Assembly (NCBI RefSeq): GCF_001695855.1
Contig: NZ_MBSS01000023.1
Span: forward strand, 434,001 to 498,000
Direction of reading: 5' to 3'
Length of the DNA: 64,000 nt
Source of the DNA: Ensifer sp. LC163
Lineage (GTDB): Bacteria; Pseudomonadota; Alphaproteobacteria; Rhizobiales; Rhizobiaceae
In this document: positions 1 through 64,000 of the stretch, piece by piece
How positions within the stretch are numbered: position 1 is the first letter of the stretch
How the letters are laid out: each line of letters starts with the position of its first letter
Translations under genes and position numbers: made by a program
Notes under the pieces: model-generated
Told to the model about the DNA's origin: nothing
The model's input: only the letters and a program-made list of their open reading frames with translations
Database searches by the model: none

Positions 1-1476
1 GGATCCAACGACGATGGGAACGCCGGCGGTTTCATCGAACACGCCGACGTCGATGATCGTTTCCACGCGCGGTGCAGCGCAGGCCGCCGTAGAGAGGAGC
101 GGAACGATCTGATGATCGACAATCGCGGGCAGCGCCCAGTTGGCAGCATCAAACAACGACAATTGCTGGAGTGCGGCCCTTCTTGCGGGCATCCGCTTGG
201 GCGTCAGCGGCAGAAAGGCGCGGCGCCCCTCTCTTAAGGTCAGCTCCAGATAGGGGGTTGCGTCGAGATTGCCGCCAGACAGTCTCGCATGGGCGACAAA
301 TCCGTGGGCCTGATCGTCGCCGTCGAGTGATGCCCGGAATGCGGCTTGATCGGCGAAGCTTTGCGAAACGTCGAGTCGATCGAGCCGCGTCCACACGTCG
401 TCGAGCCTGGCCTCCGTGCCGGGTCGCCGCAGTTTGACGGAGGAGACGTGGTGCTCCGGGTCGAGCAGCCAGCCGGAAATCAGCATGTCGCCGTCATCGG
501 TCTCGAAAACCCGGTCGACGTCCATGCGAACCGGCAATGGGAGGCTTGATACCGTGTCCTTGCCGGTAAAGCCGTTTGCTGCCGAACGCAGGCGCAGCAT
601 GGCCTCTGGCGTGGCCCGGGCTTCAAGCAGTACGGAGCGGATGTGGTCCGGGATGTCCAGGGCCGCGCTGATCTGCACGCGCGAATGCGCCGGTGTCAGG
701 TGCCAGCCTCCCCCGGCATTGTATATGATGCCTTTGAGAGTGTCGGCGCGCACTCGTCCGCCCGTTTCCAGTACGGCGATGAAGCCAAGTTCGCCCTCCG
801 GTATATCAGGTCGGGCAAAACTGGCGACGAAACAATCGGCGACCACCGTTGCACCAGCGAGAATATAGGCCTGGCAACGGCCGGGAACGAACGCGCGGCT
901 CCAACCCATGATGACGAGGACGCCATCATGGGTCTCTCCGACCAGTTCGATGAAGCCATCGGACGGCTGCAATGCCTTGATCAATGAAAGTCCGGCGGAA
1001 ACCCTGTCGCGGTTCGTCGGCTGCGCCATGAGTTGATCCGCGAGGCGACCGACGGCGGTGACAGTCTCTCCTGCCGCCGTTTGCGCAATGAGGCTTGCTG
1101 CCTCTTCGATCGAAATCTGTCTGGGGGCGACGATGAAACGCTCGCTCATCCTTCCATCGTCAACGTCGATCGTCGAGATGGGCAGCTCGGACTTCGGTTG
1201 CGTCAGGAGCGCCGCGAAGCAGTGTGTTGCTGATGGCGACGGTGCCGACAACGCCCAGTTTGCAACAAAAGCGCCGTCCCGCGCGGACCTTGCGCCATCA
1301 GCCCTGACCGAAACGGCATGGCCCCTGGTGCGCCCGCTGCCGAGGACAAGCACGGTTTCCTGATCGACCCGACTGAAAAGGGCGCGGCCCTTCCCGAAGC
1401 GCAAGGCTGCTCCATCGGTGCGCGAGCCGGTGGGTCTGACGGGCCTTTCGTCGGTCGCTGTCGCCTGCCGCATCAT
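1..1476 (-). CDS. Large glycosyltransferase-like protein, N-terminal 492 residues (runs off window)
   Basis: The reverse frame is open from an ATG at 1476 to the first base of the window, so the 3' part is missing. The visible part has no GT signature of its own. Its layout matches the non-catalytic N-terminal half of the wgeB-like protein at 4300-6555: a charged beta-rich region, then a segment containing SGWLLDPEH (compare GGWYHDPSS in the other protein), then a stretch ending in AGVPIVVG that lines up with the start of the GT2 domain there (PLVSIVIPLYK). I infer that a GT2 domain lies beyond the edge. The start overlaps the upstream gene's stop (TGATG), which suggests translational coupling in the leftward exopolysaccharide operon. 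An inserted or frameshifted C-terminus cannot be excluded. Confidence 0.7.
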   Translation of the reverse strand, partial: MMRQATATDERPVRPTGSRTDGAALRFGKGRALFSRVDQETVLVLGSGRTRGHAVSVRADGARSARDGAFVANWALSAPSPSATHCFAALLTQPKSELPISTIDVDDGRMSERFIVAPRQISIEEAASLIAQTAAGETVTAVGRLADQLMAQPTNRDRVSAGLSLIKALQPSDGFIELVGETHDGVLVIMGWSRAFVPGRCQAYILAGATVVADCFVASFARPDIPEGELGFIAVLETGGRVRADTLKGIIYNAGGGWHLTPAHSRVQISAALDIPDHIRSVLLEARATPEAMLRLRSAANGFTGKDTVSSLPLPVRMDVDRVFETDDGDMLISGWLLDPEHHVSSVKLRRPGTEARLDDVWTRLDRLDVSQSFADQAAFRASLDGDDQAHGFVAHARLSGGNLDATPYLELTLREGRRAFLPLTPKRMPARRAALQQLSLFDAANWALPAIVDHQIVPLLSTAACAAPRVETIIDVGVFDETAGVPIVVGS

Positions 1477-2204
1477 CATCTTGCCAGCAACGCCAGCAGC
1501 GCTCCCGCTGCAAATCCCATCAGAACGAAGAGGAGCAGCACGAGTGGCTTGGTGTCGCCGCCCGCGCGCTTCTGAAGTGTGGAAAGGGTCTTTTCCATGC
1601 CTGCCACGACGCCATCCATCCGCAGCAGATGCACGTCCAGATCGTCAAGCCGCCGGCTCATCTCGGCACGAAGGCCATCGATGCCGGCGTTCGGATCGTC
1701 CGTTCCGTCGGTCGGTGCCGCATCCGCGCCGACTGACGGAACGCGCTGCAGTGAACGTTGAGAAACCTGCAACTGCCGCTGCGCAGCCATGAGCACGTCC
1801 AGTTTGTCGAGCACCCTGGTCAACGGTGCCGCGATCAGCGCCTCGGCTGCTTGCTCGTCAGGCTGCGGCACGCGCAGAGGCTGGCCCGCGCCGTCTCCGG
1901 TGATTGCCACGACGACGAGATCGCGGCTGCGCTTCTGCACCGCCTCCGGCAGGGCGATCTCGAATGCATGCTTGCCGTCTCCAATCCCGTTTCGCTTGAG
2001 GTCCGGGCGATTGCGATCGGCAAGTGCTTCGGCGACGGGTGCGCCATCGAGAAGCACGCGCACCTTGAGCCTTTGGCCCGGCGCGGCGGGGTCGAATGCC
2101 CAGCCGAACATGCGTCCGCCATCGATGGCATCGACGCGACCGTTGACAGGTTTTGCGCCTTCGTTTTCGGGCGGCGTGTCGAGTTTCTCTGCGACTTGAG
2201 CCAT
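1476..2204 (-). CDS. Membrane-anchored protein with GWA-type N-terminal module
   Basis: A 242-residue protein. Residues about 20-105 form a module with GRVDAIDG, FGWAFDP, a VRVLLDG strand and GDGKHAFEIALP, a pattern seen at the ends of several rhizobial surface-polysaccharide proteins. Residues about 125-205 are heptad-rich and likely coiled coil. A single hydrophobic helix at the C-terminus (about 217-240, PLVLLLFVLMGFAAG) would anchor it in the inner membrane. GAGGAA lies just before the ATG at 2204. It sits between a GT4 gene (8 nt gap) and the partial GT gene (TGATG overlap), so it belongs to the leftward EPS operon. The role is unknown; a scaffold or a partner of the glycosyltransferases is possible but unproven. 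Confidence 0.8.
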   Translation of the reverse strand: MAQVAEKLDTPPENEGAKPVNGRVDAIDGGRMFGWAFDPAAPGQRLKVRVLLDGAPVAEALADRNRPDLKRNGIGDGKHAFEIALPEAVQKRSRDLVVVAITGDGAGQPLRVPQPDEQAAEALIAAPLTRVLDKLDVLMAAQRQLQVSQRSLQRVPSVGADAAPTDGTDDPNAGIDGLRAEMSRRLDDLDVHLLRMDGVVAGMEKTLSTLQKRAGGDTKPLVLLLFVLMGFAAGALLALLAR

Positions 2205-2213
2205 GGTTCCTCT

Positions 2214-3467
2214 TTAAGCGGCCTGAACCTGCTGGAGATTGAAAAGAGCGAGGTAACGTCCAGCGGTGGTGTCGATATCATCAGGACGAACGGCTCGACC
2301 GGAAAGCTGGCGAAGAAGCGTCGGCTTTTCGACGATCTGGCGCATGGCCGCGGCAAGCTGGCGCGGATCGTCGGGTGCGACGGTCAGTCCATTGACGCCG
2401 TTCCTGATCAGCTCCGCCATGCCGCCGATATTGCTGGCGATCACCGGGCGGCCTTGAGCCTGCGCCTCCTGGATCACCAGCGGCGCATTTTCCCACCAGA
2501 TGGAGGGGACGACGGTGCAGTCCACGGCGCCGATGAGGGCCGCGACATCTTCCCGTCGATAGGGTCCACGCCGCTGGACGAAGGGTGCGGTTTCGGAAAA
2601 CAGGCGGTCGATATCGGCAACGAATTCCTGGGTCTGAAACGGGGCACCGCCATGGACGCGCAGCTCGAAGTCGACGCCATCGGCGATGAGCTGGCGCGCC
2701 GCCTCCAGCAGCACCTTGATCCCTTTCCAAGGGTTCAGGTTGCCGAAATAGCCAAAGACGGGGCGGCCGGTCTTGGGCTTGTCTTTGCCGGTTTCGAGCG
2801 CGCGGGGCGGCAGGCCGTTGGCAATGACGGAGATGCGGTTTTCGGCAATTCCCCAGTCGACATATCGTCGTTTCAGGAATTCGCTCGGCGCGACAAAACA
2901 ATCAACCGTGCTCAAGAGCGCCTTGAGATGCTGTTCCCGCAGGGCGAAGCGGTCGGGTTTGATGTCCTTGAAACAGGCATGGCAACGGTCCGGACTTGAG
3001 CCGTGGCAGAGCTCCCGTCGGTCGGTTCTTACCATCAGCCCGTCATGATGGCAGATGGGGTAGTAGTCATGCAGCGTCATGACGATCTTGCACGCCGGGA
3101 GGGTCCGGCGCACGATATGCGGAAACTCGGCGCCCATCAGCAGGATATGGTGAAGATGCACCACATCAGGCTGGAATTCGCGCAGCAGGTCCGTGAGATC
3201 AGGCACGAAACCATAGAGGTCGATCTGGCTCATGAAAAAGCGATCGAAATGACCCGCCCAAAGCAGGATTTCGTCGCCCGTCGGCCCGATGGCCTGGAAA
3301 CTCGTGCCCGGTCTCGCCTCGCGATGAACCTGGTTGACCGCGCCCAGGAACAGCGCCTCGTGTCCTGCCCGTTGGTAGGCGCGGAAGAGGTCATGCGCGA
3401 AGACCTCGGTGCCGCCGGGATGAAGGGCCGGGTGATTGTGGGCCACCACGAGAATGCGCTTGCTCAT
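2214..3467 (-). CDS. GT4-family glycosyltransferase
   Basis: A 417-residue GT-B fold enzyme. The N-terminal half begins with RILVVAHNHP and the GGTE donor-domain loop (HPGGTEVFAHDL). It has DVVHLHH and then the C-terminal Rossmann domain with FGYFGNLNPWKG and the GT4 signature ENAPLVIQEAQAQGRPVIAS, including the E-x7-E pair. It would transfer a sugar from a nucleotide-sugar donor during assembly of the exopolysaccharide repeat unit at the cytoplasmic face; donor and acceptor cannot be read from sequence. ATG at 3467 overlaps the methyltransferase stop by 4 nt (ATGA). By position it corresponds to one of the wgeD-H genes of the S. meliloti galactoglucan cluster, but I cannot say which. Confidence 0.9.
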   Translation of the reverse strand: MSKRILVVAHNHPALHPGGTEVFAHDLFRAYQRAGHEALFLGAVNQVHREARPGTSFQAIGPTGDEILLWAGHFDRFFMSQIDLYGFVPDLTDLLREFQPDVVHLHHILLMGAEFPHIVRRTLPACKIVMTLHDYYPICHHDGLMVRTDRRELCHGSSPDRCHACFKDIKPDRFALREQHLKALLSTVDCFVAPSEFLKRRYVDWGIAENRISVIANGLPPRALETGKDKPKTGRPVFGYFGNLNPWKGIKVLLEAARQLIADGVDFELRVHGGAPFQTQEFVADIDRLFSETAPFVQRRGPYRREDVAALIGAVDCTVVPSIWWENAPLVIQEAQAQGRPVIASNIGGMAELIRNGVNGLTVAPDDPRQLAAAMRQIVEKPTLLRQLSGRAVRPDDIDTTAGRYLALFNLQQVQAA

Positions 3468-4303
3468 GCGCGGCTCCGTTGACGCTCACCCACGAGGACA
3501 TCCTGATAGTGCGTGCCGCCCGGCGCGCGCCAATGGCCGTAGGACTTGAGGGCGACCGAGAGACCGCTACGATTGAACGCGCCTTCCAGAAAGCCGTCAT
3601 CGAAGCCGACGGCCGCCAGCGGCGGCTGGCCCGGCACGAACCAGCAGGGCCCTTGCCCGGCTCGCTCGAAGGCAAGGCGCGGATCGCGTCGGCCCGTGGC
3701 ATTTCGCCTGGCGACCTCGTCGACGATGAAGGCGGTCATGAACAATCGACCGCCATCAGCCAGGACCCGGAAGATTTCCGCCAGATAGGTCATCACCTCG
3801 TCGGCGGGCAGATGCGTGACGACCGACGTCATGATGATGAAATCGAACTGCGCGTCGGCAAATGGCAGTTTTAGTTCCCGGCCTTTGATCGTTCCGGTCG
3901 GATTGTAGAGATCATGGGCGATGTCGAGGCGTTGGAACGCGAAGTTCGGATAGGTCGGCGTCACCGTTGCCCGGCACCAGCGGACGCCGCCCTCTACAGG
4001 ATCGAGGCCATCGTAGCGGCCGCGGTCGCCATCGAGATATTGGGTGAGCGGCACCGCCATACGGCCGATGCCGCAGCCGATATCGAGAACACGATGATCG
4101 GCACGCAAGCCGCCCAGACGAATGAAATGTCCGAGAAACTCCGCACCGATCGCCCGGAAATCGCCGTCGCCGACAAAAATGCTGTTCGGGTCCGGCTGCG
4201 GAAGGAACCGGTTGCGCGAGACGCTGTCGGTCAGCCAGCGAAGATGCGCATCGTCCAGCGGTGGTGGTGCGCCGATTTCATCGCGCGGCAGGGCATTGAT
4301 CAT
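3464..4303 (-). CDS. SAM-dependent methyltransferase of the EPS cluster
   Basis: A class I SAM methyltransferase of 279 residues from the ATG at 4303; an ATG 12 nt upstream (4315) is also possible. I prefer 4303 because it gives an ATGA overlap with the preceding glycosyltransferase stop. Motif I is VLDIGCGIGRMAVPL, the acidic motif II is YDGLDPVEGG, and motif IV/post-IV lies around FDFIIMTSVVTHLP. The family methylates small molecules or sugars; between two glycosyltransferases it probably methylates a sugar of the polysaccharide or a lipid-linked intermediate, but that is inference. The 3' end overlaps the GT4 gene (ATGA). Position agrees with wgeC (expE3) of Sinorhizobium. Confidence 0.88.
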   Translation of the reverse strand: MINALPRDEIGAPPPLDDAHLRWLTDSVSRNRFLPQPDPNSIFVGDGDFRAIGAEFLGHFIRLGGLRADHRVLDIGCGIGRMAVPLTQYLDGDRGRYDGLDPVEGGVRWCRATVTPTYPNFAFQRLDIAHDLYNPTGTIKGRELKLPFADAQFDFIIMTSVVTHLPADEVMTYLAEIFRVLADGGRLFMTAFIVDEVARRNATGRRDPRLAFERAGQGPCWFVPGQPPLAAVGFDDGFLEGAFNRSGLSVALKSYGHWRAPGGTHYQDVLVGERQRSRA

Positions 4304-6555
4304 GCATTCGTCCATTCAATTGTGCGATCGGGAGACGCGGTCTTGGGCCCGCTCGGCGAACGATAGTCGCGCGCCATCAGCGCGGCGATGTCATCGTCCC
4401 AACGCTGGGTGTGGAGCCAGGAATTGTATTGGCTGGCGACCCCGCGCATGTAGTCCTGGCTGCGCCGGATCGACTGGCGCTCGAAGTGATACAGGCATGC
4501 CGACGGCTCATAGCCGATCTCGAAGCCGGCCCGACGGATCTTCAGGCAGAGGTCGCTGTCTTCATAGTCGCCGATGATATAGTCCTCGGTGAAGCCGCCG
4601 ACGCTCTCGTAGATATCCCTCGAGGTGACCAGGCAGGCGCCGGTAACGCCGGGAACCGTTCGAGCCTGTTGCGCCGGCAGGTAGTCGCTGGGCATGCCTT
4701 TGTAGAAGTGGTGGTTCAGCCAGATCCCCCGCTGGTCGCGCCCGAAATAGAGGCCTGCATGTTGCAGCGATCTGTCTTCGAAGATCAGCCTGGGGCCGAC
4801 GGCGCCGAACGCCCCGCTCGTGATCGGTTGTATCAGGGTCTGCACCCAGCCGGCTTCGCAGGGGACGACATCGGAATTGAGCATGACAAGAATGGAGCCG
4901 CGCGCCATGCGAGCCCCGGTATTGCATGCCCGCGCGTAGCCGCCGTTCCGGTTCATCACCACCAGCCGCATGGGCAAACCGTGCAGCAGATGCAGCCCGC
5001 CGAGGAGATGCTCGGTCTCGTCCTGAATTTCCGGGGAATCCAGAACGAATACCAGTTCCGCATTTTCCCTGAGCCAGGGGTCGGTGGCCATGCCCGACAG
5101 CTGGAAGCGGAGAAAATCGAGGACCTTGTAGAGCGGGATCACGATGGAAACGAGAGGCGCATGCCGTGGCAGGCCATAGTCCCTCGTCCGCTTGACCTCT
5201 ATCGTCTTGCCCAGACGCTGCTCCACCTCTCTGAGCGCCGGCGCAAGTATCGTGCGGAAGGCGTCATCGATGGCGTGTTGCGGCGGGACAGCGCGCAGGA
5301 TCTGGTTTCGCTGCAGCACGGGTTCGAAGGGTTGCGGCGGCGGGATGAGGGGCTTCACGGCACCAGAGGCCAACCGTATCTGAAAACGCGGCTGAAGCAG
5401 CGGGCCGAGCGATTGATCGAGGGGCAGCCGGGCGACGAAGCCGGTCACATCCGTCTTCGATTTGTCGGCCTGCGTCTGCGCCCATCCGGGAAATTCGTAG
5501 ATATTGCCGTCCAGCGGCACTGTTTTCCCATCTGCCTGCAGATAGTCGATTCCAGCCAGCATGGATGATGGATCATGATACCAGCCACCGACGATCAGGC
5601 TGTCGGAAAGTGCCAGCGCCAGGTCGACCTGCCCGGATGGCTGTTGTGCCGCTCTCTGGACATGACGTTCTTTGAGGGGTGCCCGGATCTGCAGGTCGAT
5701 CGCGGTAGCCGGTCCACCGTTCGGCCAGGTGGCGAGATGCTGAACGAGCAGTTCGCGCAGTTCGACGGCGTCGCGATTTTCTGCCCACCAGCGCGTCAGG
5801 TTTGGACATTGCGCTACGCGCTCGGAAAGCTGCCTTATGGCGACGCCGTTCTTGCTCAGGAGCACAAGCTGGAAAGGTGGGCTGAGGCTTGGCATCTCGG
5901 CAATGAAGTGACAGGTCTGCCAGCCTTTCCGCGTGCCGCGGCGTATGATTGCTTTGGGTCGTAACTGGCTGACGTTTGCCGAGCCCACGACATAGATTCC
6001 GAGCTTGTCGTCGACCTCCGGATTGATCGTCGTCTCGATCAAAAACCGCCCACGGCCAAGTTCGCAGGCAATGCGCGCCGGCCGGGGCATCGGCGCCAAT
6101 GTGTTGAGGGCGTCTTCGACGATCAGACAGAAGTACGGATCGCTGGCGACCTTGAATGCGCTTCGCCATGTCGTCAGCAAGGCGCTGAGAAATCTGATGC
6201 GCGCTTCCGGCGCGAGTTCCAGGAACAGTTGCTCCATGTCGAGGGGAGGCAGGCTGCTTGCCGGTTCGATGCTGATCGGGACCGCGTTGTCGCCGCCTTC
6301 GATAGCAATGGTGGCCGGCATCGGCACCTTCGTCGTCCGCATGGCCCATAGCGTTCGCTGTCGTCCGTCGACGAGCCGGAGGGTTACGCTGACGAGCGGC
6401 ACGGGCGGCTTTGACATCGTCAGGGCCGCCCGTGTCGGAATTGGCAGCGCCGGCGGCAGGTCCCAGATGAGAACCGCCAGATCCGATCCTAAACGGAACG
6501 CCTTTGCGTTCCGTTTAGGATCGGTATTTGGCTGCTTGATATCGCTGAACGGCAA
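4300..6555 (-). CDS. wgeB: WgeB-like multidomain glycosyltransferase (C-terminal GT2)
   Basis: About 751 residues from a TTG at 6555, chosen because AGAGGGA sits 6-7 nt upstream; the frame stays open to 6672 and an ATG at 6417 is an alternative. The N-terminal 450 residues are a non-catalytic region with GGWYHDPSS; the C-terminal GT2 domain starts at PLVSIVIPLYK and carries the NRNGGYARACNTG nucleotide loop, LNSDVVP as the DxD equivalent, and GDYEDSDLCLK as the catalytic-base motif. It likely adds sugars to the lipid-linked repeat unit. It follows wgeA, as expE2 follows expE1 in S. meliloti. A 19-bp perfect inverted repeat lies within its first codons (6483-6524). Confidence 0.85.
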   Translation of the reverse strand: MPFSDIKQPNTDPKRNAKAFRLGSDLAVLIWDLPPALPIPTRAALTMSKPPVPLVSVTLRLVDGRQRTLWAMRTTKVPMPATIAIEGGDNAVPISIEPASSLPPLDMEQLFLELAPEARIRFLSALLTTWRSAFKVASDPYFCLIVEDALNTLAPMPRPARIACELGRGRFLIETTINPEVDDKLGIYVVGSANVSQLRPKAIIRRGTRKGWQTCHFIAEMPSLSPPFQLVLLSKNGVAIRQLSERVAQCPNLTRWWAENRDAVELRELLVQHLATWPNGGPATAIDLQIRAPLKERHVQRAAQQPSGQVDLALALSDSLIVGGWYHDPSSMLAGIDYLQADGKTVPLDGNIYEFPGWAQTQADKSKTDVTGFVARLPLDQSLGPLLQPRFQIRLASGAVKPLIPPPQPFEPVLQRNQILRAVPPQHAIDDAFRTILAPALREVEQRLGKTIEVKRTRDYGLPRHAPLVSIVIPLYKVLDFLRFQLSGMATDPWLRENAELVFVLDSPEIQDETEHLLGGLHLLHGLPMRLVVMNRNGGYARACNTGARMARGSILVMLNSDVVPCEAGWVQTLIQPITSGAFGAVGPRLIFEDRSLQHAGLYFGRDQRGIWLNHHFYKGMPSDYLPAQQARTVPGVTGACLVTSRDIYESVGGFTEDYIIGDYEDSDLCLKIRRAGFEIGYEPSACLYHFERQSIRRSQDYMRGVASQYNSWLHTQRWDDDIAALMARDYRSPSGPKTASPDRTIEWTNA
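6483..6524. repeat. Perfect 19-bp hairpin near the wgeB start
   Basis: The arms 6483-6501 and 6506-6524 are perfectly complementary, around a 4-nt loop (CTTT on the + strand). It lies 93 nt after the wgeA stop and, with the TTG start at 6555, inside codons 11-24 of the wgeB-like gene. No T-run follows on the minus strand, so it is not a textbook intrinsic terminator. It may act as an attenuator or mRNA 3' stabiliser for the RTX gene, or be a palindromic element inserted in frame. Confidence 0.85.
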
Positions 6556-6616
6556 ATTCGATCCCTCTTGGAGTGCGCGCCCTGCGGGAGGAATGCAGGG
6601 CACGCCTTGTCCACGC

Positions 6617-7276
6617 TTAGTGAACCGTGAAATAGTTCTCGGGATTTGCCTGAATGTCGTCGACGTCGGCATTGACCAGGGTCAGTGAATCGCCGTGGCC
6701 GAGGTCGATGATGACATTGCCGCCGACCTGGGTGACCCGCGAAGCGAGGTCGTCAGGCGTGGTGATATCGAGACCATTGATGCCCTTCGAGATCTGCAGC
6801 AGATCTTCGCCGGGCGTGAAGTCGAGGATGACGTCGTTGCCGCCGCCGCCGTCGAAGACGAAGATGTCGTTGCCCGCTCCGCCAACCAGGAGGTCGTTGC
6901 CGGCGTCGCCGCTGATGACGTCATTGCCATCACCGCCGAAGAGCATGTCGCTGCCTTTGCCGCCGGACAGGAAGTCGTTGCCCTGACCGCCAAGCAATAT
7001 GTCGCTGCCTTTGCCGCCGGACAGGAGATCGTCACCCCATCCGCCGCTCAGCGTGTCGTTGCCGTTCTCGCCATAGAGAACGTCGTCGCCTTCGCCGCCA
7101 AACAGCCCGTCGTTGCCGTTGCCGCCGAATAGCTGGTCGTCACCTTCGTCGCCGAAAATGATGTCATGTCCGTTGCCGCCGCTCACGAAATCATCACCCG
7201 CTCGGGCGTGGATGAAATCGTTGAAGCGAGAGCCGAACAGCGCGTCGTCGTATGCGCCGCCTTCTAGTGTGGCCAT
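6617..7276 (-). CDS. wgeA: RTX calcium-binding protein secreted by type I system (WgeA/ExpE1-like)
   Basis: A 219-residue protein. From about residue 25 to 145 it consists of back-to-back glycine/aspartate nonapeptides of the GGxGxDxLx type (for example GGNGNDGLF, GGKGSDMLF), about a dozen copies, which form a calcium-loaded beta roll. The last 65 residues have no repeats and would carry the uncleaved C-terminal type I secretion signal. No N-terminal signal peptide. ATG at 7276 is preceded by AAGAGGAG; the frame extends upstream to 7348 but lacks a ribosome site. The adjacent wgdBA genes supply the exporter. In S. meliloti the equivalent protein is exported and needed for EPS II; here the same role is inferred. 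A WggR-type operator lies about 215 nt upstream. Confidence 0.9.
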   Translation of the reverse strand: MATLEGGAYDDALFGSRFNDFIHARAGDDFVSGGNGHDIIFGDEGDDQLFGGNGNDGLFGGEGDDVLYGENGNDTLSGGWGDDLLSGGKGSDILLGGQGNDFLSGGKGSDMLFGGDGNDVISGDAGNDLLVGGAGNDIFVFDGGGGNDVILDFTPGEDLLQISKGINGLDITTPDDLASRVTQVGGNVIIDLGHGDSLTLVNADVDDIQANPENYFTVH

Positions 7277-7490
7277 CTGCCTCTCCTCTTGGTGGATAAA
7301 TCGCACTTCCACCGACCAGGTCGATGTTGATGCGCCGGGAGTGTGCATCGGCCTTGAATATATTTCAACAGAGATTCCAGCTTAAATCATGAAATCTTCG
7401 CGACATTATTGTCATTTTTCGCGGGAAATCAATACAAAAATTAAACTATGCCTATTATTCGGCAAATAAGTAGCTAGTTTATCCGCAAAC

Positions 7491-7509
7491 TAGTTCAATA
7501 TTTGTAGTA
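7491..7509. promoter_or_regulatory. Probable WggR operator upstream of wgeA
   Basis: TAGTTCAA-TAT-TTGTAGTA matches the TACTTCAA-N3-TTGAAGTA palindrome found at 10860-10886 and 12771-12789, with one mismatch in each arm. It lies in the AT-rich gap between wgdB and wgeA, upstream of the wgeA start. A smaller palindrome (TTGAA-N5-TTCAA, 7354-7368) lies closer to the gene. Confidence 0.6.
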
Positions 7510-7541
7510 ATTTACTCTGTGTTCCGCTCGACACTGTCAGT

Positions 7542-8942
7542 TCAATCTTCCCTGAAGGCGCGATTGAAGCTTTCTGTCAGTGGAGATACTAGGTAGTCGA
7601 TAGCGCGGCGCGCCTTGTGTACGATCAGCACCTCGGCCGGCATGCCCGGATACAGGCGGACATCGGGATCGGCGGCAAGAGACGCCGCATCGATCTTGGC
7701 GCGAGCGGTGAAATAGGAGGCGCCCGACTTCTCGTCGACCGATTGGTCTGCGGCAACGTAGGTCACCGCCCCATTGAAGGGCAGGCGCGAGCGCTGACTG
7801 TAGGCGGTCAGCCTGATCTGCGTCGGGGAGCCCACCGATATGCTGTCGATGTCGCGCGGGTTCACGCGCACTTCGACGACCAATGGCTCGTCTTCCGGTA
7901 CGATTTCGAGCAGGGGCTGGCCGGGCGTCACCGCGCTTCCGGGGGTACGCAGCCAGACGTTGCTGACCACGCCTGCCTGCGGAGAGCGGATCTCCATGCG
8001 CCGCAGGACATCCTTGGCCGCGACGATCTGTTCTTCGACATCCGTCAGGTCGATGCGCGCCGTTGTGATCTCTCCGGCGATCGTCGATTGAAACTCGCTT
8101 TCGATGCCGATCAGTGCGAGCTGGGCGCCAGCCCTTGCCTTTTCCGCCTGCGCCTTGTCGCCTGCCAGTTCGCCGCGTGTTCTGGCGAGCTCGCTCAGGC
8201 GCGTGTCGACTTCTATGAGCTTCGCGCGCTGCACGAAGCCTTTCTCGACCAGGCTAGCGATGGCGGTGCGCTGTTCGGTGATGAGGGCGATCTGCCGGTC
8301 GGTCGCTTCGAGCTGGGTGAGCAGCGACTTTGTCTGTTCGCCATATTCCTCGATCGTTTTGGTCTGAACGTCGACGCGCCCGGCCTTGGCCTCGTGTCGC
8401 TTGTCGAAGAAGACATTCTCCGCCTTGATCGCTTCATCGACCGCGATCCCGCCCGCTTCGCCGAAATTCTTCGGGAAGGCGATGGTCGCCGCGCCGTCCT
8501 GTTCGGCCTTGAGCCTGGCGAGCCTCGCGATGAGGCCGATGCGACGGCTGTTGAGCGCATTCAAGTTGGAACGTGCCCGCGTGTCTTCCAACAGGATGAG
8601 CGGTTGCCCGACCGTGACCTGTTCGCCCTCCTGAACCAGAAGGCGTCCCATCACGCCTCCTTCGAAATGACTGATCGTCTTGCGTTTGGAGTCGACGATG
8701 ACGCTGCCATTGGCAACGGTCGCGCTGCTGAGTTCCGTCGATACCGCCCATGTGAAGAAGCCGCCGAAGGATACGATGATCGTCGCAAGCCCAGCGACCA
8801 TCAGGCGGCGAAGAGCGCGTTCGGCATGCGCATCATCGGCATCGGCCGCGGTCGGTGCTGGCTGAGAGGTTAGTTTTACCGGGAGCTTGACGTCGACCTC
8901 GGACGGCTGCGGGCGAAGCGGAAGCATAGGTTTTTCTGTCAT
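7542..8942 (-). CDS. wgdB: Type I secretion membrane-fusion protein (HlyD family)
   Basis: A 466-residue HlyD/PrtE-type adaptor. One transmembrane helix near residues 50-70 (VAGLATIIVSFGGFFTW) is followed by a barrel-sandwich start (VANGSVIVDSKRKTISHFEGG), long coiled coils (about 130-290), and the returning lipoyl half with IRSPQAGVVSNVW and the family end motif YPGMPAEVLI. It would link the WgdA ATPase to an outer-membrane TolC-type channel, which is not encoded in this window. ATG at 8942 overlaps the wgdA stop (ATGA). It precedes the RTX gene wgeA, the probable substrate, and corresponds to expD2 of Sinorhizobium. Confidence 0.92.
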   Translation of the reverse strand: MTEKPMLPLRPQPSEVDVKLPVKLTSQPAPTAADADDAHAERALRRLMVAGLATIIVSFGGFFTWAVSTELSSATVANGSVIVDSKRKTISHFEGGVMGRLLVQEGEQVTVGQPLILLEDTRARSNLNALNSRRIGLIARLARLKAEQDGAATIAFPKNFGEAGGIAVDEAIKAENVFFDKRHEAKAGRVDVQTKTIEEYGEQTKSLLTQLEATDRQIALITEQRTAIASLVEKGFVQRAKLIEVDTRLSELARTRGELAGDKAQAEKARAGAQLALIGIESEFQSTIAGEITTARIDLTDVEEQIVAAKDVLRRMEIRSPQAGVVSNVWLRTPGSAVTPGQPLLEIVPEDEPLVVEVRVNPRDIDSISVGSPTQIRLTAYSQRSRLPFNGAVTYVAADQSVDEKSGASYFTARAKIDAASLAADPDVRLYPGMPAEVLIVHKARRAIDYLVSPLTESFNRAFRED

Positions 8943-10657
8943 GCGGAAGCAACCTCGCGCAACGTTTCGCCAGCCCCTGGCACAGCAGTCAAAATGTCCG
9001 GTCGCGGCCCAAACTGGCTGATACGACCATTTTCGAGGACGAGAAGCTTGTCGGCGACCTGCATGATCGATGGTCGATGCGCGATCATGATGACGATGGC
9101 GCCCTGGTCGCGCATGCGCTGGATCGCGCGAACCAGAGCGCGTTCCCCGAGCGAATCGAGATTGGCATTGGGTTCATCGAGGACGACGAGGCGCGGGCGA
9201 TTGTAGAGGCAACGTGCCAGCGCGATGCGCTGCCTCTGTCCGCCGGAAAGCGTAAGATGGCCATCGCCGACGGGCGTGTCGTAGCCGAGCGGCAGACGGC
9301 CGATCATCTCGTGCACCTCCGCCAGCCGCGCGGCCTCGATGACCTTGTAGGGATCGCCATCTTCCATTCTGGCGATGTTTTCCCGGATCGTGCCCTCCAG
9401 CAGCGATACCGATTGGGGGAGATAACCGACCGATTCCCCGAAGGACCCGCGCTCCCAGAGATAGGTGTTGTGGCCATCGAGAAAGACGCCGCCCGACGTC
9501 GGCTTCAAGATGCCGACCAACAGCCGGGCAAGCGTCGACTTGCCGGCGGCCGATGGGCCGACCACGCCCAATACTTCGCCGGGGGAAAGCGAGAAGGAAA
9601 TGCCCTTGATGATCGGCACCTCGACGCCGGGGACGGCGTAGACGAGTTTATCCACAATCATGTCGCCGGCCGAATGCGGTGTCGGCGTAGTCTGGCGGAT
9701 CGCCAGATCTTCGCCGATCGCCGCCTCGATCCGGCGCCAGCCGGCGACGGCAAGCACCCATTGGCGCCAGTTTTCGATGATCGTGTCGAAGGGGATAAGC
9801 AGGCGACCGACGAGGATGCTTGAAGCCATCATCGCGCCGGGGGTGATCGCCTGGTCAAGCACCAGCAACGCACCCGCCGCAAGCGTGATGACCTGGATCG
9901 AGTACCGCAAGCTGCGCGTCAGCGACGTCATCGCCTTGCTCCTGCTTCCTCCGGCTTCGAGCGCGCCCAAAGCGTGAATTTGCAGGGCGCGCCAGCGCTT
10001 GGCGAGCGCCGGCAACATGCCCATCGCCTCGATCGCTTCGGCGTGCCTGAGGGAGCCGGCGATCTTGGAGACCGCTTCGACATTCGCCTGGTTGGCCTCC
10101 TTGGTGAGCTGGCGCGTCATCATGTCGTTGACGAGCCCGCAGCAAACGAGCAATGCGATCGACACGACGCCGACGACGCCGAACAGCGGGTGCAGCAGAA
10201 ACAACGCCCCCAGAAAAATCGGGGACCAGGCGGCGTCGAGCGGCGCGACCACTGCCGATGACGTGAGGAAACTGCGAAGTTCCGACAGGTCGCGAAGGGA
10301 TTGGGCCGCACGGGTGAGCCCCTGGTTCACCGACGCCTGGACCGCCGATGCCAGAACCGGAGCATTCAGCCTTCGCACGATGGCGCTGCCCATCGCCTGG
10401 AAAGCAAGGGCCCGAATGAGATCCAGGACCCCATAGACGACCAATGCGCTGATCGCGAGCAGCGTCAACATGGTGAGCGTATCAAAGCTCTGGCTGTTGA
10501 GAACCCTGTCATGAATCTGCAACATGAACAGCGGTATCGTGAGCTGAAGCAGGCTTATGCAGACACTGAGCAGCGCGGCGTAAAGCGATACGGATAGAAA
10601 CACACGCTTGGCTTGCAGTATTAGCAATCTTGGATTGATAATCTCATCCCGGCGCAT
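8939..10657 (-). CDS. wgdA: Type I secretion ABC transporter (permease-ATPase)
   Basis: A PrtD/LapB-like type I secretion ATPase of about 572 residues from ATG 10657, which has AGGGG just upstream; in-frame ATGs at 10711 and 10747 are alternatives and the frame opens at 10861. Transmembrane helices start at FLSVSLYAALLSVCISLLQ. The nucleotide-binding domain has Walker A GPSAAGKST, signature LSGGQRQRIALAR and Walker B LVVLDEPNANLD with H-loop MIAHRPS. No N-terminal C39 peptidase domain, consistent with export of RTX proteins that have a C-terminal signal. Divergent from wggR, sharing a promoter region with the palindromic operator at 10860-10886. Corresponds to expD1. Confidence 0.92.
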   Translation of the reverse strand: MRRDEIINPRLLILQAKRVFLSVSLYAALLSVCISLLQLTIPLFMLQIHDRVLNSQSFDTLTMLTLLAISALVVYGVLDLIRALAFQAMGSAIVRRLNAPVLASAVQASVNQGLTRAAQSLRDLSELRSFLTSSAVVAPLDAAWSPIFLGALFLLHPLFGVVGVVSIALLVCCGLVNDMMTRQLTKEANQANVEAVSKIAGSLRHAEAIEAMGMLPALAKRWRALQIHALGALEAGGSRSKAMTSLTRSLRYSIQVITLAAGALLVLDQAITPGAMMASSILVGRLLIPFDTIIENWRQWVLAVAGWRRIEAAIGEDLAIRQTTPTPHSAGDMIVDKLVYAVPGVEVPIIKGISFSLSPGEVLGVVGPSAAGKSTLARLLVGILKPTSGGVFLDGHNTYLWERGSFGESVGYLPQSVSLLEGTIRENIARMEDGDPYKVIEAARLAEVHEMIGRLPLGYDTPVGDGHLTLSGGQRQRIALARCLYNRPRLVVLDEPNANLDSLGERALVRAIQRMRDQGAIVIMIAHRPSIMQVADKLLVLENGRISQFGPRPDILTAVPGAGETLREVASA

Positions 10658-10859
10658 AACCCCTAAAATTTGACCGTTGTTTCTCGTCTCGTTCCGAACA
10701 GTATCACGCATGGGCGGTTGCCTGAAGTTAACGTTAAAGCCATTCATGGAGGGCGTCTGGCTTACATTTGGGGCGAATAATAGTATTGCTTCGCTATGTG
10801 TGGCACAAAAGTAAGCGGTAATGCAAGTTCTGGGGCGTGTGGAGGGGAGTGTGTAGTTC

Positions 10860-10886
10860 AATTTACTTCAAGATTTGAAGTAAATT
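10860..10886. promoter_or_regulatory. Palindromic operator between wgdA and wggR
   Basis: A 27-bp perfect palindrome: arms AATTTACTTCAA and TTGAAGTAAATT around GAT. The core TACTTCAA-N3-TTGAAGTA is the same as at 12771-12789. It ends 17 nt before the wggR start and lies in the divergent promoter region, so WggR probably regulates itself and wgdA from here. Confidence 0.75.
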
Positions 10887-10903
10887 TCGAAATGGAGAGT
10901 TGG

Positions 10904-11476
10904 ATGAATGAAAGAGTACTCTATCCGTCCACGGGGATCAAAGATGTGTCGTTGCTCCAGCAGGAGGACCAGACATCGAAGGCGGTAGGAGCCCACGATC
11001 AAGCCGAAGCCGCAAGCGATTGCCGGCAGCTGACCTATTTCGAGCTTGCGCGCCTGATGGAGAGGGTGAGCAGGCGGTTTTCCGGCTTGGTGCGCGCCGA
11101 GCTGACCAAGCTGCGTGTCGACGACATCGGTCCGGCTCAGGCCATGGTCTTGCTGGCAATCGGAGATGCCGAGCTTTCGGTGGCCGAGCTGCTCGATCGC
11201 GGACACTATGTCGGCTCGAACGTGTCGTACTATCTGAAGCAGTTGGCGGATGGAGATTACATCGATCGGGTTGCGTCCCAGCGCGACAAGCGTTCGGCGC
11301 GCATCAAGCTGACGGAAAAAGGCCGGCTGCTCAGGGCGAACTTGCGCGATGCAGCGATGGCCTATGAGCGGGCGCTCAATCGTGGCCATCAGGATCGCCA
11401 GAACCTGGAGACCGCCTTCCAGACCCTGCATCAACTCGAACTCGTCTGGGGCAGCGTGTCACGTTACGACATGTGA
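10904..11476 (+). CDS. wggR: MarR-family regulator of the EPS cluster (WggR/ExpG-like)
   Basis: A 190-residue protein from ATG 10904, with GGAG 6-7 nt upstream; the frame extends back to 10796 but that would include the operator. Winged-helix MarR domain at about residues 45-180: recognition region AELLDRGHYVGSNVSYYLKQL and wing DKRSARIKLTEKG. In S. meliloti, ExpG/WggR is a MarR-type activator that binds palindromes before wgaA, wgeA and the wgdA/wggR gap. The three matching palindromes here, in the same three places, support the same role. It is divergent from wgdA and followed 48 nt later by wgcA. Confidence 0.88.
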   Translation: MNERVLYPSTGIKDVSLLQQEDQTSKAVGAHDQAEAASDCRQLTYFELARLMERVSRRFSGLVRAELTKLRVDDIGPAQAMVLLAIGDAELSVAELLDRGHYVGSNVSYYLKQLADGDYIDRVASQRDKRSARIKLTEKGRLLRANLRDAAMAYERALNRGHQDRQNLETAFQTLHQLELVWGSVSRYDM

Positions 11477-11524
11477 CCGGGTGGAACTCAATGTGCACGT
11501 CATTCAGTTAGCGGATTAGATAGC

Positions 11525-12754
11525 ATGCATGTGGCATTTGTTCATCGGCGCGGCTTCGGCCAGTTCGCCGCGTTAGCGGCTGACCTGGTGCGGTCGGGCA
11601 ACAACGTCAGCCTGATCACCGAAACCGTGGATCAGAAGATTCCGTCCGTGCGCGTCATTCGGCACCGGGCAGAGCCCGGGCCGCGCGTGTCCGCGGCCAT
11701 CGCTCGGCATATGGCGGTGCCGGATCACCATGCCAGGATCGGACATCGCGTCGCCGAAACGCTCGATGCGATGGCGCGACAGGACATGACGCCGGATATC
11801 GTCGTCGGTCACATCGGCTGGGGCAGCATGATGTTCGTCAAGGATGCCCTTCCTCGTGTTCCGGCCCTTGGCTATTGCGAGTTCTTCTATCGGTCGCAAG
11901 GGGCCGACATAGGCTTCGCACCCGACGACGAACCTGATCTCGAAGACCGCAAGAGATTGCGGCTGCGCAACGTCGCGCAGCTGTTGTCGCTGGAATCCAT
12001 GGATGGCGGCATCAGCCCCACCGAATGGCAAAAGAGCCTTTATCCCGCCGATACGCGGGAGCGCATTGCCGTTTGTCACGAAGGTATCGATACCGCGCAG
12101 TTCCGTCCCAACCCTGCCGCGTCGGTAAGGCTCCCGGACGGTCGCGTGCTGAAGGCCAACGATCCGCCGGTAGTCACCTTTGTGGCGCGCGATCTCGAAC
12201 CCTATCGTGGCTTTCCCCAGGCGCTGCAGGCTGCCGCTCAAGTCGTCAAAAAGCGTCCGGACACGGTTTTCGTCTTCGTCGGAGGTGACGGAACCAGTTA
12301 CGGGCCTCCTCCTCCCGGCGGTGGTTCGTGGAAATCGCACCTGCTCGCCTCGCTCGAGGTGCCGCCGGACAACATCATTTTTCCAGGCGTCGTCCCGCAT
12401 CATATTCTTCGCCAGCTTTTCCAGGTCTCCGCGGCGCATGTCTACATGACCTACCCCTTCGTGCTTTCCTGGTCCGTGCTCGAGGCCATGGCATGCGGTG
12501 CCCTGGTCATCGGGTCCGACACACCTCCGGTTCGCGAAGTCATCCGCACGGGTCACAACGGTATTCTTGTGCCGTTCTTCGACGCCGACGCGCTCGCCGA
12601 AGCAATCCTCGGCGCCGTAAGCAATCCGCAGGCGTCCGTCGGCATGCGGGCGGCAGCGCGAAGGACCATCGAGCGGCGCTTCCGGCTGGAGGATTGCCTG
12701 CTGCGCCAGAGGGATCTCATGACGACGATGACGGGGCGGCCGGCAATGGCTTGA
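11525..12754 (+). CDS. wgcA: GT4-family glycosyltransferase (WgcA/ExpC-like)
   Basis: A 409-residue GT-B enzyme. The N-terminal domain starts MHVAFVHRRGFGQF with a GHIGWGSMMF strand. The C-terminal domain has VTFVARDLEPYRGF, FVFVGGDGTSYG, and the GT4 end motif LSWSVLEAMACGALVIGSDTP with the second conserved glutamate region PPVREVI. Its order after the MarR gene matches expC after expG in S. meliloti, where ExpC is needed for EPS II. The sugar donor is not evident. A WggR-type operator follows the stop at 12771, so wgcA is probably transcribed with or just after wggR, and the next arm starts its own unit. Confidence 0.85.
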   Translation: MHVAFVHRRGFGQFAALAADLVRSGNNVSLITETVDQKIPSVRVIRHRAEPGPRVSAAIARHMAVPDHHARIGHRVAETLDAMARQDMTPDIVVGHIGWGSMMFVKDALPRVPALGYCEFFYRSQGADIGFAPDDEPDLEDRKRLRLRNVAQLLSLESMDGGISPTEWQKSLYPADTRERIAVCHEGIDTAQFRPNPAASVRLPDGRVLKANDPPVVTFVARDLEPYRGFPQALQAAAQVVKKRPDTVFVFVGGDGTSYGPPPPGGGSWKSHLLASLEVPPDNIIFPGVVPHHILRQLFQVSAAHVYMTYPFVLSWSVLEAMACGALVIGSDTPPVREVIRTGHNGILVPFFDADALAEAILGAVSNPQASVGMRAAARRTIERRFRLEDCLLRQRDLMTTMTGRPAMA

Positions 12755-12770
12755 TAGCGGCCCTAAGTAT

Positions 12771-12789
12771 TACTTCAAATATTGAAGTA
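12771..12789. promoter_or_regulatory. Probable WggR operator upstream of the wgaA-like gene
   Basis: TACTTCAA-ATA-TTGAAGTA, a perfect 8+8 palindrome with a 3-nt spacer and the same arms as the core of the 10860-10886 site. It lies between wgcA and the wgaA-like gene, about 130 nt before the latter's start. Confidence 0.7.
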
Positions 12790-12919
12790 TATACGAAGTT
12801 TATTGTCGCCTACTGCATGTATTTTCCCGTTGTGCGCTGCGAAATTCACTGCTAGGTAATCTGTGTGATGAATAATGCTTCGCTGGTATAGGCGATGCTA
12901 ATTCAGAAACTCCATCGAT

Positions 12920-14431
12920 ATGCGTTATCGTTTCTTCAGAGGGCGTTACGTGCAAGAAGTAAGACAATCCACCCTGGGGCCCCGGCTCGGTTTGAAGAAG
13001 CTGTTGCTGGCATCGGATCGCGATCGGGCGATCTTGCAGGGCAGCAATGTTGCCCATCTGGTGGACTACCTGGAAGCTGATGGTGGTTCCTTCGACACGT
13101 TGAGGGACGCGTTTCCACTCGCCGCGGTTGCCTTTTCCGACAAAGGTGAGGCGGACCTGAAGAAGGGGCTGGCGCGGCTGTCCGCCTTGCGCACGATCCC
13201 GGAGTTGGCGGTCTTGCGTCTTGACCCCGACAATGTGGCTGAGAGCTCGGCTCTCCTGCGTGCGCTGGCCGAAGACGGCGTGGGACGGCTTGCCCGTTAT
13301 ACGGCTTCGATCAGGTCGGAACTCGCCATGCTCAGGCGTGAGCGCGAAGAGCTCTTTGAAAACTATCGCCTTTTGGAAGACGCCTTCCACGCGCGAAACT
13401 GGGAGCCGGTTGCCGAAGTTTTTGCCCATGATCCCTTTGCCGATCCCAAGGATGAGGGTGTGGGGCAGTTGCTGAGCAGCGCCTTCATCGAACAGCTTCT
13501 GCCCGTCTCCAGTCTCGGCGTCGCCGGGTTCGCCCTTCACCTTCACTCGCTGCCGAAGGGCAGTGGCGAACTGATCGTCACTCTGACCTATCTGGAGAGT
13601 GGCGAAGGTGTTGCGGAATGGAATGTTCCCTACGTTGGCCTGGTCTCCGGTTGGAACTTCTTTTCTCTGCCGCGCGCCTGTGGCGGGGCGGCCAGAACCC
13701 TTCGTCTGCGTGTATCTGCCAGCGGCTCGGACGCGCTTGGCCTTTCGCTCGGGCACCATATCGCCAGCGAGCGATACTCGGCGCGATCGGAACACGCGCA
13801 TCCTGATCTCGATCTGCGCCCGCTCGCGTTCCGGGTGTTCACGGGGCTGCCTGGGGTCAAGCCTGCGAGCACGGCGAACATGATTGCCCCCACCAGCTTG
13901 CTGGAAGGGCAATTCACCGTCGACTACAGGCTCGGGCTGGAGAAGCTCAGCCAGATCGCCGACGTTTCGGTGACCCCAATCGTCCCGGATTTTCAGACCA
14001 TCCGGTTCCTGGAACATGAACATGCGATCGTCTGTCACCCTTTGCCGAGCGGTATCTCGGCCGGGGCGATCAATCGCGCCATCGAGCCTGGCACGGTCTC
14101 GTTGTCGGCAAGCGCCATTATCGATCATCCCAAAGGCGCGCCGGCGGCCGTCAGCTTTCTCTTGAGCCCGGCCGGTTCGAACGCCCGCTCGGAAGTCGCC
14201 GAACTCGCACGCAAGGGGTCGGCAAAACCTTCGACCCTGTTCAGCGGCTGGCGGGAGGTCGGTGCTCAGCAATCCATAAGCATCAGCATGCAGATGGACG
14301 AGGCGATCCGCGTTCCAATGGATCTGATCATCCTCAGCCGGGCCGTGGGTGACACCGTCGATTTTTGCTGGCTCAAGTTGTCGAGCTTCCGACTGGTAAA
14401 GCAATCGACGGAGGCCCTGAATGCCAGGTAA
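12920..14431 (+). CDS. wgaA: WgaA/ExpA1-like protein of unknown function
   Basis: About 503 residues from ATG 12920. A GTG at 12950 (492 residues or so) has GAGGG at a good distance and may be the true start. I see no catalytic motif, signal peptide or membrane helix. The N-terminal 190 residues are helical (a charged segment SIRSELAMLRREREELFENYRLL split around residue 150 suggests coiled coil). The rest is beta-rich with WNVPYVGLVSGWNFF and looks like a jelly-roll or carbohydrate-binding fold. Its place as first gene of the rightward arm, behind a WggR-type operator and before a GT2-GT4 gene, matches expA1. It may belong to a DUF family specific to these clusters; I cannot confirm that. Confidence 0.7.
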   Translation: MRYRFFRGRYVQEVRQSTLGPRLGLKKLLLASDRDRAILQGSNVAHLVDYLEADGGSFDTLRDAFPLAAVAFSDKGEADLKKGLARLSALRTIPELAVLRLDPDNVAESSALLRALAEDGVGRLARYTASIRSELAMLRREREELFENYRLLEDAFHARNWEPVAEVFAHDPFADPKDEGVGQLLSSAFIEQLLPVSSLGVAGFALHLHSLPKGSGELIVTLTYLESGEGVAEWNVPYVGLVSGWNFFSLPRACGGAARTLRLRVSASGSDALGLSLGHHIASERYSARSEHAHPDLDLRPLAFRVFTGLPGVKPASTANMIAPTSLLEGQFTVDYRLGLEKLSQIADVSVTPIVPDFQTIRFLEHEHAIVCHPLPSGISAGAINRAIEPGTVSLSASAIIDHPKGAPAAVSFLLSPAGSNARSEVAELARKGSAKPSTLFSGWREVGAQQSISISMQMDEAIRVPMDLIILSRAVGDTVDFCWLKLSSFRLVKQSTEALNAR

Positions 14432-17096
14432 TCCGGAGGCCGATCTCATCGCCATCGCGATGCCGCTCTACGGTCATGCGGCACTTGTCCTGGAAGCCAT
14501 CGAATCCGCTCTGGCATCCGATCTCAGCACATCCCGGCTTGCGATCGTCGTATCGGTCGATGGAGACCCGTGCCACGAAACGTTCGATCAGTTGTTGCTC
14601 TACGCTGCGGCCCATCCTTTCATTCACGTGATATTCGGCCGCAATGCGGGACCAGGTGGTGCCCGCAACCGCGCCATCGACTTCATTGTCGAGCATCTGC
14701 CCGAGGCTCGGGCGGTGTATTTCCTCGATGCCGACAATCGCGTTCTGCCCCGCACGATCGAGACGCTCTACGAAAAGCTCAACAGCAGTGCTTGTGGCTG
14801 GGTCTATACCAACATCGACACGTTCTCCGTGTCTTGGCGCGCGCATTACGGCAATCAGTATTCGCGGCTGGCTCACTGCATCACGGACAATATTTGCGAC
14901 ACGGGATCCCTGATTTCCATCGACGTTTTCCGCGCCGGCGTGCGCTTCAGCGACGACAGGCAGAACGGATTTGAAGACTGGGAATTCTGGTTGTCCTGCA
15001 TTGAGAACGGCTTTGTCGGGGTGCCATGCCACGACACGGTCTTTGAGTATCGGTTGCGGGCCGAAAGCCGTTTCAAGGAAGCCAACCGGGAACGCGCCAC
15101 ATCGGTGAGTTATCTGCGAAAACGCCACAAGGCTCTGTATCGACGGCCGATGCTCGTCGATTTCGAGCATGAGGAAGCCCCGCGCTATCTATTCGCCCGC
15201 ACCGAAAATGCATCGATCTCGCTGTTTACCGATCCGACCAAGGCGCCGACCGTGCTTCGGCTGGATGACATCATACCGGCATTCTGGGCGAATGTCGGCG
15301 AACCCGACAATGTGCATTTCCCGCCCTTTCTCGTGGCGGGTAGCGGTTCGGCTTTCGATCTGCTGCTGCGCTCGCGCATGCTTCCAAACATTCTCGCCCA
15401 TCTGGAGCGGTTGAGCGAAAACACCAATGCGTTGTTCGTGCAGCTTGCGAATGACGGTGTGAAGCGCGGGATTGAGGCGATTGCGCTGCCGGCGGGTTCG
15501 CAGAATGTCGGACCGGCTGACCTTGTTTTCCTTCCGACGCCGCTGGTCAGAGACGTGATCCAGAACAATGCGCTGGAGTGGTTCGCATCGATCGGCAACC
15601 AGCAGGTCTGGCCGACGGTGACGTTGCTGAAAGTGCGCTTTCCCTTCCCCAAAAGCCTGCCACGCCGATCGCTGATCACGCCGCAGCAGATGATGATCAA
15701 TTGCATCAATGCCATTGCTTCGAGCCCCTTGCGCCATACGGCGGGCAAGCGGTGGACATGGCGTCCGTCGCGGCTGGTGCCCTATGGGGAGCTATACAGG
15801 GAGTTGCGAAGGGAGGTCGGCGGTTCACCGATCCTGCCGCTCGGCCATAGCTCCGGCAAGCGGACCGTCGCCCTCTTGGTGCCGAACGCCTCTTTCGGTG
15901 GAGCCGAGAAGGTGATTTATGCGGTCGCGCGAGAACTGAAGCGAACCGGTTTCGAGACGCATCTGTTCGTCCTCGGTAGTGCGAAGATGGATGTCATCGA
16001 CGAATTCGATTCCAGCTTTGATCACATCCACTTCTGGGACGCCGGCGTTCCCGCGTGGGGTGGTTCGGGCTCGTTCCTCGGGCAGGACTTCATTGCCGAA
16101 GAGCATGGGGTCGATTGGCAGGCGTTGAAGGGCCAGCTCTCGGGTTTCGATCTGGTGATCAACAACCATGTCATGGCGGTTCATCCTCTCATTGCCCGGC
16201 TGCGCTCCGAGGGCACGCGCACGGCATGCTATCTTCACGTCGTCGACAACACCGCGTTCAAGCGCCCGGCCGGCCAACCGTTTGCCGCTATCGCCCACGA
16301 ACATTGCTATGACGCGTTCCTGACCTGCTCCGAACAGTTGAAGACCTACCTGCACAGTTTCGGAGTGCCGCACGCAAAGGTCTTTGCGGTCTCCAACAGC
16401 GCGGGCTTTTCGGTCCCACCAAAAGTTCAGGCCGATGTTCTCGCCACCCGACGGCAGCCGCGCAGCGATGCGCGCTTGCATGTGCTCTACATGGGGCGGC
16501 TTGACCGCCAGAAGGGGATCGACAGGCTGGCCGCGACGCTGGCTGAGCTCAGGGCGAGGAATGTGCCATTCGAGGCGCGCGCCGTTGGCGGCGAAATCCT
16601 TGCCGACTCGAGCGTCTCATGGACCGAGCGGCTGAAGGATCTCTCTGTGGACGTCCGTCCACCGGCCTTCGCCAGCAAGGAGCTTATCAAGGCGCTCTCC
16701 TGGGCGGATGTGCTCGTCATGCCGTCGCGTTGGGAAGGCGCGCCGCTCGCCATCGCCGAGGCGCAGCAGCTCGGATGCGTTCCCATCGCCACGGCGGTTG
16801 GGGCGGTGGACGAACTCATCATCGATGGCGAAGACGGTGTCCTGATCCATGCATCGGCCGATCCCGAAGTCGTCAGGTCGATGGCTGAGGTTATCGAGGC
16901 GGTCGCCCGCGACCCGGACCAACTTGCTCCGCTGATCGAGGGCTGCATCAAGACTGCATCCCGTCGTTCGTGGACATCCTCGTTTTCGCAGTTTCTCGCG
17001 TGGTGCGATACCTGGGTCGACAATTCGTCCCAGGCAAGAACCGCCGTCTTTCCGTCGGATCCAGCGGTCGACGCTGGCATCCGGGCGGCCGGTTGA
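14421..17096 (+). CDS. wgaB: Two-domain GT2-GT4 glycosyltransferase (WgaB/ExpA23-like)
   Basis: An 891-residue protein with two glycosyltransferase domains. The N-terminal GT2 domain begins LIAIAMPLYGHAALVLEAIESAL and has GRNAGPGGARNRAID, YFLDADNR as the DxD motif and GFEDWEFWL as the catalytic motif. A middle region of about 200 residues has no clear family. The C-terminal GT4 domain (from about residue 475) begins VALLVPNASFGGAEKVIYAVA and has YMGRLDRQKGIDRL and the signature WEGAPLAIAEAQQLGCVPIA. Such a bifunctional enzyme could add two different sugars, which would suit a polymer with an alternating disaccharide unit. The start overlaps the wgaA-like stop by 11 nt. Confidence 0.87.
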   Translation: MPGNPEADLIAIAMPLYGHAALVLEAIESALASDLSTSRLAIVVSVDGDPCHETFDQLLLYAAAHPFIHVIFGRNAGPGGARNRAIDFIVEHLPEARAVYFLDADNRVLPRTIETLYEKLNSSACGWVYTNIDTFSVSWRAHYGNQYSRLAHCITDNICDTGSLISIDVFRAGVRFSDDRQNGFEDWEFWLSCIENGFVGVPCHDTVFEYRLRAESRFKEANRERATSVSYLRKRHKALYRRPMLVDFEHEEAPRYLFARTENASISLFTDPTKAPTVLRLDDIIPAFWANVGEPDNVHFPPFLVAGSGSAFDLLLRSRMLPNILAHLERLSENTNALFVQLANDGVKRGIEAIALPAGSQNVGPADLVFLPTPLVRDVIQNNALEWFASIGNQQVWPTVTLLKVRFPFPKSLPRRSLITPQQMMINCINAIASSPLRHTAGKRWTWRPSRLVPYGELYRELRREVGGSPILPLGHSSGKRTVALLVPNASFGGAEKVIYAVARELKRTGFETHLFVLGSAKMDVIDEFDSSFDHIHFWDAGVPAWGGSGSFLGQDFIAEEHGVDWQALKGQLSGFDLVINNHVMAVHPLIARLRSEGTRTACYLHVVDNTAFKRPAGQPFAAIAHEHCYDAFLTCSEQLKTYLHSFGVPHAKVFAVSNSAGFSVPPKVQADVLATRRQPRSDARLHVLYMGRLDRQKGIDRLAATLAELRARNVPFEARAVGGEILADSSVSWTERLKDLSVDVRPPAFASKELIKALSWADVLVMPSRWEGAPLAIAEAQQLGCVPIATAVGAVDELIIDGEDGVLIHASADPEVVRSMAEVIEAVARDPDQLAPLIEGCIKTASRRSWTSSFSQFLAWCDTWVDNSSQARTAVFPSDPAVDAGIRAAG

Positions 17097-17132
17097 GCCC
17101 ACGCCGGTTTTTCAAGCAGAAAGGTCGATTGC

Positions 17133-18311
17133 ATGCCTGCAAGGATTCTTGTGACCGGTATTCCCGGTCACTACACGCGCCTGGTCAACGGCGCCCACGG
17201 TTTGTCCGTCTCCTATGCGGAGCGCCAGAAACAGCCGGAGACGAAAGAGGAGTTTCTGCAGGAGCTGCGCAATATCAGCAACACCGGCAACTACCTCATC
17301 GGCGAAGGGGCGCTGCGGGCGCTTTCACCCCACGCCAAGCACGTGCCGTTCTGGCATCTCTACAATTGCGCCAAGAATGGTGTCGGCCTCGAAGAATTCA
17401 ACGCGAACTTCGATATCTGCGTCTTCACCTGCGCCAATCTGCTGCGCAAGGGGCTTTCGGCTGACGCGGAGGCGGATGTGCTCGAGCAACTCAAGATGCC
17501 GATCGTCATGCTCGGCATCGGGCAGCAGAACCGCAAGGACCTGGAGAACAATCTACCGGAGGGCACGAAACGGCTGCTGGCCATTCTCAAGGAGCGTGAG
17601 CACTTCTTCCTGACGCGCGGCTTCGAAACCGAAGGTTTTCTCAAGGACCAAGGCTTCAAGTTCGTGCGGCCGACGGGCTGCCCGTCCGTCTACTTCATGC
17701 CCGACAATATGCGGAAATCGCTGCGAAAGCTGCCTGAGGTCGACGTCGGCAAGGCGCGGACCATCTTCTCCGGTTACCTCGGCGGTAACCAGGATACGGT
17801 CCTGGATGCGAAGGCTCTGCCCGGGGGCAACAGCGTGCCGCAGTACGTCGTGCAGGACGAATTTCTCCACTTCGACATGAGCGTCGAGCCGAATGCGGAG
17901 GGGCGCGTCTACGACACGGCGTCGGGCACGATGGTGGGCGACCTCGCTTATCCCGGGGCCGACAGGCTCGGCAAGGCTTTCCAGGTGCGCACCTTCTTCG
18001 ACACCAACCAGTGGCGAGCCTGGGCTTCGTCGATGGATTTCAATCTGGGTCGCCGTTTTCACGGCTCGATCATTGCCATGCAGGCAGCCGTGCCGAGCCT
18101 GATGGTCGCGGTGGACGACCGCATGCGCGAAATGCTCGGTTACACCGGATTGCCGGCGGTCGACATCAACGAGATCGACAGTGCCGAGAACCGCAGCGAA
18201 TTCGTTGCCGGGCACCTGGCAAAGCTCAATGCATCGGAACTCGTCGACAGATATTCCGATCGCGAGCGCGCGTTCCGTTCGACCTTGCGGGAAATCGGGA
18301 TCGGTCAGTAA
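17133..18311 (+). CDS. Polysaccharide pyruvyl transferase family protein (first copy)
   Basis: A 392-residue protein of the polysaccharide pyruvyl transferase family: the early glycine motif NTGNYLIGEGALRAL, followed by VPFWHLYN, and the C-terminal substrate region FDTNQWRAWASS with GRRFHGSIIAMQA, where the RFHG-type motif is characteristic. It would put a ketal pyruvate from phosphoenolpyruvate onto a sugar, a modification known in galactoglucan (pyruvylated galactose). It lies 36 nt after the GT2-GT4 gene and is followed by a RIME-like element and a clear paralogue. Residue similarity between the two copies is high along their whole length. Confidence 0.87.
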   Translation: MPARILVTGIPGHYTRLVNGAHGLSVSYAERQKQPETKEEFLQELRNISNTGNYLIGEGALRALSPHAKHVPFWHLYNCAKNGVGLEEFNANFDICVFTCANLLRKGLSADAEADVLEQLKMPIVMLGIGQQNRKDLENNLPEGTKRLLAILKEREHFFLTRGFETEGFLKDQGFKFVRPTGCPSVYFMPDNMRKSLRKLPEVDVGKARTIFSGYLGGNQDTVLDAKALPGGNSVPQYVVQDEFLHFDMSVEPNAEGRVYDTASGTMVGDLAYPGADRLGKAFQVRTFFDTNQWRAWASSMDFNLGRRFHGSIIAMQAAVPSLMVAVDDRMREMLGYTGLPAVDINEIDSAENRSEFVAGHLAKLNASELVDRYSDRERAFRSTLREIGIGQ

Positions 18312-18415
18312 AGCATTTCCAGGAAAAGTGCGAAGCGGTTTTCCGTCAGGAAATGCGTAAAAACAGAGAGATAGAGCGTTTCTGCCACGCCGTTTTAGAC
18401 TGGAAACGCTCTGGC
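18312..18415. repeat. RIME-like intergenic mosaic element, copy 1
   Basis: Two inverted repeats: GCATTTCC (18313-18320) with GGAAATGC (18349-18356), and AGAGCGTTTC (18373-18382) with GAAACGCTCT (18403-18412). The overall sequence resembles the RIME element of rhizobia and is close to the copy at 20742-20843. It lies between the two pyruvyl transferase genes. Confidence 0.75.
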
Positions 18416-18456
18416 TGAACCCGGCATCCTCCCCAAGGCTCGTTCAAAGGACAGTT

Positions 18457-19629
18457 ATGCGTATCTTACTTACAGGGATCCCCTCCTATCTGCAGCGCAC
18501 GATCGGCTCGGTTTCCGGCCTGACGGTGCGCCACCGACCCTTCTTCGACGAGGTAACAGCGAAGAAGGACTTCCTCTCCCAGGTCAGGAGAATTGCCAAT
18601 ACTGGCAACTATCTGATCGGCGAAGGCGCCGCGCAGAGCCTTCGGGCGCATGACGTCACCTATGTGCCCTTCTGGCACCTCGTCAACAACCGCAACTCGG
18701 ACGATCTTTACGAGCAGGCAAACCGCGAATTCGATATCTGCGTCTTTGCTTCCGCCAACCTGCTGCGGCCCGGATACTCTGCCGATCTCGAAGCCGAGGT
18801 TTTCGCCAAGCTGAAAATGCCCGTGGTGGTGATGGGCATCGGCATCCAGCGCAAGGAGGGGCTCAAGGAGTTGCTGCCGGAGGGCACGCTCAAGTTCCTG
18901 GACGTGCTCAGGAACAGGGAAAGCTTCTTTCTGACGCGGGGCTATTTTACCGCGGAATTCCTGAGAGAGCAGGGGATGAAATTCGTCAAGCCGACGGGCT
19001 GCCCCTCGCTTTATTTCGCGCCGAACGAGATGGTCCGGTCGCTCACGGCGCTCGCCAATCCGGCTTTGGCCGACGCGCAAAGGATCGCCTTCGGTGGCTA
19101 CCTCGGCAGCGTGGCCGACACGATCGTCGACGCGCACGCATTGCTGGGGCCGAAGTCTGTTGCCAGCTATGTCGTCCAGGACGAGGTCATCGCCTACAAT
19201 CTCGATCTGCCGGGAGACGACATGTCCCCGGTCTACGATCGTGCAAGCGGACGGATTACCGGGGCGACGCAGTACAAGCACAAGGAGAAGTGGCAGCGCG
19301 AACACGAACTTGTCGCCTTCTTCGACACCAACCAATGGCGAGGCTGGACGACGACCAGAGACATGTGCTTCGGCCGCCGGTTCCATGGCTGCATCATCGG
19401 CATGCAGGCGGGTGTGCCCGCATTGATGATTGCGGTGGACGACCGTATGCGTGAAATGCTGGAGTTCATCGGCTTTCCCTCTATCGAGGCGGCAACCTGG
19501 AACCGCGAGGCAGACAAGCGAACCTATCTCTCGAACTTCCTGTCCAAGATCGACGCAGAGGCAGCCATCGACCGCTATCAGGCCTGCGAGGCCAACTTCA
19601 GAAATGTGCTCGGTCAGATCGGCATTTGA
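18457..19629 (+). CDS. Polysaccharide pyruvyl transferase family protein (second copy)
   Basis: A 390-residue paralogue of the protein at 17133-18311. Shared landmarks in the same order: RILLTGIPSYLQRTIG at the start, NTGNYLIGEGAAQSL, YVPFWHLVNN, TRGYFTAEFLREQG, PTGCPSLYF, FFDTNQWRGWTT, GRRFHGCIIGMQAG and DDRMREMLEFIG. Both copies keep the motifs, so neither looks dead; they may act on different sugars or as a heterodimer. Its 5' side carries the RIME-like element, so it may depend on read-through or have its own promoter. The 3' end overlaps the probable start of the hydrolase-like gene. Confidence 0.87.
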   Translation: MRILLTGIPSYLQRTIGSVSGLTVRHRPFFDEVTAKKDFLSQVRRIANTGNYLIGEGAAQSLRAHDVTYVPFWHLVNNRNSDDLYEQANREFDICVFASANLLRPGYSADLEAEVFAKLKMPVVVMGIGIQRKEGLKELLPEGTLKFLDVLRNRESFFLTRGYFTAEFLREQGMKFVKPTGCPSLYFAPNEMVRSLTALANPALADAQRIAFGGYLGSVADTIVDAHALLGPKSVASYVVQDEVIAYNLDLPGDDMSPVYDRASGRITGATQYKHKEKWQREHELVAFFDTNQWRGWTTTRDMCFGRRFHGCIIGMQAGVPALMIAVDDRMREMLEFIGFPSIEAATWNREADKRTYLSNFLSKIDAEAAIDRYQACEANFRNVLGQIGI

Positions 19630-20743
19630 GCGCGGACGGTCGAGTGTTGCGGCGCGCAGGGTGCTTCTTTGCGCGCTGCTTTTGCTTCTTGCCTTGGAAC
19701 CGGGCTCGGCGATCGGACGGGACCGAAACCCGGCCGGTATTGTTGGAATCAATCGGGTCAACCTGGCTTGGCTGACACCGCACGAGCAGGGAAAAATCCT
19801 GGGCGACATCGCCGCAAGCGGCGTAACCCACATGCGGCTCTCCCTGTCGGCCCCGGTCGACCGGAGCATCGACGCGGTCGAAATCGCCCATGGCCTCGGG
19901 CTGAAGATCCTGCTGGAGATCCAGCTGAGCAACCCGGATTATTATGCGGATGACGTGCGCGCCCGCGCCGGCTTCGGGCGCATATGGGACATTCGCCGGC
20001 TTTCCGACCTCGACCCGGCGAGGTACCGCGAAAACCTCAAGGCGGCGCTTCGCCGGATGGACGAGGCCGGTGTCAAGCTCATGGCGGTCGAGCCTGGCAA
20101 CGAGATCAACTACAGTGCCTATAATGGCGACCTGATCGTCTTTCGAAAGCCTGGTGCTTCGACGCCGCGTCGCGCCTCCGATGTTCGCAACAGCGCAGCC
20201 TTCGAGCGTGGTTTGGCAACCTATGTCGAGATTGCCAGAATTACCCGGCAGGAACTGAAGGCGACGATCCATAGCAGCGATGCGGCGGTCATTTCTGCCG
20301 GTTTGTCCGACATGAGCGCCGGGGAGGCAGATCAAAGGGGCATGGAACGCCTGGACCCGGAAGAAGTGATTTCGCTCCTTAGACGGCTCGGGCTCGACGA
20401 GCATGTCGATGCCTATGGCATTCATGTCTATCCGGGACGCAAGGCAGGGCCGAAGCTTTCCGGCTATATCAGCGAACTCCTTCGTTTCTGCGGGGCGGGG
20501 GAGAGGGGCAAGCCCTGCTGGATCACAGAGTGGGGGGTGGCAAACTCCGCCCGCTCCTGTCCGCTTGACGATCGAAAGCGCACCGATGCGGTCGCGGCGA
20601 TCCGGTCCGCCTTTCGAGCCCTCATGTCGTCGGGGCGATTGACGGCCGCTTTCTACTATGACTGGGACACGCACGCTGGCTATGGCGTCTGGCGGTGCGG
20701 CCATCTCAGTTCTGCCGGGCTCAAGGCGATCGCCCCGAACTAG
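19604..20743 (+). CDS. Exported glycoside-hydrolase-like TIM-barrel protein
   Basis: About 379 residues from ATG 19604, which overlaps the preceding stop by 26 nt; a GTG at 19661 right at the signal peptide is an alternative. A hydrophobic stretch VLLCALLLLLALEPGSA looks like a Sec signal peptide. The mature part has features of clan-A glycoside hydrolases: GVTHMRLSLSAP, LEIQLSNPDYY, VEPGNEINYSAYN (acid/base glutamate in NE), YGIHVYPG and CWITEWGVANS (likely nucleophile glutamate). It would act in the periplasm or outside, perhaps trimming the polymer. Gene order is like expA6 of S. meliloti, but I cannot confirm homology. It is the last EPS gene before repeat elements. Confidence 0.75.
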   Translation: MCSVRSAFERGRSSVAARRVLLCALLLLLALEPGSAIGRDRNPAGIVGINRVNLAWLTPHEQGKILGDIAASGVTHMRLSLSAPVDRSIDAVEIAHGLGLKILLEIQLSNPDYYADDVRARAGFGRIWDIRRLSDLDPARYRENLKAALRRMDEAGVKLMAVEPGNEINYSAYNGDLIVFRKPGASTPRRASDVRNSAAFERGLATYVEIARITRQELKATIHSSDAAVISAGLSDMSAGEADQRGMERLDPEEVISLLRRLGLDEHVDAYGIHVYPGRKAGPKLSGYISELLRFCGAGERGKPCWITEWGVANSARSCPLDDRKRTDAVAAIRSAFRALMSSGRLTAAFYYDWDTHAGYGVWRCGHLSSAGLKAIAPN

Positions 20744-20843
20744 AGTATTTCCAGGAAAAGTGCGAAACGGTTTTCCGTCAGGAAATGCGTGAAAACAAAG
20801 AGCTAAAGCGCTTCTGCGACTCCGTCTCAACCGGAAACACTCT
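20742..20843. repeat. RIME-like intergenic mosaic element, copy 2
   Basis: Closely similar to 18312-18415, starting at the stop codon of the hydrolase-like gene: TATTTCCAGGAAAAGTGCG, a GGAAATGCG arm, and a second palindrome ending CCGGAAACACTCT. It abuts a different palindromic repeat (20842-20948), so the two element types form a composite. Confidence 0.75.
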
Positions 20844-20948
20844 ACAGCGCCGCGCGTCAAATATGACGCGCTAAGGACGCTGTAACACCCTAAACTTGCT
20901 GCATAATTTTCTCCTTAAATCGATTCCGATTTAAGGAATTATGCAGTA
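20842..20948. repeat. Rhizobial palindromic repeat, copy 1
   Basis: Three nested inverted repeats: CTACAGCG with CGCTGTA, GCGCGTCA (20852-20859) with TGACGCGC (20864-20871), and GCATAATT with AATTATGC around a CTTAAATCGATTCCGATTTAAG core. A near-identical copy lies at 43114-43216. The element type is common in intergenic regions of Rhizobiaceae. Confidence 0.8.
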
Positions 20949-21111
20949 GGCCGGCGGCAGCAACTCGAAAATCTTCCGGGCGGGTGTCGTCGACAGGTCG
21001 CGCGTTTCGCAACACTTCCAACGCGGTTCTTGATACTGTAAGTTGACTTCGTCACGGGCTTCTGAATACTTCAACTTAGGATCGTGTGGGAATCTGATAG
21101 GGGGCGGGCGA

Positions 21112-23052
21112 GTGGATTCAGGCGGCGAACCACAGTCCACTGCATTCTCCCTGCGGACATTCGGCGGTCTGGAGCTGCTCGATGAGCGAGGGCAGGCCAT
21201 CCCCTTTTCCGAAAAGGCACTGGTGATCCTTGCCTACCTCATTTCGACCGGGCGGCGGACCGCGACCAGAACGGAAGTCGCCGAACTGCTTTGGGGTAGA
21301 GGAGCGCCTTCTACGGCATTTACCAATCTTCGCCGGTTGGTCTTGCGGATCAGGAGCCGTCAATCGGAACTCGATGCGCATTTTCTTGCATTTTCCAGCC
21401 GCGAGGTCGAGCTCAAGCCATCCTTGCTCAAATGCGATGTTTCGCTGTTTGCGACGGCCGAACCTCAGGGCTCGTTCGATGAACTCAAAACGCTTGTCGA
21501 CCGGCTCCGATCGGTGTTTCTGGGCGAAACCGACCTTCGCAATCCCCTGTTTGGTCACTGGGTAGCGCAGCAACGAGAGCGGCAGTCGGCCGCGCTTGAG
21601 CACGCCCTGCGCACAATGGCGTCTCTGGCCAAGACAGCCGAGCAACGCGCCGTCGTCCAGCAGGCTGCGCTTCACGTTTTCCTGACGGACTCAAACGACC
21701 AGATCGCGCGAAAATTCCTGCTGCAGGCCTACGATGTGCAGGGAGAGGTCGATCATCTTCGACGCACGTTTGAACGGCGCAACGAGATGCTCTCATCCTG
21801 GATGAAGGAGAAGCGTCAATCGGTCAAGATCGCCGCCCGCCCAGCAACCGTGGAGGCGATCAATCCGGCCGGACTGGATGAACCTCCAACACCTTGCCTG
21901 CCGCGCCTGGCATTGCTGCCACCCAGTAACTACAGCCGCGAACCCGCCGCCGCGATGATCGTGACCTCGCTTCTGGAGGACATCACCATCGGCTTCTGTG
22001 TGCTGAACAGCGTTCAGGTGCTAGCACCTTATTCGGCTTTGCAGATAAGCCGCAAGACCGAAGGCCAGCTGGCGATGCTTGAACATCATGGCCTGACCTA
22101 TGTGCTCGAGACGCGGTTGAGCGGCGTGGATGAGGAACTTTCCTTGTTCTTGCAGCTTGTGTTTCTCCCGACCAGCGAGATCGTTTGGGCCGAGCGGCTC
22201 AGCCTCGATGGCGCGCGTTTTGCGCAGAACAGACGCGACATATCCGGGCGCCTGGCCCTCTCGGTGGCAAGCGAAATCGAGCGACACAGGATCACGCGAT
22301 CCAATTTCGATCGGAATCCGGCCGCCTATCACCGCTATCTTCTGGGACGGCAGTTCTTCGACCGCTTGACGCTGCCCAATTTGCATCGCGCCCGAAAGGA
22401 GATGAAGGCGGTTTTGCAGGAAAGCGCCAATTTCGCGCCGGCTCTGAGTTCACTTGCACGAACCTATTCGGAAGAATGGATCCTCACAGCGCGAGGCGAG
22501 GCAGATTTGCTGAAGTCGGCGGAAACCTATGCCTTGCAGGCCATTGAGACGAGGAGCGACATGGCGGATGGTTACCGCGAGCTTGGCGTAGCAAAGCTGC
22601 TGCAGGGCGCTCTCGACGAGAGTGTCGAAACCCTGCAGTTGGCGGAGACGCTTAGTCCGCATTATGCGGATATCATCGCGGACCATGCCGACGCCCTGGC
22701 CCATTGTTCGCGTCTGGATACGGCGTGTCAGACGATCGAGCGCGCCATTGAACTCAACCCCATAAGCCCGGATTCGTACCTGTGGACGGCGGCGGGCGCC
22801 TGTTACGGCCTCGGGCGTTTCGAGGCAACCCTGGGCTACATTGATCGAATGGCAGATGGCAGCCTCGCCGACCGGCTGGCGGCCGCGAGCTGGGCCATGC
22901 TCGGCCATCGCGACAAGGCACAAACGTTCGTTGCGAGGACGCGCCAGACCCATCCTGAATTTGACGTGGACAACTGGTTGTCCATCGTGCCGATTAAGGA
23001 AAATTGGCACAAAGACATCTATCGTGAAGGTCTCAAGAAGGCAGGCTTCTGA
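21112..23052 (+). CDS. SARP/CadC-like transcriptional regulator with TPR domain
   Basis: About 646 residues from GTG 21112, chosen because AGGGGG lies 7 nt upstream; a TTG at 21043 is also in frame. The N-terminal winged helix (about 12-95) has FSLRTFGGLELLDERG and LLWGRGAPSTAFTNLRRLV, typical of SARP/OmpR-type DNA-binding domains, followed by a BTAD-like helical part. Residues about 270-390 resemble the TolB-like segment of CadC-type regulators (LPRLALLPPSNYSREPAAAMI). The C-terminal 230 residues hold TPR-like helices (ADGYRELGVAKLLQGALDE). No membrane helix seen. An inverted repeat, TAAGTTGA (21039-21046) with TCAACTTA (21071-21078), precedes the start and may be an operator. Target genes are unknown; the 72-residue gene next to it is a candidate. 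Confidence 0.8.
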   Translation: MDSGGEPQSTAFSLRTFGGLELLDERGQAIPFSEKALVILAYLISTGRRTATRTEVAELLWGRGAPSTAFTNLRRLVLRIRSRQSELDAHFLAFSSREVELKPSLLKCDVSLFATAEPQGSFDELKTLVDRLRSVFLGETDLRNPLFGHWVAQQRERQSAALEHALRTMASLAKTAEQRAVVQQAALHVFLTDSNDQIARKFLLQAYDVQGEVDHLRRTFERRNEMLSSWMKEKRQSVKIAARPATVEAINPAGLDEPPTPCLPRLALLPPSNYSREPAAAMIVTSLLEDITIGFCVLNSVQVLAPYSALQISRKTEGQLAMLEHHGLTYVLETRLSGVDEELSLFLQLVFLPTSEIVWAERLSLDGARFAQNRRDISGRLALSVASEIERHRITRSNFDRNPAAYHRYLLGRQFFDRLTLPNLHRARKEMKAVLQESANFAPALSSLARTYSEEWILTARGEADLLKSAETYALQAIETRSDMADGYRELGVAKLLQGALDESVETLQLAETLSPHYADIIADHADALAHCSRLDTACQTIERAIELNPISPDSYLWTAAGACYGLGRFEATLGYIDRMADGSLADRLAAASWAMLGHRDKAQTFVARTRQTHPEFDVDNWLSIVPIKENWHKDIYREGLKKAGF

Positions 23053-23078
23053 GAATGGAAACCAGAGGGGAAGTATGC

Positions 23079-23297
23079 ATGGCAAAAGTCGCTATCTTAG
23101 GCCTCGTCGGCGAGGAGGGGCTTTACATTGTTGACCTGGAGGCGGGGACGGTTGCACCGATGACGGTGCCGGTCAAAGGCGCCTTGCAGGCCGTCGTTGA
23201 CCTTCAGAAAGCCGGAGGCTCGGTTATCAAAGGCGTCAGCGTCGCGATTTCCGTGAAGTCGGCCGAGGATATCTCGAACGGCCGGTTCGACGGGTAA
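23079..23297 (+). CDS. Small 72-residue protein of unknown function
   Basis: Start ATG 23079, with AGAGGGG 8 nt upstream; the frame extends to 23055 but the ribosome site then lies inside the gene. It begins MAKVAILGLVGEEGLYIVDL and has a regular beta-alpha-beta look: two strands, a helix ALQAVVDLQKAGG, then a strand GVSVAISV. No cysteines, no membrane segment, no signal peptide. It starts 26 nt after the regulator stop and is probably co-transcribed with it. I do not recognise the family. The size and fold hint at a small ligand- or nucleic-acid-binding protein, or a peptide precursor, but nothing decides this. Confidence 0.65.
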   Translation: MAKVAILGLVGEEGLYIVDLEAGTVAPMTVPVKGALQAVVDLQKAGGSVIKGVSVAISVKSAEDISNGRFDG

Positions 23298-23686
23298 ACC
23301 GGTTCAGGCGGATGCGTTCACCGCATCTCATGACGGTGCGGAAGGCCGCAGTGGGCAATGGCGCGAGTATTGCCCGCTGCGTTCATGGCGGAAAGCCTAT
23401 TCTATCGGGAGGTGGTGCACGATCCCTCTGGTGGCGTGCTATATCGCGCTAAGGCCGGCGTTCGACGCCATCGGCTCTTGCCCAGACGTCCTGCGCCCAC
23501 GCATCGGAGAACAAGGCTGAAGCCAAGCCATCGACTTCAGCCCCGTCGTTTATTCCTGGCCGATAGCCTCCGCCCATTCCTCACAGAACGCTTTGAGCAT
23601 TTGGTCCGTGAATGGTTTCGTGAGGGATGAGATGGCGGTTCTCTCCTCGGTTCGGTCCGAATGGACAACCTACTGAAAGCTCACAT
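23298..23686. other. Gap without a convincing gene; weak receiver-domain remnant
   Basis: No intact gene seen. On the minus strand, 23550-23669 is open for about 40 codons and ends with SLTKPFTDQMLKAFCEEWAE before a TAA. The KPF motif is like the end of a response-regulator receiver domain, and a stop lies upstream in the same frame, so it may be a decayed fragment. This is weak evidence. The remainder shows no repeat or RNA gene that I can identify. Confidence 0.3.
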
Positions 23687-24619
23687 CTAGGCGACCTTGC
23701 TCCGGCCACCGTATCCTTTTGTCTGGGCCCGGCTGGCAAGTCCCCGGGTGAAGTCGACACATTCCCGTGCCGCATGCCAGTAACGCGGGTCGAGCTCGAT
23801 ATTGAAGACAACACCTTCAGGAAACACGCACTCCTCAAGGAGCTGCGTCCAGGGAATGTCGCCCCATCCGACCGGCAGATGCAGGTCGCCGTTTCCGTAG
23901 GCCAGTCGCTCGCCTTGGGTGTAGACCCAGAGATCGTCTTGCCGGCCGAAGCTGTCGTGAACGTGCAGGTGACGGGCCACCGGCGCCAGTGCCGCAATCT
24001 CCTCCACGAAGCTTTCCCTGCGCCCATCGGCATCCAGCTTGATATAGCTGTGGCTGAAATCGATCGTCGCCATGATGTGAGGATGATCGACGATCGCGAT
24101 CTCCTCCGCCAGCCGTTTCGGGCTGGAGGCGTGCTTCCAGCCGTCGTATTCGAACAGGGTTTCGACGCAGATGATCAGGTTGCGCTCGCGGGCAAGCTCA
24201 GCCGCTCGGGTCAGCAGTTCCCGTTGGCGGGCGTAGGCGTCGCCGAGCTTCGCCGGCTCGGTTTCATGTGTCAGGCCGGAATGAAGGACATAGTGAAGGG
24301 CGCCAACGGCCTGCGCGACGTCGAGCGATGCTTCAAGCACCTCAAGATGGCGAGGCGCGCGCGCGGGCTCATCCATGAGGTTGATCGCCAACGGACCGTG
24401 CACGGAATAGGCTACCGACCGCCCGGCACAGGCGTTTTGCAAGGTTGCGAGTTGGGGCGCCCTGATACGTCCGCCGATCACGAGGTCGTAGTCGAAGGTC
24501 GGCAGTTCGATGAGATCGACGCCCAATGCTTCGATCTTGTCGAGCTCGTCGCCAAGGTCCGACAGGTCTCCGGCCCGGTTTCTTGCCGATATGCCGACAG
24601 CGAAAGCACCGTGTTTCAA
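23687..24619 (-). CDS. Sugar phosphate isomerase/epimerase (xylose isomerase-like TIM barrel)
   Basis: A 310-residue protein of the AP-endonuclease-2/xylose-isomerase-like TIM barrel family. Metal-binding positions are visible in sequence: LHSGLTHE, CVETLFEYDG (Glu), ATIDFSHSYI (Asp, His), LHVHDSFGR (His-x-His) and FNIELDP (Glu). The start is TTG at 24619 with GGAGA 8 nt upstream; a nearby ATG is out of frame. It lies 91 nt downstream of a PotC-like permease and in the same direction, so it may be the last gene of that operon. The substrate may then be a sugar or polyol derivative that the importer brings in. This is inference. Confidence 0.82.
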   Translation of the reverse strand: MKHGAFAVGISARNRAGDLSDLGDELDKIEALGVDLIELPTFDYDLVIGGRIRAPQLATLQNACAGRSVAYSVHGPLAINLMDEPARAPRHLEVLEASLDVAQAVGALHYVLHSGLTHETEPAKLGDAYARQRELLTRAAELARERNLIICVETLFEYDGWKHASSPKRLAEEIAIVDHPHIMATIDFSHSYIKLDADGRRESFVEEIAALAPVARHLHVHDSFGRQDDLWVYTQGERLAYGNGDLHLPVGWGDIPWTQLLEECVFPEGVVFNIELDPRYWHAARECVDFTRGLASRAQTKGYGGRSKVA

Positions 24620-24710
24620 CGATCATTCTCCATTATGTCTAAGTGACAGCGATTTGCGCGTCGCGGCCGCCAGGGCTTTGACGCGGTTTCATGAGCGAAT
24701 GCGGTGCCGA

Positions 24711-25592
24711 CTAACGTCCCGCCCCCGGGGTGCTGCGTTTGCGGTGCCGTACGACTTCCCAGAGCACCGCACCGATAACGGTGGCCACCATCATCATGAG
24801 ACCGAGCGCATTGATGACCGGGGTCAGGCCTGCGCGAACCTTCGACGCGATGAAGATCGTAAGCGGTGTCTCGGTTCCACGAACGAACAGTGTGGTGTTG
24901 TAGTTCTCGAACGATTGCAGCAATGCGATGAAGCAGGCGCCGACGAGCGCCGGCCGCAGGAAGGGCAGCAAGATCCGGCGAAACACATAGACGCGGGACG
25001 CGCCGAGCCCGAGTGCCGCGTCTTCCATCGTTCTGTCGAAGCGCTGCAGCCGCGCGGCCACCATCAGCATGACGAACGAGATGATGAAGCTAGACTGGGC
25101 GAGAATGCTGAGGGCGACGCCGCCGCCAACGCCCACCTTGCGCCAGAACAACAGCGTGGCGATGCCGATGACGACGCCAGGCGTGAGCAAGGGCGATACC
25201 ATCATGGCATAGAGGACGCTGCGGGCGCGGCCATGCAGGCTCGTCAGCACCAGGGCGGCGGCCGTTCCGACAGGCAGCGAAATGGCGATGACGCCGGCGG
25301 CGATCACCGCGGAACTGCCGAGTGCCTTCAGTATTTCGCCGTCGCGAAACAGCGCAGCGATCCACATGTCCGTCGTCCCGAGCCAGGGAACGATCGTGGG
25401 GAAGCTGCTCCTGTTGAACGTTGCTGCTGCCAGGATCAGGAGTGGAAGGAGAAGATAGGTGAGGAAGAACACGAAGTAGAGGCGAAAGGCGAGACGCGGC
25501 AGCACGTCCGGCAAACGAGACGCTAAGAACCGATGACGAAGCGGAGATGCAGGCTTGTGTGAATTGGCGGTCGCTATGGGCATATCAGTCAT
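24711..25592 (-). CDS. ABC importer permease, PotC type
   Basis: A 293-residue inner-membrane permease with six predicted helices (first FRLYFVFFLTYLLLPLLILAA). The BPD-type EAA loop reads EDAALGLGASRVYVFRRILLPFLRPAL, where the G at the third conserved position is kept. ATG at 25592 overlaps the partner permease stop (ATGA). It would form the transmembrane pathway with the protein at 25589-26470, driven by the ATPase at 26463-27542. The family moves spermidine, putrescine and other small cations or acids; the substrate here is not clear. The frame is open far upstream (to 26279), but that part is a shadow of the other permease. Confidence 0.9.
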   Translation of the reverse strand: MTDMPIATANSHKPASPLRHRFLASRLPDVLPRLAFRLYFVFFLTYLLLPLLILAAATFNRSSFPTIVPWLGTTDMWIAALFRDGEILKALGSSAVIAAGVIAISLPVGTAAALVLTSLHGRARSVLYAMMVSPLLTPGVVIGIATLLFWRKVGVGGGVALSILAQSSFIISFVMLMVAARLQRFDRTMEDAALGLGASRVYVFRRILLPFLRPALVGACFIALLQSFENYNTTLFVRGTETPLTIFIASKVRAGLTPVINALGLMMMVATVIGAVLWEVVRHRKRSTPGAGR

Positions 25593-26470
25593 TTGACCGC
25601 ACTCGTAAGATTGACTTGGAACAACCGCAGCATCCCGAGCACCGCGACAAGGCAAAGCACGAGCAGCGTGACGCCATAGGCGGCGCCGCGGTTCCAGTTT
25701 CCGCTTTCGAAGAACCAATCGTAGATCAGCTGCGTGAACCATCGGCTGCCCGGCGCGCCGAGCAGCGCCGGCGCCATGTAGCTTCCGGCGGCCAGCATGA
25801 ATGTGAAGACGCAACCCGTCGCGATGCCCACCTTGGCATGGGGAAGAACGACCCGGCGATGGATGCGCAATGTCCCGGCGCCAAGGTCGCGGGCCGCGTC
25901 GATTTGCGCGTGATCGAGCGTGCTGACGGAGTTGTAGATCGGCAAGAGCATGAACAGCAGATAAGCGTAGGCCATGCCGGCCAGGACGCCGCCGTCGCCA
26001 TACCACCGGACGGGTTCGCTGAGCAGTCCGAGATGGACAAGCGCCGCATTCAGCGGGCCGTCGAAGGCCAGGATGATGTACCATGCAAGCCCGCGCAGGA
26101 CCTCGTTCATCAGGTAGGGTACGGTCAAAAGCACAAGCAGAGCGGACGTCTGCCTTGGTGTGGAAACCTGTCCCAGCCAATAGGCGAGGGGATAGCAGAT
26201 CAGGAACGTCAGCACGGTCACGAGCGCGCTCGACCAGATCGTCTTCAGGAAGATCCAGCCATGCGACGGGTGGTTCCACAGGTAGAGGAAGTTATCGAAC
26301 GAATAGCCATCCTTCGGCCCGCCGAGTTGCGTTGCAGGCAGGTTCGGTCGAAGGGCGAAGTCGAGCATGGTCAGGTTGGGAACGAGGACGAGGCCGGCCA
26401 GCCAAAGCAGTACGAGCAAAATGAAGCAGGCTCCGAGAGGCCTACCGAAGCGCTGGGTGATCTCATTCAT
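25589..26470 (-). CDS. ABC importer permease, PotB type
   Basis: A 293-residue permease. The start is ATG 26470, which overlaps the ATPase stop by 8 nt; the longer frame to 26707 lies inside the ATPase gene and is not credible. First helix CFILLVLLWLAGLVLVPNLTM, a large periplasmic loop, then helices with the EAA loop DAARDLGAGTLRIHRRVVLPHAKVGI. It pairs with the PotC-type permease. Four of the operon's genes are tightly spaced or overlapping, in the order binding protein, ATPase, permease, permease. Confidence 0.9.
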   Translation of the reverse strand: MNEITQRFGRPLGACFILLVLLWLAGLVLVPNLTMLDFALRPNLPATQLGGPKDGYSFDNFLYLWNHPSHGWIFLKTIWSSALVTVLTFLICYPLAYWLGQVSTPRQTSALLVLLTVPYLMNEVLRGLAWYIILAFDGPLNAALVHLGLLSEPVRWYGDGGVLAGMAYAYLLFMLLPIYNSVSTLDHAQIDAARDLGAGTLRIHRRVVLPHAKVGIATGCVFTFMLAAGSYMAPALLGAPGSRWFTQLIYDWFFESGNWNRGAAYGVTLLVLCLVAVLGMLRLFQVNLTSAVK

Positions 26471-27542
26471 GGGCGAGAACGACCGCGTCTTGCCGAGAAA
26501 AGCCGGCCACAAAGGACTTGCCGATGTCGGGTGCCTGGCCGAGGTGCTGATGCGGGATTGCCAGCTGGACGCTGAGCGGATCGCTGTCATGCGGAACGAC
26601 CGCATGCGCCGTGGCGAAGGCGCCTTCGAAGTCGAAGCGCTTGGATATGGCGACCAGACGGTTTTCGGTTTCCTGCCGATCGACCGAAAGCGATTCCGGG
26701 CGAACATACAGTCGTGCTTTCATCTGCGGCCGAAGGGTCGCGCTGCGCCGTCCGACAAAGCGCCCATGTGCGCCTTCAAGAACCGCGTAGTCGCCGAAGG
26801 TGTCGATGACGGTCCCGGACATGATGTTGTTCTCGCCGACGAATTCGGCGACGAATGCGGTCGCGGGGTTGGTATAGAGTTCAAGCGGCTCGCCCACTTG
26901 CTGCAATTCGCCGGCACTCATCACCGCAACGCGGTCGGACATCGCCAGCGCCTCCGATTGATCGTGGGTGATGTAGATGAAGGTGACGCCGGTGCGCTTC
27001 TGGAGTTCGCGAAGTTCGGCGCGCATCCGCTGCCGTAGCTTGAGGTCCAGCGCAGATAGCGGCTCATCGAGAAGCAGCACCTTGGGCTCGATCGCCAGTG
27101 CGCGGGCGATAGCAACACGCTGTCTTTGTCCGCCTGACAGTTCGTGCGGCATGCGCTCGCCGTAGCCAGGCAGCGCGATAAGCTCCAGCAAGCGTTCGGC
27201 TTCCTGGCGTCGGCGGGCCTTGCTCATGCCGCGCACTTCCAGGCCGAACGCGATGTTTTCCCACACCGGCATGAGCGGGAAGAGCGCCAGGGACTGGAAG
27301 ATCATCGCCGTCGAGCGGCGGTTGGCCGGAACATCGCGCATGTCCTGGCCGTCGATCAGGATCTTGCCCGAGGTCGGCTGGAGGAAGCCCGATATCATCC
27401 GCAAGAGCGTGGTCTTGCCGCAGCCCGACGGGCCGAGGATCGAAAAGAACTCCCCCGACCTTACTTCGAGGGACATGCGCCGGATCGCCAGGCTGGCGGC
27501 AAAGCGCATTTCGACATCAAGCAGGCTGACGGTATTGGTCAT
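26463..27542 (-). CDS. ABC importer ATPase, PotA type
   Basis: A 359-residue ATP-binding subunit. Walker A GPSGCGKTT, Q-loop MIFQSLALFP, signature LSGGQRQRVAIARAL, Walker B VLLLDEPLSALD and H-loop ITHDQSEALAMSD are all present. The last 120 residues form a TOBE domain (LYVRPESLSV) that often gives transport regulation. Length and order match PotA of polyamine importers. It lies 108 nt after the solute-binding-protein gene; the gap holds a hairpin that could set expression lower than that of the binding protein. Confidence 0.92.
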   Translation of the reverse strand: MTNTVSLLDVEMRFAASLAIRRMSLEVRSGEFFSILGPSGCGKTTLLRMISGFLQPTSGKILIDGQDMRDVPANRRSTAMIFQSLALFPLMPVWENIAFGLEVRGMSKARRRQEAERLLELIALPGYGERMPHELSGGQRQRVAIARALAIEPKVLLLDEPLSALDLKLRQRMRAELRELQKRTGVTFIYITHDQSEALAMSDRVAVMSAGELQQVGEPLELYTNPATAFVAEFVGENNIMSGTVIDTFGDYAVLEGAHGRFVGRRSATLRPQMKARLYVRPESLSVDRQETENRLVAISKRFDFEGAFATAHAVVPHDSDPLSVQLAIPHQHLGQAPDIGKSFVAGFSRQDAVVLAHE

Positions 27543-27634
27543 GGCATCAAATATTCCTGGGAATGAGGGGATGGGCGACGCTCGCCTTCAAGGCTTGCGC
27601 CGCCAATCGTATGTGCGTCGCGCTCGCGCGCGCT

Positions 27635-27656
27635 GCCTGACGGAAAAGCGTCAGGC
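27635..27656. terminator. Hairpin at the end of the binding-protein gene
   Basis: GCCTGACG (27635-27642) pairs with CGTCAGGC (27649-27656) around GAAAAG. It spans the stop codon of the binding-protein gene on the minus strand. No T-run follows, so an mRNA-stabilising or attenuating role between the binding protein and ATPase genes is more likely than full termination. Confidence 0.4.
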
Positions 27657-28802
27657 GCTGAGGAAACGGTCCTGGTATTCGGTGCGCAGTTCCACGAACC
27701 AGCTTTCCTGCACTGGCCACCACCACAACTTTTCGAGCGCGTCGCCCGGATAGGCCGTTTCGAAGAAGGCCTTGGCGTCGGCAGGCAGCAGCGCTTCTGC
27801 ACCCTTGGCGGTCGTGTTGACCTTGGCATGGCTGGCGTACATGGCGCCCGCTTCGGGCGTCAGCATCCAGTTGATGAACGCGTAGGCCTGATCGATGTTT
27901 TTTGCGCCGACCGGAAGGGAGATGCCCTCCATCCACGCAAGCGCGCCTTCCTTCGGTGCGATATAGCCGATGGGCATGCCTTCCTGCTTCAGGCCGGCCG
28001 CCGTCGAATCCCACGTCTGCCCGAGGATGCAGCCGTTGGTGCGGAAGGCACCTTGCGCCTCGTTCTGGCTCGACCAGAACTGTGCAACATTCGCCTTGCG
28101 GGCGAGTGCTTCTTCAAGAACCACATCGTAGTTGGCACGCATCGCTTCCGGATCTTTGAAGCTGTCCAGGAAAGGCTTTGGGAGCTTGCCTTCCTGTTCG
28201 AGCCACAGCGCCAGGCCGACAAGGGCCGAATGCCCGCGGACCGTGACCTTGCCGGCCATCTCCGGCTTCCACAGATCGCTATAGGAGGCGGTGCCGTATT
28301 GCAGCGGCGCCTTTTCCGTGTCGAACGCGATGGCCTCCGTGCCCCAATCGGTCGGCACCTGATAGCGCTTTCCGTCGACCACTGCGCCGAGTGTCTCCGA
28401 ACTCTTCACCGCGCTTTCGATGCAACGGTCCCATTCGACCCGCTTTTCGTCGATCGGCTGAACGAGCGAGGCTTCGACATAGTTCGGAACACGGTCGAGC
28501 GCTGGCCAGATCACATCGAACCCCTCGCCCTGATTGACCTTCATCAGGCTGAGGATTTCATCGTTGGTGCCGTAAGGCGTGTAGCTTGCCTTGATGCCGG
28601 TCGCCTTCTCAAATGCCGCGAGCATTTCCGGCGAAATATAGCCGGCCCATGCGCTGATCCGCAGTTCACCGGAACTTGCTTGGGCCGAGGCACTGCGCGC
28701 GACGAACGGCGCGCACACCAGCGAGGCAAGTGCGCCGCTCAGAACTGTTCGCCGCTTCATGTGGAAGGAATGTCTCGTTGTCGCCGGTTTATTTTGTACC
28801 AT
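27651..28802 (-). CDS. Extracellular solute-binding protein, PotD/PotF-like
   Basis: A 383-residue periplasmic binding protein from ATG 28802, with CAGGAG upstream; the reading frame continues far upstream by chance. It has a twin-arginine-type signal (MKRRTVLSGALASLVCAPFV) ending near RSASA. The mature part begins ELRISAWAGYISPEMLAAFE, typical of spermidine/putrescine-type cluster D binding proteins, with FDVIWPALDRVPNYV and TDWGTEAIAFD at the ligand cleft. It delivers its ligand to the permeases encoded downstream. Divergent from the formate dehydrogenase genes. Confidence 0.9.
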   Translation of the reverse strand: MVQNKPATTRHSFHMKRRTVLSGALASLVCAPFVARSASAQASSGELRISAWAGYISPEMLAAFEKATGIKASYTPYGTNDEILSLMKVNQGEGFDVIWPALDRVPNYVEASLVQPIDEKRVEWDRCIESAVKSSETLGAVVDGKRYQVPTDWGTEAIAFDTEKAPLQYGTASYSDLWKPEMAGKVTVRGHSALVGLALWLEQEGKLPKPFLDSFKDPEAMRANYDVVLEEALARKANVAQFWSSQNEAQGAFRTNGCILGQTWDSTAAGLKQEGMPIGYIAPKEGALAWMEGISLPVGAKNIDQAYAFINWMLTPEAGAMYASHAKVNTTAKGAEALLPADAKAFFETAYPGDALEKLWWWPVQESWFVELRTEYQDRFLSA

Positions 28803-29102
28803 GGTGGCACGCTCCTGAATTTGGGTCTCATCCGGCAGAGGCGGGATGAATTTACAGGCGGCGCCTAGCACCCCGATGTAACAGCGAGACGACAGGGGAG
28901 GCATGGGACCTGATACCGACAGGCACCCGAAGGAGGCGGAACGCCGCTTCCATGTCTGTTGCCGGAATCGCGCCGCCAATTGGCCGTTTCGCGCGAAGAA
29001 GCGCTGTCGGCGCGTCAACAGTTGCGCAGGCGGCGCACCTTGACTTGCTGGCGCCGAGCAATAGACTCCAGCACACGAAGTATCGGGAAAGGGAGGCCAT
29101 CT
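28803..29102. promoter_or_regulatory. Divergent gap between the ABC importer and fdoG
   Basis: A 300-nt gap that must hold both promoters. I find no clear FNR box, sigma-54 site or strong palindrome. GGGAGG lies 5-6 nt before the fdoG ATG. The rightward frame of fdoG is open back to 28959 but without a good start, and no small gene is convincing. Confidence 0.35.
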
Positions 29103-32100
29103 ATGAACATAGACCTCTCGCGGCGCAGCTTTCTGAAGCTGGCCGGAGCGGGTGTCGTGGCAACTTCCGTCGGAGCAATGGGCTTCGGCGAATCCGAGGC
29201 GGCGGAAATCGCGCATGTGCGTGCTTTCAAGCTGAAGACCACGACCGAGACCCGCAACACCTGCCCGTACTGTTCCGTTGCCTGCGGCGTCATCATCTAT
29301 TCGAAGGGCGATTCTCGAAAAGGCGAGACGGCGGACATCGTCCATATCGAAGGCGACGCTGATCACCCCACGAACCGCGGGACGCTTTGTCCCAAGGGGG
29401 CGGCGCTCAAGGACTTCGTCAAATCGCCGACCCGCCTCCAACATCCGATGCTGCGCAAGCCCGGTTCCGACACCTTCGAGCGGATCTCCTGGGACGATGC
29501 TCTCGATCGGATTGCCCGCCTGATGAAGGACGATCGCGATGCGAACCTGCTTGCGGCCAACGCCAAGGGCATACCGGTCAACCGCTGGACGACCGTCGGC
29601 ATGCTGGCGGCATCTGCAACAACCAATGAAACGGCCTGGGCGACCTTCAAGTTCGCCAAGAGCCTGGGAATAGTCGGTTTCGATAATCAGGCACGCGTCT
29701 GACACGGCCCTACGGTGGCGAGTCTCGCCCCAACATTTGGCCGTGGAGCAATGACCAACTCCTGGACCGACATCAAGAACACCGACCTCGTCGTCGTCAT
29801 GGGCGGCAATGCGGCCGAAGCCCATCCCTGTGGCTTTAAATGGGTCACGGAAGCCAAGGCTCATCGCGGCGCGAAGCTGATCGTCGTCGATCCGCGCTAC
29901 ACCCGTACCGCATCGGTCTCGGACTACTACGCGCCCATTCGCCAGGGAACCGACATCGCGTTCCTGAACGGCGTCATGAAGTATTGCATCGACAACGACA
30001 GGGTGCAGTGGGAGTACACGAAGGCCTTCACCAACGCAGCCTACCTGGTGAAGGATGGCTTCGGCTACAAGGACGGCCTCTTCACCGGCTACGATGCGGA
30101 GAAGCGCGACTACGACCGTTCGACCTGGGACTATGTGATCGGCGACGACGGCTTCGTCGTGACCGACCCGACGCTGCAGCACCCCCGCTGTGTGTGGAAC
30201 CTGCTCAAGGAGCATCTGGCGCCCTACACGCCTGAAATGGTCGAGCGCATCTGCGGCACGCCGAAGGAGAAATTTCTGAGGGTTGCCGAGATGATCTCGG
30301 AGTGTTCGACGCCGACAAAGACGATGACGTCGATGTATGCCCTGGGCTGGACCCAGCATTCGCACGGCTCGCAGAACATCCGCGCCATGGCGATGCTGCA
30401 ACTGATCCTCGGCAATATCGGCGTGCGCGGCGGCGGTATGAACGCCCTTCGCGGCCACTCCAACATCCAGGGCCTGACCGATCTCGGCCTCATGTCGCAC
30501 CTGCTCACCGGCTACCTGACGGCGCCGACCGAGAAGGACGAGGACTTCGAAACCTACATGTCGACGCGGCAGTTCAAGCCGCTTCGGCCGGGCCAGACAA
30601 GCTACTGGCAGAACTACCGCAAGTTCATGGTCTCGTTCCAGAAGGCCATGTGGGGCGACGCCGCGCGGGCCGACAACGACTGGGCCTTCAACTACCTCGC
30701 CAAGCTCGATGTGCCGTCCTACGACGTGCTGCGCGTGTTCGAGCTGATGCATGCCGGCAAGGTCAACGGTTATCTCTGTCAGGGCTTCAACCCGCTGCTC
30801 GCCTTCCCCAACCGTGCCAAGAACACCAAGGCTCTCTCGAACCTGAAGTGGCTTGTCACCATGGATCCGCTGGAAACGGAGACGGCGCGGTTCTGGGAAA
30901 ACCACGGCGATTTCAACCCGGTCGATACGGCCTCGATCCAGACCGAAGTCATTCAGCTGCCGACGACCTGTTTTGCCGAGGAGGATGGGTCGCTGACGAA
31001 TTCCGGCCGCTGGCTGCAGTGGCACTGGGCTGGCGGGACGCCGCCGGGCGAAGCCAAGCACGATACCTATATCATCGCCCAGATTTTCCTGCGGATGCGC
31101 GAACTCTACCGCACGGAGGGTGGCGCCTTCCCCGACCCGATCCTCAACCTGTCATGGGACTATGCCGACGAGAACGAGCCGACGGCCGAAGAACTCGCCA
31201 GGGAGATCAACGGGCGAGCATTGAGCGATGTCATGGACCCGGCCGATCCCACCAAGGTTCTCGTGCCGGCCGGAAAGCAGGTGGTGAACTTCTCGCAGCT
31301 TCGCGACGACGGCTCGACCATGTCCGGCTGCTGGATCTATTCCGGCTGTTTTAACGAGCAGGGCAACAACATGGCTCGCCGGGACAATCACGACCCCGAC
31401 GACACCGGAACCTATCTCGGCTGGACCTTTGCCTGGCCGCTCAACCGCCGCACGCTCTACAACCGCGCCTCGGCGGACCTGGAGGGTAAGCCCTGGGATC
31501 CGAGCCGCAAGCTGCTCGAATGGGACGGTGCCAAGTGGACAGGCTATGACATTCCCGACATTGCGCCGACGGCCAAGCCCGGAGATGTCGGCCCGTTCAT
31601 CATGAACCAGGAGGGCACCGCGCGTCTGTTCACCCGCGGAATGATGCGCGATGGCCCGTTCCCCGCGCATATGGAGCCGTTCGAATCGCCGGTTGCCAAC
31701 GTCTTCAATCTGAAGATGCGCGGCAATCCGGTCAGCCGCATTTTCGAAGATGACGCCAAGCAGCTGGGGCTTTCGGACGAGTTCCCCTATGCGGCCACAT
31801 CCTACCGGCTCACCGAGCATTTCCACTTCTGGACCAAGCACAACCGCGTCAACGCGGCGCTGCAGCCGGAGTTCTTCGTGGAGATTTCCGAGGAACTGGC
31901 GCAGGAGCGGGGCATAACCAATGGCGGCTGGGTCCGGGTCTGGTCGAAGCGCGGCGAGGTCAAGGCCAAGGCAGTGGTGACCAAACGCATCCGGCCGCTC
32001 ATCTGCGACGGCAAGCCGGTTCACGTGGTCGGCATCCCCTTGCATTGGGGGTTCACCGGTTCTGCGAAAAAGGGTTTCGGCCCCAATTCGCTGGTTCCCT

Positions 32101-32198
32101 TCGTCGGCGATGCCAACATCGAGACGCCTGAGTCCAAGGCTTTCCTCGTCAATATCGAGCCTTCGACGCCGCCAAAGGACAAGGAGGGCATAGCGTGA
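29103..32198 (+). CDS. fdoG: Selenocysteine formate dehydrogenase, alpha subunit
   Basis: 1031 residues when the in-frame TGA at 29700-29702 is read as selenocysteine 200. Tat signal [11 protein letters not shown] at residues 5-15; a [4Fe-4S] site CPYCSVACG with the fourth Cys in GTLCPKGA; the Sec context is NQARV[20 protein letters not shown], the same as E. coli FdnG/FdoG. The rest has the molybdopterin-binding regions of the DMSO reductase family. The enzyme oxidises formate to CO2 in the periplasm and feeds electrons through FdoH and FdoI to the quinone pool. A gene caller that treats TGA as stop would split it in two (to 29702 and from 29715). Sec-making genes follow directly downstream. 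Confidence 0.97.
29700..29729 (+). promoter_or_regulatory. UGA recoding site and SECIS hairpin in fdoG
   Basis: The UGA at 29700-29702 is followed by a small hairpin, GGCGA (29717-29721) with TCGCC (29725-29729) and a GUC loop, 14 nt after the UGA. A bulged GU at the tip of a short helix at this distance is what bacterial SelB recognises. Confidence 0.8.
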
Positions 32199-33166
32199 TG
32201 GATAGCCCGCGCACCGCCGTCAGCAACCCGCCGGTCCAGCCGATGGAGAGCAACCTCACGCAGCGCGATCTCGTTCGCCGCTCCGCCACGAGCGAGCTGC
32301 CGCCGCCGGACCGGCAGCTGACGCCGGTCGCCAAGCTGATCGACGTTTCCAAATGCATCGGCTGCAAGGCCTGTCAGTCGGCCTGCATCGAGTGGAACGA
32401 CACGTTTCCGGATATCGAGGAGAATGTCGGGGTCTATACGAACCCGCATGACCTGACCGAAAACATGTTCACGCTGATGCGGTTTACCGAATGGGTGAAC
32501 CCGGAGACGGACAATCTGGAATGGCTGATCCGCAAGGACGGCTGCATGCACTGCGCCGATCCGGGCTGTCTCAAGGCCTGCCCCTCACCGGGCGCGATCG
32601 TGCAATATTCCAACGGCATCGTCGACTTCATCCATGAAAACTGCATCGGTTGCGGCTACTGTGTGAAGGGCTGTCCGTTCAACATTCCCCGCATTTCGAA
32701 GGTCGATCACCGCGCCTACAAATGCACGCTCTGTTCCGACCGCGTCGCGATGGGGCAGGGGCCGGCCTGTGCCAAGGCCTGTCCGACGCAAGCGATCGTG
32801 TTCGGCACGAAGGACGACATGAAGAAACATGCGGACGAGCGCATCGCCGATCTCAAGTCGCGCGGATACGCCAATGCCGGCCTCTACGATCCGCCCGGCG
32901 TCGGCGGGACCCATGTCATGTATGTCCTGCATCACAACGACAAGCCGCATATCTATGCCGACCTGCCGGATGACCCGAAGATTTCCGCTGTCATCGAGGT
33001 GTGGAAGGGCGTGACCAAATATACCGGCCTTGCGGCGATGGGGCTGGCGGCTGCGGGCGCGATCCTGCACGGCCTGTTCGGCAAGGCGAACCGGGTCGAG
33101 CCTGAGGACGAGGTCAGTGCCGAAAAGCTCGTCGAGGAAGCCGAGGATCTCAGGGAGGGCGCCTGA
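32198..33166 (+). CDS. fdoH: Formate dehydrogenase iron-sulfur beta subunit
   Basis: 322 residues from ATG 32198, overlapping the fdoG stop (TGATG); a GTG 3 nt earlier is also possible. Four ferredoxin-type cysteine groups are visible: [37 protein letters not shown] and [21 protein letters not shown], enough for four [4Fe-4S] clusters. A single C-terminal helix ([20 protein letters not shown]) anchors it to the membrane. It carries electrons from FdoG to the cytochrome b subunit FdoI. Confidence 0.96.
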
Positions 33167-33852
33167 TGCCCAGGTCGAACGATGTGCAGCCCGAAGACAC
33201 GATCCATCGCGGCCCGCCGGTAACAGTCGGTCGTTACGGACCCGGCAAGCGCCTCAACCATTGGATTACGGCTTCCTGTCTGATCCTGCTTCTGCTGTCC
33301 GGCCTCTCCATGTTCCATCCGTCCCTGTTCTTCCTGACGGATCTGTTCGGCGGCGGCCAGAACACGCGCATGCTGCATCCCTGGATCGGGGTCGTTCTGT
33401 TCCTGAGTTTTTTCATTTTCTTCGCGCAGCTCTGGCGAGCCAACCTGCCGAACAGGACCGACGCGCAGTGGGTCTCGCAGATCGGCGACGTGGTCAACGG
33501 TCATGAGGAACGGCTGCCGGAGATCGGCAAGTACAATGCCGGACAGAAGTTCATCTTCTGGGGCATGGCGTTCTTCATCATCGTGCTGATCGTCAGCGGC
33601 ATCATCATCTGGGAGCAGTATTTCGGCGAGGCAACGCCCATCGACGTCAGGCGCATTGCTGTGCTGACCCATTCCGTTTCTGCGGTGCTGATCATCCTGC
33701 TCTTCATCCTGCATGTCTACGCCGCGATCTGGACCCGCGGTACGCTGCGGGCGATGACGCGGGGCTCGGTCACCGGCGGCTGGGCCTGGCGCCACCATCG
33801 CAAGTGGCTGAAGGAACTTGCTGGACGGGGCCGGATCGATCCGGCAGAATAA
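33166..33852 (+). CDS. fdoI: Formate dehydrogenase cytochrome b556 gamma subunit
   Basis: 228 residues with four membrane helices (TASCLILLLLSGLSMF, VVLFLSFFIFFAQLW, KFIFWGMAFFIIVLIVSGI, SVSAVLIILLFILHVYAAIW). Histidines that could bind two b-type haems lie at the helix ends (LNHWITA, LTHSVSA, ILHVYAA). It passes electrons to quinone. The start overlaps the fdoH stop (TGATG). The next gene, fdhE, follows after about 38 nt. Confidence 0.94.
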   Translation: MPRSNDVQPEDTIHRGPPVTVGRYGPGKRLNHWITASCLILLLLSGLSMFHPSLFFLTDLFGGGQNTRMLHPWIGVVLFLSFFIFFAQLWRANLPNRTDAQWVSQIGDVVNGHEERLPEIGKYNAGQKFIFWGMAFFIIVLIVSGIIIWEQYFGEATPIDVRRIAVLTHSVSAVLIILLFILHVYAAIWTRGTLRAMTRGSVTGGWAWRHHRKWLKELAGRGRIDPAE

Positions 33853-33890
33853 CGACAAAACAGCGGTGGCCGGTCGGCTCGCGAGGTGCA

Positions 33891-34811
33891 ATGTCGATAT
33901 CGTCCGTGCAGCCCGATCCCGCGATGATCGGTGGAATTCCCAAGGCTCCTTTCGTGTTGATGCACAACCCGACGCGTCTTTTCAGGGATCGCGCCGCGCG
34001 TCTCAAAGTGCTGGCGGAAAGCAGCCGCCTTGCGCCCTATTTGCGTTTCCTTGCAGACATCGCAGCGATCCAGGACGACCTCCTGTCCAGCTTGCCGCCG
34101 TTGGAGCCGATTTCCGGGGAGCAGCGCGAGCGGGCGCGCGACAATGCGATGCCGCCGATCGATCGCTCGACCATGGGCGCCTCCGCCGATTGCCGGGACA
34201 CGGTCAGGCAATTCCTTGCGCGGGCGGAGCAACTGGAAATGCCCAAAGCGGCGGTCGAAGCGCTTGCCCAGATCATTGCCACCGACAACGAGACGCTGGG
34301 GTGGATGATCGACAATATCTCCGCCGACAATCTGCCGGCGGAGAGCCTTGCACATCATCTCTTCGTTGCCGCGGCAGTGCAGATCCATGCGGTGCGCCTT
34401 GCCGCGGGACTCGATCCTGGTCACCTCGTGCCGGTGAGCATCGGCGTCTGTCCCGCCTGCGGCGGCAAGCCCGTCGCTTCGCTGGTGGTCGGTTTCCACG
34501 GCGCGGAAGGAACCCGCTATGCCGTGTGCGCCTGCTGCTCCACCAAATGGAACGAAGTCCGGGTCAAATGTCTCTCCTGCGGCTCGACCAAGGGCATCGG
34601 GTACCGCGCCGTCGAAACCGGTGACGAGGAGGCCACGGTCAAGGCGGAGGTTTGCGACAGCTGCCACGGCTGGACGAAGATCATGTACCAGAACAGGAAC
34701 CCGGCGCTCGATGCCGTCGCCGACGATGTCGGCAGTCTCGGCCTCGACGCGCTGATGAAGGATACCGGATACAAACGCGCGGGCTTCAATCCGTTCCTGG
34801 TGGGGTACTGA
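33891..34811 (+). CDS. fdhE: Formate dehydrogenase accessory protein
   Basis: 306 residues from ATG 33891 (GAGGTG upstream; the frame is open back to 33804). FdhE is a cytoplasmic rubredoxin-like protein required for an active formate dehydrogenase. The four CxxC pairs that bind iron or zinc are present: CPACGG, CACC, CLSCGS and CDSCHG. The C-terminal end ([18 protein letters not shown]) is also typical. It lies between fdoI and selA, only 4 nt from selA, in what is probably one operon. Confidence 0.93.
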
Positions 34812-34815
34812 CGGA

Positions 34816-36216
34816 ATGGGTGGGCTTGCCGAACTCCGCACCCTGCCGTCCGTCGACCAGATGTTGAAGGCTCCCGCCGTCGCGCCGCTTGTCGAGCGGC
34901 ATGGCCGGGTGGTGGTGACCGAGGAGCTGCGCCTCGTGCTCGGCGAAATCCGCGAGATGGTTCGCGGCGGCGGCTTGATCCCCGATGCGGACGGCGTCAT
35001 GGCCTCGCTTGTGAGCCGGCTCGAATACCGGGATCGCTCCAATCTGCGCCCGCTCTTCAATCTCACCGGCACCGTGTTGCACACCAATCTCGGCCGTGCC
35101 CTCCTGGCCGAGGAGGCGATTGCCGCTGCCGTCGATGCCATGCGCGAGGCGGCGGCACTGGAGTTCGACCTAGATACGGGTCGGCGCGGCGAGCGCGACA
35201 GCCACCTGCGCGACTTGCTTTGCGAGCTGACGGGCGCCGAGGATGCGACGATCGTCAACAACAATGCTGCCGCCGTGCTGATCGCACTGGGCACGGTTGG
35301 CGGCGGACGGCAGGCGATCGTCTCGCGCGGCGAACTGATCGAGATCGGCGGCGCGTTCCGCATGCCCGATATCATGGAGCGCGCCGGCGTTGCGCTGGTT
35401 GAGGTCGGCACCACGAACCGCACCCATGCCAGGGACTATCGCCGGGCGATCGGGCCCGACACGGCGCTGATCCTCAAGGTTCATACGTCGAACTACCGCA
35501 TCGAAGGGTTTACGGCCGAAGTCTCCGGAGCCGAACTCGCGGCGATTGCGCACCAAGCCGGCCTGGTCCTCCTCAACGATCTCGGCTCCGGGACGCTCGT
35601 CGACCTCTCGAGGTATGGTCTTGGCAAGGAGCCGACGGTGCGCGAAGCCGTGGCCGAGGGCGCGGATCTCGTCACCTTCTCGGGCGACAAGCTGCTGGGC
35701 GGACCGCAGGCGGGTTTTATCGTCGGCCGTCGCGATCTGATCGCCGAGATCAACCGGAATCCGTTCAAACGGGCCTTGCGGGTCGACAAGATCCGCATTG
35801 CGGCGACGGCGGCGACATTGAAGCTTTACCGCGATCCCGACCGGCTCGCCTCCCGCCTTCCCACGCTGCGCATGCTGGCGCGACCGCAAGGCGAAATCCG
35901 TGCCCAGGCGGAACGGCTCGCGCCCGGGGTGGCCAGGCTTCTTGCCTCGATGGGCTATCGGGTGGAGATTTGTCATTGTACGAGCCAGATCGGATCGGGT
36001 GCGTTGCCAGTCGACACGATCGCCAGCGCAGGCCTCAGGATCGAGGCTGCGAGCGGCAGCGCGCTCGAAGCGCTCGCGGCGCTTTTCCGCTCCCTGCCGC
36101 GCCCGATCCTTGGCCGCTTGCAGGACGGGGCTCTCATCCTCGACCTTCGCTGCCTTTCCGACGAGGCGCAGCTCCTGAAAAGCCTGTCCGAGGGCGTCGG
36201 ACATGCACTGGCTTGA
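34816..36216 (+). CDS. selA: L-seryl-tRNA(Sec) selenium transferase
   Basis: 466 residues, normal length. This PLP enzyme turns seryl-tRNA(Sec) into selenocysteyl-tRNA(Sec) with selenophosphate from SelD. Motifs: [16 protein letters not shown] in the N-terminal part, [37 protein letters not shown] and the PLP-lysine motif [13 protein letters not shown]. The 3' end overlaps the SEL1-repeat gene by 14 nt. Confidence 0.96.
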
Positions 36217-36997
36217 TCGTCTGACAGGGCACAGCCCAGACCCGACCTCGGCAACGGACGAGATGGCGCAAGCCCTGGCTGCAGCCCGGAACGGGGACTA
36301 CGAGACGGCGCTGCGCCTATGGGAGCCGTTGGCGCGATCGGGTGTCGCGCGGGCACAGAACAATATCGGCGCCTGTTTTGCCGAGGGGCTCGGCGTACCG
36401 CAGGACCGGGAGCTGGCGCGGACGTGGCTGCGACTGGCAGCGGACGCGGGCGATCCCGTTGGCGAACGCAACTATGCGGCCTTTCACATGCGGGGCGTCG
36501 ATGGCGCGGACGGCGACTATGGTATTGCCGCCGACTACTATCGCCGCGCTGCCGAAAAGGGCGACGCGCCGGCGCAGGACATGCTGAGCTGGATGCTGCT
36601 GGAAGGCGAAATCATGACGCCCGATCCGGCCGAGGCGCGCCGCTGGGCCGAGCGTGCCGCTGAGGCCGGCATCGCTTCCTCGATGACCCGGCTCGGCATG
36701 CTCTATCACAACGCTTCGGGCGTCGAGCGCAACCCTGAAAAGGCCGTCCACTGGTGGCGCAGGGGTGCCATGGCGGGCGATGCCGATGCGCAGGCGATGC
36801 TTGGCGCCGCCTGTCATCTGGGGGCCGGCACGGCCCGCGACGGTGTCGCAGCGCTCGCCTGGCTGATCCGCGCGACCACTGGAGGCAGTGCCCTGGCGCA
36901 ACCTTTCATCGGGCCGGTTCGCGAAAACCTGTCGCCCGTCGAGATAAGCCTGGCCGAGGGACGCGCCCTCCAGCCTCTTGGGGAGGAGCGGCCATGA
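36203..36997 (+). CDS. SEL1-like repeat protein between selA and selB
   Basis: 264 residues, mostly SEL1-type alpha repeats of about 36 residues: [88 protein letters not shown]. No signal peptide or membrane helix, so probably a cytoplasmic scaffold or adaptor. It overlaps selA by 14 nt and selB by 4 nt (ATGA), so it looks translationally coupled to both. This kind of protein is not part of the known selenocysteine pathway. A structural role in the Sec machinery is a guess from gene order. Confidence 0.88.
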
Positions 36998-39042
36998 TCG
37001 TCGGAACCGCCGGCCATATCGACCACGGCAAGACCAGCCTGGTGAAAGCCCTGACCGGCATCGACACCGATCGCCTCAAGGAGGAGAAGGCGCGCGGCAT
37101 CACCATCGATCTCGGCTTTGCCTATGCGAAATTTGCCGAAGCGGTTACCGGATTCGTCGATGTCCCGGGCCATGAGCGCTTTATCCATACGATGCTCGCC
37201 GGTGCCGGCGGCATCGACTACGCCCTTCTCGTCGTCGCGGCGGATGACGGCATCAAGCCGCAAACCCTCGAGCATCTGGCCATCCTCGATCTGCTCGGCG
37301 TCGAAAGGGGATTGGTCGCGATCACTAAGGCCGATCTTGCTGATGCGGAGCGGTTGCAAAGCCTCGGTGCGGAGATCGGCGATATGCTTTCCGCAACGAG
37401 CCTTCGCACCGCCGAGATCCTTCCCGTGTCCGCCGCCACGGGCCTTGGTATCGCCGAGTTGAGAGACCGCCTGGCCGAGGCCGAACGCGCCACGGTGAAA
37501 GAGAGAGCGGCGGGCCGGTTCCGGCTCACGGTCGATCGCAGTTTCATTCTTTCGGGCGCTGGAACGGTGGTCACCGGAACGGTTCTTTCCGGTTCGGTTG
37601 CGGTTGGCGACAACGTGATGATTTCGCCATCCGGGCAGGAAGCCCGCGTGCGCTCGATCCATGCCCAGGACCAGCGGTCGGAGCGCGGGGTCGCCGGTCA
37701 GCGCTGCGCGCTCAATCTCGCAGGCGACGGCATCTCCAAGGACAAGGTCGGCCGCGGCGACGTGGTGCTCGACCCCTATCTGCATGCGCCGACCGCCCGC
37801 ATCGATGCGGAGCTGTTTGTGCTCAAGGGCGAGCCGAAGCCGGTCGGGGAATGGTTTTCCGCACGCCTGCACCATGGTAGTGCCGAAGTCGGGGTCCGCA
37901 TCGTGCCGCTCCAAAACCCCGTAGGTCCCGGAGAGCGGGCGAAGGTCCAGCTCGTCCTCGATCGGCCGCTCGCTGCCGCGGTCGGTGATCGATACATCCT
38001 GCGCGACGTTTCGGCCCGGCGCACCATCGGCGGCGGGCGGCTTCTCGATCTGCGTGCGCCGCTGCGCAAGCGTCGGGCACCCGAGCGGATTGCCTATCTC
38101 GATGCGGCAGGCGCCGCGGAAACGAGTCCGGCGCTTTCTGCGCATCTGCATACGCCGCCCCATGTCGTCGATCTTGACGCCTTCGCGCGCGACCGGTCGG
38201 TATCGGAGGAAGAACTGCGCGAGGCAATCGACCTTTGCCGCGCCGTCGTGATCGAGGGGGGGCATGTGCGCCATGCCCTGTCCAGGGCGCGATGGGACGA
38301 CTTGACGAAGGACGTCGGGCGGTTTCTCGCCGACTTCCATGTCGAAAATCCTGACCTGCAGGGGATCGGACGTGAGCGCCTGCGCCTGCAGGTCACGTCG
38401 CGATTGCCGATGTCCGCTTTTCTTGTCGTGCTCAGGCAGGAACAGGCCGCCGGGCGCCTTGTGCTCGAGGGAGCCTTCGTTCGCCTGCCGGGTCATGAGG
38501 TTCGTCTGAGCGAGGGTGAAGAGGCGTTGTTTGTATGTATCTTGCAGCATCTCGAAAGCGAGGAGCGCTTTCGCCCGCCGCGCGTGCGCGACCTTGCCGA
38601 CGTGCTTGGCGTCGACGAGCAGGAGATCCGGCGCGTGCTGAAGCTGTGCGCAAGGCTCGGGCGTGTCGACGAGATCAGGCGCGATCATTTCTTCATTCGT
38701 TCCTCCACCGCGGAAATGGTTGAAATCATAAGAGATATCGCAGCGAAGACCGAACGGGGCGAATTTGCAGCCGGTCTCTTTCGGGATCGCGTGAACAGCG
38801 GTAGAAAGGTGGCGATCGGGATCCTGGAGTTCTTCGATCGCCAGGGAGTGACGCTCCGGCGCGGTGATATCAGGCGCGTCAATCCCCATAGGCTCGACCT
38901 TTATGGCGGAGCCACGCCCGAGGTGAAGCAAGGAAGAGATTCGTCCCCGGTGGGGCGTCCGGACTTCAAATCCGGGTGGGGCAGCGAGGCTGTCTTGGGT
39001 GGGTTCGACTCCCATTCTCTTCCGCCATCGGGAGATCGTTGA
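36994..39042 (+). CDS. selB: Selenocysteine-specific elongation factor, C-terminus overlaps tRNA-Sec
   Basis: 682 residues as read; residues 647 onward are encoded by the tRNA-Sec gene. SelB binds GTP, Sec-tRNA and the SECIS hairpin to insert selenocysteine. G1 is AGHIDHGKTSL, G3 is DVPGHERFIHT and G4 is ITKADL. Domain II-III follows (GAGTVVTGTVLSG) and then winged helices that bind the mRNA; the last one ends near VTLRRGDIRRVNPHRLDLYG. That is where family members usually stop. There is no stop codon until 39040-39042, so ribosomes would translate the whole tRNA sequence. ATGA overlap with the SEL1 gene upstream, TGATG overlap with the gene downstream. Confidence 0.94.
   Translation: MIVGTAGHIDHGKTSLVKALTGIDTDRLKEEKARGITIDLGFAYAKFAEAVTGFVDVPGHERFIHTMLAGAGGIDYALLVVAADDGIKPQTLEHLAILDLLGVERGLVAITKADLADAERLQSLGAEIGDMLSATSLRTAEILPVSAATGLGIAELRDRLAEAERATVKERAAGRFRLTVDRSFILSGAGTVVTGTVLSGSVAVGDNVMISPSGQEARVRSIHAQDQRSERGVAGQRCALNLAGDGISKDKVGRGDVVLDPYLHAPTARIDAELFVLKGEPKPVGEWFSARLHHGSAEVGVRIVPLQNPVGPGERAKVQLVLDRPLAAAVGDRYILRDVSARRTIGGGRLLDLRAPLRKRRAPERIAYLDAAGAAETSPALSAHLHTPPHVVDLDAFARDRSVSEEELREAIDLCRAVVIEGGHVRHALSRARWDDLTKDVGRFLADFHVENPDLQGIGRERLRLQVTSRLPMSAFLVVLRQEQAAGRLVLEGAFVRLPGHEVRLSEGEEALFVCILQHLESEERFRPPRVRDLADVLGVDEQEIRRVLKLCARLGRVDEIRRDHFFIRSSTAEMVEIIRDIAAKTERGEFAAGLFRDRVNSGRKVAIGILEFFDRQGVTLRRGDIRRVNPHRLDLYGGATPEVKQGRDSSPVGRPDFKSGWGSEAVLGGFDSHSLPPSGDR
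38932..39027 (+). tRNA. selC: tRNA-Sec (anticodon UCA)
   Basis: 96 nt including CCA. Acceptor stem of 8 bp (38932-38939 GGAAGAGA with 39016-39023), discriminator G, CCA encoded at 39025-39027. Anticodon stem CCGGA/TCCGG with loop CTTCAAA, anticodon TCA at 38966-38968. A long variable arm (GGCAG with CTGTC) and T-loop TTCGACT with stem GGG/CCC, all as in bacterial tRNA-Sec. It lies fully inside the 3' end of the selB frame on the same strand. Confidence 0.97.
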
Positions 39043-39425
39043 TGGCACATGCGCCATGCAATACCGACTTCGATGACTGGATCGTTTCCGCCTATGGCGA
39101 GGCGGGCGCCTTCACCATGCTGTTCGTCCTGCTGGCGGTCGGCGAGACCCGGGTCGACCTTCTGCGCTCCGCCTATCTTCATGTCGTCGGCGACGATACC
39201 CGATGGCAGGACATGATCGCGCTTCTCGCCGGCGCCGGCGTGCACTGGTCCGGTGTCGTGTTTTACCGCGCCGGCCCGGAAGGGCTCGTCGAAGACCATG
39301 TCGCCAAGGGCCGGCTGGCTTCCCTTGTTCGCAATCTCAACGAGGATCGATCGCTGATCCGTGAGGGGGAGTTCTTCAATGCCGACGGATTGCGGCTGTC
39401 GATCGAGGAGATCAAGCCGCACTGA
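39042..39425 (+). CDS. Conserved-looking 127-residue protein after selB, unknown function
   Basis: ATG at 39042 overlaps the selB-frame stop (TGATG), so the ribosome that reads through the tRNA-Sec sequence would restart here. The sequence starts MAHAPCNTDFDDWIVSAYGE and has good coding features (WQDMIALLAGAGVHWSGV, LVRNLNEDRSLIREGEFFN). No membrane segment or known motif; it appears soluble, alpha-beta. I do not recognise the family. Its place at the end of the sel operon suggests a link to selenium metabolism or formate oxidation, which is inference only. Confidence 0.75.
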   Translation: MAHAPCNTDFDDWIVSAYGEAGAFTMLFVLLAVGETRVDLLRSAYLHVVGDDTRWQDMIALLAGAGVHWSGVVFYRAGPEGLVEDHVAKGRLASLVRNLNEDRSLIREGEFFNADGLRLSIEEIKPH

Positions 39426-39524
39426 TCTCCCGTCTTGACTGCTGTCCTGATCGACCGCTCCGGTGCCACTTGCGCTGACACCACCGTGCGATTGCGCTGG
39501 TATTCTCCTTCAAGGTTGCTCTAC

Positions 39525-39547
39525 CAACGGGATGCTGCGGCCCGTTG
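39525..39547. terminator. Candidate terminator between convergent genes
   Basis: CAACGGG (39525-39531) pairs with CCCGTTG (39541-39547) around a 9-nt loop, between the rightward sel operon and leftward selD. On the + strand a T-rich stretch follows, but not immediately. Confidence 0.4.
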
Positions 39548-39567
39548 TTCCATCCCTCGCTTTTCTC

Positions 39568-40617
39568 TCAGGCGCGAACCTCCACTTGCACAGGGCCGGA
39601 CCGCGTGTGGCCGACGATGGCGGCGAGCGGATAGCCTGCGCCTTGGATCGTCTTGACCAGGCTGTCTGCGCTGGCGGCGTCGCAGGCAACCAGAAGTCCC
39701 CCTGATGTTTGCGGGTCCGCAAGCAGAAGACGCTGCCAATCCGGCGGACCGTCGGGCAACCTGACTTCGCCTCCGTAGCTCGCCCAGTTGCGCTCTGAGG
39801 CGCCGGTGATGAAGCCTTGACGGGCAAGCGCCTCTGCCTGCGACAGGAAAGGAATGCCTGCGAGGGAAAGAGACACTGTCAAATCGGACGCGCGGGCCAT
39901 TTCGAGCCCATGACCGAGGATGCCGAAGCCGGTGACATCCGTCAGCGCATGCACATGCGGATCGGCGGCAAGCTCGGAGCCGATCCGGTTGAGAAGGGTC
40001 GTCGAGGCGATCATCTCCTCATAGCACGCCTGCGGCAGGGCCTTCTTCTTGAAGGCGGAGGAATAGATGCCGACCCCAATACCCTTGGTGAGGATCAAGG
40101 CGTCCCCCGGCTTCGCGCCGCCATTGCGCCGCACCTGTTCCGGGCGACAGATGCCGATGACGGCAAGGCCGTAGATGGGTTCGACCGAATCGATCGAATG
40201 CCCGCCGGCGACGGGGATGCCGGCCTGCGCGCAGATCGACGCGCCCCCTTCGAGGATCTTGCCGATGGTCTCGGGGGAAAGCTTGCTGATCGGCATGCCG
40301 AGGATCGCAAGCGCCAGGATAGGGGTACCGCCCATGGCGTAGATGTCCGAAATCGCGTTCGTGGCGGCGATGCGCCCGAAATCGTGCGGGTCATCCACCA
40401 CGGGCATGAAAAAATCGGTAGTGGCGATGATGCAGGTATTGTCGTCAACCTGCCAGACGGCCGCGTCGTCGGCCGTGTCGTTGCCGACGAGCAGTTGGGA
40501 GAAGGGCGTCATGGCCGGTTGACTGGCGAGAAGCCGCTGCAGAACCGAGGGCGCGAGCTTGCAGCCGCACCCACCCCCATGGGCAAGTTCCGTCAGACGG
40601 GGTTCAAGAGATGTCAT
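39568..40617 (-). CDS. selD: Selenophosphate synthetase
   Basis: 349 residues from ATG 40617, chosen because GGGAGGA precedes it and because it puts the catalytic pair at Cys17 and Lys20 (HGGGCGCK), the same numbering as E. coli SelD. The enzyme makes selenophosphate from selenide and ATP for SelA. Active site uses Cys, not Sec. Other family features: [52 protein letters not shown] and [14 protein letters not shown]. Convergent to the sel operon, so it has its own promoter. Confidence 0.95.
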
Positions 40618-41030
40618 GTGTCCTCCCGCGTAAAACACTTTGCTCGCTCAATCCTACACGTTCGCCGGCCGCCGGGCAGAGACCGCTGATCGCGGAGGCG
40701 CGGGTAGACGATCCTTGGCAAGTTAGAACGATGTCGCGCGGGAGCAAGGTCGCGTCATCGGTTCTGTGCGATATGTCTGTCCGGCGGGCGGGCTTGTCGC
40801 GTTATCGGCAAGGCGCCAGTCAGGGCTGAGCCTCGACCCGGAGGCTTCGGTGGCAGCGTCTTCATTTGCTGCGACGGTTTGACCCGTGGGATCGAAGCCT
40901 GCAAAGTTCGGGAATGTTGTGATCTTGGATGACAGGACGTTGAATCCTTGCCTGTATTGGATCATGCCTGCAACTGCCGATCGGCGATAAGCCGGACAGG
41001 GAACGGCCCTGGTAACGGTCAATTGGAGTC
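40618..41030. other. Gap with selD promoter, no gene seen
   Basis: 413 nt between the divergent starts of selD and the periplasmic protein gene. A 99-codon minus-strand frame (40723-41022) has no ribosome site or recognisable motif, so I do not call it. TGGAG lies just before the ATG at 41031. Confidence 0.5.
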
Positions 41031-41570
41031 ATGATTTTGTTCTCAAGAGTTTTTCTGCGTGCCCTTGCCGTCCTGGCCGTTTCAAGCCCAGCTGCGGCCC
41101 TTGCATCCGACGACGTAGCGGCATTTTATGATGGTGCTCTCTGCAACCCGCCCTACACGATGCAATCGGCAACCGAGCTCTATGACGCTGCCGAGAAGCT
41201 TACGAAACCCGACACGTCGTTGCTGACGGCCTATGTCTACAAGCTGCCCTCCGACATAGGGCGCGATGGCTTTAAGACCAACGAGGTTATCTTTGCCGGC
41301 AGCTCCGTCGGCGTCCTGATCGAAGGCACGCGGGCGGACGAACTCGCGGCCCGCTACCAGTTGGAGCGGGAAAAAAGCAGCATTCTCGGCACGTCCACCA
41401 AGGGCTATGCGCGCGTATTGCCGGACGCCGAACAGCCTGCGACGGAAATGGGGATCGTGTCGATCGTTGCGCGCGAAAGCGAGGCCATACCGGGCAAGAC
41501 CTTGCTTGCATGCGAGTTCGTGTCGCATGCCGATCTGGAGGCGCTCAAGAACATCGAAGGCGGCAACTAG
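41031..41570 (+). CDS. Putative periplasmic protein of unknown function
   Basis: 179 residues. A clear Sec signal peptide (FLRALAVLAVSSPAAALA, cleavage near residue 25) and two later cysteines (ALCNPPY, LACEFVS) that could form a disulfide. The mature part has no enzyme motif. TGGAGTC is a fair ribosome site. No operon partner: the next gene starts 160 nt downstream. I do not recognise the family. Confidence 0.75.
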   Translation: MILFSRVFLRALAVLAVSSPAAALASDDVAAFYDGALCNPPYTMQSATELYDAAEKLTKPDTSLLTAYVYKLPSDIGRDGFKTNEVIFAGSSVGVLIEGTRADELAARYQLEREKSSILGTSTKGYARVLPDAEQPATEMGIVSIVARESEAIPGKTLLACEFVSHADLEALKNIEGGN

Positions 41571-41730
41571 CACCAAGTGACGGCCCGGTCGACAGGGTCG
41601 TCCGGGCGCATTGCGGGATGCAGGCGGAGTTACGAAGATCGGCTGCATCCCGTCTGACTTGCGCGGCCAGAGCATGTTAGGCTGATCGCAATAGCAACAG
41701 CGCGAGGCGCGACGCGCCCGAAGGGAGATC

Positions 41731-43047
41731 ATGTCCGGTTCGGATGGCAGTATTTTCGACTATCTCGGGATACTGGCTGTATTTCTGCTTGTTGCCGCCA
41801 ACGGCTTTTTTGTTGCGGCTGAATTCTCCCTGGTTTCCGTTCGGCGCAGCCGCGTGACCGAGTTAGTGGCGCGGGGGCGAACGAACGCCAGCGCGCTCCA
41901 GCATGCCGTCGACAATCTCGATGCCAACCTGGCTGCCACTCAGCTCGGCATCACCATATCGTCGTTGGCGCTCGGCTGGGTGGGTGAGCCGGCTCTGGCG
42001 CATCTGATCGAGCCGCTCTTGAGCGGCCTGCCGATGGCATGGGCGTCGTTCGGCTCGCATGCGATTGCAGTCGCGATTTCCTTCATCATCATCACCGCGC
42101 TCCACATCGTGCTCGGAGAACTGGCACCGAAGAGCCTGGCGCTCCAACGCAGCGAGGGCACGGCCCTTGCTGTCGTGCGCCCGCTCGCATTTTTCCTGTT
42201 TCTGTTGCGTCCGGCCATTCTGGCGCTCAACGGCCTCGGCAATCTCGTTCTTCGACTGGTCGGCCTGCGTCCAGGTACCGGCGAGGCGTCGTTGCATTCG
42301 CCCACCGAACTGAAGCTGCTTGTCGCCGAAAGCCAGGAGGCGGGTCTACTCGATGTTGCACAGCAGGAACTGGTCGAGCGGATCTTCAACATCGGCGACC
42401 GGCGGATTTCCGACTTCATGACGCCGCGCATGGAAATCGACTGGATCGATGCCGACGACACGCGGGAGGAAATCCTGCGCACCATTAGGGATTGCCACCA
42501 CGAGCAGCTCCTGATCGGCCGCGGCGGCATCGACTATCCCTTGGGCATGGTGCTGAAGAAGGATCTGCTCGATCAGTTGCTCGACGGCCATACGCTCGAT
42601 CCGATGAAGGCGATGCGCGAGCCGCTTGTGCTGCATGAATCGGCGCGCGTCTTCCGCGTCCTCGAAACGTTCAAGACCGCGCCCGTTCGCCTGGCGATCA
42701 TCGTCGATGAATATGGCAGCCTCGAAGGCATCATCACCCAGACCGATCTCCTCGAGGCGATCGCCGGCGACTTGCCGGATACGGAGGCGAACGAGCCGGA
42801 TATCGTCACCCGTTCGGACGGCTCTTTGCTGATCGAAGGGCTGATGTCGGCGCACGACGCCTTCGAGCGGCTCGGCATTTATCACAGGCCGGAGGGCGAC
42901 TTCCACACCATTGCCGGCTTCGCGCTGCAGATCCTCGGCCATCTTCCGCACGTTGGCGAAACCTTCGACTTCCAGGACTGGCGCTTTGAAATCATAGACA
43001 TGGACGGCATGCGCATCGACAAGATCCTGGCATCGCGCAAGGAGTGA
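41731..43047 (+). CDS. CNNM/CorC-type transporter with CBS domains (hemolysin family)
   Basis: 438 residues. The N-terminal DUF21/CNNM domain (about 1-195) has three or four membrane helices (LGILAVFLLVAANGFFVAAEF, AIAVAISFIIITALHIVLG) and the LAPKSLALQ motif. It is followed by two CBS domains (ISDFMTPRMEIDWIDAD; HESARVFRVLETFKT, VDEYGSLEGIITQTDLLEAI) and the C-terminal CorC/HlyC domain. The family transports or senses Mg or other divalent cations; older names as hemolysins are misleading. Single gene, followed by a palindromic repeat. Confidence 0.92.
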   Translation: MSGSDGSIFDYLGILAVFLLVAANGFFVAAEFSLVSVRRSRVTELVARGRTNASALQHAVDNLDANLAATQLGITISSLALGWVGEPALAHLIEPLLSGLPMAWASFGSHAIAVAISFIIITALHIVLGELAPKSLALQRSEGTALAVVRPLAFFLFLLRPAILALNGLGNLVLRLVGLRPGTGEASLHSPTELKLLVAESQEAGLLDVAQQELVERIFNIGDRRISDFMTPRMEIDWIDADDTREEILRTIRDCHHEQLLIGRGGIDYPLGMVLKKDLLDQLLDGHTLDPMKAMREPLVLHESARVFRVLETFKTAPVRLAIIVDEYGSLEGIITQTDLLEAIAGDLPDTEANEPDIVTRSDGSLLIEGLMSAHDAFERLGIYHRPEGDFHTIAGFALQILGHLPHVGETFDFQDWRFEIIDMDGMRIDKILASRKE

Positions 43048-43113
43048 AGCGCCTGCCGCTGCGGATACGCCTAACCCCCGTCGGCCAGCGATGGTGGCTC
43101 CGTCAGAGGGTCG

Positions 43114-43216
43114 CTACAGCGCCGCGCGTCAAACATGACGCGCAAAGGACGCTGTAGCACTTTGAACTTACTGCATAATTCCTTAAATCGATTCCGATTT
43201 AAGGAATTATGCAGTA
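43114..43216. repeat. Rhizobial palindromic repeat, copy 2
   Basis: Near-identical to 20842-20948: CTACAGCG with CGCTGTAG, GCGCGTCA with TGACGCGC, and TGCATAATTCCTTAAAT with its exact complement ATTTAAGGAATTATGCA. Lies between the CNNM gene and the receiver gene. Confidence 0.8.
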
Positions 43217-43359
43217 TCGCTCGGTTCGACCGGTCTCCGCCATTCGCTTCGCGAATCGCGAGCTTATTTTCGAGAGCGATCACGATATCTTCGGCAAAAT
43301 CGATCTTGTGCAGCGCCTGAATGAACGGCAGGCCCCCGGGGGCCTGAGCCGCACCATCG
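43217..43359. other. Gap with palindrome and a protein-like remnant
   Basis: On the minus strand the frame across 43230-43350 reads GLPFIQALHKIDFAEDIVI and then ALENKLAIREANGGD, which looks like real protein but has no start and runs into the palindromic repeat. It may be the remains of a gene cut by that repeat. CAGGCCCCCGGGGGCCTG (43329-43346) is a perfect palindrome about 14 nt after the receiver gene stop, and could help end its transcript. Confidence 0.3.
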
Positions 43360-43722
43360 TCACTTGCCGGTCAGCAGGGCCTCGACGGTGCGGATGAGGT
43401 CTCGACTGTTGAACGGCTTGGCGAGGCGGGGAAGGCTGCGATACTGCTCGGGAAGGTCGGACGCGGCGTAACCGGTCAGCAACAGTACCGGAACGCCTCG
43501 GGCGAGGAACTCGTCCGCTACGGGGTAGACGAACTCTCCGTTGAGATTGACATCGAGTGTCGCCGCCTGAGGGGTCTCCCGTTTTGCCGCCGCGATCGAA
43601 CTGCGCAGGCTGGTGAATGGACCGATGACCGCGAAGCCGGCGGCCAACAGATCATCCTGGATCTGGATCGCCAGCAGATACTCGTCCTCGACAACAAAGA
43701 CGCTGCGTTGTCCGCCATTCAT
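43360..43722 (-). CDS. Single-domain response regulator (CheY-like)
   Basis: 120 residues, one receiver domain only. Acidic pair EDE at residues 11-13, phospho-accepting Asp in ATLDVNLNGE (about residue 57), Thr in LLTGYA and Lys in RLAKPFN. No output domain, so it must act through a partner or as a phosphate relay. ATG at 43722 overlaps the stop of the HWE kinase (ATGA), so the kinase is its likely phosphodonor. Confidence 0.9.
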   Translation of the reverse strand: MNGGQRSVFVVEDEYLLAIQIQDDLLAAGFAVIGPFTSLRSSIAAAKRETPQAATLDVNLNGEFVYPVADEFLARGVPVLLLTGYAASDLPEQYRSLPRLAKPFNSRDLIRTVEALLTGK

Positions 43723-46700
43723 CGTTCAGCACCTGCGGAGTAGGGCATGTTGATCGTGTACCTCAAACCGCTCTTGGCAAAATCCAGTTCGACTTCGCCG
43801 CCGAGGTCCGAGCCGACGACGCGTTCGAGCAGCAGCCGGCCAAACCCGTTTCTCGAAGGCGACGCGACGGCGGGTCCCCCGGTTTCGCACCAATCGATAT
43901 GAAGCGCCTTGTTGGCGGGGTCCAGGCTCCAGCTGACGTCCACATGCCCGCCCTCCACCGAAAGCGCGCCATGTTTCGCCGCGTTGGTTGCAAGCTCGTG
44001 GGCGGCCATGCCAAGGGCAAGCGCGTGCCTTGGCGACAGCATGATCGCTGGGCCGCCGAAGGAGACATTGCCGGCATTCTCGTTCTTGTAGGGTGCCAGC
44101 TCGTCGCAAAGGATCGTTTCCAAGGAAACCCCGGCCCAGGTCGCCTCCGCAAGCCGGGTATGCGTCTGCGCCAGTGCCTGGATACGGGCATGGAAAGATT
44201 GCTCGGCCTCCTTGCGGTCGGGGGTCATGGCGAAGGACTGGCGGGCAATTGAGGTGACCGTCGCCAGCGTGTTCTTGACGCGGTGGCTGAGTTCGGCGAC
44301 CAGCAGATTGCGTTGAGCCTCGGCGTCCTTTCGTTCGGTGATGTCCATGCAGACACCGGCCAGACGCTGCGACGACGAACCTGCTCTCGGCAGAAAACGC
44401 CCGAACGCTTCCAGCCAGCGAATGGAACCGTCGGGGTGGCAGATGCGATAGGATGTGTGGTAGTCCTCCTGCGTGTCGACGGCGGTCTGGATTTCTAGCT
44501 CGACCATGGCGAGGTCATCCGGATGGATGTCGGCCTTGAAGTCATGCAGCGTGCCGCCGAAGGTACCCGGTTCCAGTCCGTGAAGGGCTTCCAGGCCCGG
44601 CGACCAGGTCACCTTGCCGGTGTCGAAGTTCCATTCCCATGCCCCCATCCGGCCGGCTTCGAGCGCCATCTGCAGCCGCTGTTCGCCGTCGCGCATTGCC
44701 TGTTCGGTCTCCTTGCGCTCGGTGATGTCGACGAATGCGGCGACAGCGCCTTGCGGAATCCCCAAAGCATCGATCAGCGGGGTGGCATTGCCGAGGAGAT
44801 GCCGGGACGTGCCGTCATCAAAGCGGATCTCCTGTTCGAAGTTTCGGACCTCTTCACCGCGGGCAGCGCGCTGGACCGGCAATTCGTCCGGCGACAGCAA
44901 ACTGCCCTGCGAATAGACCTTGAAGTGCACAGGCCTTTCGCTTGCCGGTGCCGAGAGCGACGGATTGCTGTCGGGCGGAAGCCGCAGCAGTTCGAAAGAA
45001 CTTCTATTGCCGCTGATGACCCGGCAATCCGCGGTCCTGGCAATCCATATGGGCGCAGGCACCGCTTCCATGAGCGCAAGCACCTCCGTCGCCCTGGCGC
45101 GCTCCTTTGCCGCGTTGTGCCGCAGCAGATCTTCGGCTCGCCGTCTTGCCTCTTCTGACCGGATGCGCTGCACGCTGAAGCTCAACTGGCGTGCGATGGT
45201 CAGGGCGAGATCGATTTCGGAATCGGCGAAGTGGTGCGCCGTGTCATAGTACGTCATGAACTTGCCGATCAGTCGGCCGACCGCAACCAGCGGAATGAAA
45301 CCGAGGGCGCCGATGCCTTCGGTTCGAACGGCTGCGCGCAGGTTGTCCGGGATGTCGGCCAGCTCGAGATCTTCGATGAAAATCGGATTGGGGTCCTGTG
45401 CCTCAGCGCCCCATGGCGAATGTCCATCGACGGCGAGACGGTAGCTTTCCGAAAGCCCGCGGGAGGCGACAAAATGCATGGTACCGGTCTCGTCGATGAG
45501 CAGGATCGATGCCCGGCTGCAGCGCAGCGCCGATTGAATGGCGTCGAGCGCAGCTTCATAGACGGCGGCGATCGACCGTGCGCGGTGTACTCGTTCGGTA
45601 AATTGATAAAGCGAAGCCTGCTCGCGCAAGCGCTCGGCGAGTGCCACTTCGGATGCCTTGCGTTCGCTGATATCGCGGGCAATCTTCGACGCGCCGACGA
45701 TGCGCCCATCGTCATCCATGATCGGCGATATCGTCAGCGATATGTCGACGAATGTGCCGTCCTTGCGTTGCCGCCTGGTTTCATAGTGATCGACGCGTTC
45801 GCCCCTGCGGACCCGGTCGAAGATTTGCCTCTCCTCATCCTCATGCCCTTTCGGGATCAGGCGCATGATCGGCGTTCCCACCATCTCCTGCACGCTATAG
45901 CCGAACAGCGCCTCGGCGCCCCTGTTCCAACTGGTGACAATGCCGTTCAGATCCTTGCTGACGATCGCGTCGTCGGAGGATTCGACGATTGATGCGAGGT
46001 GACGTGCCGACAGCTCGGCAATGCGACGGCACTCGGATTGTCTTTGGCTGTCGGCCAGCAGTCGGGCGTTGTCGATCGCCATTGCCGCATGAGCGGCAAT
46101 GGCAACTGCGGTGTCCTCGGAATCGCGGGTAAAGACACTCGGTGCGTCATGGCCGAAGAACAGGCCGCCGAGCACCGCCCCGGAGCGGGCGATCACCGGA
46201 ACGGCGAGGTAGCTGACAACGGGCAAATGCCCTTGTGGCATGCCGAAATGCGGCTCGCTCAGCCCGTAAAGCGGGTCCTTGCGGATATCGTCGCTGCGCA
46301 CGACCCGTTCACCCTTGAAGGTCGGCGCGAACACGGCCGTGTTGCGGGGCAGGCCGAATATCTCGAAGGCTTCCCGCGGAGCCCCGGACAGGGTGAAGAG
46401 CTGGAAATGCTCTCCGGTCTCGTCGAGGACGTTGTAGAAAAACGCCCCGAATTTCGCGCCAGTGAGTTCGGTGGCGCTGTCGGTCACAGTTTGCACGATA
46501 TGCTCGACATTGAGGTCGCTGGACAGAAGCCTGGCGATGCGATCGAGCGCCTGAATACGGTTGGTCTTGGCGCGCAGTTCCTGTTCCGCTGCCTTGCGCT
46601 TGCCGATGTCGATGAGGACGTTGACGGCGCCGATCATCTCGCCTTCGGCATCGAAGATCGGCGTCGGGTAGGGAAGCACCGGCACCATAGTGCCATCGGG

Positions 46701-47012
46701 TCGCGCGACGATCAGTTCCTCGCCGCGGATGGCGCGCTTTTCTCTCAGCGCATCGGCCATCGGGCATCGTCCGGACGGCAACCGCGTTCCGTCCGGACGA
46801 TGCAGGCGCCAGCAGACGCACCAGCGGTCGGCATTGAGCCGCGGCTCGCGCCCCGCCAATTCCGCCGCGGCGCGATTGAAATAGGTGACGACCCCGGCTG
46901 CATCCGTGGTGTAGATCGCGATGGGAAGGCTGTCGAGAATCGCCCTGGATTCAATCGTCTGCGACCCTGCTGCTCCCGCCAGCGCTGCCGCCAATGCTTC
47001 TGCGCGGCTCAT
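43719..47012 (-). CDS. HWE-family sensor histidine kinase with PAS and GAF domains
   Basis: 1097 residues with no membrane helix, so a cytoplasmic sensor. Order: PAS (about 20-140), GAF (about 155-310), PAS (about 340-460, SSDDAIVSKDLNGIVTSWN), GAF (about 470-620), two more PAS domains (to about 890, GRMGAWEWNFDTG), then an HWE/HisKA_2 kinase. The phospho-His lies in AELSHRVKNTLATV, the N-box is HELATNAAKHGAL and the G-box GFGRLLLERVV. The stimulus is not clear; the many PAS/GAF domains suggest redox, light or small-molecule sensing. Coupled by ATGA to the receiver gene at 43360-43722. Confidence 0.93.
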   Translation of the reverse strand: MSRAEALAAALAGAAGSQTIESRAILDSLPIAIYTTDAAGVVTYFNRAAAELAGREPRLNADRWCVCWRLHRPDGTRLPSGRCPMADALREKRAIRGEELIVARPDGTMVPVLPYPTPIFDAEGEMIGAVNVLIDIGKRKAAEQELRAKTNRIQALDRIARLLSSDLNVEHIVQTVTDSATELTGAKFGAFFYNVLDETGEHFQLFTLSGAPREAFEIFGLPRNTAVFAPTFKGERVVRSDDIRKDPLYGLSEPHFGMPQGHLPVVSYLAVPVIARSGAVLGGLFFGHDAPSVFTRDSEDTAVAIAAHAAMAIDNARLLADSQRQSECRRIAELSARHLASIVESSDDAIVSKDLNGIVTSWNRGAEALFGYSVQEMVGTPIMRLIPKGHEDEERQIFDRVRRGERVDHYETRRQRKDGTFVDISLTISPIMDDDGRIVGASKIARDISERKASEVALAERLREQASLYQFTERVHRARSIAAVYEAALDAIQSALRCSRASILLIDETGTMHFVASRGLSESYRLAVDGHSPWGAEAQDPNPIFIEDLELADIPDNLRAAVRTEGIGALGFIPLVAVGRLIGKFMTYYDTAHHFADSEIDLALTIARQLSFSVQRIRSEEARRRAEDLLRHNAAKERARATEVLALMEAVPAPIWIARTADCRVISGNRSSFELLRLPPDSNPSLSAPASERPVHFKVYSQGSLLSPDELPVQRAARGEEVRNFEQEIRFDDGTSRHLLGNATPLIDALGIPQGAVAAFVDITERKETEQAMRDGEQRLQMALEAGRMGAWEWNFDTGKVTWSPGLEALHGLEPGTFGGTLHDFKADIHPDDLAMVELEIQTAVDTQEDYHTSYRICHPDGSIRWLEAFGRFLPRAGSSSQRLAGVCMDITERKDAEAQRNLLVAELSHRVKNTLATVTSIARQSFAMTPDRKEAEQSFHARIQALAQTHTRLAEATWAGVSLETILCDELAPYKNENAGNVSFGGPAIMLSPRHALALGMAAHELATNAAKHGALSVEGGHVDVSWSLDPANKALHIDWCETGGPAVASPSRNGFGRLLLERVVGSDLGGEVELDFAKSGLRYTINMPYSAGAER

Positions 47013-47102
47013 AATTCCCTCCGCTAGCGCTTGCTAACGCAGGGCAACGCGGCACAATGCGATTTTGTTCCGCTTGCGTCCTGACCCCAGACCCCGTTGT
47101 TC

Positions 47103-48173
47103 TCAACGGCTTGAGGTTGCTGCACCGAGGATCAGCCGATTGATGAAGTCGAGCTTTTCGACAACCGGCTGCGATAGGACGAAGGGATAACTGTCGGGCT
47201 GGCCCATCGACCGCTGGATGGCGTTGAGAGCGACGCTGAGCGGCACCCACGCCGCGACGATTACTTCTGCGCTCGCTGCACGGTAGGGATCGAAGGCGAT
47301 CTCGGCTTCGAGCGAACCATGCCCGATCGGGTCGAGATTCATGCCGAAGGCGCGCCCGGTCTCCAGCGCGTCGACGATGTGGAAGAGATGGGCCCAACAC
47401 TCGGCGAAATCTTCTGACGGATGGGCACTCGCATAGGGGCTGATGAATCGCTCCTGCCAGTCGTCGGGAGGGCCCTGTTGGTAGTGGCGCTCCAGTGCCG
47501 CCGCATAGTCCTGCGTTTCATCGCCGAACAGCGTGCGCGCCTCGGCCCGTGTTGCTTCGTCGTCGACGAGCCTCTCCCAATAGAAGTGACCGACCTCATG
47601 GCGAAAATGCCCGAGCAAGGAGCGGTAGGGTTCGTTCATCGAAACACGCACGCTTTCGCGCACCACGTCCTCCGCCTCGGAAGCACGCAGGCTGATCAAT
47701 CCATTCTCGTGACCGGTTCGGGCGGGAATGATGTTGCCGTAGCCGTCGACGGCGTCGGCGAGGAATTCGAACGCCAGCCCGCCTTCCTGATCCTGCTTTC
47801 GGGTGGGATGCGGCAATCGCCAACGTAGCAGCGAATAGAACAGGTGGCGCTGCGCCAGGCCTATTCTGCGCCAGCGTGCAAGGCCGACGGCGTCGGTCGT
47901 CGGCACGATGGTGTTGTGGCGGCAGGCGGCGCAGTATCGATCGGGCTGATTGGCCGGCACCAGCCAATGGCAGACATCGATGGCGGCGTTGTCGCAGAAA
48001 CGAAAGGTCCGTGTTCCGTCGCCATGGATCTGCCAGAGCCCGTTGTCGAGCGGCACTAGGGCTCGCATCGACAGATCGCCGGGATCGAACCCCAGGGTGG
48101 CCCCGCAACGCATGCAACTCCGGTTTTCAAAGTGAATTGTCTGGCCACAGGCGCCGCACTGGAAGAGCCGCAT
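47103..48173 (-). CDS. Putative zinc-binding metallopeptidase with zinc ribbon
   Basis: 356 residues. The N-terminus is a zinc ribbon (FQCGACGQ then CMRCGA). A second Cys group YCAACRHN lies near residue 90. The centre has the HExxH motif FRHEVGHFYWERL, with a downstream glutamate (DFAECWAHLFH) as possible third ligand. The family is cytoplasmic and uncharacterised (Peptidase_Mx-like). Alone in its transcription unit: it lies 90 nt upstream of the kinase gene, and divergent to the racemase gene. Confidence 0.85.
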   Translation of the reverse strand: MRLFQCGACGQTIHFENRSCMRCGATLGFDPGDLSMRALVPLDNGLWQIHGDGTRTFRFCDNAAIDVCHWLVPANQPDRYCAACRHNTIVPTTDAVGLARWRRIGLAQRHLFYSLLRWRLPHPTRKQDQEGGLAFEFLADAVDGYGNIIPARTGHENGLISLRASEAEDVVRESVRVSMNEPYRSLLGHFRHEVGHFYWERLVDDEATRAEARTLFGDETQDYAAALERHYQQGPPDDWQERFISPYASAHPSEDFAECWAHLFHIVDALETGRAFGMNLDPIGHGSLEAEIAFDPYRAASAEVIVAAWVPLSVALNAIQRSMGQPDSYPFVLSQPVVEKLDFINRLILGAATSSR

Positions 48174-48488
48174 TTTTTCTCCTTGCAGGAATTTCTTGAT
48201 CTTCGAAACACGGCGTCAAGAACAACGTTTGCGTGCTTTTATGGCGGCGTCGCTCCATCCGCGAGTGCTCCTGACGTTGTGGTTGCACTGATAGGCAAAC
48301 GCCTCGTGTCGGCTTTGGTTCATTCATTGCCGCAAAAAGTTGGGGAATACGATGATGCTGCGAGCGTCCGCTCTGTCACACGATCCGCGCTGAAATCCCG
48401 TCGCTGCCGCTTGGTGCATGCCTGGGAATGTGGCAGAGATTTGAGCACGCCACGTAGAGGGTGCACGCAATCGGGAGGGACAAACGCA

Positions 48489-49181
48489 TTGAAGGTCATG
48501 GGACTTATCGGCGGCATGAGCTGGGAAAGCTCTGCCCAGTATTACCGTATCGTCAATCAGGAAGTCCGGGCGCGCCTGGGCGGCGTGCACTCGGCCAAGA
48601 GCCTGATGTGGTCGATGGATTTCGGCGAGATCGAGCGGCTGCAGCATATTGGCGACTGGTCGGCGCTGACATGCGAAATGACCGCCGCGGCCCGGCGCCT
48701 TGAAGCCGGCGGCGCAGATTTCCTGGTGATCTGCACCAACACCATGCACCGGATGGCCGACGCGGTATCGGCGGCGGTTGCCATTCCGCTCTTGCATATC
48801 GCCGACCCGACGGCGGAGAAGATCAAGGCGCTCGGCCTCAGCCGTGTCGGCCTGCTGGGCACGGCCTTCACCATGGAACAGGATTTCTACAAGGGGCGGC
48901 TGATCGAACGGCACGGGCTGGACGTTCTGGTGCCCGGCGACGAGGACCGGAAAACCGTTCACGACATCATCTACAAGGAGCTGGTGGTCGGCCGTGTCGA
49001 GGCTGCGTCGCGCGACGCCTATCGGCAGGTCATTCAGCGGCTGGTGGAGCGGGGCGCGCAGGCGATCATCATGGGCTGCACCGAGATCATGCTGCTGATT
49101 TCCCAGGCCGACAGCCCGGTTCCGGTTTTCGATACCACTGAGCTGCATGCGCTTGCTGCTGTCGATCTCGCTCTCGGTTGA
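48489..49181 (+). CDS. Aspartate/glutamate racemase family protein
   Basis: 230 residues from a TTG at 48489, with GGGAGGGA 8 nt upstream; the ATG at 48498 is an alternative. PLP-independent racemase fold with the two catalytic cysteines: FLVICTNTMHRM (Cys about 82) and IIMGCTEIMLL (Cys about 197). GLIGGMSWESSAQYY is the typical start. It would interconvert L- and D-aspartate or a similar acid. The frame is open to 48132 but without a good ribosome site. Confidence 0.9.
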   Translation: MKVMGLIGGMSWESSAQYYRIVNQEVRARLGGVHSAKSLMWSMDFGEIERLQHIGDWSALTCEMTAAARRLEAGGADFLVICTNTMHRMADAVSAAVAIPLLHIADPTAEKIKALGLSRVGLLGTAFTMEQDFYKGRLIERHGLDVLVPGDEDRKTVHDIIYKELVVGRVEAASRDAYRQVIQRLVERGAQAIIMGCTEIMLLISQADSPVPVFDTTELHALAAVDLALG

Positions 49182-49233
49182 GACCGCAAGCAAACTGCAG
49201 GCGCCGTCGCGTCGCGGGCGCATACAAGGTTTT

Positions 49234-49261
49234 GGCCACGGCCGGACATTCGGTCGTGGCC
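49234..49261. terminator. Terminator-like hairpin between racemase and acdS
   Basis: GGCCACGGCCG (49234-49244) pairs with CGGTCGTGGCC (49251-49261), 11 bp with one GU, loop GACATT. It lies between convergent genes, and could work for either strand; CCCTTTCG follows on the plus side. Confidence 0.5.
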
Positions 49262-49288
49262 CCTTTCGACGCACGGCGGCAGGCAATA

Positions 49289-50283
49289 TCAGCCGTTGCG
49301 GAAGGTGTAGCCGTAGCCGTTGAGCGCCGGGGCACCGCCAAGATGGGCGTAGAGAACCTTTGATCCCTCGGGGAAATAGCCCTTGCGAACGAGGTCGATC
49401 AGGCCCTGCATCGACTTGCCCTCATAGACGGGGTCGGTGATCATGCCCTCGAGGCGGGCGCAAAGGCGGATCGCCGCCTTGGTCTCGTCGGAGGGCACGC
49501 CATAGACGGGATAGGCATAATCTTCGAGCAGCACCACGTCCTCATCGGTAAGCTCGGTGCCGAGTTCGACGAGCTCGGCCGTTCTGCGGGCGATGTCGAG
49601 AACCTGTGCTTTCGTTTGCGCCGGTGTGAACGAGGCGTCGATGCCGATGACCTGCCGCTGGCGTCCATCCCTGGCAAAGCCGACCAGCATGCCGGCATGG
49701 GTCGAACCGGTGACCGTGCAGACGACGATATAATCGAACTTGAAGCCGAGCTCTTCCTCCTGCGCCCGCACCTCCTCGGCAAAGCCGACATAGCCGAGGA
49801 GGCGCCGGCGGGGATGGCGTAGGGCTTGCCGCCATGCGCCTTGACGTCTTCGATCGCCGCTTCCCAGCTGTGGCGGATGCCGATGTCGAAGCCCTCATCG
49901 ACCATCTGGACGTCGGCCCCCATGATGCGGCTGAGCATGATGTTGCCGACGCGGTCGTAGACGGCATCCTCGTGCGGGACCCAGCTCTCCTGCACGAGCC
50001 GGCACTTGAAGCCGATCTTGGCGGCAACGGCGGCGATCATGCGCGTATGGTTCGATTGAACGCCGCCGATGGACACCAGCGTGTCGGCGCCGGAGCGGAG
50101 CGCGTCCGGAATGATATACTCCAGCTTGCGCAGCTTGTTGCCGCCGAAGGCGAGGCCGGAATTGCAATCGTCCCTCTTGGCGTAGATCTCGACCTTACCG
50201 CCCAGATGGCCCGAGAGCCGGTTGAGTTTCTCGATATGCGTCGGCCCGAAGGTCAGCGGGTAGCGTTCGAATTTTTCCAGCAT
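49289..50283 (-). pseudogene. acdS: 1-aminocyclopropane-1-carboxylate deaminase, frameshifted
   Basis: ACC deaminase is a PLP enzyme that breaks the ethylene precursor ACC into ammonia and 2-oxobutanoate. The first 165 residues read well ([36 protein letters not shown] with the PLP lysine, [11 protein letters not shown]), as does the last part in another frame ([20 protein letters not shown] to the end GYGYTFRNG). The join at about 49798-49803 goes from YAIPAGAS directly into LGYVGFAEE read one frame off; about six residues (the x-H-x-x-G-G segment of the family) are missing, i.e. roughly 19 nt. So the gene is probably dead unless this is a sequencing error. Divergent from acdR. Confidence 0.88.
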
Positions 50284-50441
50284 GTTGTTGCCTCCTTCCG
50301 TCTTGAAAGTCAGGAAACGCTACCACCCATCATGTGAAAGGTGCTCTCTAATGTTGCGTCGGGATTTTGTGTTTCTCCGTACAAGTCTTATCCGATAGTA
50401 GATTACGTGCAGATTTATCGACAAATAAGGAAGATCCTTTC

Positions 50442-50906
50442 ATGCATGGCGAACTGGATCGTATCGATCTCAAGATGCTGCGTCTGCTGCAGAAGAACGG
50501 CCGGCTGACCAATGCGGAATTGGCGCAAATGGTGGATGTCAGCGCCGCGACCTGCCACCGCCGGACGCAGAGGCTGTTCGAGGAAGGCTATATCACCAAC
50601 GTCCGCGCGCTCGTTGCGCCGCAGAAGGTCGATCGCGGCGCCCTGGTCATGGTCGGCGTCGTTCTCGACCGATCGACTCCGGAGAGTTTTCGCGACTTCG
50701 AAAAAGCGGTAGAGAAGCTGAAGTTCATCCTCGACTGCCATCTCGTCGCCGGTGACTTCGACTACTTCCTGAAAATTCGCGTTGGCGACATGGCCGACTT
50801 CAACCGCATCCACGGCACGCAGCTGATCGCGCTGCCGGGCGTCCGTCAGACCAGAACGTTCTTCGTCATGAAGGAAGTCGTCGACAATGCCGCTCTCGAT
50901 TTCTGA
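50442..50906 (+). CDS. acdR: Lrp/AsnC-family regulator (AcdR/LrpL-like)
   Basis: 154 residues from ATG 50442 (AAGGAAG upstream; frame open to 50367). N-terminal AsnC-type HTH: LDRIDLKMLRLLQKNGRLTNAELAQMV with recognition helix SAATCHRRTQRL; C-terminal RAM domain ends VRQTRTFFVMKEV. In Pseudomonas and rhizobia such a regulator lies divergent to acdS and activates it in response to ACC. The same layout here supports the name. The 158-nt gap holds both promoters; I see no obvious operator. Confidence 0.9.
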   Translation: MHGELDRIDLKMLRLLQKNGRLTNAELAQMVDVSAATCHRRTQRLFEEGYITNVRALVAPQKVDRGALVMVGVVLDRSTPESFRDFEKAVEKLKFILDCHLVAGDFDYFLKIRVGDMADFNRIHGTQLIALPGVRQTRTFFVMKEVVDNAALDF

Positions 50907-50929
50907 GCGACCGGTGCGATCGAAAGCGG

Positions 50930-51145
50930 CTAGCCCGTGGTGATCAGGATCAGGAGAACGAAGACCGTCGGCACCAGGGCAAGCGCCGGGATGATGATGG
51001 CGGGATAGCCGAAGGCAATGATCGCCAGCAGCCAGATCAGCATGCAGTTGATGAGGAACAGCACCTTGGCGGTGCCCGAGCCCTCAGCCGCTTCCTTGAG
51101 CATCCAGCCGAACACCGGCACGTGATAGACCATTTTCGCAATCAT
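50930..51145 (-). CDS. Small membrane protein (71 residues)
   Basis: Start ATG 51145; the frame extends further but covers the 3' end of the Crp/Fnr gene. It begins MIAKMVYHVPVFGWMLKEA, then two membrane helices (VLFLINCMLIWLLAIIAFGY and IIPALALVPTVFVLLILIT). No catalytic residues. It follows the Crp/Fnr gene by 74 nt, in the same direction, and might be controlled with or by it. I do not recognise the family. Confidence 0.7.
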   Translation of the reverse strand: MIAKMVYHVPVFGWMLKEAAEGSGTAKVLFLINCMLIWLLAIIAFGYPAIIIPALALVPTVFVLLILITTG

Positions 51146-51219
51146 TGTTTTCAAGCCTTTCTTCGGGCCGGGCGCGAAGCCCGCCGTGATCTGTTGGGAG
51201 TAACCGCCTTGGGTGAGGG

Positions 51220-51906
51220 TCAGTCTCTGCGCATCAACCCTGCCAATGCCCGCAATTGATGTTCGTCGAGAATGCGCACCGTCTTCGGGTGGTTGAAGTC
51301 GATCAGGCCGTCGCGCTTGAAACGATTGAGACAGCGGCTGACGGTCTCGACCGTCAGGCCCAGCCAATCCGCAAGATCGGCGCGCGAGAGATAGAGGTTG
51401 AAGCTGAACCTGGTCGTGCTGGTGGCGCGACCGCGCCAGGCGAACTGGTCGGCAAGATCGATGAGTGCCGTTGCAACCTTCTCCGTCGCAGTCTTGCGGC
51501 CGAGCAGCGTTGCGTGCGCCTGCATCCGGTGCAGCGTTGCCTTGAGTTCGGCGGCGACGCTCGGTTCGTGGCCACCGTCTTCGACTTGGCTGCCGGCGAG
51601 GGTCTCTATCCGGGCGAATGTCAGTGTTTCGGCGGTGGCGATATTGCGGCCGTCATGGGTGAAACCAAAGAGGCGCCCGGGGCCGAGCACGTCGGTGATC
51701 TGTCGGCGCCCGTCGTCGAGCAATTGCGACAGCGCGACACAGCCGTCGACGACGCGGTAGAGATGGCGATTTCGCCCTCCCTGGAAGAGCAAAGTGGCAT
51801 GCTCTCCAACGAGACGCTGCCGGTTGGGGGCGAGTTTTGCAGTCGAAAAAACGGCCGGCGGCGGGGGCGGAAGCGTTGTTTCCGCGAAGGTGATCGTATC
51901 GGGCAT
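51220..51906 (-). CDS. Crp/Fnr-family transcriptional regulator (FixK-like)
   Basis: 228 residues. cNMP-binding beta roll from about 40-120 (YRVVDGCVALSQLLDDGRRQITDVLGPGRLFGF) and a C-terminal HTH with SRADLADWLGLTVETVSRCLNRFKRDGLI, which has the E-x2-S-R readout of FNR/FixK proteins. It lacks the N-terminal cysteine cluster, so it is not a direct oxygen sensor like FNR; it is FixK-like. It may bind TTGAT-N4-ATCAA-type sites, but I did not find such a site by eye. Divergence or operon links are unclear; a small membrane protein follows. Confidence 0.9.
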   Translation of the reverse strand: MPDTITFAETTLPPPPPAVFSTAKLAPNRQRLVGEHATLLFQGGRNRHLYRVVDGCVALSQLLDDGRRQITDVLGPGRLFGFTHDGRNIATAETLTFARIETLAGSQVEDGGHEPSVAAELKATLHRMQAHATLLGRKTATEKVATALIDLADQFAWRGRATSTTRFSFNLYLSRADLADWLGLTVETVSRCLNRFKRDGLIDFNHPKTVRILDEHQLRALAGLMRRD

Positions 51907-52005
51907 AATGGGCGATCCGTATTGCGATCTCGTCGGGATGGTCGCGCAGCGACGCGCCGGAGATCAGGCATCAGCGTTCAGTCACGATCGGATGTGACGA
52001 GGGGC

Positions 52006-52407
52006 TCAGGCTTGGAACCTTGGCTCTGGCGGACCGCGCGGGCTGGCATTGGGCGGGAGCTGCGATCGAGCGGATGCAATCGGCTGCCCCGGCGGCAGCA
52101 CCATTTTGGTCTTGCGGACGATCGTGTGCGCCGCATCGGTCGGCGTCGGCAGGACGACCCAGAAGATGCGGCAGGCGCCGCAGAAATGGCTGTGCGAGAG
52201 TGGTTTGCCGCTGCTGTCGTCGCCACCGGCCCCGGGCAGGCAGAGATCGGGCAAGGAACCATCAGGCAGTGCGAACTGCGCGCGTTCTGTCGCCGACAGG
52301 GCTGCTGCCGCTGCAGGCGCCTGGTGCGCAAAGCCGAGAAGCAGCACGGCCAAAGCGCAAAACAAACGCATGACCTTATGCATTCTGATCCTCGCGCGAG
52401 GCTTCAT
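52006..52407 (-). CDS. Small exported protein, DUF2946-like
   Basis: 133 residues as read; an internal ATG at the signal peptide (MRLFCALAVLLLGF) gives a shorter form. Signal peptide with cleavage near PAAAA. Mature part has FALPDGSLPDLCLPG and SHSHFCGACRIFWVV, a Cys...His-x-His-x-Cys-x-x-Cys arrangement that is like DUF2946 proteins, which occur near copper transport genes. Metal binding is thus possible but not shown. Confidence 0.65.
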   Translation of the reverse strand: MKPRARIRMHKVMRLFCALAVLLLGFAHQAPAAAAALSATERAQFALPDGSLPDLCLPGAGGDDSSGKPLSHSHFCGACRIFWVVLPTPTDAAHTIVRKTKMVLPPGQPIASARSQLPPNASPRGPPEPRFQA

Positions 52408-52514
52408 CCGGTTTGCCTATCCCTATGCCAATCTGCTGGCTCAGGGATAGGCGACGTTATTGACAAACCTCAATGTGGCAAACCGCGCAGGGGCAGAATG
52501 CCGCATCCTGTCGA

Positions 52515-54023
52515 TCAGTCTTCCTCGACGAAGACCTGCTCGCGCTTGGCCTTGACGCTCGGCAGGAAAACCACCACCAGCACCATGGCTGCGATCAACA
52601 GCAGGATCGCGCTGATCGGGCGGGTGACGAAGGTGGTCGGATCGCCGCGCGACAGGATCATCGCCCGCCGCAGGTTTTCTTCCAGCAACGGACCGAGCAC
52701 GAAGCCGAGCAGGAGCGGGGCGGGCTCGCAGCGCAGCTTCAACAAGAGGTAGCCGACGAGGCCGAAGAAGGCGACGGCATAGAGGTCGTAGACGTTGGAG
52801 TTGACGCTGTAGACGCCGATCGAGCAGAACGCCATGATGATCGGGAAGAGCACGTAGTAGGGGATCTTCAACAGCCGCACCCACAGCCCGATCAGAGGCA
52901 GGTTCAGCACCACCAGCATCAGGTTGCCGATCCACATCGAGGCGATGATGCCCCAGAAGAGAGCCGGTTGTTCTGCCGCAACGTTGGGCCCGGGCACGAT
53001 GCCCTGGATGATCATCGCGCCGATCATCAGCGCCATGACAGGGTTTGCCGGAATGCCGAGCGTCAACAGCGGGATGAACGAGGTCTGGGCGCCGGCATTG
53101 TTGGCGCTTTCCGGGCCGGCGACACCAGCGATGGCGCCATGGCCGAATTCTTCGGGCCGGTCGGAGACGCGCTTTTCGACGGTATAGGAGGCAAATGCCG
53201 CAAGGATCGCACCGCCGCCGGGCAGAATGCCGAGGGCCGAGCCGATCGCCGTGCCGCGCAGAACCGGCCCGACCATGCGCTTGAAGTCGTCGCGCGTCGG
53301 CATCAGGTCGGTTACCCTGGCCATCAGAACCTCGCGTGTGCGTTCGTTTTCGAGGTTGCGGAGAATTTCGGCGATGCCGAAGACGCCGACCGCCAGAGCG
53401 ACGAAATTCAGACCGTCGGCGTACTCACGTATCCCCAGCGTGAAGCGCGGCGTGCCGGTGTAGATGTCGGTACCGACGAGGCCGAGTAGCAGCCCGAGCG
53501 CCACCATCGCCAAGGCCTTGACGATCGATCCGTGCGCCAGCGCGATCGACGACACCAGGCCGACGATCATCAGCGAGAAATATTCCGCCGCACCGAACTT
53601 CAGCGCGATCTCGGTCAGGGGCGGGGCGAAGACCGCAACGAGGAAGGTCGAGACCGTGCCGGCGAAGAACGAGCCGAGGGCCGCGATTGCCAGCGCCGCA
53701 CCGGCGCGGCCCTTGCGCGCCATCTGGTAGCCGTCGATCGCCGTCACGGCGGACGAAGATTCGCCCGGCATATTGATGAGGATCGCCGTGGTCGAGCCAC
53801 CGTATTGCGCGCCGTAATAGATGCCGGCGAGCATGATCAGCGAGGATACCGGCTCGAGCTGAAAGGTGATCGGCAGCAGCATGGCGATGGTCGCCGTCGC
53901 GCCGATGCCGGGAAGAACGCCGATCAGCGTGCCGAGCAGAACACCGATCAGGCAGAAGAGCAGGTTTTCGGGCGATGCGGCCGTGGTGAAGCCGAGTGCA
54001 AGATTGCTGAAAAGATCCATCAT
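52515..54023 (-). CDS. tctA: Tripartite tricarboxylate transporter, large permease
   Basis: 502 residues with about 12 membrane helices. The TctA signatures are present: GVLLGTLIGVLPGIGATATIAMLLP and its inverted-repeat partner GTAIGSALGILPGGGAILAAFA, and YGAQYGGSTTAILINMPGE. It moves a tricarboxylate or other organic acid across the inner membrane with a cation gradient, together with TctB and the binding protein TctC. It starts 7 nt after tctB. Confidence 0.95.
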   Translation of the reverse strand: MMDLFSNLALGFTTAASPENLLFCLIGVLLGTLIGVLPGIGATATIAMLLPITFQLEPVSSLIMLAGIYYGAQYGGSTTAILINMPGESSSAVTAIDGYQMARKGRAGAALAIAALGSFFAGTVSTFLVAVFAPPLTEIALKFGAAEYFSLMIVGLVSSIALAHGSIVKALAMVALGLLLGLVGTDIYTGTPRFTLGIREYADGLNFVALAVGVFGIAEILRNLENERTREVLMARVTDLMPTRDDFKRMVGPVLRGTAIGSALGILPGGGAILAAFASYTVEKRVSDRPEEFGHGAIAGVAGPESANNAGAQTSFIPLLTLGIPANPVMALMIGAMIIQGIVPGPNVAAEQPALFWGIIASMWIGNLMLVVLNLPLIGLWVRLLKIPYYVLFPIIMAFCSIGVYSVNSNVYDLYAVAFFGLVGYLLLKLRCEPAPLLLGFVLGPLLEENLRRAMILSRGDPTTFVTRPISAILLLIAAMVLVVVFLPSVKAKREQVFVEED

Positions 54024-54030
54024 CCGTCTC

Positions 54031-54492
54031 CTAGAACTGGGTCCAGGGGCCGAAGCGCTGGAAGGGCAAGCCGAGGCCGTAGCTGAAGACCGCGACGGAA
54101 AAAGCAGTGAGCGCCAGCGACAGCGCGATGGCGGTCAGCGGTTTCATGCGGCCGGAAGCAAAGCAGGCAATTAGCGCGGTGAAGAACAACGATGGGACGA
54201 AGCCAAGACCGCGCACCGTCAGGCCGAAAAAGATCGGCGCCGGCAGGATGAACAGCATGCCGCGCACCGCGATCGCTCCCATCGGCTCTCCCTTAACCCG
54301 TGTCGACTGAACGAGGATCACGATACCGAGAAGCGTCAGGATGGTCGCTAGCACCAGCGGGAAGTAGCCCGGACCCATGCGGAACGCGGTGCCGAGCTCG
54401 AGACTGAAAGCCTGCCAGGCAAAAAACAGCCCGACGGCTGTCAGGATGCCGCCACAGAGCGCATTGGTGGTGTCGAAGGAGATTGATTTCAT
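54031..54492 (-). CDS. tctB: Tripartite tricarboxylate transporter, small membrane subunit
   Basis: 153 residues from ATG 54492 (the frame to 54546 lacks a ribosome site). Four membrane helices; GGILTAVGLFFAWQAFSLELG at the start and RMGPGYFPLVLATILTLLG are standard for TctB. Works with TctA. A 13-bp hairpin lies in the gap before it (54678-54720). Confidence 0.9.
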   Translation of the reverse strand: MKSISFDTTNALCGGILTAVGLFFAWQAFSLELGTAFRMGPGYFPLVLATILTLLGIVILVQSTRVKGEPMGAIAVRGMLFILPAPIFFGLTVRGLGFVPSLFFTALIACFASGRMKPLTAIALSLALTAFSVAVFSYGLGLPFQRFGPWTQF

Positions 54493-54677
54493 CGTGTCCC
54501 CATTTGGTTTTTGCGCTGAGCACCAGCCGCGAAAGGCCAAACTCAAGCTCGGACTGCCAGTTGCCAGTGACGTAGTGCGGCGGCGGACGACGGCATGACA
54601 CCTTGAAGTGTGACCGAAGCCGACTGCCGGCGCGAATGCCCTCCGGCCCTCCCGGATGCGATGTCTCAGGCGACAAA

Positions 54678-54720
54678 CCCGCCACGATCCAGGTCCCTTG
54701 GGGTGAAGGATCGTGGCGGG
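54678..54720. terminator. Hairpin between tctC and tctB
   Basis: Perfect 13-bp arms, CCCGCCACGATCC (54678-54690) and GGATCGTGGCGGG (54708-54720), loop of 17 nt. It begins 13 nt after the tctC stop. No T-run on the minus strand; likely an attenuator or 3' end stabiliser that lets tctC be made in excess over tctBA. Confidence 0.55.
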
Positions 54721-54733
54721 CGGGTGTCTCGTG

Positions 54734-55711
54734 TTAGTCGGCGTACTGGCCGGCAGCTTCGATCACCGGCTTCCAGCGGGTGATTTCGCCCTCAAGCTTC
54801 GCCTTCAGCGCTGCCGGGGTGGCATCGGCTTCGCTCGACGGCTCGGTGCCGAGTTCGCCGAAGCGGGCGACGACGTTCGGGTCCTTCAGCGCCACCTGCA
54901 GCGACTTCGACAGGCGTTCGGTCACTTCGGTCGGCGTGCCCTTCGGCGCGTATACGCCGTGCCAGATGCCAACCTGCAGATTGGGAAGCCCGGCTTCCGC
55001 CGTCGTCGGCAGATCCGGGAAGACCTTGAGACGCTCGGGCGAGGTAACGGCATAGGCCTTGATGGTGCCGCCCTGGATCTGCTTGGCGGTGTTGGTGGTC
55101 TGGTCGCACATGATGTCGACCTGGCCGCCGAGCAGGTCGGTCATCGCCGGGCCGGTACCCTTGTAGGGAACAGTGGTCAGCGGCGTTTCGATGGCGCTCA
55201 TGAACATCATGCCGCAGAGGTGCGACGCAGCGCCGATACCGGCATTGGCGACCGTGACCGTGTCCTTGTTCGCCTTGGCGTACTCGACGAGGCCCTTGAG
55301 ATCGGTCGGCTCGAGATCCTTTCGCGCGACGATCGTCATCGGCACCTCGGTGACGAGGCCGACATATTCGAAGGCGTTCAGCGTGTCGTAGGCGAGCTTG
55401 CGGTAGAGCGTGGCGCTGGTCGCCATGCCGATGTGGTGGAGCAAGACGGTATAGCCGTCCGGATCGGCCTGGGCGACGCGGCCGGCACCCAACGTGCCGC
55501 CGGCGCCGCCAACGTTTTCGACGATGATCTGCTGGCCGAGGTCCTTCGACATGGATTCGGCGACGAGGCGCGCGACGGTATCCGTCGGGCCGCCGGCCGA
55601 GAACGGAACGACCATGGTGATCGAACGCTCGGGATAGGTCTGCGCATTGGCGGAAGCGGCAAACAGGGACAGCGCGGCAACGGCGCCAAGAAGCGCATTC
55701 AGGGTTTTCAT
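54734..55711 (-). CDS. tctC: Tripartite tricarboxylate transporter binding protein
   Basis: 325 residues from ATG 55711. Signal peptide MKTLNALLGAVAALSLFAAS ending at ANA. The mature start YPERSITMVVPFSAGGPTDTVARL is typical of Bug-type (TctC) receptors; PNLQVGIWHGVYAPKGTP is another landmark. It catches the organic acid in the periplasm. First gene of the tctCBA operon. Confidence 0.95.
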   Translation of the reverse strand: MKTLNALLGAVAALSLFAASANAQTYPERSITMVVPFSAGGPTDTVARLVAESMSKDLGQQIIVENVGGAGGTLGAGRVAQADPDGYTVLLHHIGMATSATLYRKLAYDTLNAFEYVGLVTEVPMTIVARKDLEPTDLKGLVEYAKANKDTVTVANAGIGAASHLCGMMFMSAIETPLTTVPYKGTGPAMTDLLGGQVDIMCDQTTNTAKQIQGGTIKAYAVTSPERLKVFPDLPTTAEAGLPNLQVGIWHGVYAPKGTPTEVTERLSKSLQVALKDPNVVARFGELGTEPSSEADATPAALKAKLEGEITRWKPVIEAAGQYAD

Positions 55712-55886
55712 CTTTTCCTCCCGGATGAAATATCGACCAGCCGGCAAGGCTCCTCCCACGCCGATTCTGGTTGACCCATTTGCAAACGCAATCTTAGCAC
55801 AGACAACGGGTTAGCTGCGCACCGCCGCGCATTTCTGCTGCCGATTGTCTGAATTTGGGTGGATTTGGAAACAAGGGGCTCGCCTG

Positions 55887-55906
55887 ATGGGTGGATTTCC
55901 ACCCAT
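55887..55906. promoter_or_regulatory. Perfect 20-bp palindrome upstream of tctC
   Basis: ATGGGTGGA-TT-TCCACCCAT, 9-bp arms. A half copy (GGGTGGATTTGG) lies 30 nt to the left. It lies 176 nt upstream of the tctC start and 61 nt after the pseudouridine synthase stop. It may be an operator of tctCBA or a weak terminator. Confidence 0.4.
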
Positions 55907-55966
55907 TGCAAGCGCTGCGCTTCAGACTGGCTTCGGCGGCGCGGCCTCCGACTGGATGCTCAGTGG

Positions 55967-56710
55967 CTACGATTGTCCCGTACGCTGCCGAAGATACTGC
56001 ACTTCGTCCACTGTCAGCGGGCGCGTTGCGCCTTTCGCAAGCTTGCCAAGCGCGATGTCGCCGATCGAGACGCGCACGAGCCGCAAGACCTCGAAGCCGA
56101 GGACATCGAGCATCCGGCGGATCTGGCGATTGCGCCCTTCATGCAACTCGACCTCGATCCAGCTGTTTTTCCCGCCGCCTCTTAGCTGTTCGGCACGCGC
56201 GGCGCGCAAGTGCTCGCCGCCCTCGTCGACACCCTCGACCATTGCAGCAAGCTGGCTGTCGCCGATCTCGCCCGCGACCTGCACGTGGTAGACCTTGCCG
56301 AGATGGGTTTCGGGATCGAGCAGCCGCTGGGCAAGCACCGTGTCGTTGGTAAAGAGCAGCAGGCCCTCGCTCGCCTTGTCCAGCCGGCCGACTGGGGAGA
56401 GGAATTGCGCGTCGCTGTCGCCCAGGCAATCAAAGACGGTCGGGCGCCCCTCCGGATCGCGCCTTGTCGTCACCAGGCCACGCGGCTTGTTGAGCATCAG
56501 GTAGATCTTGTCCTCCGCCTGAACGGCCTTGCCGTCGACGGCGATGCGGTCCTTTTCGATATCGACCCATTGGGCGAGATCGGTGGTCTTGCGGCCGCCG
56601 ATGCTGACCCGGCCCGCGAGCACAAGCTTTTCCGCCTGCGTTCGCGAGCAGTAACCGAGTTTGGAAAGTGCGCGGGCAATGGTCACGCGTTTGCCGACCT
56701 CGCCGGTCAT
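55967..56710 (-). CDS. rRNA pseudouridine synthase (RsuA/RluB/E/F family)
   Basis: 247 residues from ATG 56710; the frame is open to 56857 but that part is low-complexity and basic. An S4 RNA-binding domain (VTIARALSKLGYCSRTQAEKLVLAGRVSI) is followed by the catalytic domain: LMLNKPRGLVTT, the catalytic-Asp motif VGRLDKASEGLLLFTND and ELHEGRNRQIRRML. It makes pseudouridine in rRNA; the target site (16S or 23S) cannot be told. It ends before the tct operon and lies 112 nt after the dap gene. Confidence 0.93.
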   Translation of the reverse strand: MTGEVGKRVTIARALSKLGYCSRTQAEKLVLAGRVSIGGRKTTDLAQWVDIEKDRIAVDGKAVQAEDKIYLMLNKPRGLVTTRRDPEGRPTVFDCLGDSDAQFLSPVGRLDKASEGLLLFTNDTVLAQRLLDPETHLGKVYHVQVAGEIGDSQLAAMVEGVDEGGEHLRAARAEQLRGGGKNSWIEVELHEGRNRQIRRMLDVLGFEVLRLVRVSIGDIALGKLAKGATRPLTVDEVQYLRQRTGQS

Positions 56711-56822
56711 GCGGCCAGAGCCTTCGCCTCGTCCTGCTGTCGGCCGCGTCTGCCTCACTTCGGGTCGTCTCCGTCTATCTCCGGCTGCCGGCGCGCGTCG
56801 TGCGGCGTCTCGGAACCGTGGT

Positions 56823-58385
56823 TCAGCCGATTTTGATATAGTCGATTTGCCGAGCAAGCCAGCAGCCGATCGTCAGGCCGGAGATCGTGCCTCTGTCGTC
56901 GCGGTGGATCCGCACGGTCCAGTCCCCCGGCGCCGGCGCGTCCATCGAGCGCTTGCAGCTGAGCAACCAGACATCGTCGGCAAACGGCAGCATCGCATGC
57001 ATCGCGCCCTTGCCGAGCATGCCGGCGCAGCCGGCAAAGAAGATGCCATTGGTCGAAACGATCTCGATGTCAGCGTCGAGTTCTGCGGAGCGGTAGCGCC
57101 CGGCAATATCCGGCTTTGCCTTGCCGGCGACCCTTTCGGCCGTCGTCACAAGGTTCTCGCGCTCCCGTTCCATCTGCAGGCCGGTGCCGCTCACCGTCAG
57201 CGAGACCGCGCCGGAACGCGCGACACCGTCCGCTGCGATCTGCAGAGGTTCTCCTGCGGTCGCAAAGCGCAGCTCTAGCCGTCCCGTTCCCAAGGGGCGG
57301 GTCGACAGCGCAAGGCCGGTCTCCGGTTCGAGATAGGTGCCGAATTGCTGGCCATCCCAGTCGCCGGCTGCCCTCTCGACATCCTGGTGACCGAGCGCGC
57401 CCTTCATCAGGGCCGTTGCGGCGGCATGGGCGTCGGCCTCGTGGTTGAACATCACGACGATCGAGAGGCGTTCGCTTGCGGCGTGAAGGCGGCGGCTGCG
57501 AAAGCCGCGCAAGGCGCCGCCGTGGCCGGTGATCGCCACGTCGCCGATCTTTTCGTGGGCAAGGCCGAAGCCGTAAGGTGCTGCCCGCCCATCCGTATAG
57601 GACTGCGGTGCGGAGAGCCTGCGGTAGAGGCCGCCTTCGTCGTCGCGCGTCCGATCGATGAAGCATTCCCAAGCCAGCATGTCGTCGAGCGTTGCCGAAA
57701 TACCGGCGTCACCCGCCCAATAGATCCGGTTCGCCGCCTCGAAATAACCCGTCGTCTCGTTACCCTCGTATCCGACCACGCCGTTCGGCGAGACGCTGGT
57801 ATCGGGAGTGAGGGCGGCCGTTGTCATGCCGGCCGGATCGAAAGCGCAGCGATCGTAGAGTTCGGCAAGCGACCTGCCGGTATGGTCTTCGACGAGGTCG
57901 GCCAGGATACGGAAGTTGCCGTTCGAATAGGAATAGCGCGTGCCAGGCTCGAAATGGGTCGAGCGTGCGCGCGAAAGCAGCGGCCGGGCGTCCTCGCGGC
58001 GAAAGACGCCATCGGCCATGGCCCCCTGCAGCACGGTCAAGGCCCAGTAGTCGCGCAGGCCCGACTGGTTGTGGCAGAGATGCGCAACTCCAGGGCGCTT
58101 GCCTTCGATGAGCGGCAGGTAGGCATCGAGCGCGCTATCGAGCCTGGCCGGATCGCCAACCGTGTCGAGCAGCACCGCGCAGGTGAAGTGTTTGCTGATC
58201 GAGCAGATCGGCAGCAGCGTGCCTGTTGTCATCGGCTTGCGTGCGGCGAGATCGGCATAGCCCCAGACGTGCCTGAGGATGACCTCGCCATCCCTGACGA
58301 CACCCACGACGCCGCCCGGCCCCTTGTAGTGCTGCGGCAAGGCGAGGACGGCTCGTTCGAGGGCGGGGAGATCCAGAGTGTTCAT
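56823..58385 (-). CDS. dap: D-aminopeptidase (serine peptidase family S12)
   Basis: 520 residues from ATG 58385; the open frame further upstream is in the ABC exporter's 3' end and is a shadow. Strongly like the D-aminopeptidase of Ochrobactrum anthropi: NYKGPGG-type start HYKGPGGVVGVVRDGEV, catalytic Ser62-x-x-Lys65 (CSISKHF), Tyr153-Ser-Asn (YSYSNGNFRI) and the HGGALRG motif. Domains B and C follow, as in the known enzyme. It releases N-terminal D-amino acids from peptides. No signal peptide, so cytoplasmic. Probably helps recycle D-amino-acid peptides. Confidence 0.93.
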   Translation of the reverse strand: MNTLDLPALERAVLALPQHYKGPGGVVGVVRDGEVILRHVWGYADLAARKPMTTGTLLPICSISKHFTCAVLLDTVGDPARLDSALDAYLPLIEGKRPGVAHLCHNQSGLRDYWALTVLQGAMADGVFRREDARPLLSRARSTHFEPGTRYSYSNGNFRILADLVEDHTGRSLAELYDRCAFDPAGMTTAALTPDTSVSPNGVVGYEGNETTGYFEAANRIYWAGDAGISATLDDMLAWECFIDRTRDDEGGLYRRLSAPQSYTDGRAAPYGFGLAHEKIGDVAITGHGGALRGFRSRRLHAASERLSIVVMFNHEADAHAAATALMKGALGHQDVERAAGDWDGQQFGTYLEPETGLALSTRPLGTGRLELRFATAGEPLQIAADGVARSGAVSLTVSGTGLQMERERENLVTTAERVAGKAKPDIAGRYRSAELDADIEIVSTNGIFFAGCAGMLGKGAMHAMLPFADDVWLLSCKRSMDAPAPGDWTVRIHRDDRGTISGLTIGCWLARQIDYIKIG

Positions 58386-58491
58386 ATCGTGCAATGCCAG
58401 TCGGTCGGGAGGAAACCAGCCGCCCGGGCGGGCGGATCGGTTTCGTACGTACCGCTCCGTCCCGGCAGTTGCAACCGCGCTCCGCTTTGCC

Positions 58492-60210
58492 TCAACGCAA
58501 TCCGGCCTGGGCGTGATAAAGCCGGCTATAGGTGCCCTTGGCGGCCAGCAGTGTGTCGTGCGGCCCTTGTTCGCTGATGCCGTTGGTGTCGACGACGATG
58601 ATGCGGTCTGCATCGCGGATCGTCGCCAGGCGATGGGCGATGACCAATGTGGTTCGACCCTCCGAAAGCTCGGCAAGCGATTGCTGGATCGCCTTTTCGG
58701 TCTCCGTGTCGAGCGCCGATGTGGCTTCGTCGAGGATCAGGACCGAGGGGTTCTTCAGGAACATCCGGGCGATCGCCAGCCGCTGTTTCTGGCCGCCGGA
58801 AAGCTTGACGCCGCGCTCGCCGATGATCGTGTCCATGCCGTCGGGAAGCGTCGCGATCATGCCTTCGAGCTTGGCCCGCCGGGCAGCATCGAGAATGTCG
58901 GCTTCGCTTGCGCCTAAGCGTCCATAGGCGATGTTGTCGCGGATCGTGCCCGCAAACAGGAAGACATCCTGCTGCACGATGCCGATCTGTCCGCGAAGCG
59001 AGGCAAGCTTGATGTCGCGGATGTCGATGCCGTCGACCGTGATGCTGCCTTCCGCGACCTCATAGAAGCGCGGCAGCAGCGAGCAGATCGTCGTCTTGCC
59101 GGCGCCCGAAGGACCGACGAAGGCCACCGTCTCTCCGGCCTTGATCGTCAGGTCGATGTTGGCGATGGTCGGCTTGTCCGAGCTGTAGCCGAAGGAGACG
59201 TTGCGATAGCTGATGTCGCCGCGCAGGCCTTTCACGTCGATCGCGCCCGGACGATCCTCGATATCAGGTTCGGTTTCCATCAGTTCGATGAAGCGTTTGA
59301 AGCCGGCGATGCCCTTGGGATAGGTCTCGATGACCGAGTTGATCTTCTCGACCGGACGGAAGAAAACGCCGACCAGCAGCAGGAAGCCGATGAAGCCGCC
59401 ATTGCTCAGTTGTCCCGTCAATACGAAATAGCTGCCGGTGATCATCACGATCAATTGCGTCAGCCGCATGCTCATGTAGCTGAGCGATGTGCTGGCGGCC
59501 ATGATGCGGTAGGCCTCGAGCTTCGTTTGGCGGTAATTCTGGTTGTCGGTCTCGAACAGGCTGCGCTCATGTTCTTCGTTGGCGAAGGCCTGGACCACGC
59601 GGATGCCGCCGACGTTCTCCTCAATGCGGGCATTGAAGTCGCCGACGCGGCCATAAAGGTTGCGGAAGTTGTTGGCCATCCGGCCGCCATAGCGGCTGGT
59701 GACCCAGGCGGTGACCGGCACCACGGCCGCCGTGATCAGCGCCAACTGCCAATGCACCGTCAGCATCAGCAGCAAGGCGCCGATGAAGGTCATGATCGCG
59801 ATGAACAGATCCTCGGGGCCGTGATGCGCGACTTCGCCGATCTCTTCCAGGTCCTTCGTCAGGCGGCCGACGAGATGGCCGGTCTTCTGGTTGTCGAAGA
59901 AGCTGAAGGAAAGCTTCTGCAAATGGTCGAAAGCCATGCGCCGCATGTCGGTCTCGATGTTGATGCCGAGCATGTGTCCCCAATAGGTGACCGTCGCCAT
60001 CAGGCCGGTATTGACGAGATAGACGACGAGAAGACCGACGGAGGCCAGCAGGATCAGCGTCCATTCCTGGCTCGGAAGCAACTGGTCGACGAACAGCTTG
60101 ACCGCGACCGGGAAGCCGAGTTCCAGCAGCCCGGACAGCACCGCGCAGGTGAAATCGAGAATGAAGAGGCCGCGATAGGGCCGGTAGAACGCGAAGAAGC
60201 GCTTCAACAT
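58492..60210 (-). CDS. ABC exporter, MsbA-like (fused permease-ATPase)
   Basis: 572 residues from ATG 60210 (the frame goes to 60273). Six membrane helices in residues 15-300, then an ATPase domain: Walker A GPSGAGKTT, Q-loop QDVFLFAGT, signature KLSGGQKQRLAIAR, Walker B VLILDEATSALD and H-loop VIAHRLAT. A type IV exporter; it could export lipids, drugs or polysaccharide precursors, substrate unknown. It lies 106 nt upstream of dap in the same direction. Confidence 0.92.
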   Translation of the reverse strand: MLKRFFAFYRPYRGLFILDFTCAVLSGLLELGFPVAVKLFVDQLLPSQEWTLILLASVGLLVVYLVNTGLMATVTYWGHMLGINIETDMRRMAFDHLQKLSFSFFDNQKTGHLVGRLTKDLEEIGEVAHHGPEDLFIAIMTFIGALLLMLTVHWQLALITAAVVPVTAWVTSRYGGRMANNFRNLYGRVGDFNARIEENVGGIRVVQAFANEEHERSLFETDNQNYRQTKLEAYRIMAASTSLSYMSMRLTQLIVMITGSYFVLTGQLSNGGFIGFLLLVGVFFRPVEKINSVIETYPKGIAGFKRFIELMETEPDIEDRPGAIDVKGLRGDISYRNVSFGYSSDKPTIANIDLTIKAGETVAFVGPSGAGKTTICSLLPRFYEVAEGSITVDGIDIRDIKLASLRGQIGIVQQDVFLFAGTIRDNIAYGRLGASEADILDAARRAKLEGMIATLPDGMDTIIGERGVKLSGGQKQRLAIARMFLKNPSVLILDEATSALDTETEKAIQQSLAELSEGRTTLVIAHRLATIRDADRIIVVDTNGISEQGPHDTLLAAKGTYSRLYHAQAGLR

Positions 60211-60446
60211 GACAACCGCACTCACATGGGCAGCCGCTTGAGTACGGCCGTAAAATTTGAGTTCAAATGTCATGTTTCTACCCGGAAGCCAACAGATATG
60301 CGACCGAAAAAGCGCATCGATGCTGCCACCAGGCGCACCAACCCGGGCGTGTGGTTCCCGGATGAGGCATGACGCGGGGCGGAAGGAAGAAAACGTTAAC
60401 CATAAGCTCCGTAGAAGAGGGAATCACCAGGGGAGCGAATGAAGCA

Positions 60447-60746
60447 ATGGCAGGCGATCGATCAGATGAAGCAACGGTGTTTGGCGGACGTGACGTCGTC
60501 CCGTTTCCGATGGCAAGAAGACTGAGCACCGTTCGCTTCTGCGCCGCCGAACTCGAAGATCTTCATGGCGATGACGCCGTGCAATACTGGCGGCGCGAAT
60601 GCCGGCTGCTTGCCGACGAATTGCTTGCGATCGGCTGCTCCGAAGCCGAAATGCGGGAGCAGGTCATGGCGTTCCAGGCCGAGGTCCAGGCCGAGCTTTG
60701 GCAGCGCCACCAGTCCCGGCTTTCCGCTGGCGCGGTAAGCCAGTAA
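60447..60746 (+). CDS. Small DUF6074-like protein
   Basis: 99 residues from ATG 60447, with AGGGGAG 12 nt upstream; an ATG at 60369 gives a 125-residue form. The core VVPFPMARRLSTVRFCAAEL and YWRRECRLLADELLAIGCSEAEMREQVMAFQAEVQAEL fits the DUF6074 family of rhizobia (a short PFPxARR motif, then two helices). Function unknown. Divergent from the ABC exporter. Confidence 0.7.
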   Translation: MAGDRSDEATVFGGRDVVPFPMARRLSTVRFCAAELEDLHGDDAVQYWRRECRLLADELLAIGCSEAEMREQVMAFQAEVQAELWQRHQSRLSAGAVSQ

Positions 60747-60794
60747 TTCGGCAACTCGCCCCCACATCATTCGGTGATGGGATGGGCGGGAATG

Positions 60795-61535
60795 TCAGGC
60801 AACGCCGCCGTTGGCGCGCAGGACCTGGCCGTTGATCCAGCCGGCATCGGGGCCGGCAAGGAAGGCCACGACACCGGCAATGTCGTCCGGCTGACCGAGC
60901 CGCTCAAGCGGCGGCATCTTGGCAAACTGGGCGACAAGCTCCTCGCTCTTGCCCGACAGGAACAGATCGGTCGCGATCGGGCCCGGCGCCACGGCGTTGA
61001 CGGTGATGTCGCGGCCGCGCAGCTCCTTGGCAAGAACATGCGTCAGAGCTTCGACAGCGGCTTTTGTGGCGTTGTAGACGGCGTAGCCCGGCAGGTTGAG
61101 AGCGAGTGTTGTTGAGGAGAAGTTGACGATCCGGCCGCCACTGCGCATGCGCTTTGCGGCTTCGCGCAGGGTGTTGAAGGTGCCCTTGGCGTTGATGGCG
61201 AAGTGACGGTCGAACTCTTCGTCGCTGGTTTCGGCGAGCGCCACCGTCTTCAGGATGCCGGCATTGTTGATGAGCACGTCGATGCCGCCGAGGGCCGCCT
61301 CGGTGGCGTCGAACATGTGCTTGACCGCATCCGGATTAGCAACGTCGGCCCTGGCGGTCAGGGCGCGGGCGCCCTTTTCCTCGATCCTGCGTGCCAGTTT
61401 TTCGGCGGAAGCGGCGTCGCCGGCATAGTTGATGACGACGGTGAAGCCGTCGGCCGCCAGGCGTTCGGCAATCGCCGCGCCGATACCGCGCGAGGCGCCA
61501 GTAACGATCGCGACCCTGTCGGTGTGTTGTTGCAT
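60795..61535 (-). CDS. SDR-family oxidoreductase
   Basis: 246 residues, classical short-chain dehydrogenase. Coenzyme motif TGASRGIGAAIAE; NNAG at INNAGILKT; catalytic Ser in NFSSTTLAL and YxxxK in YAVYNATKAA; PG motif VAPGPIATDLF. NAD(P)-dependent reduction or oxidation of an unknown alcohol/ketone. Divergent from the LysR gene, 116 nt apart, which probably regulates it. Confidence 0.93.
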   Translation of the reverse strand: MQQHTDRVAIVTGASRGIGAAIAERLAADGFTVVINYAGDAASAEKLARRIEEKGARALTARADVANPDAVKHMFDATEAALGGIDVLINNAGILKTVALAETSDEEFDRHFAINAKGTFNTLREAAKRMRSGGRIVNFSSTTLALNLPGYAVYNATKAAVEALTHVLAKELRGRDITVNAVAPGPIATDLFLSGKSEELVAQFAKMPPLERLGQPDDIAGVVAFLAGPDAGWINGQVLRANGGVA

Positions 61536-61599
61536 GGTCTTTCTCCTTCGTTGTGAAGCGGCTCGGCTTCGTTGGCGAGGAGAAGATGACGCCTTTCAC

Positions 61600-61642
61600 A
61601 TTCCGGATAATCATGCATAATTCGGCAACATAATCCGGATAG
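61600..61642. promoter_or_regulatory. Probable LysR operator region between SDR and LysR genes
   Basis: Two similar sites, TTCCGGATAAT near 61600 and AATCCGGATAG near 61632, lie in the shared promoter. Both contain a TCCGGA palindrome (ATCCGGAT at 61633-61640). Their position just before the LysR start fits autoregulation and control of the SDR gene. Confidence 0.45.
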
Positions 61643-61651
61643 TGCGAACAA

Positions 61652-62548
61652 ATGGACAGGTTCGATGCCATGCGCGTGTTCTCGCGCGTTGTCGAAAGGC
61701 GCAGTTTCACTCAGGCCGCGGAGGATCTCGGCCTGCCGCGCTCGACGGTGACCGACGCCGTCAAGCAACTGGAGGCGCGGCTGGGCGTTCGCCTGCTGCA
61801 GCGCACGACGCGCCATGTCAGCCCGACGCTGGACGGTGCTGCCTACCACCAGCGCTGCATCTCCATTCTCGACGACATCGAGGATGCCGAGGGCGCCTTT
61901 GCCGGCGCCAGGCCCAAGGGCCTGCTGCGCATCGACGTGCATGGAACGCTGGCGCGGCACTTCGTGCTGCCGAGCGTGCCCGCCTTTCTTGCAGCCTACC
62001 CGGAGATCGAGCTCTACATGAGCGAGGGCGACCGTCTGGTCGATCTCGTCCGGGAAGGCATCGATTGTGTGCTTCGGGTCGGCGAACCGCAGGACAGCGA
62101 CATGGTCGGGCGACGCATGACGATGCTGGACGAGGTTACCTGCGCGTCGCCCGCCTACATCGCCTGCCACGGCAGGCCCAAAAGCTTCGACAGCCTGGAA
62201 GGACACCGCATGGTCGGCTTCCGCTCGTCGACGACCGGCGTTCCGATGCCGCTCGAATTCCAGGTCGGGGACAAGGTCGAACATGTCGCGCTGCCGGTGA
62301 CGGTCGCGGTCAACGCCGCCGAAAGCTTCGTTGCCGCCGCAAGGCTGGGGCTCGGGCTCATTCAGGTGCCGCGATACCATGTCGAGAGGGACCTGCATGC
62401 GGGTACGCTGGTCGAAGTGCTTGAAAGCTGCCGTCCGACGCCGACGCCGGTTTTTCTGCTCTATCCGCGCAACCGCCAGCTTTCACCGCGCGTCCGCGTC
62501 TTCATCGACTGGCTGGCCGGCGTGTTCGCTTCGGGCAACATTCGCTAG
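61652..62548 (+). CDS. LysR-family transcriptional regulator
   Basis: 298 residues, standard length. The N-terminal HTH (MRVFSRVVERRSFTQAAEDLGLPRSTVTDAVKQLE) is typical, followed by QRTTRHVSPTLDG and the ligand-binding domain (GLLRIDVHGTLARHFVLP; GLGLIQVPRYHV). Likely regulates the divergent SDR gene; inducer unknown. It ends 7 nt before the cyclase gene stop (convergent). Confidence 0.93.
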   Translation: MDRFDAMRVFSRVVERRSFTQAAEDLGLPRSTVTDAVKQLEARLGVRLLQRTTRHVSPTLDGAAYHQRCISILDDIEDAEGAFAGARPKGLLRIDVHGTLARHFVLPSVPAFLAAYPEIELYMSEGDRLVDLVREGIDCVLRVGEPQDSDMVGRRMTMLDEVTCASPAYIACHGRPKSFDSLEGHRMVGFRSSTTGVPMPLEFQVGDKVEHVALPVTVAVNAAESFVAAARLGLGLIQVPRYHVERDLHAGTLVEVLESCRPTPTPVFLLYPRNRQLSPRVRVFIDWLAGVFASGNIR

Positions 62549-62555
62549 CGGATCT

Positions 62556-63776
62556 TCAATCCGCCGGCAGTTCGGGATCCCAGGTGAACAGTTCCTTGGC
62601 CCGGGCGATCCCGCGCAGGGCAAAGCGCCCCAGCGACACAGCGTCTGCCTGAAGCTGAGGCGGGCAGGCCTCAACGAAATCCGCCGACATGATCACCTGC
62701 CGTTCGACCGAGCGGCACATCGAGGCGATGCGGCTGACCTCGTTGACCGCCGGGCCGACGACGGTGAAATCGAGGCGGTTCTGGCTGCCGATATTGCCGT
62801 AGAAGACCTCGCCGATATGCAGGCCGAGATAAACATCGGTGGTCGGCTTTCCCTCTTCTTCGCGACGAGCATTCAGCACTACCAGCATGCGCCGCAATTG
62901 CCGCTCGGCGGCGATCGCGTTGGCGCAGGCGGTCATCGGCTCGTCGGCGTTGAAGATCGCAAGCACGCCGTCGCCGATCAGTTTGAGGACGCTGCCGCCG
63001 TGATCGTGAATGGCCGAAATCACCGTCCCCGAATAGTCGTTGAGGAAGGGGATGATGTCCTCCGGGGCGGCCGTGTCGGAGATCCGGGTGTAGTTGCGCA
63101 GGTCCGAAAACCACATCACGGTTTCGATCCGCTCGGCCTCTCCGCGCACGATACTGCCTTCGACCACACGACGGCCGGCATCGGCGCCGAGATAGACGTC
63201 GGCAAGCGTGCCGATGATCCGGACGCAGGACGTGGTCTTCACCGCAAGGGCAAGGGTCGGCAGAAGAATGCGAAGCGCGGCGATATCCTCGTCGGCAAAG
63301 CCGCTTTGCCGACGTGTGGTCCAATAGGAATAGAAACAGTCCATTTCGCCGACGCGGCCCCGGTCGGTGAAATGGTGGATCATGTTGAGGCAGTCGGTAT
63401 GGCCTTCTTCCTTGAGGCGGTCGAGCACCTGGTATGGCACCGAAGGTTCATCGGCCAGGCGCACGCGCCGCTCCGGTTCGCGCGCCGTCAGCATGTGGTA
63501 GAAGATCGAGCGATGCCAGTTCGCCTGCGCTTCTCCTCCCGTGGTCGAGGAATACTGCACGACCTCCGGCGTCACATCACCTTCGCTGTTCCATTGGAAC
63601 GCCCGTCCCTCGAATTCCGGATGCAGCGTGTCGATCAGTCCTTGCGCCCGGGCAATGTCCATGCCCGCCGCCAGGCAACGCTCGCAAAAGCCGGCGAGCA
63701 TCTCGGACTCCCCCAGGCCCTTCAGGCCTTCTTCGGACAGCCACAGGATGATGTCGCGGATCTGTTGGTCGTTCAT
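62556..63776 (-). CDS. Class III adenylate/guanylate cyclase
   Basis: 406 residues. An N-terminal region of about 200 residues (perhaps a sensory domain: FQWNSEGDVTPEVVQYSSTTG, MIHHFTDRGRVGEMDCFYSYWTTRR) precedes the cyclase homology domain: MWFSDLRNYTRISD with the first metal Asp, LIGDGVLAIF with the second, and GEVFYGNIGSQNRLDFTVVGPAVNEVSRI. It makes cAMP or cGMP. No membrane helix. Rhizobia have many such cyclases. Convergent with the LysR gene. Confidence 0.92.
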   Translation of the reverse strand: MNDQQIRDIILWLSEEGLKGLGESEMLAGFCERCLAAGMDIARAQGLIDTLHPEFEGRAFQWNSEGDVTPEVVQYSSTTGGEAQANWHRSIFYHMLTAREPERRVRLADEPSVPYQVLDRLKEEGHTDCLNMIHHFTDRGRVGEMDCFYSYWTTRRQSGFADEDIAALRILLPTLALAVKTTSCVRIIGTLADVYLGADAGRRVVEGSIVRGEAERIETVMWFSDLRNYTRISDTAAPEDIIPFLNDYSGTVISAIHDHGGSVLKLIGDGVLAIFNADEPMTACANAIAAERQLRRMLVVLNARREEEGKPTTDVYLGLHIGEVFYGNIGSQNRLDFTVVGPAVNEVSRIASMCRSVERQVIMSADFVEACPPQLQADAVSLGRFALRGIARAKELFTWDPELPAD

Positions 63777-63905
63777 TGCTTGTCCCGCGCTGGAGCTGCC
63801 GGTGGTTTTGCGGCTGGCTTAGCCTCACGCATTATCAATAGCCGAGTCCGGCATGAGAACAAGCAATCCCTCAAGGCTCTGTGCGGTTCCAGGGCCTGCC
63901 ACGGT

Positions 63906-64000
63906 TCAGGTCTCGAGCAGATAGGATGGTGCAGCCCGCAGCCGGGCAATGTCGCGCAGCGGCGGCGCACCGAAAAGGCGGGCGTATTCGCGCGAAAACT
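63906..64000 (-). CDS. AraC-family regulator, last residues (runs off window)
   Basis: Only the C-terminal 31 codons are in the window: FSREYARLFGAPPLRDIARLR and a short tail before TGA (63908-63906). The F-S-x-x-Y-x-x-x-F-G-x-x-P pattern is that of the last helix of an AraC-type HTH domain. The 129-nt gap to the cyclase gene shows nothing notable. Confidence 0.6.
   Translation of the reverse strand, partial: FSREYARLFGAPPLRDIARLRAAPSYLLET

Follow-up and report, generated by a model that had tools for sequence, protein, structure and literature searches.

Phase conservation of the reading frame leading into a tRNA-Sec gene nested within selB in Ensifer sp. LC163 and its relatives

Nested selBC genes, in which the gene for the selenocysteine tRNA (selC, tRNA-Sec) lies inside the selB reading frame, were described by Mukai 2021 (PMC8124441) from Rhizobiales, Rhodobacterales, Rhodospirillales and Caulobacterales, in what is presented as the first such report from bacteria. 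In that qualitative account the tRNA is 96 nucleotides long (or 93; 95 in some), preserving the frame, and the selB stop codon overlaps the start of a downstream gene, ORF1 or ORF2, in many, not all, members. Some lineages have lost the nesting. In Dyella and Luteibacter selB stops within the tRNA at nucleotides 46–48, with a similar case in Nitrospirae, and a remnant of tRNA-Sec is found in selB of Sinorhizobium meliloti pSymA. A regulatory role was proposed there as a hypothesis only, and the model holds that excision of the tRNA also silences the downstream ORF. Excerpts of reviews from 2022 and 2026 restate the nested arrangement, and a literature search for experiments on nested selBC found none. 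The nearest parallel outside this group comes from the mitochondria of Armadillidium, in which tRNA-Lys lies within cox1 (Doublet 2015, as summarised in Mukai 2021). According to that summary, there too the tRNA lies wholly within the protein frame in direct orientation, and exclusion between processing and translation has been proposed; however, the mitochondrial genome is compact whereas the genome studied here measures 6.5 Mb, which makes compaction an unlikely cause, as Mukai 2021 argues likewise.

We analysed a window of 64,000 nucleotides from Ensifer sp. LC163 (contig NZ_MBSS01000023.1, positions 434,001 to 498,000) that contains a further example of the nested selBC of Mukai 2021. It shares with the described cases the common strand, the whole tRNA-Sec within the selB frame, the tRNA length of 96 nucleotides with CCA included, a tail that begins with Gly and has Pro at the CCA as its last tRNA-encoded residue, the overlap between the selB stop and the next ORF (TGATG), and the location within an fdo-sel cluster. 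An initial annotation made from the sequence had independently arrived at both the arrangement and the regulatory idea, which were already published in 2021. What is novel here is a quantitative phase lock with an internal control: unlike Mukai 2021, we tested the phase on a tree, taking relatives that stop upstream of the tRNA as the comparison. In addition, the downstream ORF often retains a Shine-Dalgarno (SD) sequence after excision, and in a sample of one family ORF2 occurs only alongside SelB.

Table 1. Coordinates of the selBC locus and of the neighbouring formate dehydrogenase and selenocysteine genes (positions in the window; bit scores are followed by the model cut-off where one is given).
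Feature	Position	Strand	Remarks
Formate dehydrogenase alpha (start approximate)	28959..32198	+	in-frame UGA at 29700-29702
Formate dehydrogenase beta	32195..33166	+	TIGR01582, 514.2 bits vs 334.7
Formate dehydrogenase gamma	33166..33852	+	TIGR01583, 181.1 bits vs 115.85
selA	34816..36216	+	TIGR00474, 588.5 bits vs 267.9; Pfam SelA
Sel1-repeat protein	36203..36997	+	Pfam Sel1 PF08238, 130.2 bits, 3 stretches
selB	36994..39042	+	682 aa; ATG 36994, TGA 39040-39042; TIGR00475 and Pfam domains
Spacer, 18 codons, from end of TIGR00475 match (residue 628) to tRNA nucleotide 1	38878..38931	+	
tRNA-Sec (selC)	38932..39027	+	96 nt, CCA encoded, anticodon TCA; ARAGORN
tRNA 3' end to next ATG, 14 nt	39028..39041	+	contains Shine-Dalgarno-like GGGAG
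TGATG	39040..39044	+	selB stop overlapping ORF2 start
ORF2	39042..39425	+	127 aa, conserved protein
selD, selenophosphate synthetase	39568..40638	-	TIGR00476, 420.6 bits vs 125

The central claim of the annotation, that tRNA-Sec lies wholly inside the selB frame and that the next gene starts in the same TGATG, was confirmed by the sequence, the ORF list, ARAGORN and Rfam. The terminal TGA is the first stop of the frame, which therefore takes in all 96 nucleotides of the tRNA on the same strand, the first of them being position 1 of codon 647. The protein itself is a clear SelB, scoring 427.7 bits against TIGR00475 (cut-off 242.25) with residues 1–628 covering positions 1–578 of the 581 in this equivalog model, and carrying the GTP_EFTU, SelB beta-barrel and winged-helix domains of Pfam. 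As had been supposed, its last domain ends before the tRNA: beyond the TIGR00475 match, the alignment to the E. coli SelB chain (5lzb) reaches residue 626, and in an AlphaFold2 model built from 38 SelB sequences (the one in the window plus 37 from nested relatives) the pLDDT is below 50 over residues 639–682. The tail, consisting of 18 spacer codons, 32 tRNA codons and the last four sense codons, is accordingly modelled as disordered.

The tRNA scores 77.5 bits against Rfam RF01852 (cut-off 47; match 38932–39023) and has the UCA anticodon. The second-best match in the genome, at 47.9 bits barely over the cut-off, is a tRNA-Ser according to ARAGORN, and the remaining six are weaker and under the cut-off; the nested gene is the sole tRNA-Sec predicted in the genome by the RF01852 search and ARAGORN. 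An energy model retains the tRNA fold within the mRNA context of the window. In the fold predicted for 39024–39048, the 3' GCCAUC of the tRNA pairs with a GAUGGC that spans the selB stop and the ORF2 start, so that excision would release the ORF2 start from this pairing; among relatives with the same stop/start overlap, a GAUGGC-like sequence was seen by eye only in L167. A scan of 38300–39600 for sigma-70-like promoters, the one promoter type covered, gave none, but shuffled sequences yield only 0.2, so this absence favours neither reading.

The selBC pair sits at the 3' end of a gene cluster for formate dehydrogenase and selenocysteine, and selA precedes selB in one series of overlapping genes; the Sel1-repeat ORF between them shares a few bases with the 3' end of selA and a few with the 5' end of selB. 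The gene for the formate dehydrogenase alpha subunit has the features of a selenoprotein gene. Its piece 29100–29858 is open throughout if TGA is read as selenocysteine, and matches residues 2–247 of TIGR01553 with 334.1 bits, as a fragment and hence below the whole-protein cut-off. It also contains the only SECIS element in the window at Rfam gathering scores (SECIS_3, RF01989, 29697–29755, 85.2 bits). Since the nested tRNA-Sec is the only one found in the genome, we predict that it must serve this enzyme with its Sec-UGA and SECIS, and that the nested gene should therefore be expressed. The genome also encodes an alpha-tmRNA (309.9 bits).

Downstream, the nucleotides 39028–39039 double as the final four sense codons of selB, and ORF2 starts at the ATG at 39042–39044, an in-frame TTG at 39039 being also possible. 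The label ORF2 follows from its position and from the order selB-ORF1-ORF2 in relatives, not from comparison with the ORF2 sequence of Mukai 2021. Searches of Pfam and NCBIfam gave no family for its product, and a fold search with its AlphaFold2 model (pLDDT 90.4) gave no usable match. ORF2 is present in 17 of the 394 sampled genomes of the family, all of which are among the 48 that have SelB (lists compared by eye), and it looks like a candidate accessory of selenocysteine use or of formate dehydrogenase.

To place the locus among its relatives we scanned 255 loci (L001 and L009–L262), locating the SelB end by profile and the tRNA by ARAGORN. A SelB match was found in 244, and 11 tRNA-Sec loci without nearby SelB were excluded. 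These loci are not a random sample. The named set comprises the best 80 of 476 relatives, from an alignment in which seven of eight rows were nested, and nested loci are over-represented in it (51/80). The family search found SelB in 48 of 394 genomes; all 48 loci were read, and 20 were nested (counting that of the window), 13 had a stop before the tRNA, three had a stop inside it and 12 had no tRNA-Sec in the DNA scanned. At class level 50 of 53 matches were read and at phylum level 50 of 51, with three nested in each case (again including the window's own). We removed 14 duplicates, which matched another locus exactly for about 500 nucleotides at the selB end. Of the 230 distinct loci that remained, 75 were nested, 88 stopped before the tRNA (henceforth upstream-stop loci), eight stopped inside it, one had an antisense tRNA-Sec and 58 had no tRNA-Sec in the DNA scanned; these last 58 and the opposite-strand case were left out of the phase counts. 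A SelB tree was built from the loci whose SelB scored 500 bits or more, 149 in all (75 nested, 45 upstream-stop, seven stop-inside and 22 without tRNA-Sec); it is a quick tree with 45 of its 146 inner branches open. Phylogenetically independent pairs were drawn from this tree using the 38 of the 45 upstream-stop loci with spacers shorter than 250 nucleotides, and from a FastTree phylogeny using all 45.

The frame into the tRNA turned out to be locked in phase wherever it continues through it. In 74 of the 75 distinct nested loci nucleotide 1 of the tRNA is position 1 of a codon (phase 0), even though the spacer among these 74, measured from the profile end, comes in 17 lengths from 21 to 114 nucleotides, all multiples of three apart. 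Upstream-stop loci provide the internal control, and there the three phases are mixed, with 33, 24 and 31 of the 88 distinct loci in phases 0, 1 and 2 (16/12/17 of the 45 on the tree). Among independent nested pairs the spacer length differs in 15 of 35, in 14 of these by a multiple of three, against differences in 12 of 18 upstream-stop pairs, only three of them by a multiple of three; on the FastTree phylogeny the multiples of three amount to 14/14 and 5/14, respectively. Parsimony likewise gives at least 32 length changes with a single phase change over the 75 nested loci, as opposed to at least 35 length changes with 18 phase changes over the 45 upstream-stop loci. If the phase were free, the expected share of phase 0 among open-through loci would be about 0.42, and 14 of 15 pairs would then have p = 5.5e-5.

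The sole nested locus in phase 2 is L162, where tRNA-Sec is read in another frame. At L011 the SelB match is split over two frames, by a frameshift that may be real or stem from sequencing, and the locus is otherwise nested.

The open frame alone would have been weak evidence, because tRNA-Sec genes are mostly free of stops in all three frames: 75, 70 and 65 of the 75 distinct nested genes in phases 0, 1 and 2, and 75, 74 and 49 of the 88 upstream-stop genes. When frameshifting indels were placed at random in the spacer, an average of 75% of trials retained a frame that passes through the tRNA, so that off-phase nested loci were possible. The tRNA length is also of little evidential value, since 96 nucleotides prevail with an upstream stop as well (40/45 on the tree and 60/88 overall, compared to 73/75 nested). 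It is the conservation of phase, and not the open frame itself, that exceeds chance. The phase lock is real and is missing where translation has already stopped, a pattern that shows a frame apparently held in step by selection up to the tRNA, and the strongest sign we have that ribosomes would enter it. It also makes it very improbable that SelB really ends earlier, by an unrecognised recoding event or an mRNA end, with the tRNA transcribed from its own promoter and no translation reading through: a phase lock over 75 loci is not expected of untranslated sequence.

The conservation that the annotation had proposed to look for in the frame through the tRNA holds for its phase in nested loci, but does not extend to the relatives at large. 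Many of these stop before the tRNA, i.e. the very case that had been named as contrary to the proposal is common, with 45 of the 127 tree loci that have a downstream tRNA-Sec and 88 of 171 distinct loci. On the tree we count 18–19 class changes, direction not assigned, in which selB gained or lost a stop ahead of the tRNA or within it. Given this frequency of upstream stops, nesting must be dispensable.

Some of the non-nested relatives deserve separate mention. Within the genus of the window, the SelB proteins of L155 and L156 group with those of Paracoccus and Tabrizicola, and both loci have a TGA directly before nucleotide 1 of the tRNA, which suggests that they may belong to a separately acquired sel cluster. 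Similar to the S. meliloti pSymA remnant, L137 (also of this genus), L149 and L128 have selB frames that end in a truncated tRNA-derived tail, whereas the tRNA in the window is whole and the sole tRNA-Sec found in its genome. In five loci, falling on at least three tree branches, selB stops at nucleotides 46–48 of tRNA-Sec, with TGA in L015, L101 and L110 and TAG in L055 and L160; phase-0 stops within tRNA-Sec occur only at codons 46 and 55.

What the lock is for is a separate matter. One possibility, which we regard as rather unlikely, is that the frame is kept only for re-initiation on ORF1 or ORF2 at the overlapping stop, the tRNA merely lying in between. The selB stop does overlap the start of a downstream ORF (of at least 60 amino acids) in 48 of the 75 nested loci, here called coupled, as opposed to 6/45 upstream-stop, 1/7 stop-inside and 4/22 loci without tRNA-Sec. 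Similarly, a homologue of ORF1 or ORF2 is nearby in 53/75 nested loci against 8/45, 1/7 and 2/22; on independent pairs this association goes in the expected direction, weakly (median p 0.07). Coupling alone is nevertheless not the selected target, because all 27 uncoupled nested loci, which have no overlapping downstream gene, are in phase 0 as well. Their six independent spacer differences are all multiples of three, and parsimony finds 12 length changes among them with no change of phase. Nor need the downstream gene always depend on the bridge. The leader left to it after excision measures 14 or 17 nucleotides in 32 of the 48 coupled loci, and an SD core follows the tRNA in 26 of the 48 (9.4 expected by shuffling; uncoupled loci 5/27 against 2.7), permitting independent initiation in about half of them. 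With this SD left in place, the downstream ORF need not fall silent on excision; the message would not be leaderless here, while the model of Mukai 2021 has it leaderless and silenced.

At the level of the peptide, the annotation had suggested looking for synonymous change at sites neutral for the tRNA, and on independent pairs no significant excess was found. Across 33 nested pairs the differences within the tRNA number 40/34/43 at the three codon positions, while the 19 control pairs give 38/28/29 (p = 0.38 for position 3), and the share of synonymous codons does not differ significantly between nested and upstream-stop pairs (p = 0.11), a comparison of limited power. The tail codons after the tRNA give no sign of protein-level constraint (34/28/35 differences at positions 1/2/3), and the spacer codons have a slight excess at the third position (93/93/135). 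The sequence comparison thus detects no significant amino-acid constraint in the tRNA codons beyond that of the tRNA itself, which counts against the reading we prefer, and is, like the modelled disorder, what one would expect of a tolerated tail. The nesting would then be a neutral accident, a stop gone missing in a compact operon in front of a stop-free tRNA-Sec, and phase 0 would prevail because its peptide is the mildest and its run-on the shortest. The tRNA-Sec is indeed open in most phases, and its phase-0 peptide is as hydrophilic as that of phase 1 and more so than that of phase 2 (GRAVY -0.80, -0.77 and -0.13 for phases 0, 1 and 2), is near neutral (net charge -0.7, +3.6 and +4.1) and ends soonest. 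In coupled loci the two off-phase frames end at medians of 86 and 163 codons from nucleotide 1 of the tRNA, against 38 in phase 0, and a sober candidate is that the lock may reflect avoidance of a SelB that extends into the next gene or right through it, and not a use of the nesting. We give such tolerance a substantial chance, though one that falls short of even. By itself it does not explain nesting across several orders, and phase 0 persists in uncoupled loci, where the off-phase run-on is modest (63 and 54 codons against 38).

We think it probable, instead, that the selB frame is genuinely translated and that a given transcript yields either full-length SelB or, when RNase P excises it, tRNA-Sec. 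Ribosomes would read from the last SelB domain through the tRNA to the TGA that overlaps ORF2, so that SelB would carry a disordered tail about 44 residues long. tRNA-Sec would come from this transcript too, through an RNase P cut at nucleotide 1 of the tRNA (38931/38932) and a 3' nuclease cut after the CCA. As this site precedes the selB stop at 39040, excision of the tRNA removes the stop, and the annotation was right that processing would sever the selB message ahead of it. Uncut RNA would thus yield full-length SelB and ORF2. Cut RNA would yield tRNA-Sec, a stop-less selB message whose ribosomes would be rescued by tmRNA, and a short ORF2 message that retains its ribosome-binding site. Selection would keep the frame in register as long as the tail is translated, a frameshift moving the end of SelB. 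The anatomy, the phase lock and the tmRNA gene support this scheme; co-transcription, the order of processing and the fate of the cut message are inferred.

In E. coli, SelB reportedly regulates its own synthesis by binding to a SECIS-like element upstream of selA. That autoregulation (Thanbichler and Bock 2002, as outlined in Mukai 2021) and the nesting could both limit SelB. The initial annotation and Mukai 2021 have gone further and envisaged a homeostatic feedback, in which excision lowers SelB and so balances it against tRNA-Sec, perhaps according to selenium supply. The anatomy does force mutual exclusion on each transcript, a tmRNA is present, and phase 0 is kept in the uncoupled nested loci as well as in six of the eight loci with a stop inside the tRNA. 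However, such a feedback has no known sensor or response, upstream stops are frequent among relatives, the fold predicted for the window is that of the tRNA with no two-state switch, and the SD retained in many coupled loci means that excision need not silence the downstream ORF. Evidence for it was found neither in the present analysis nor in the literature search; a feedback between SelB and tRNA-Sec is possible but unsupported, and we consider it unlikely. We are similarly doubtful of a bolder version of the preferred scheme, in which the nesting would be a working device that sets SelB and tRNA-Sec in competition for each transcript, with the phase kept for this purpose also in uncoupled loci and in those that stop at nucleotides 46–48, and with ORF2 as a further selenocysteine-linked factor under the same choice.

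If the frame is truly read through a functional tRNA, a single stretch of RNA would double as coding sequence and as a folded tRNA, in uses that exclude each other. The phase lock turns the description of 2021 into a measurable claim, namely that translation reaches the tRNA, and the nested and stop-before-tRNA relatives are ready-made pairs for comparison.
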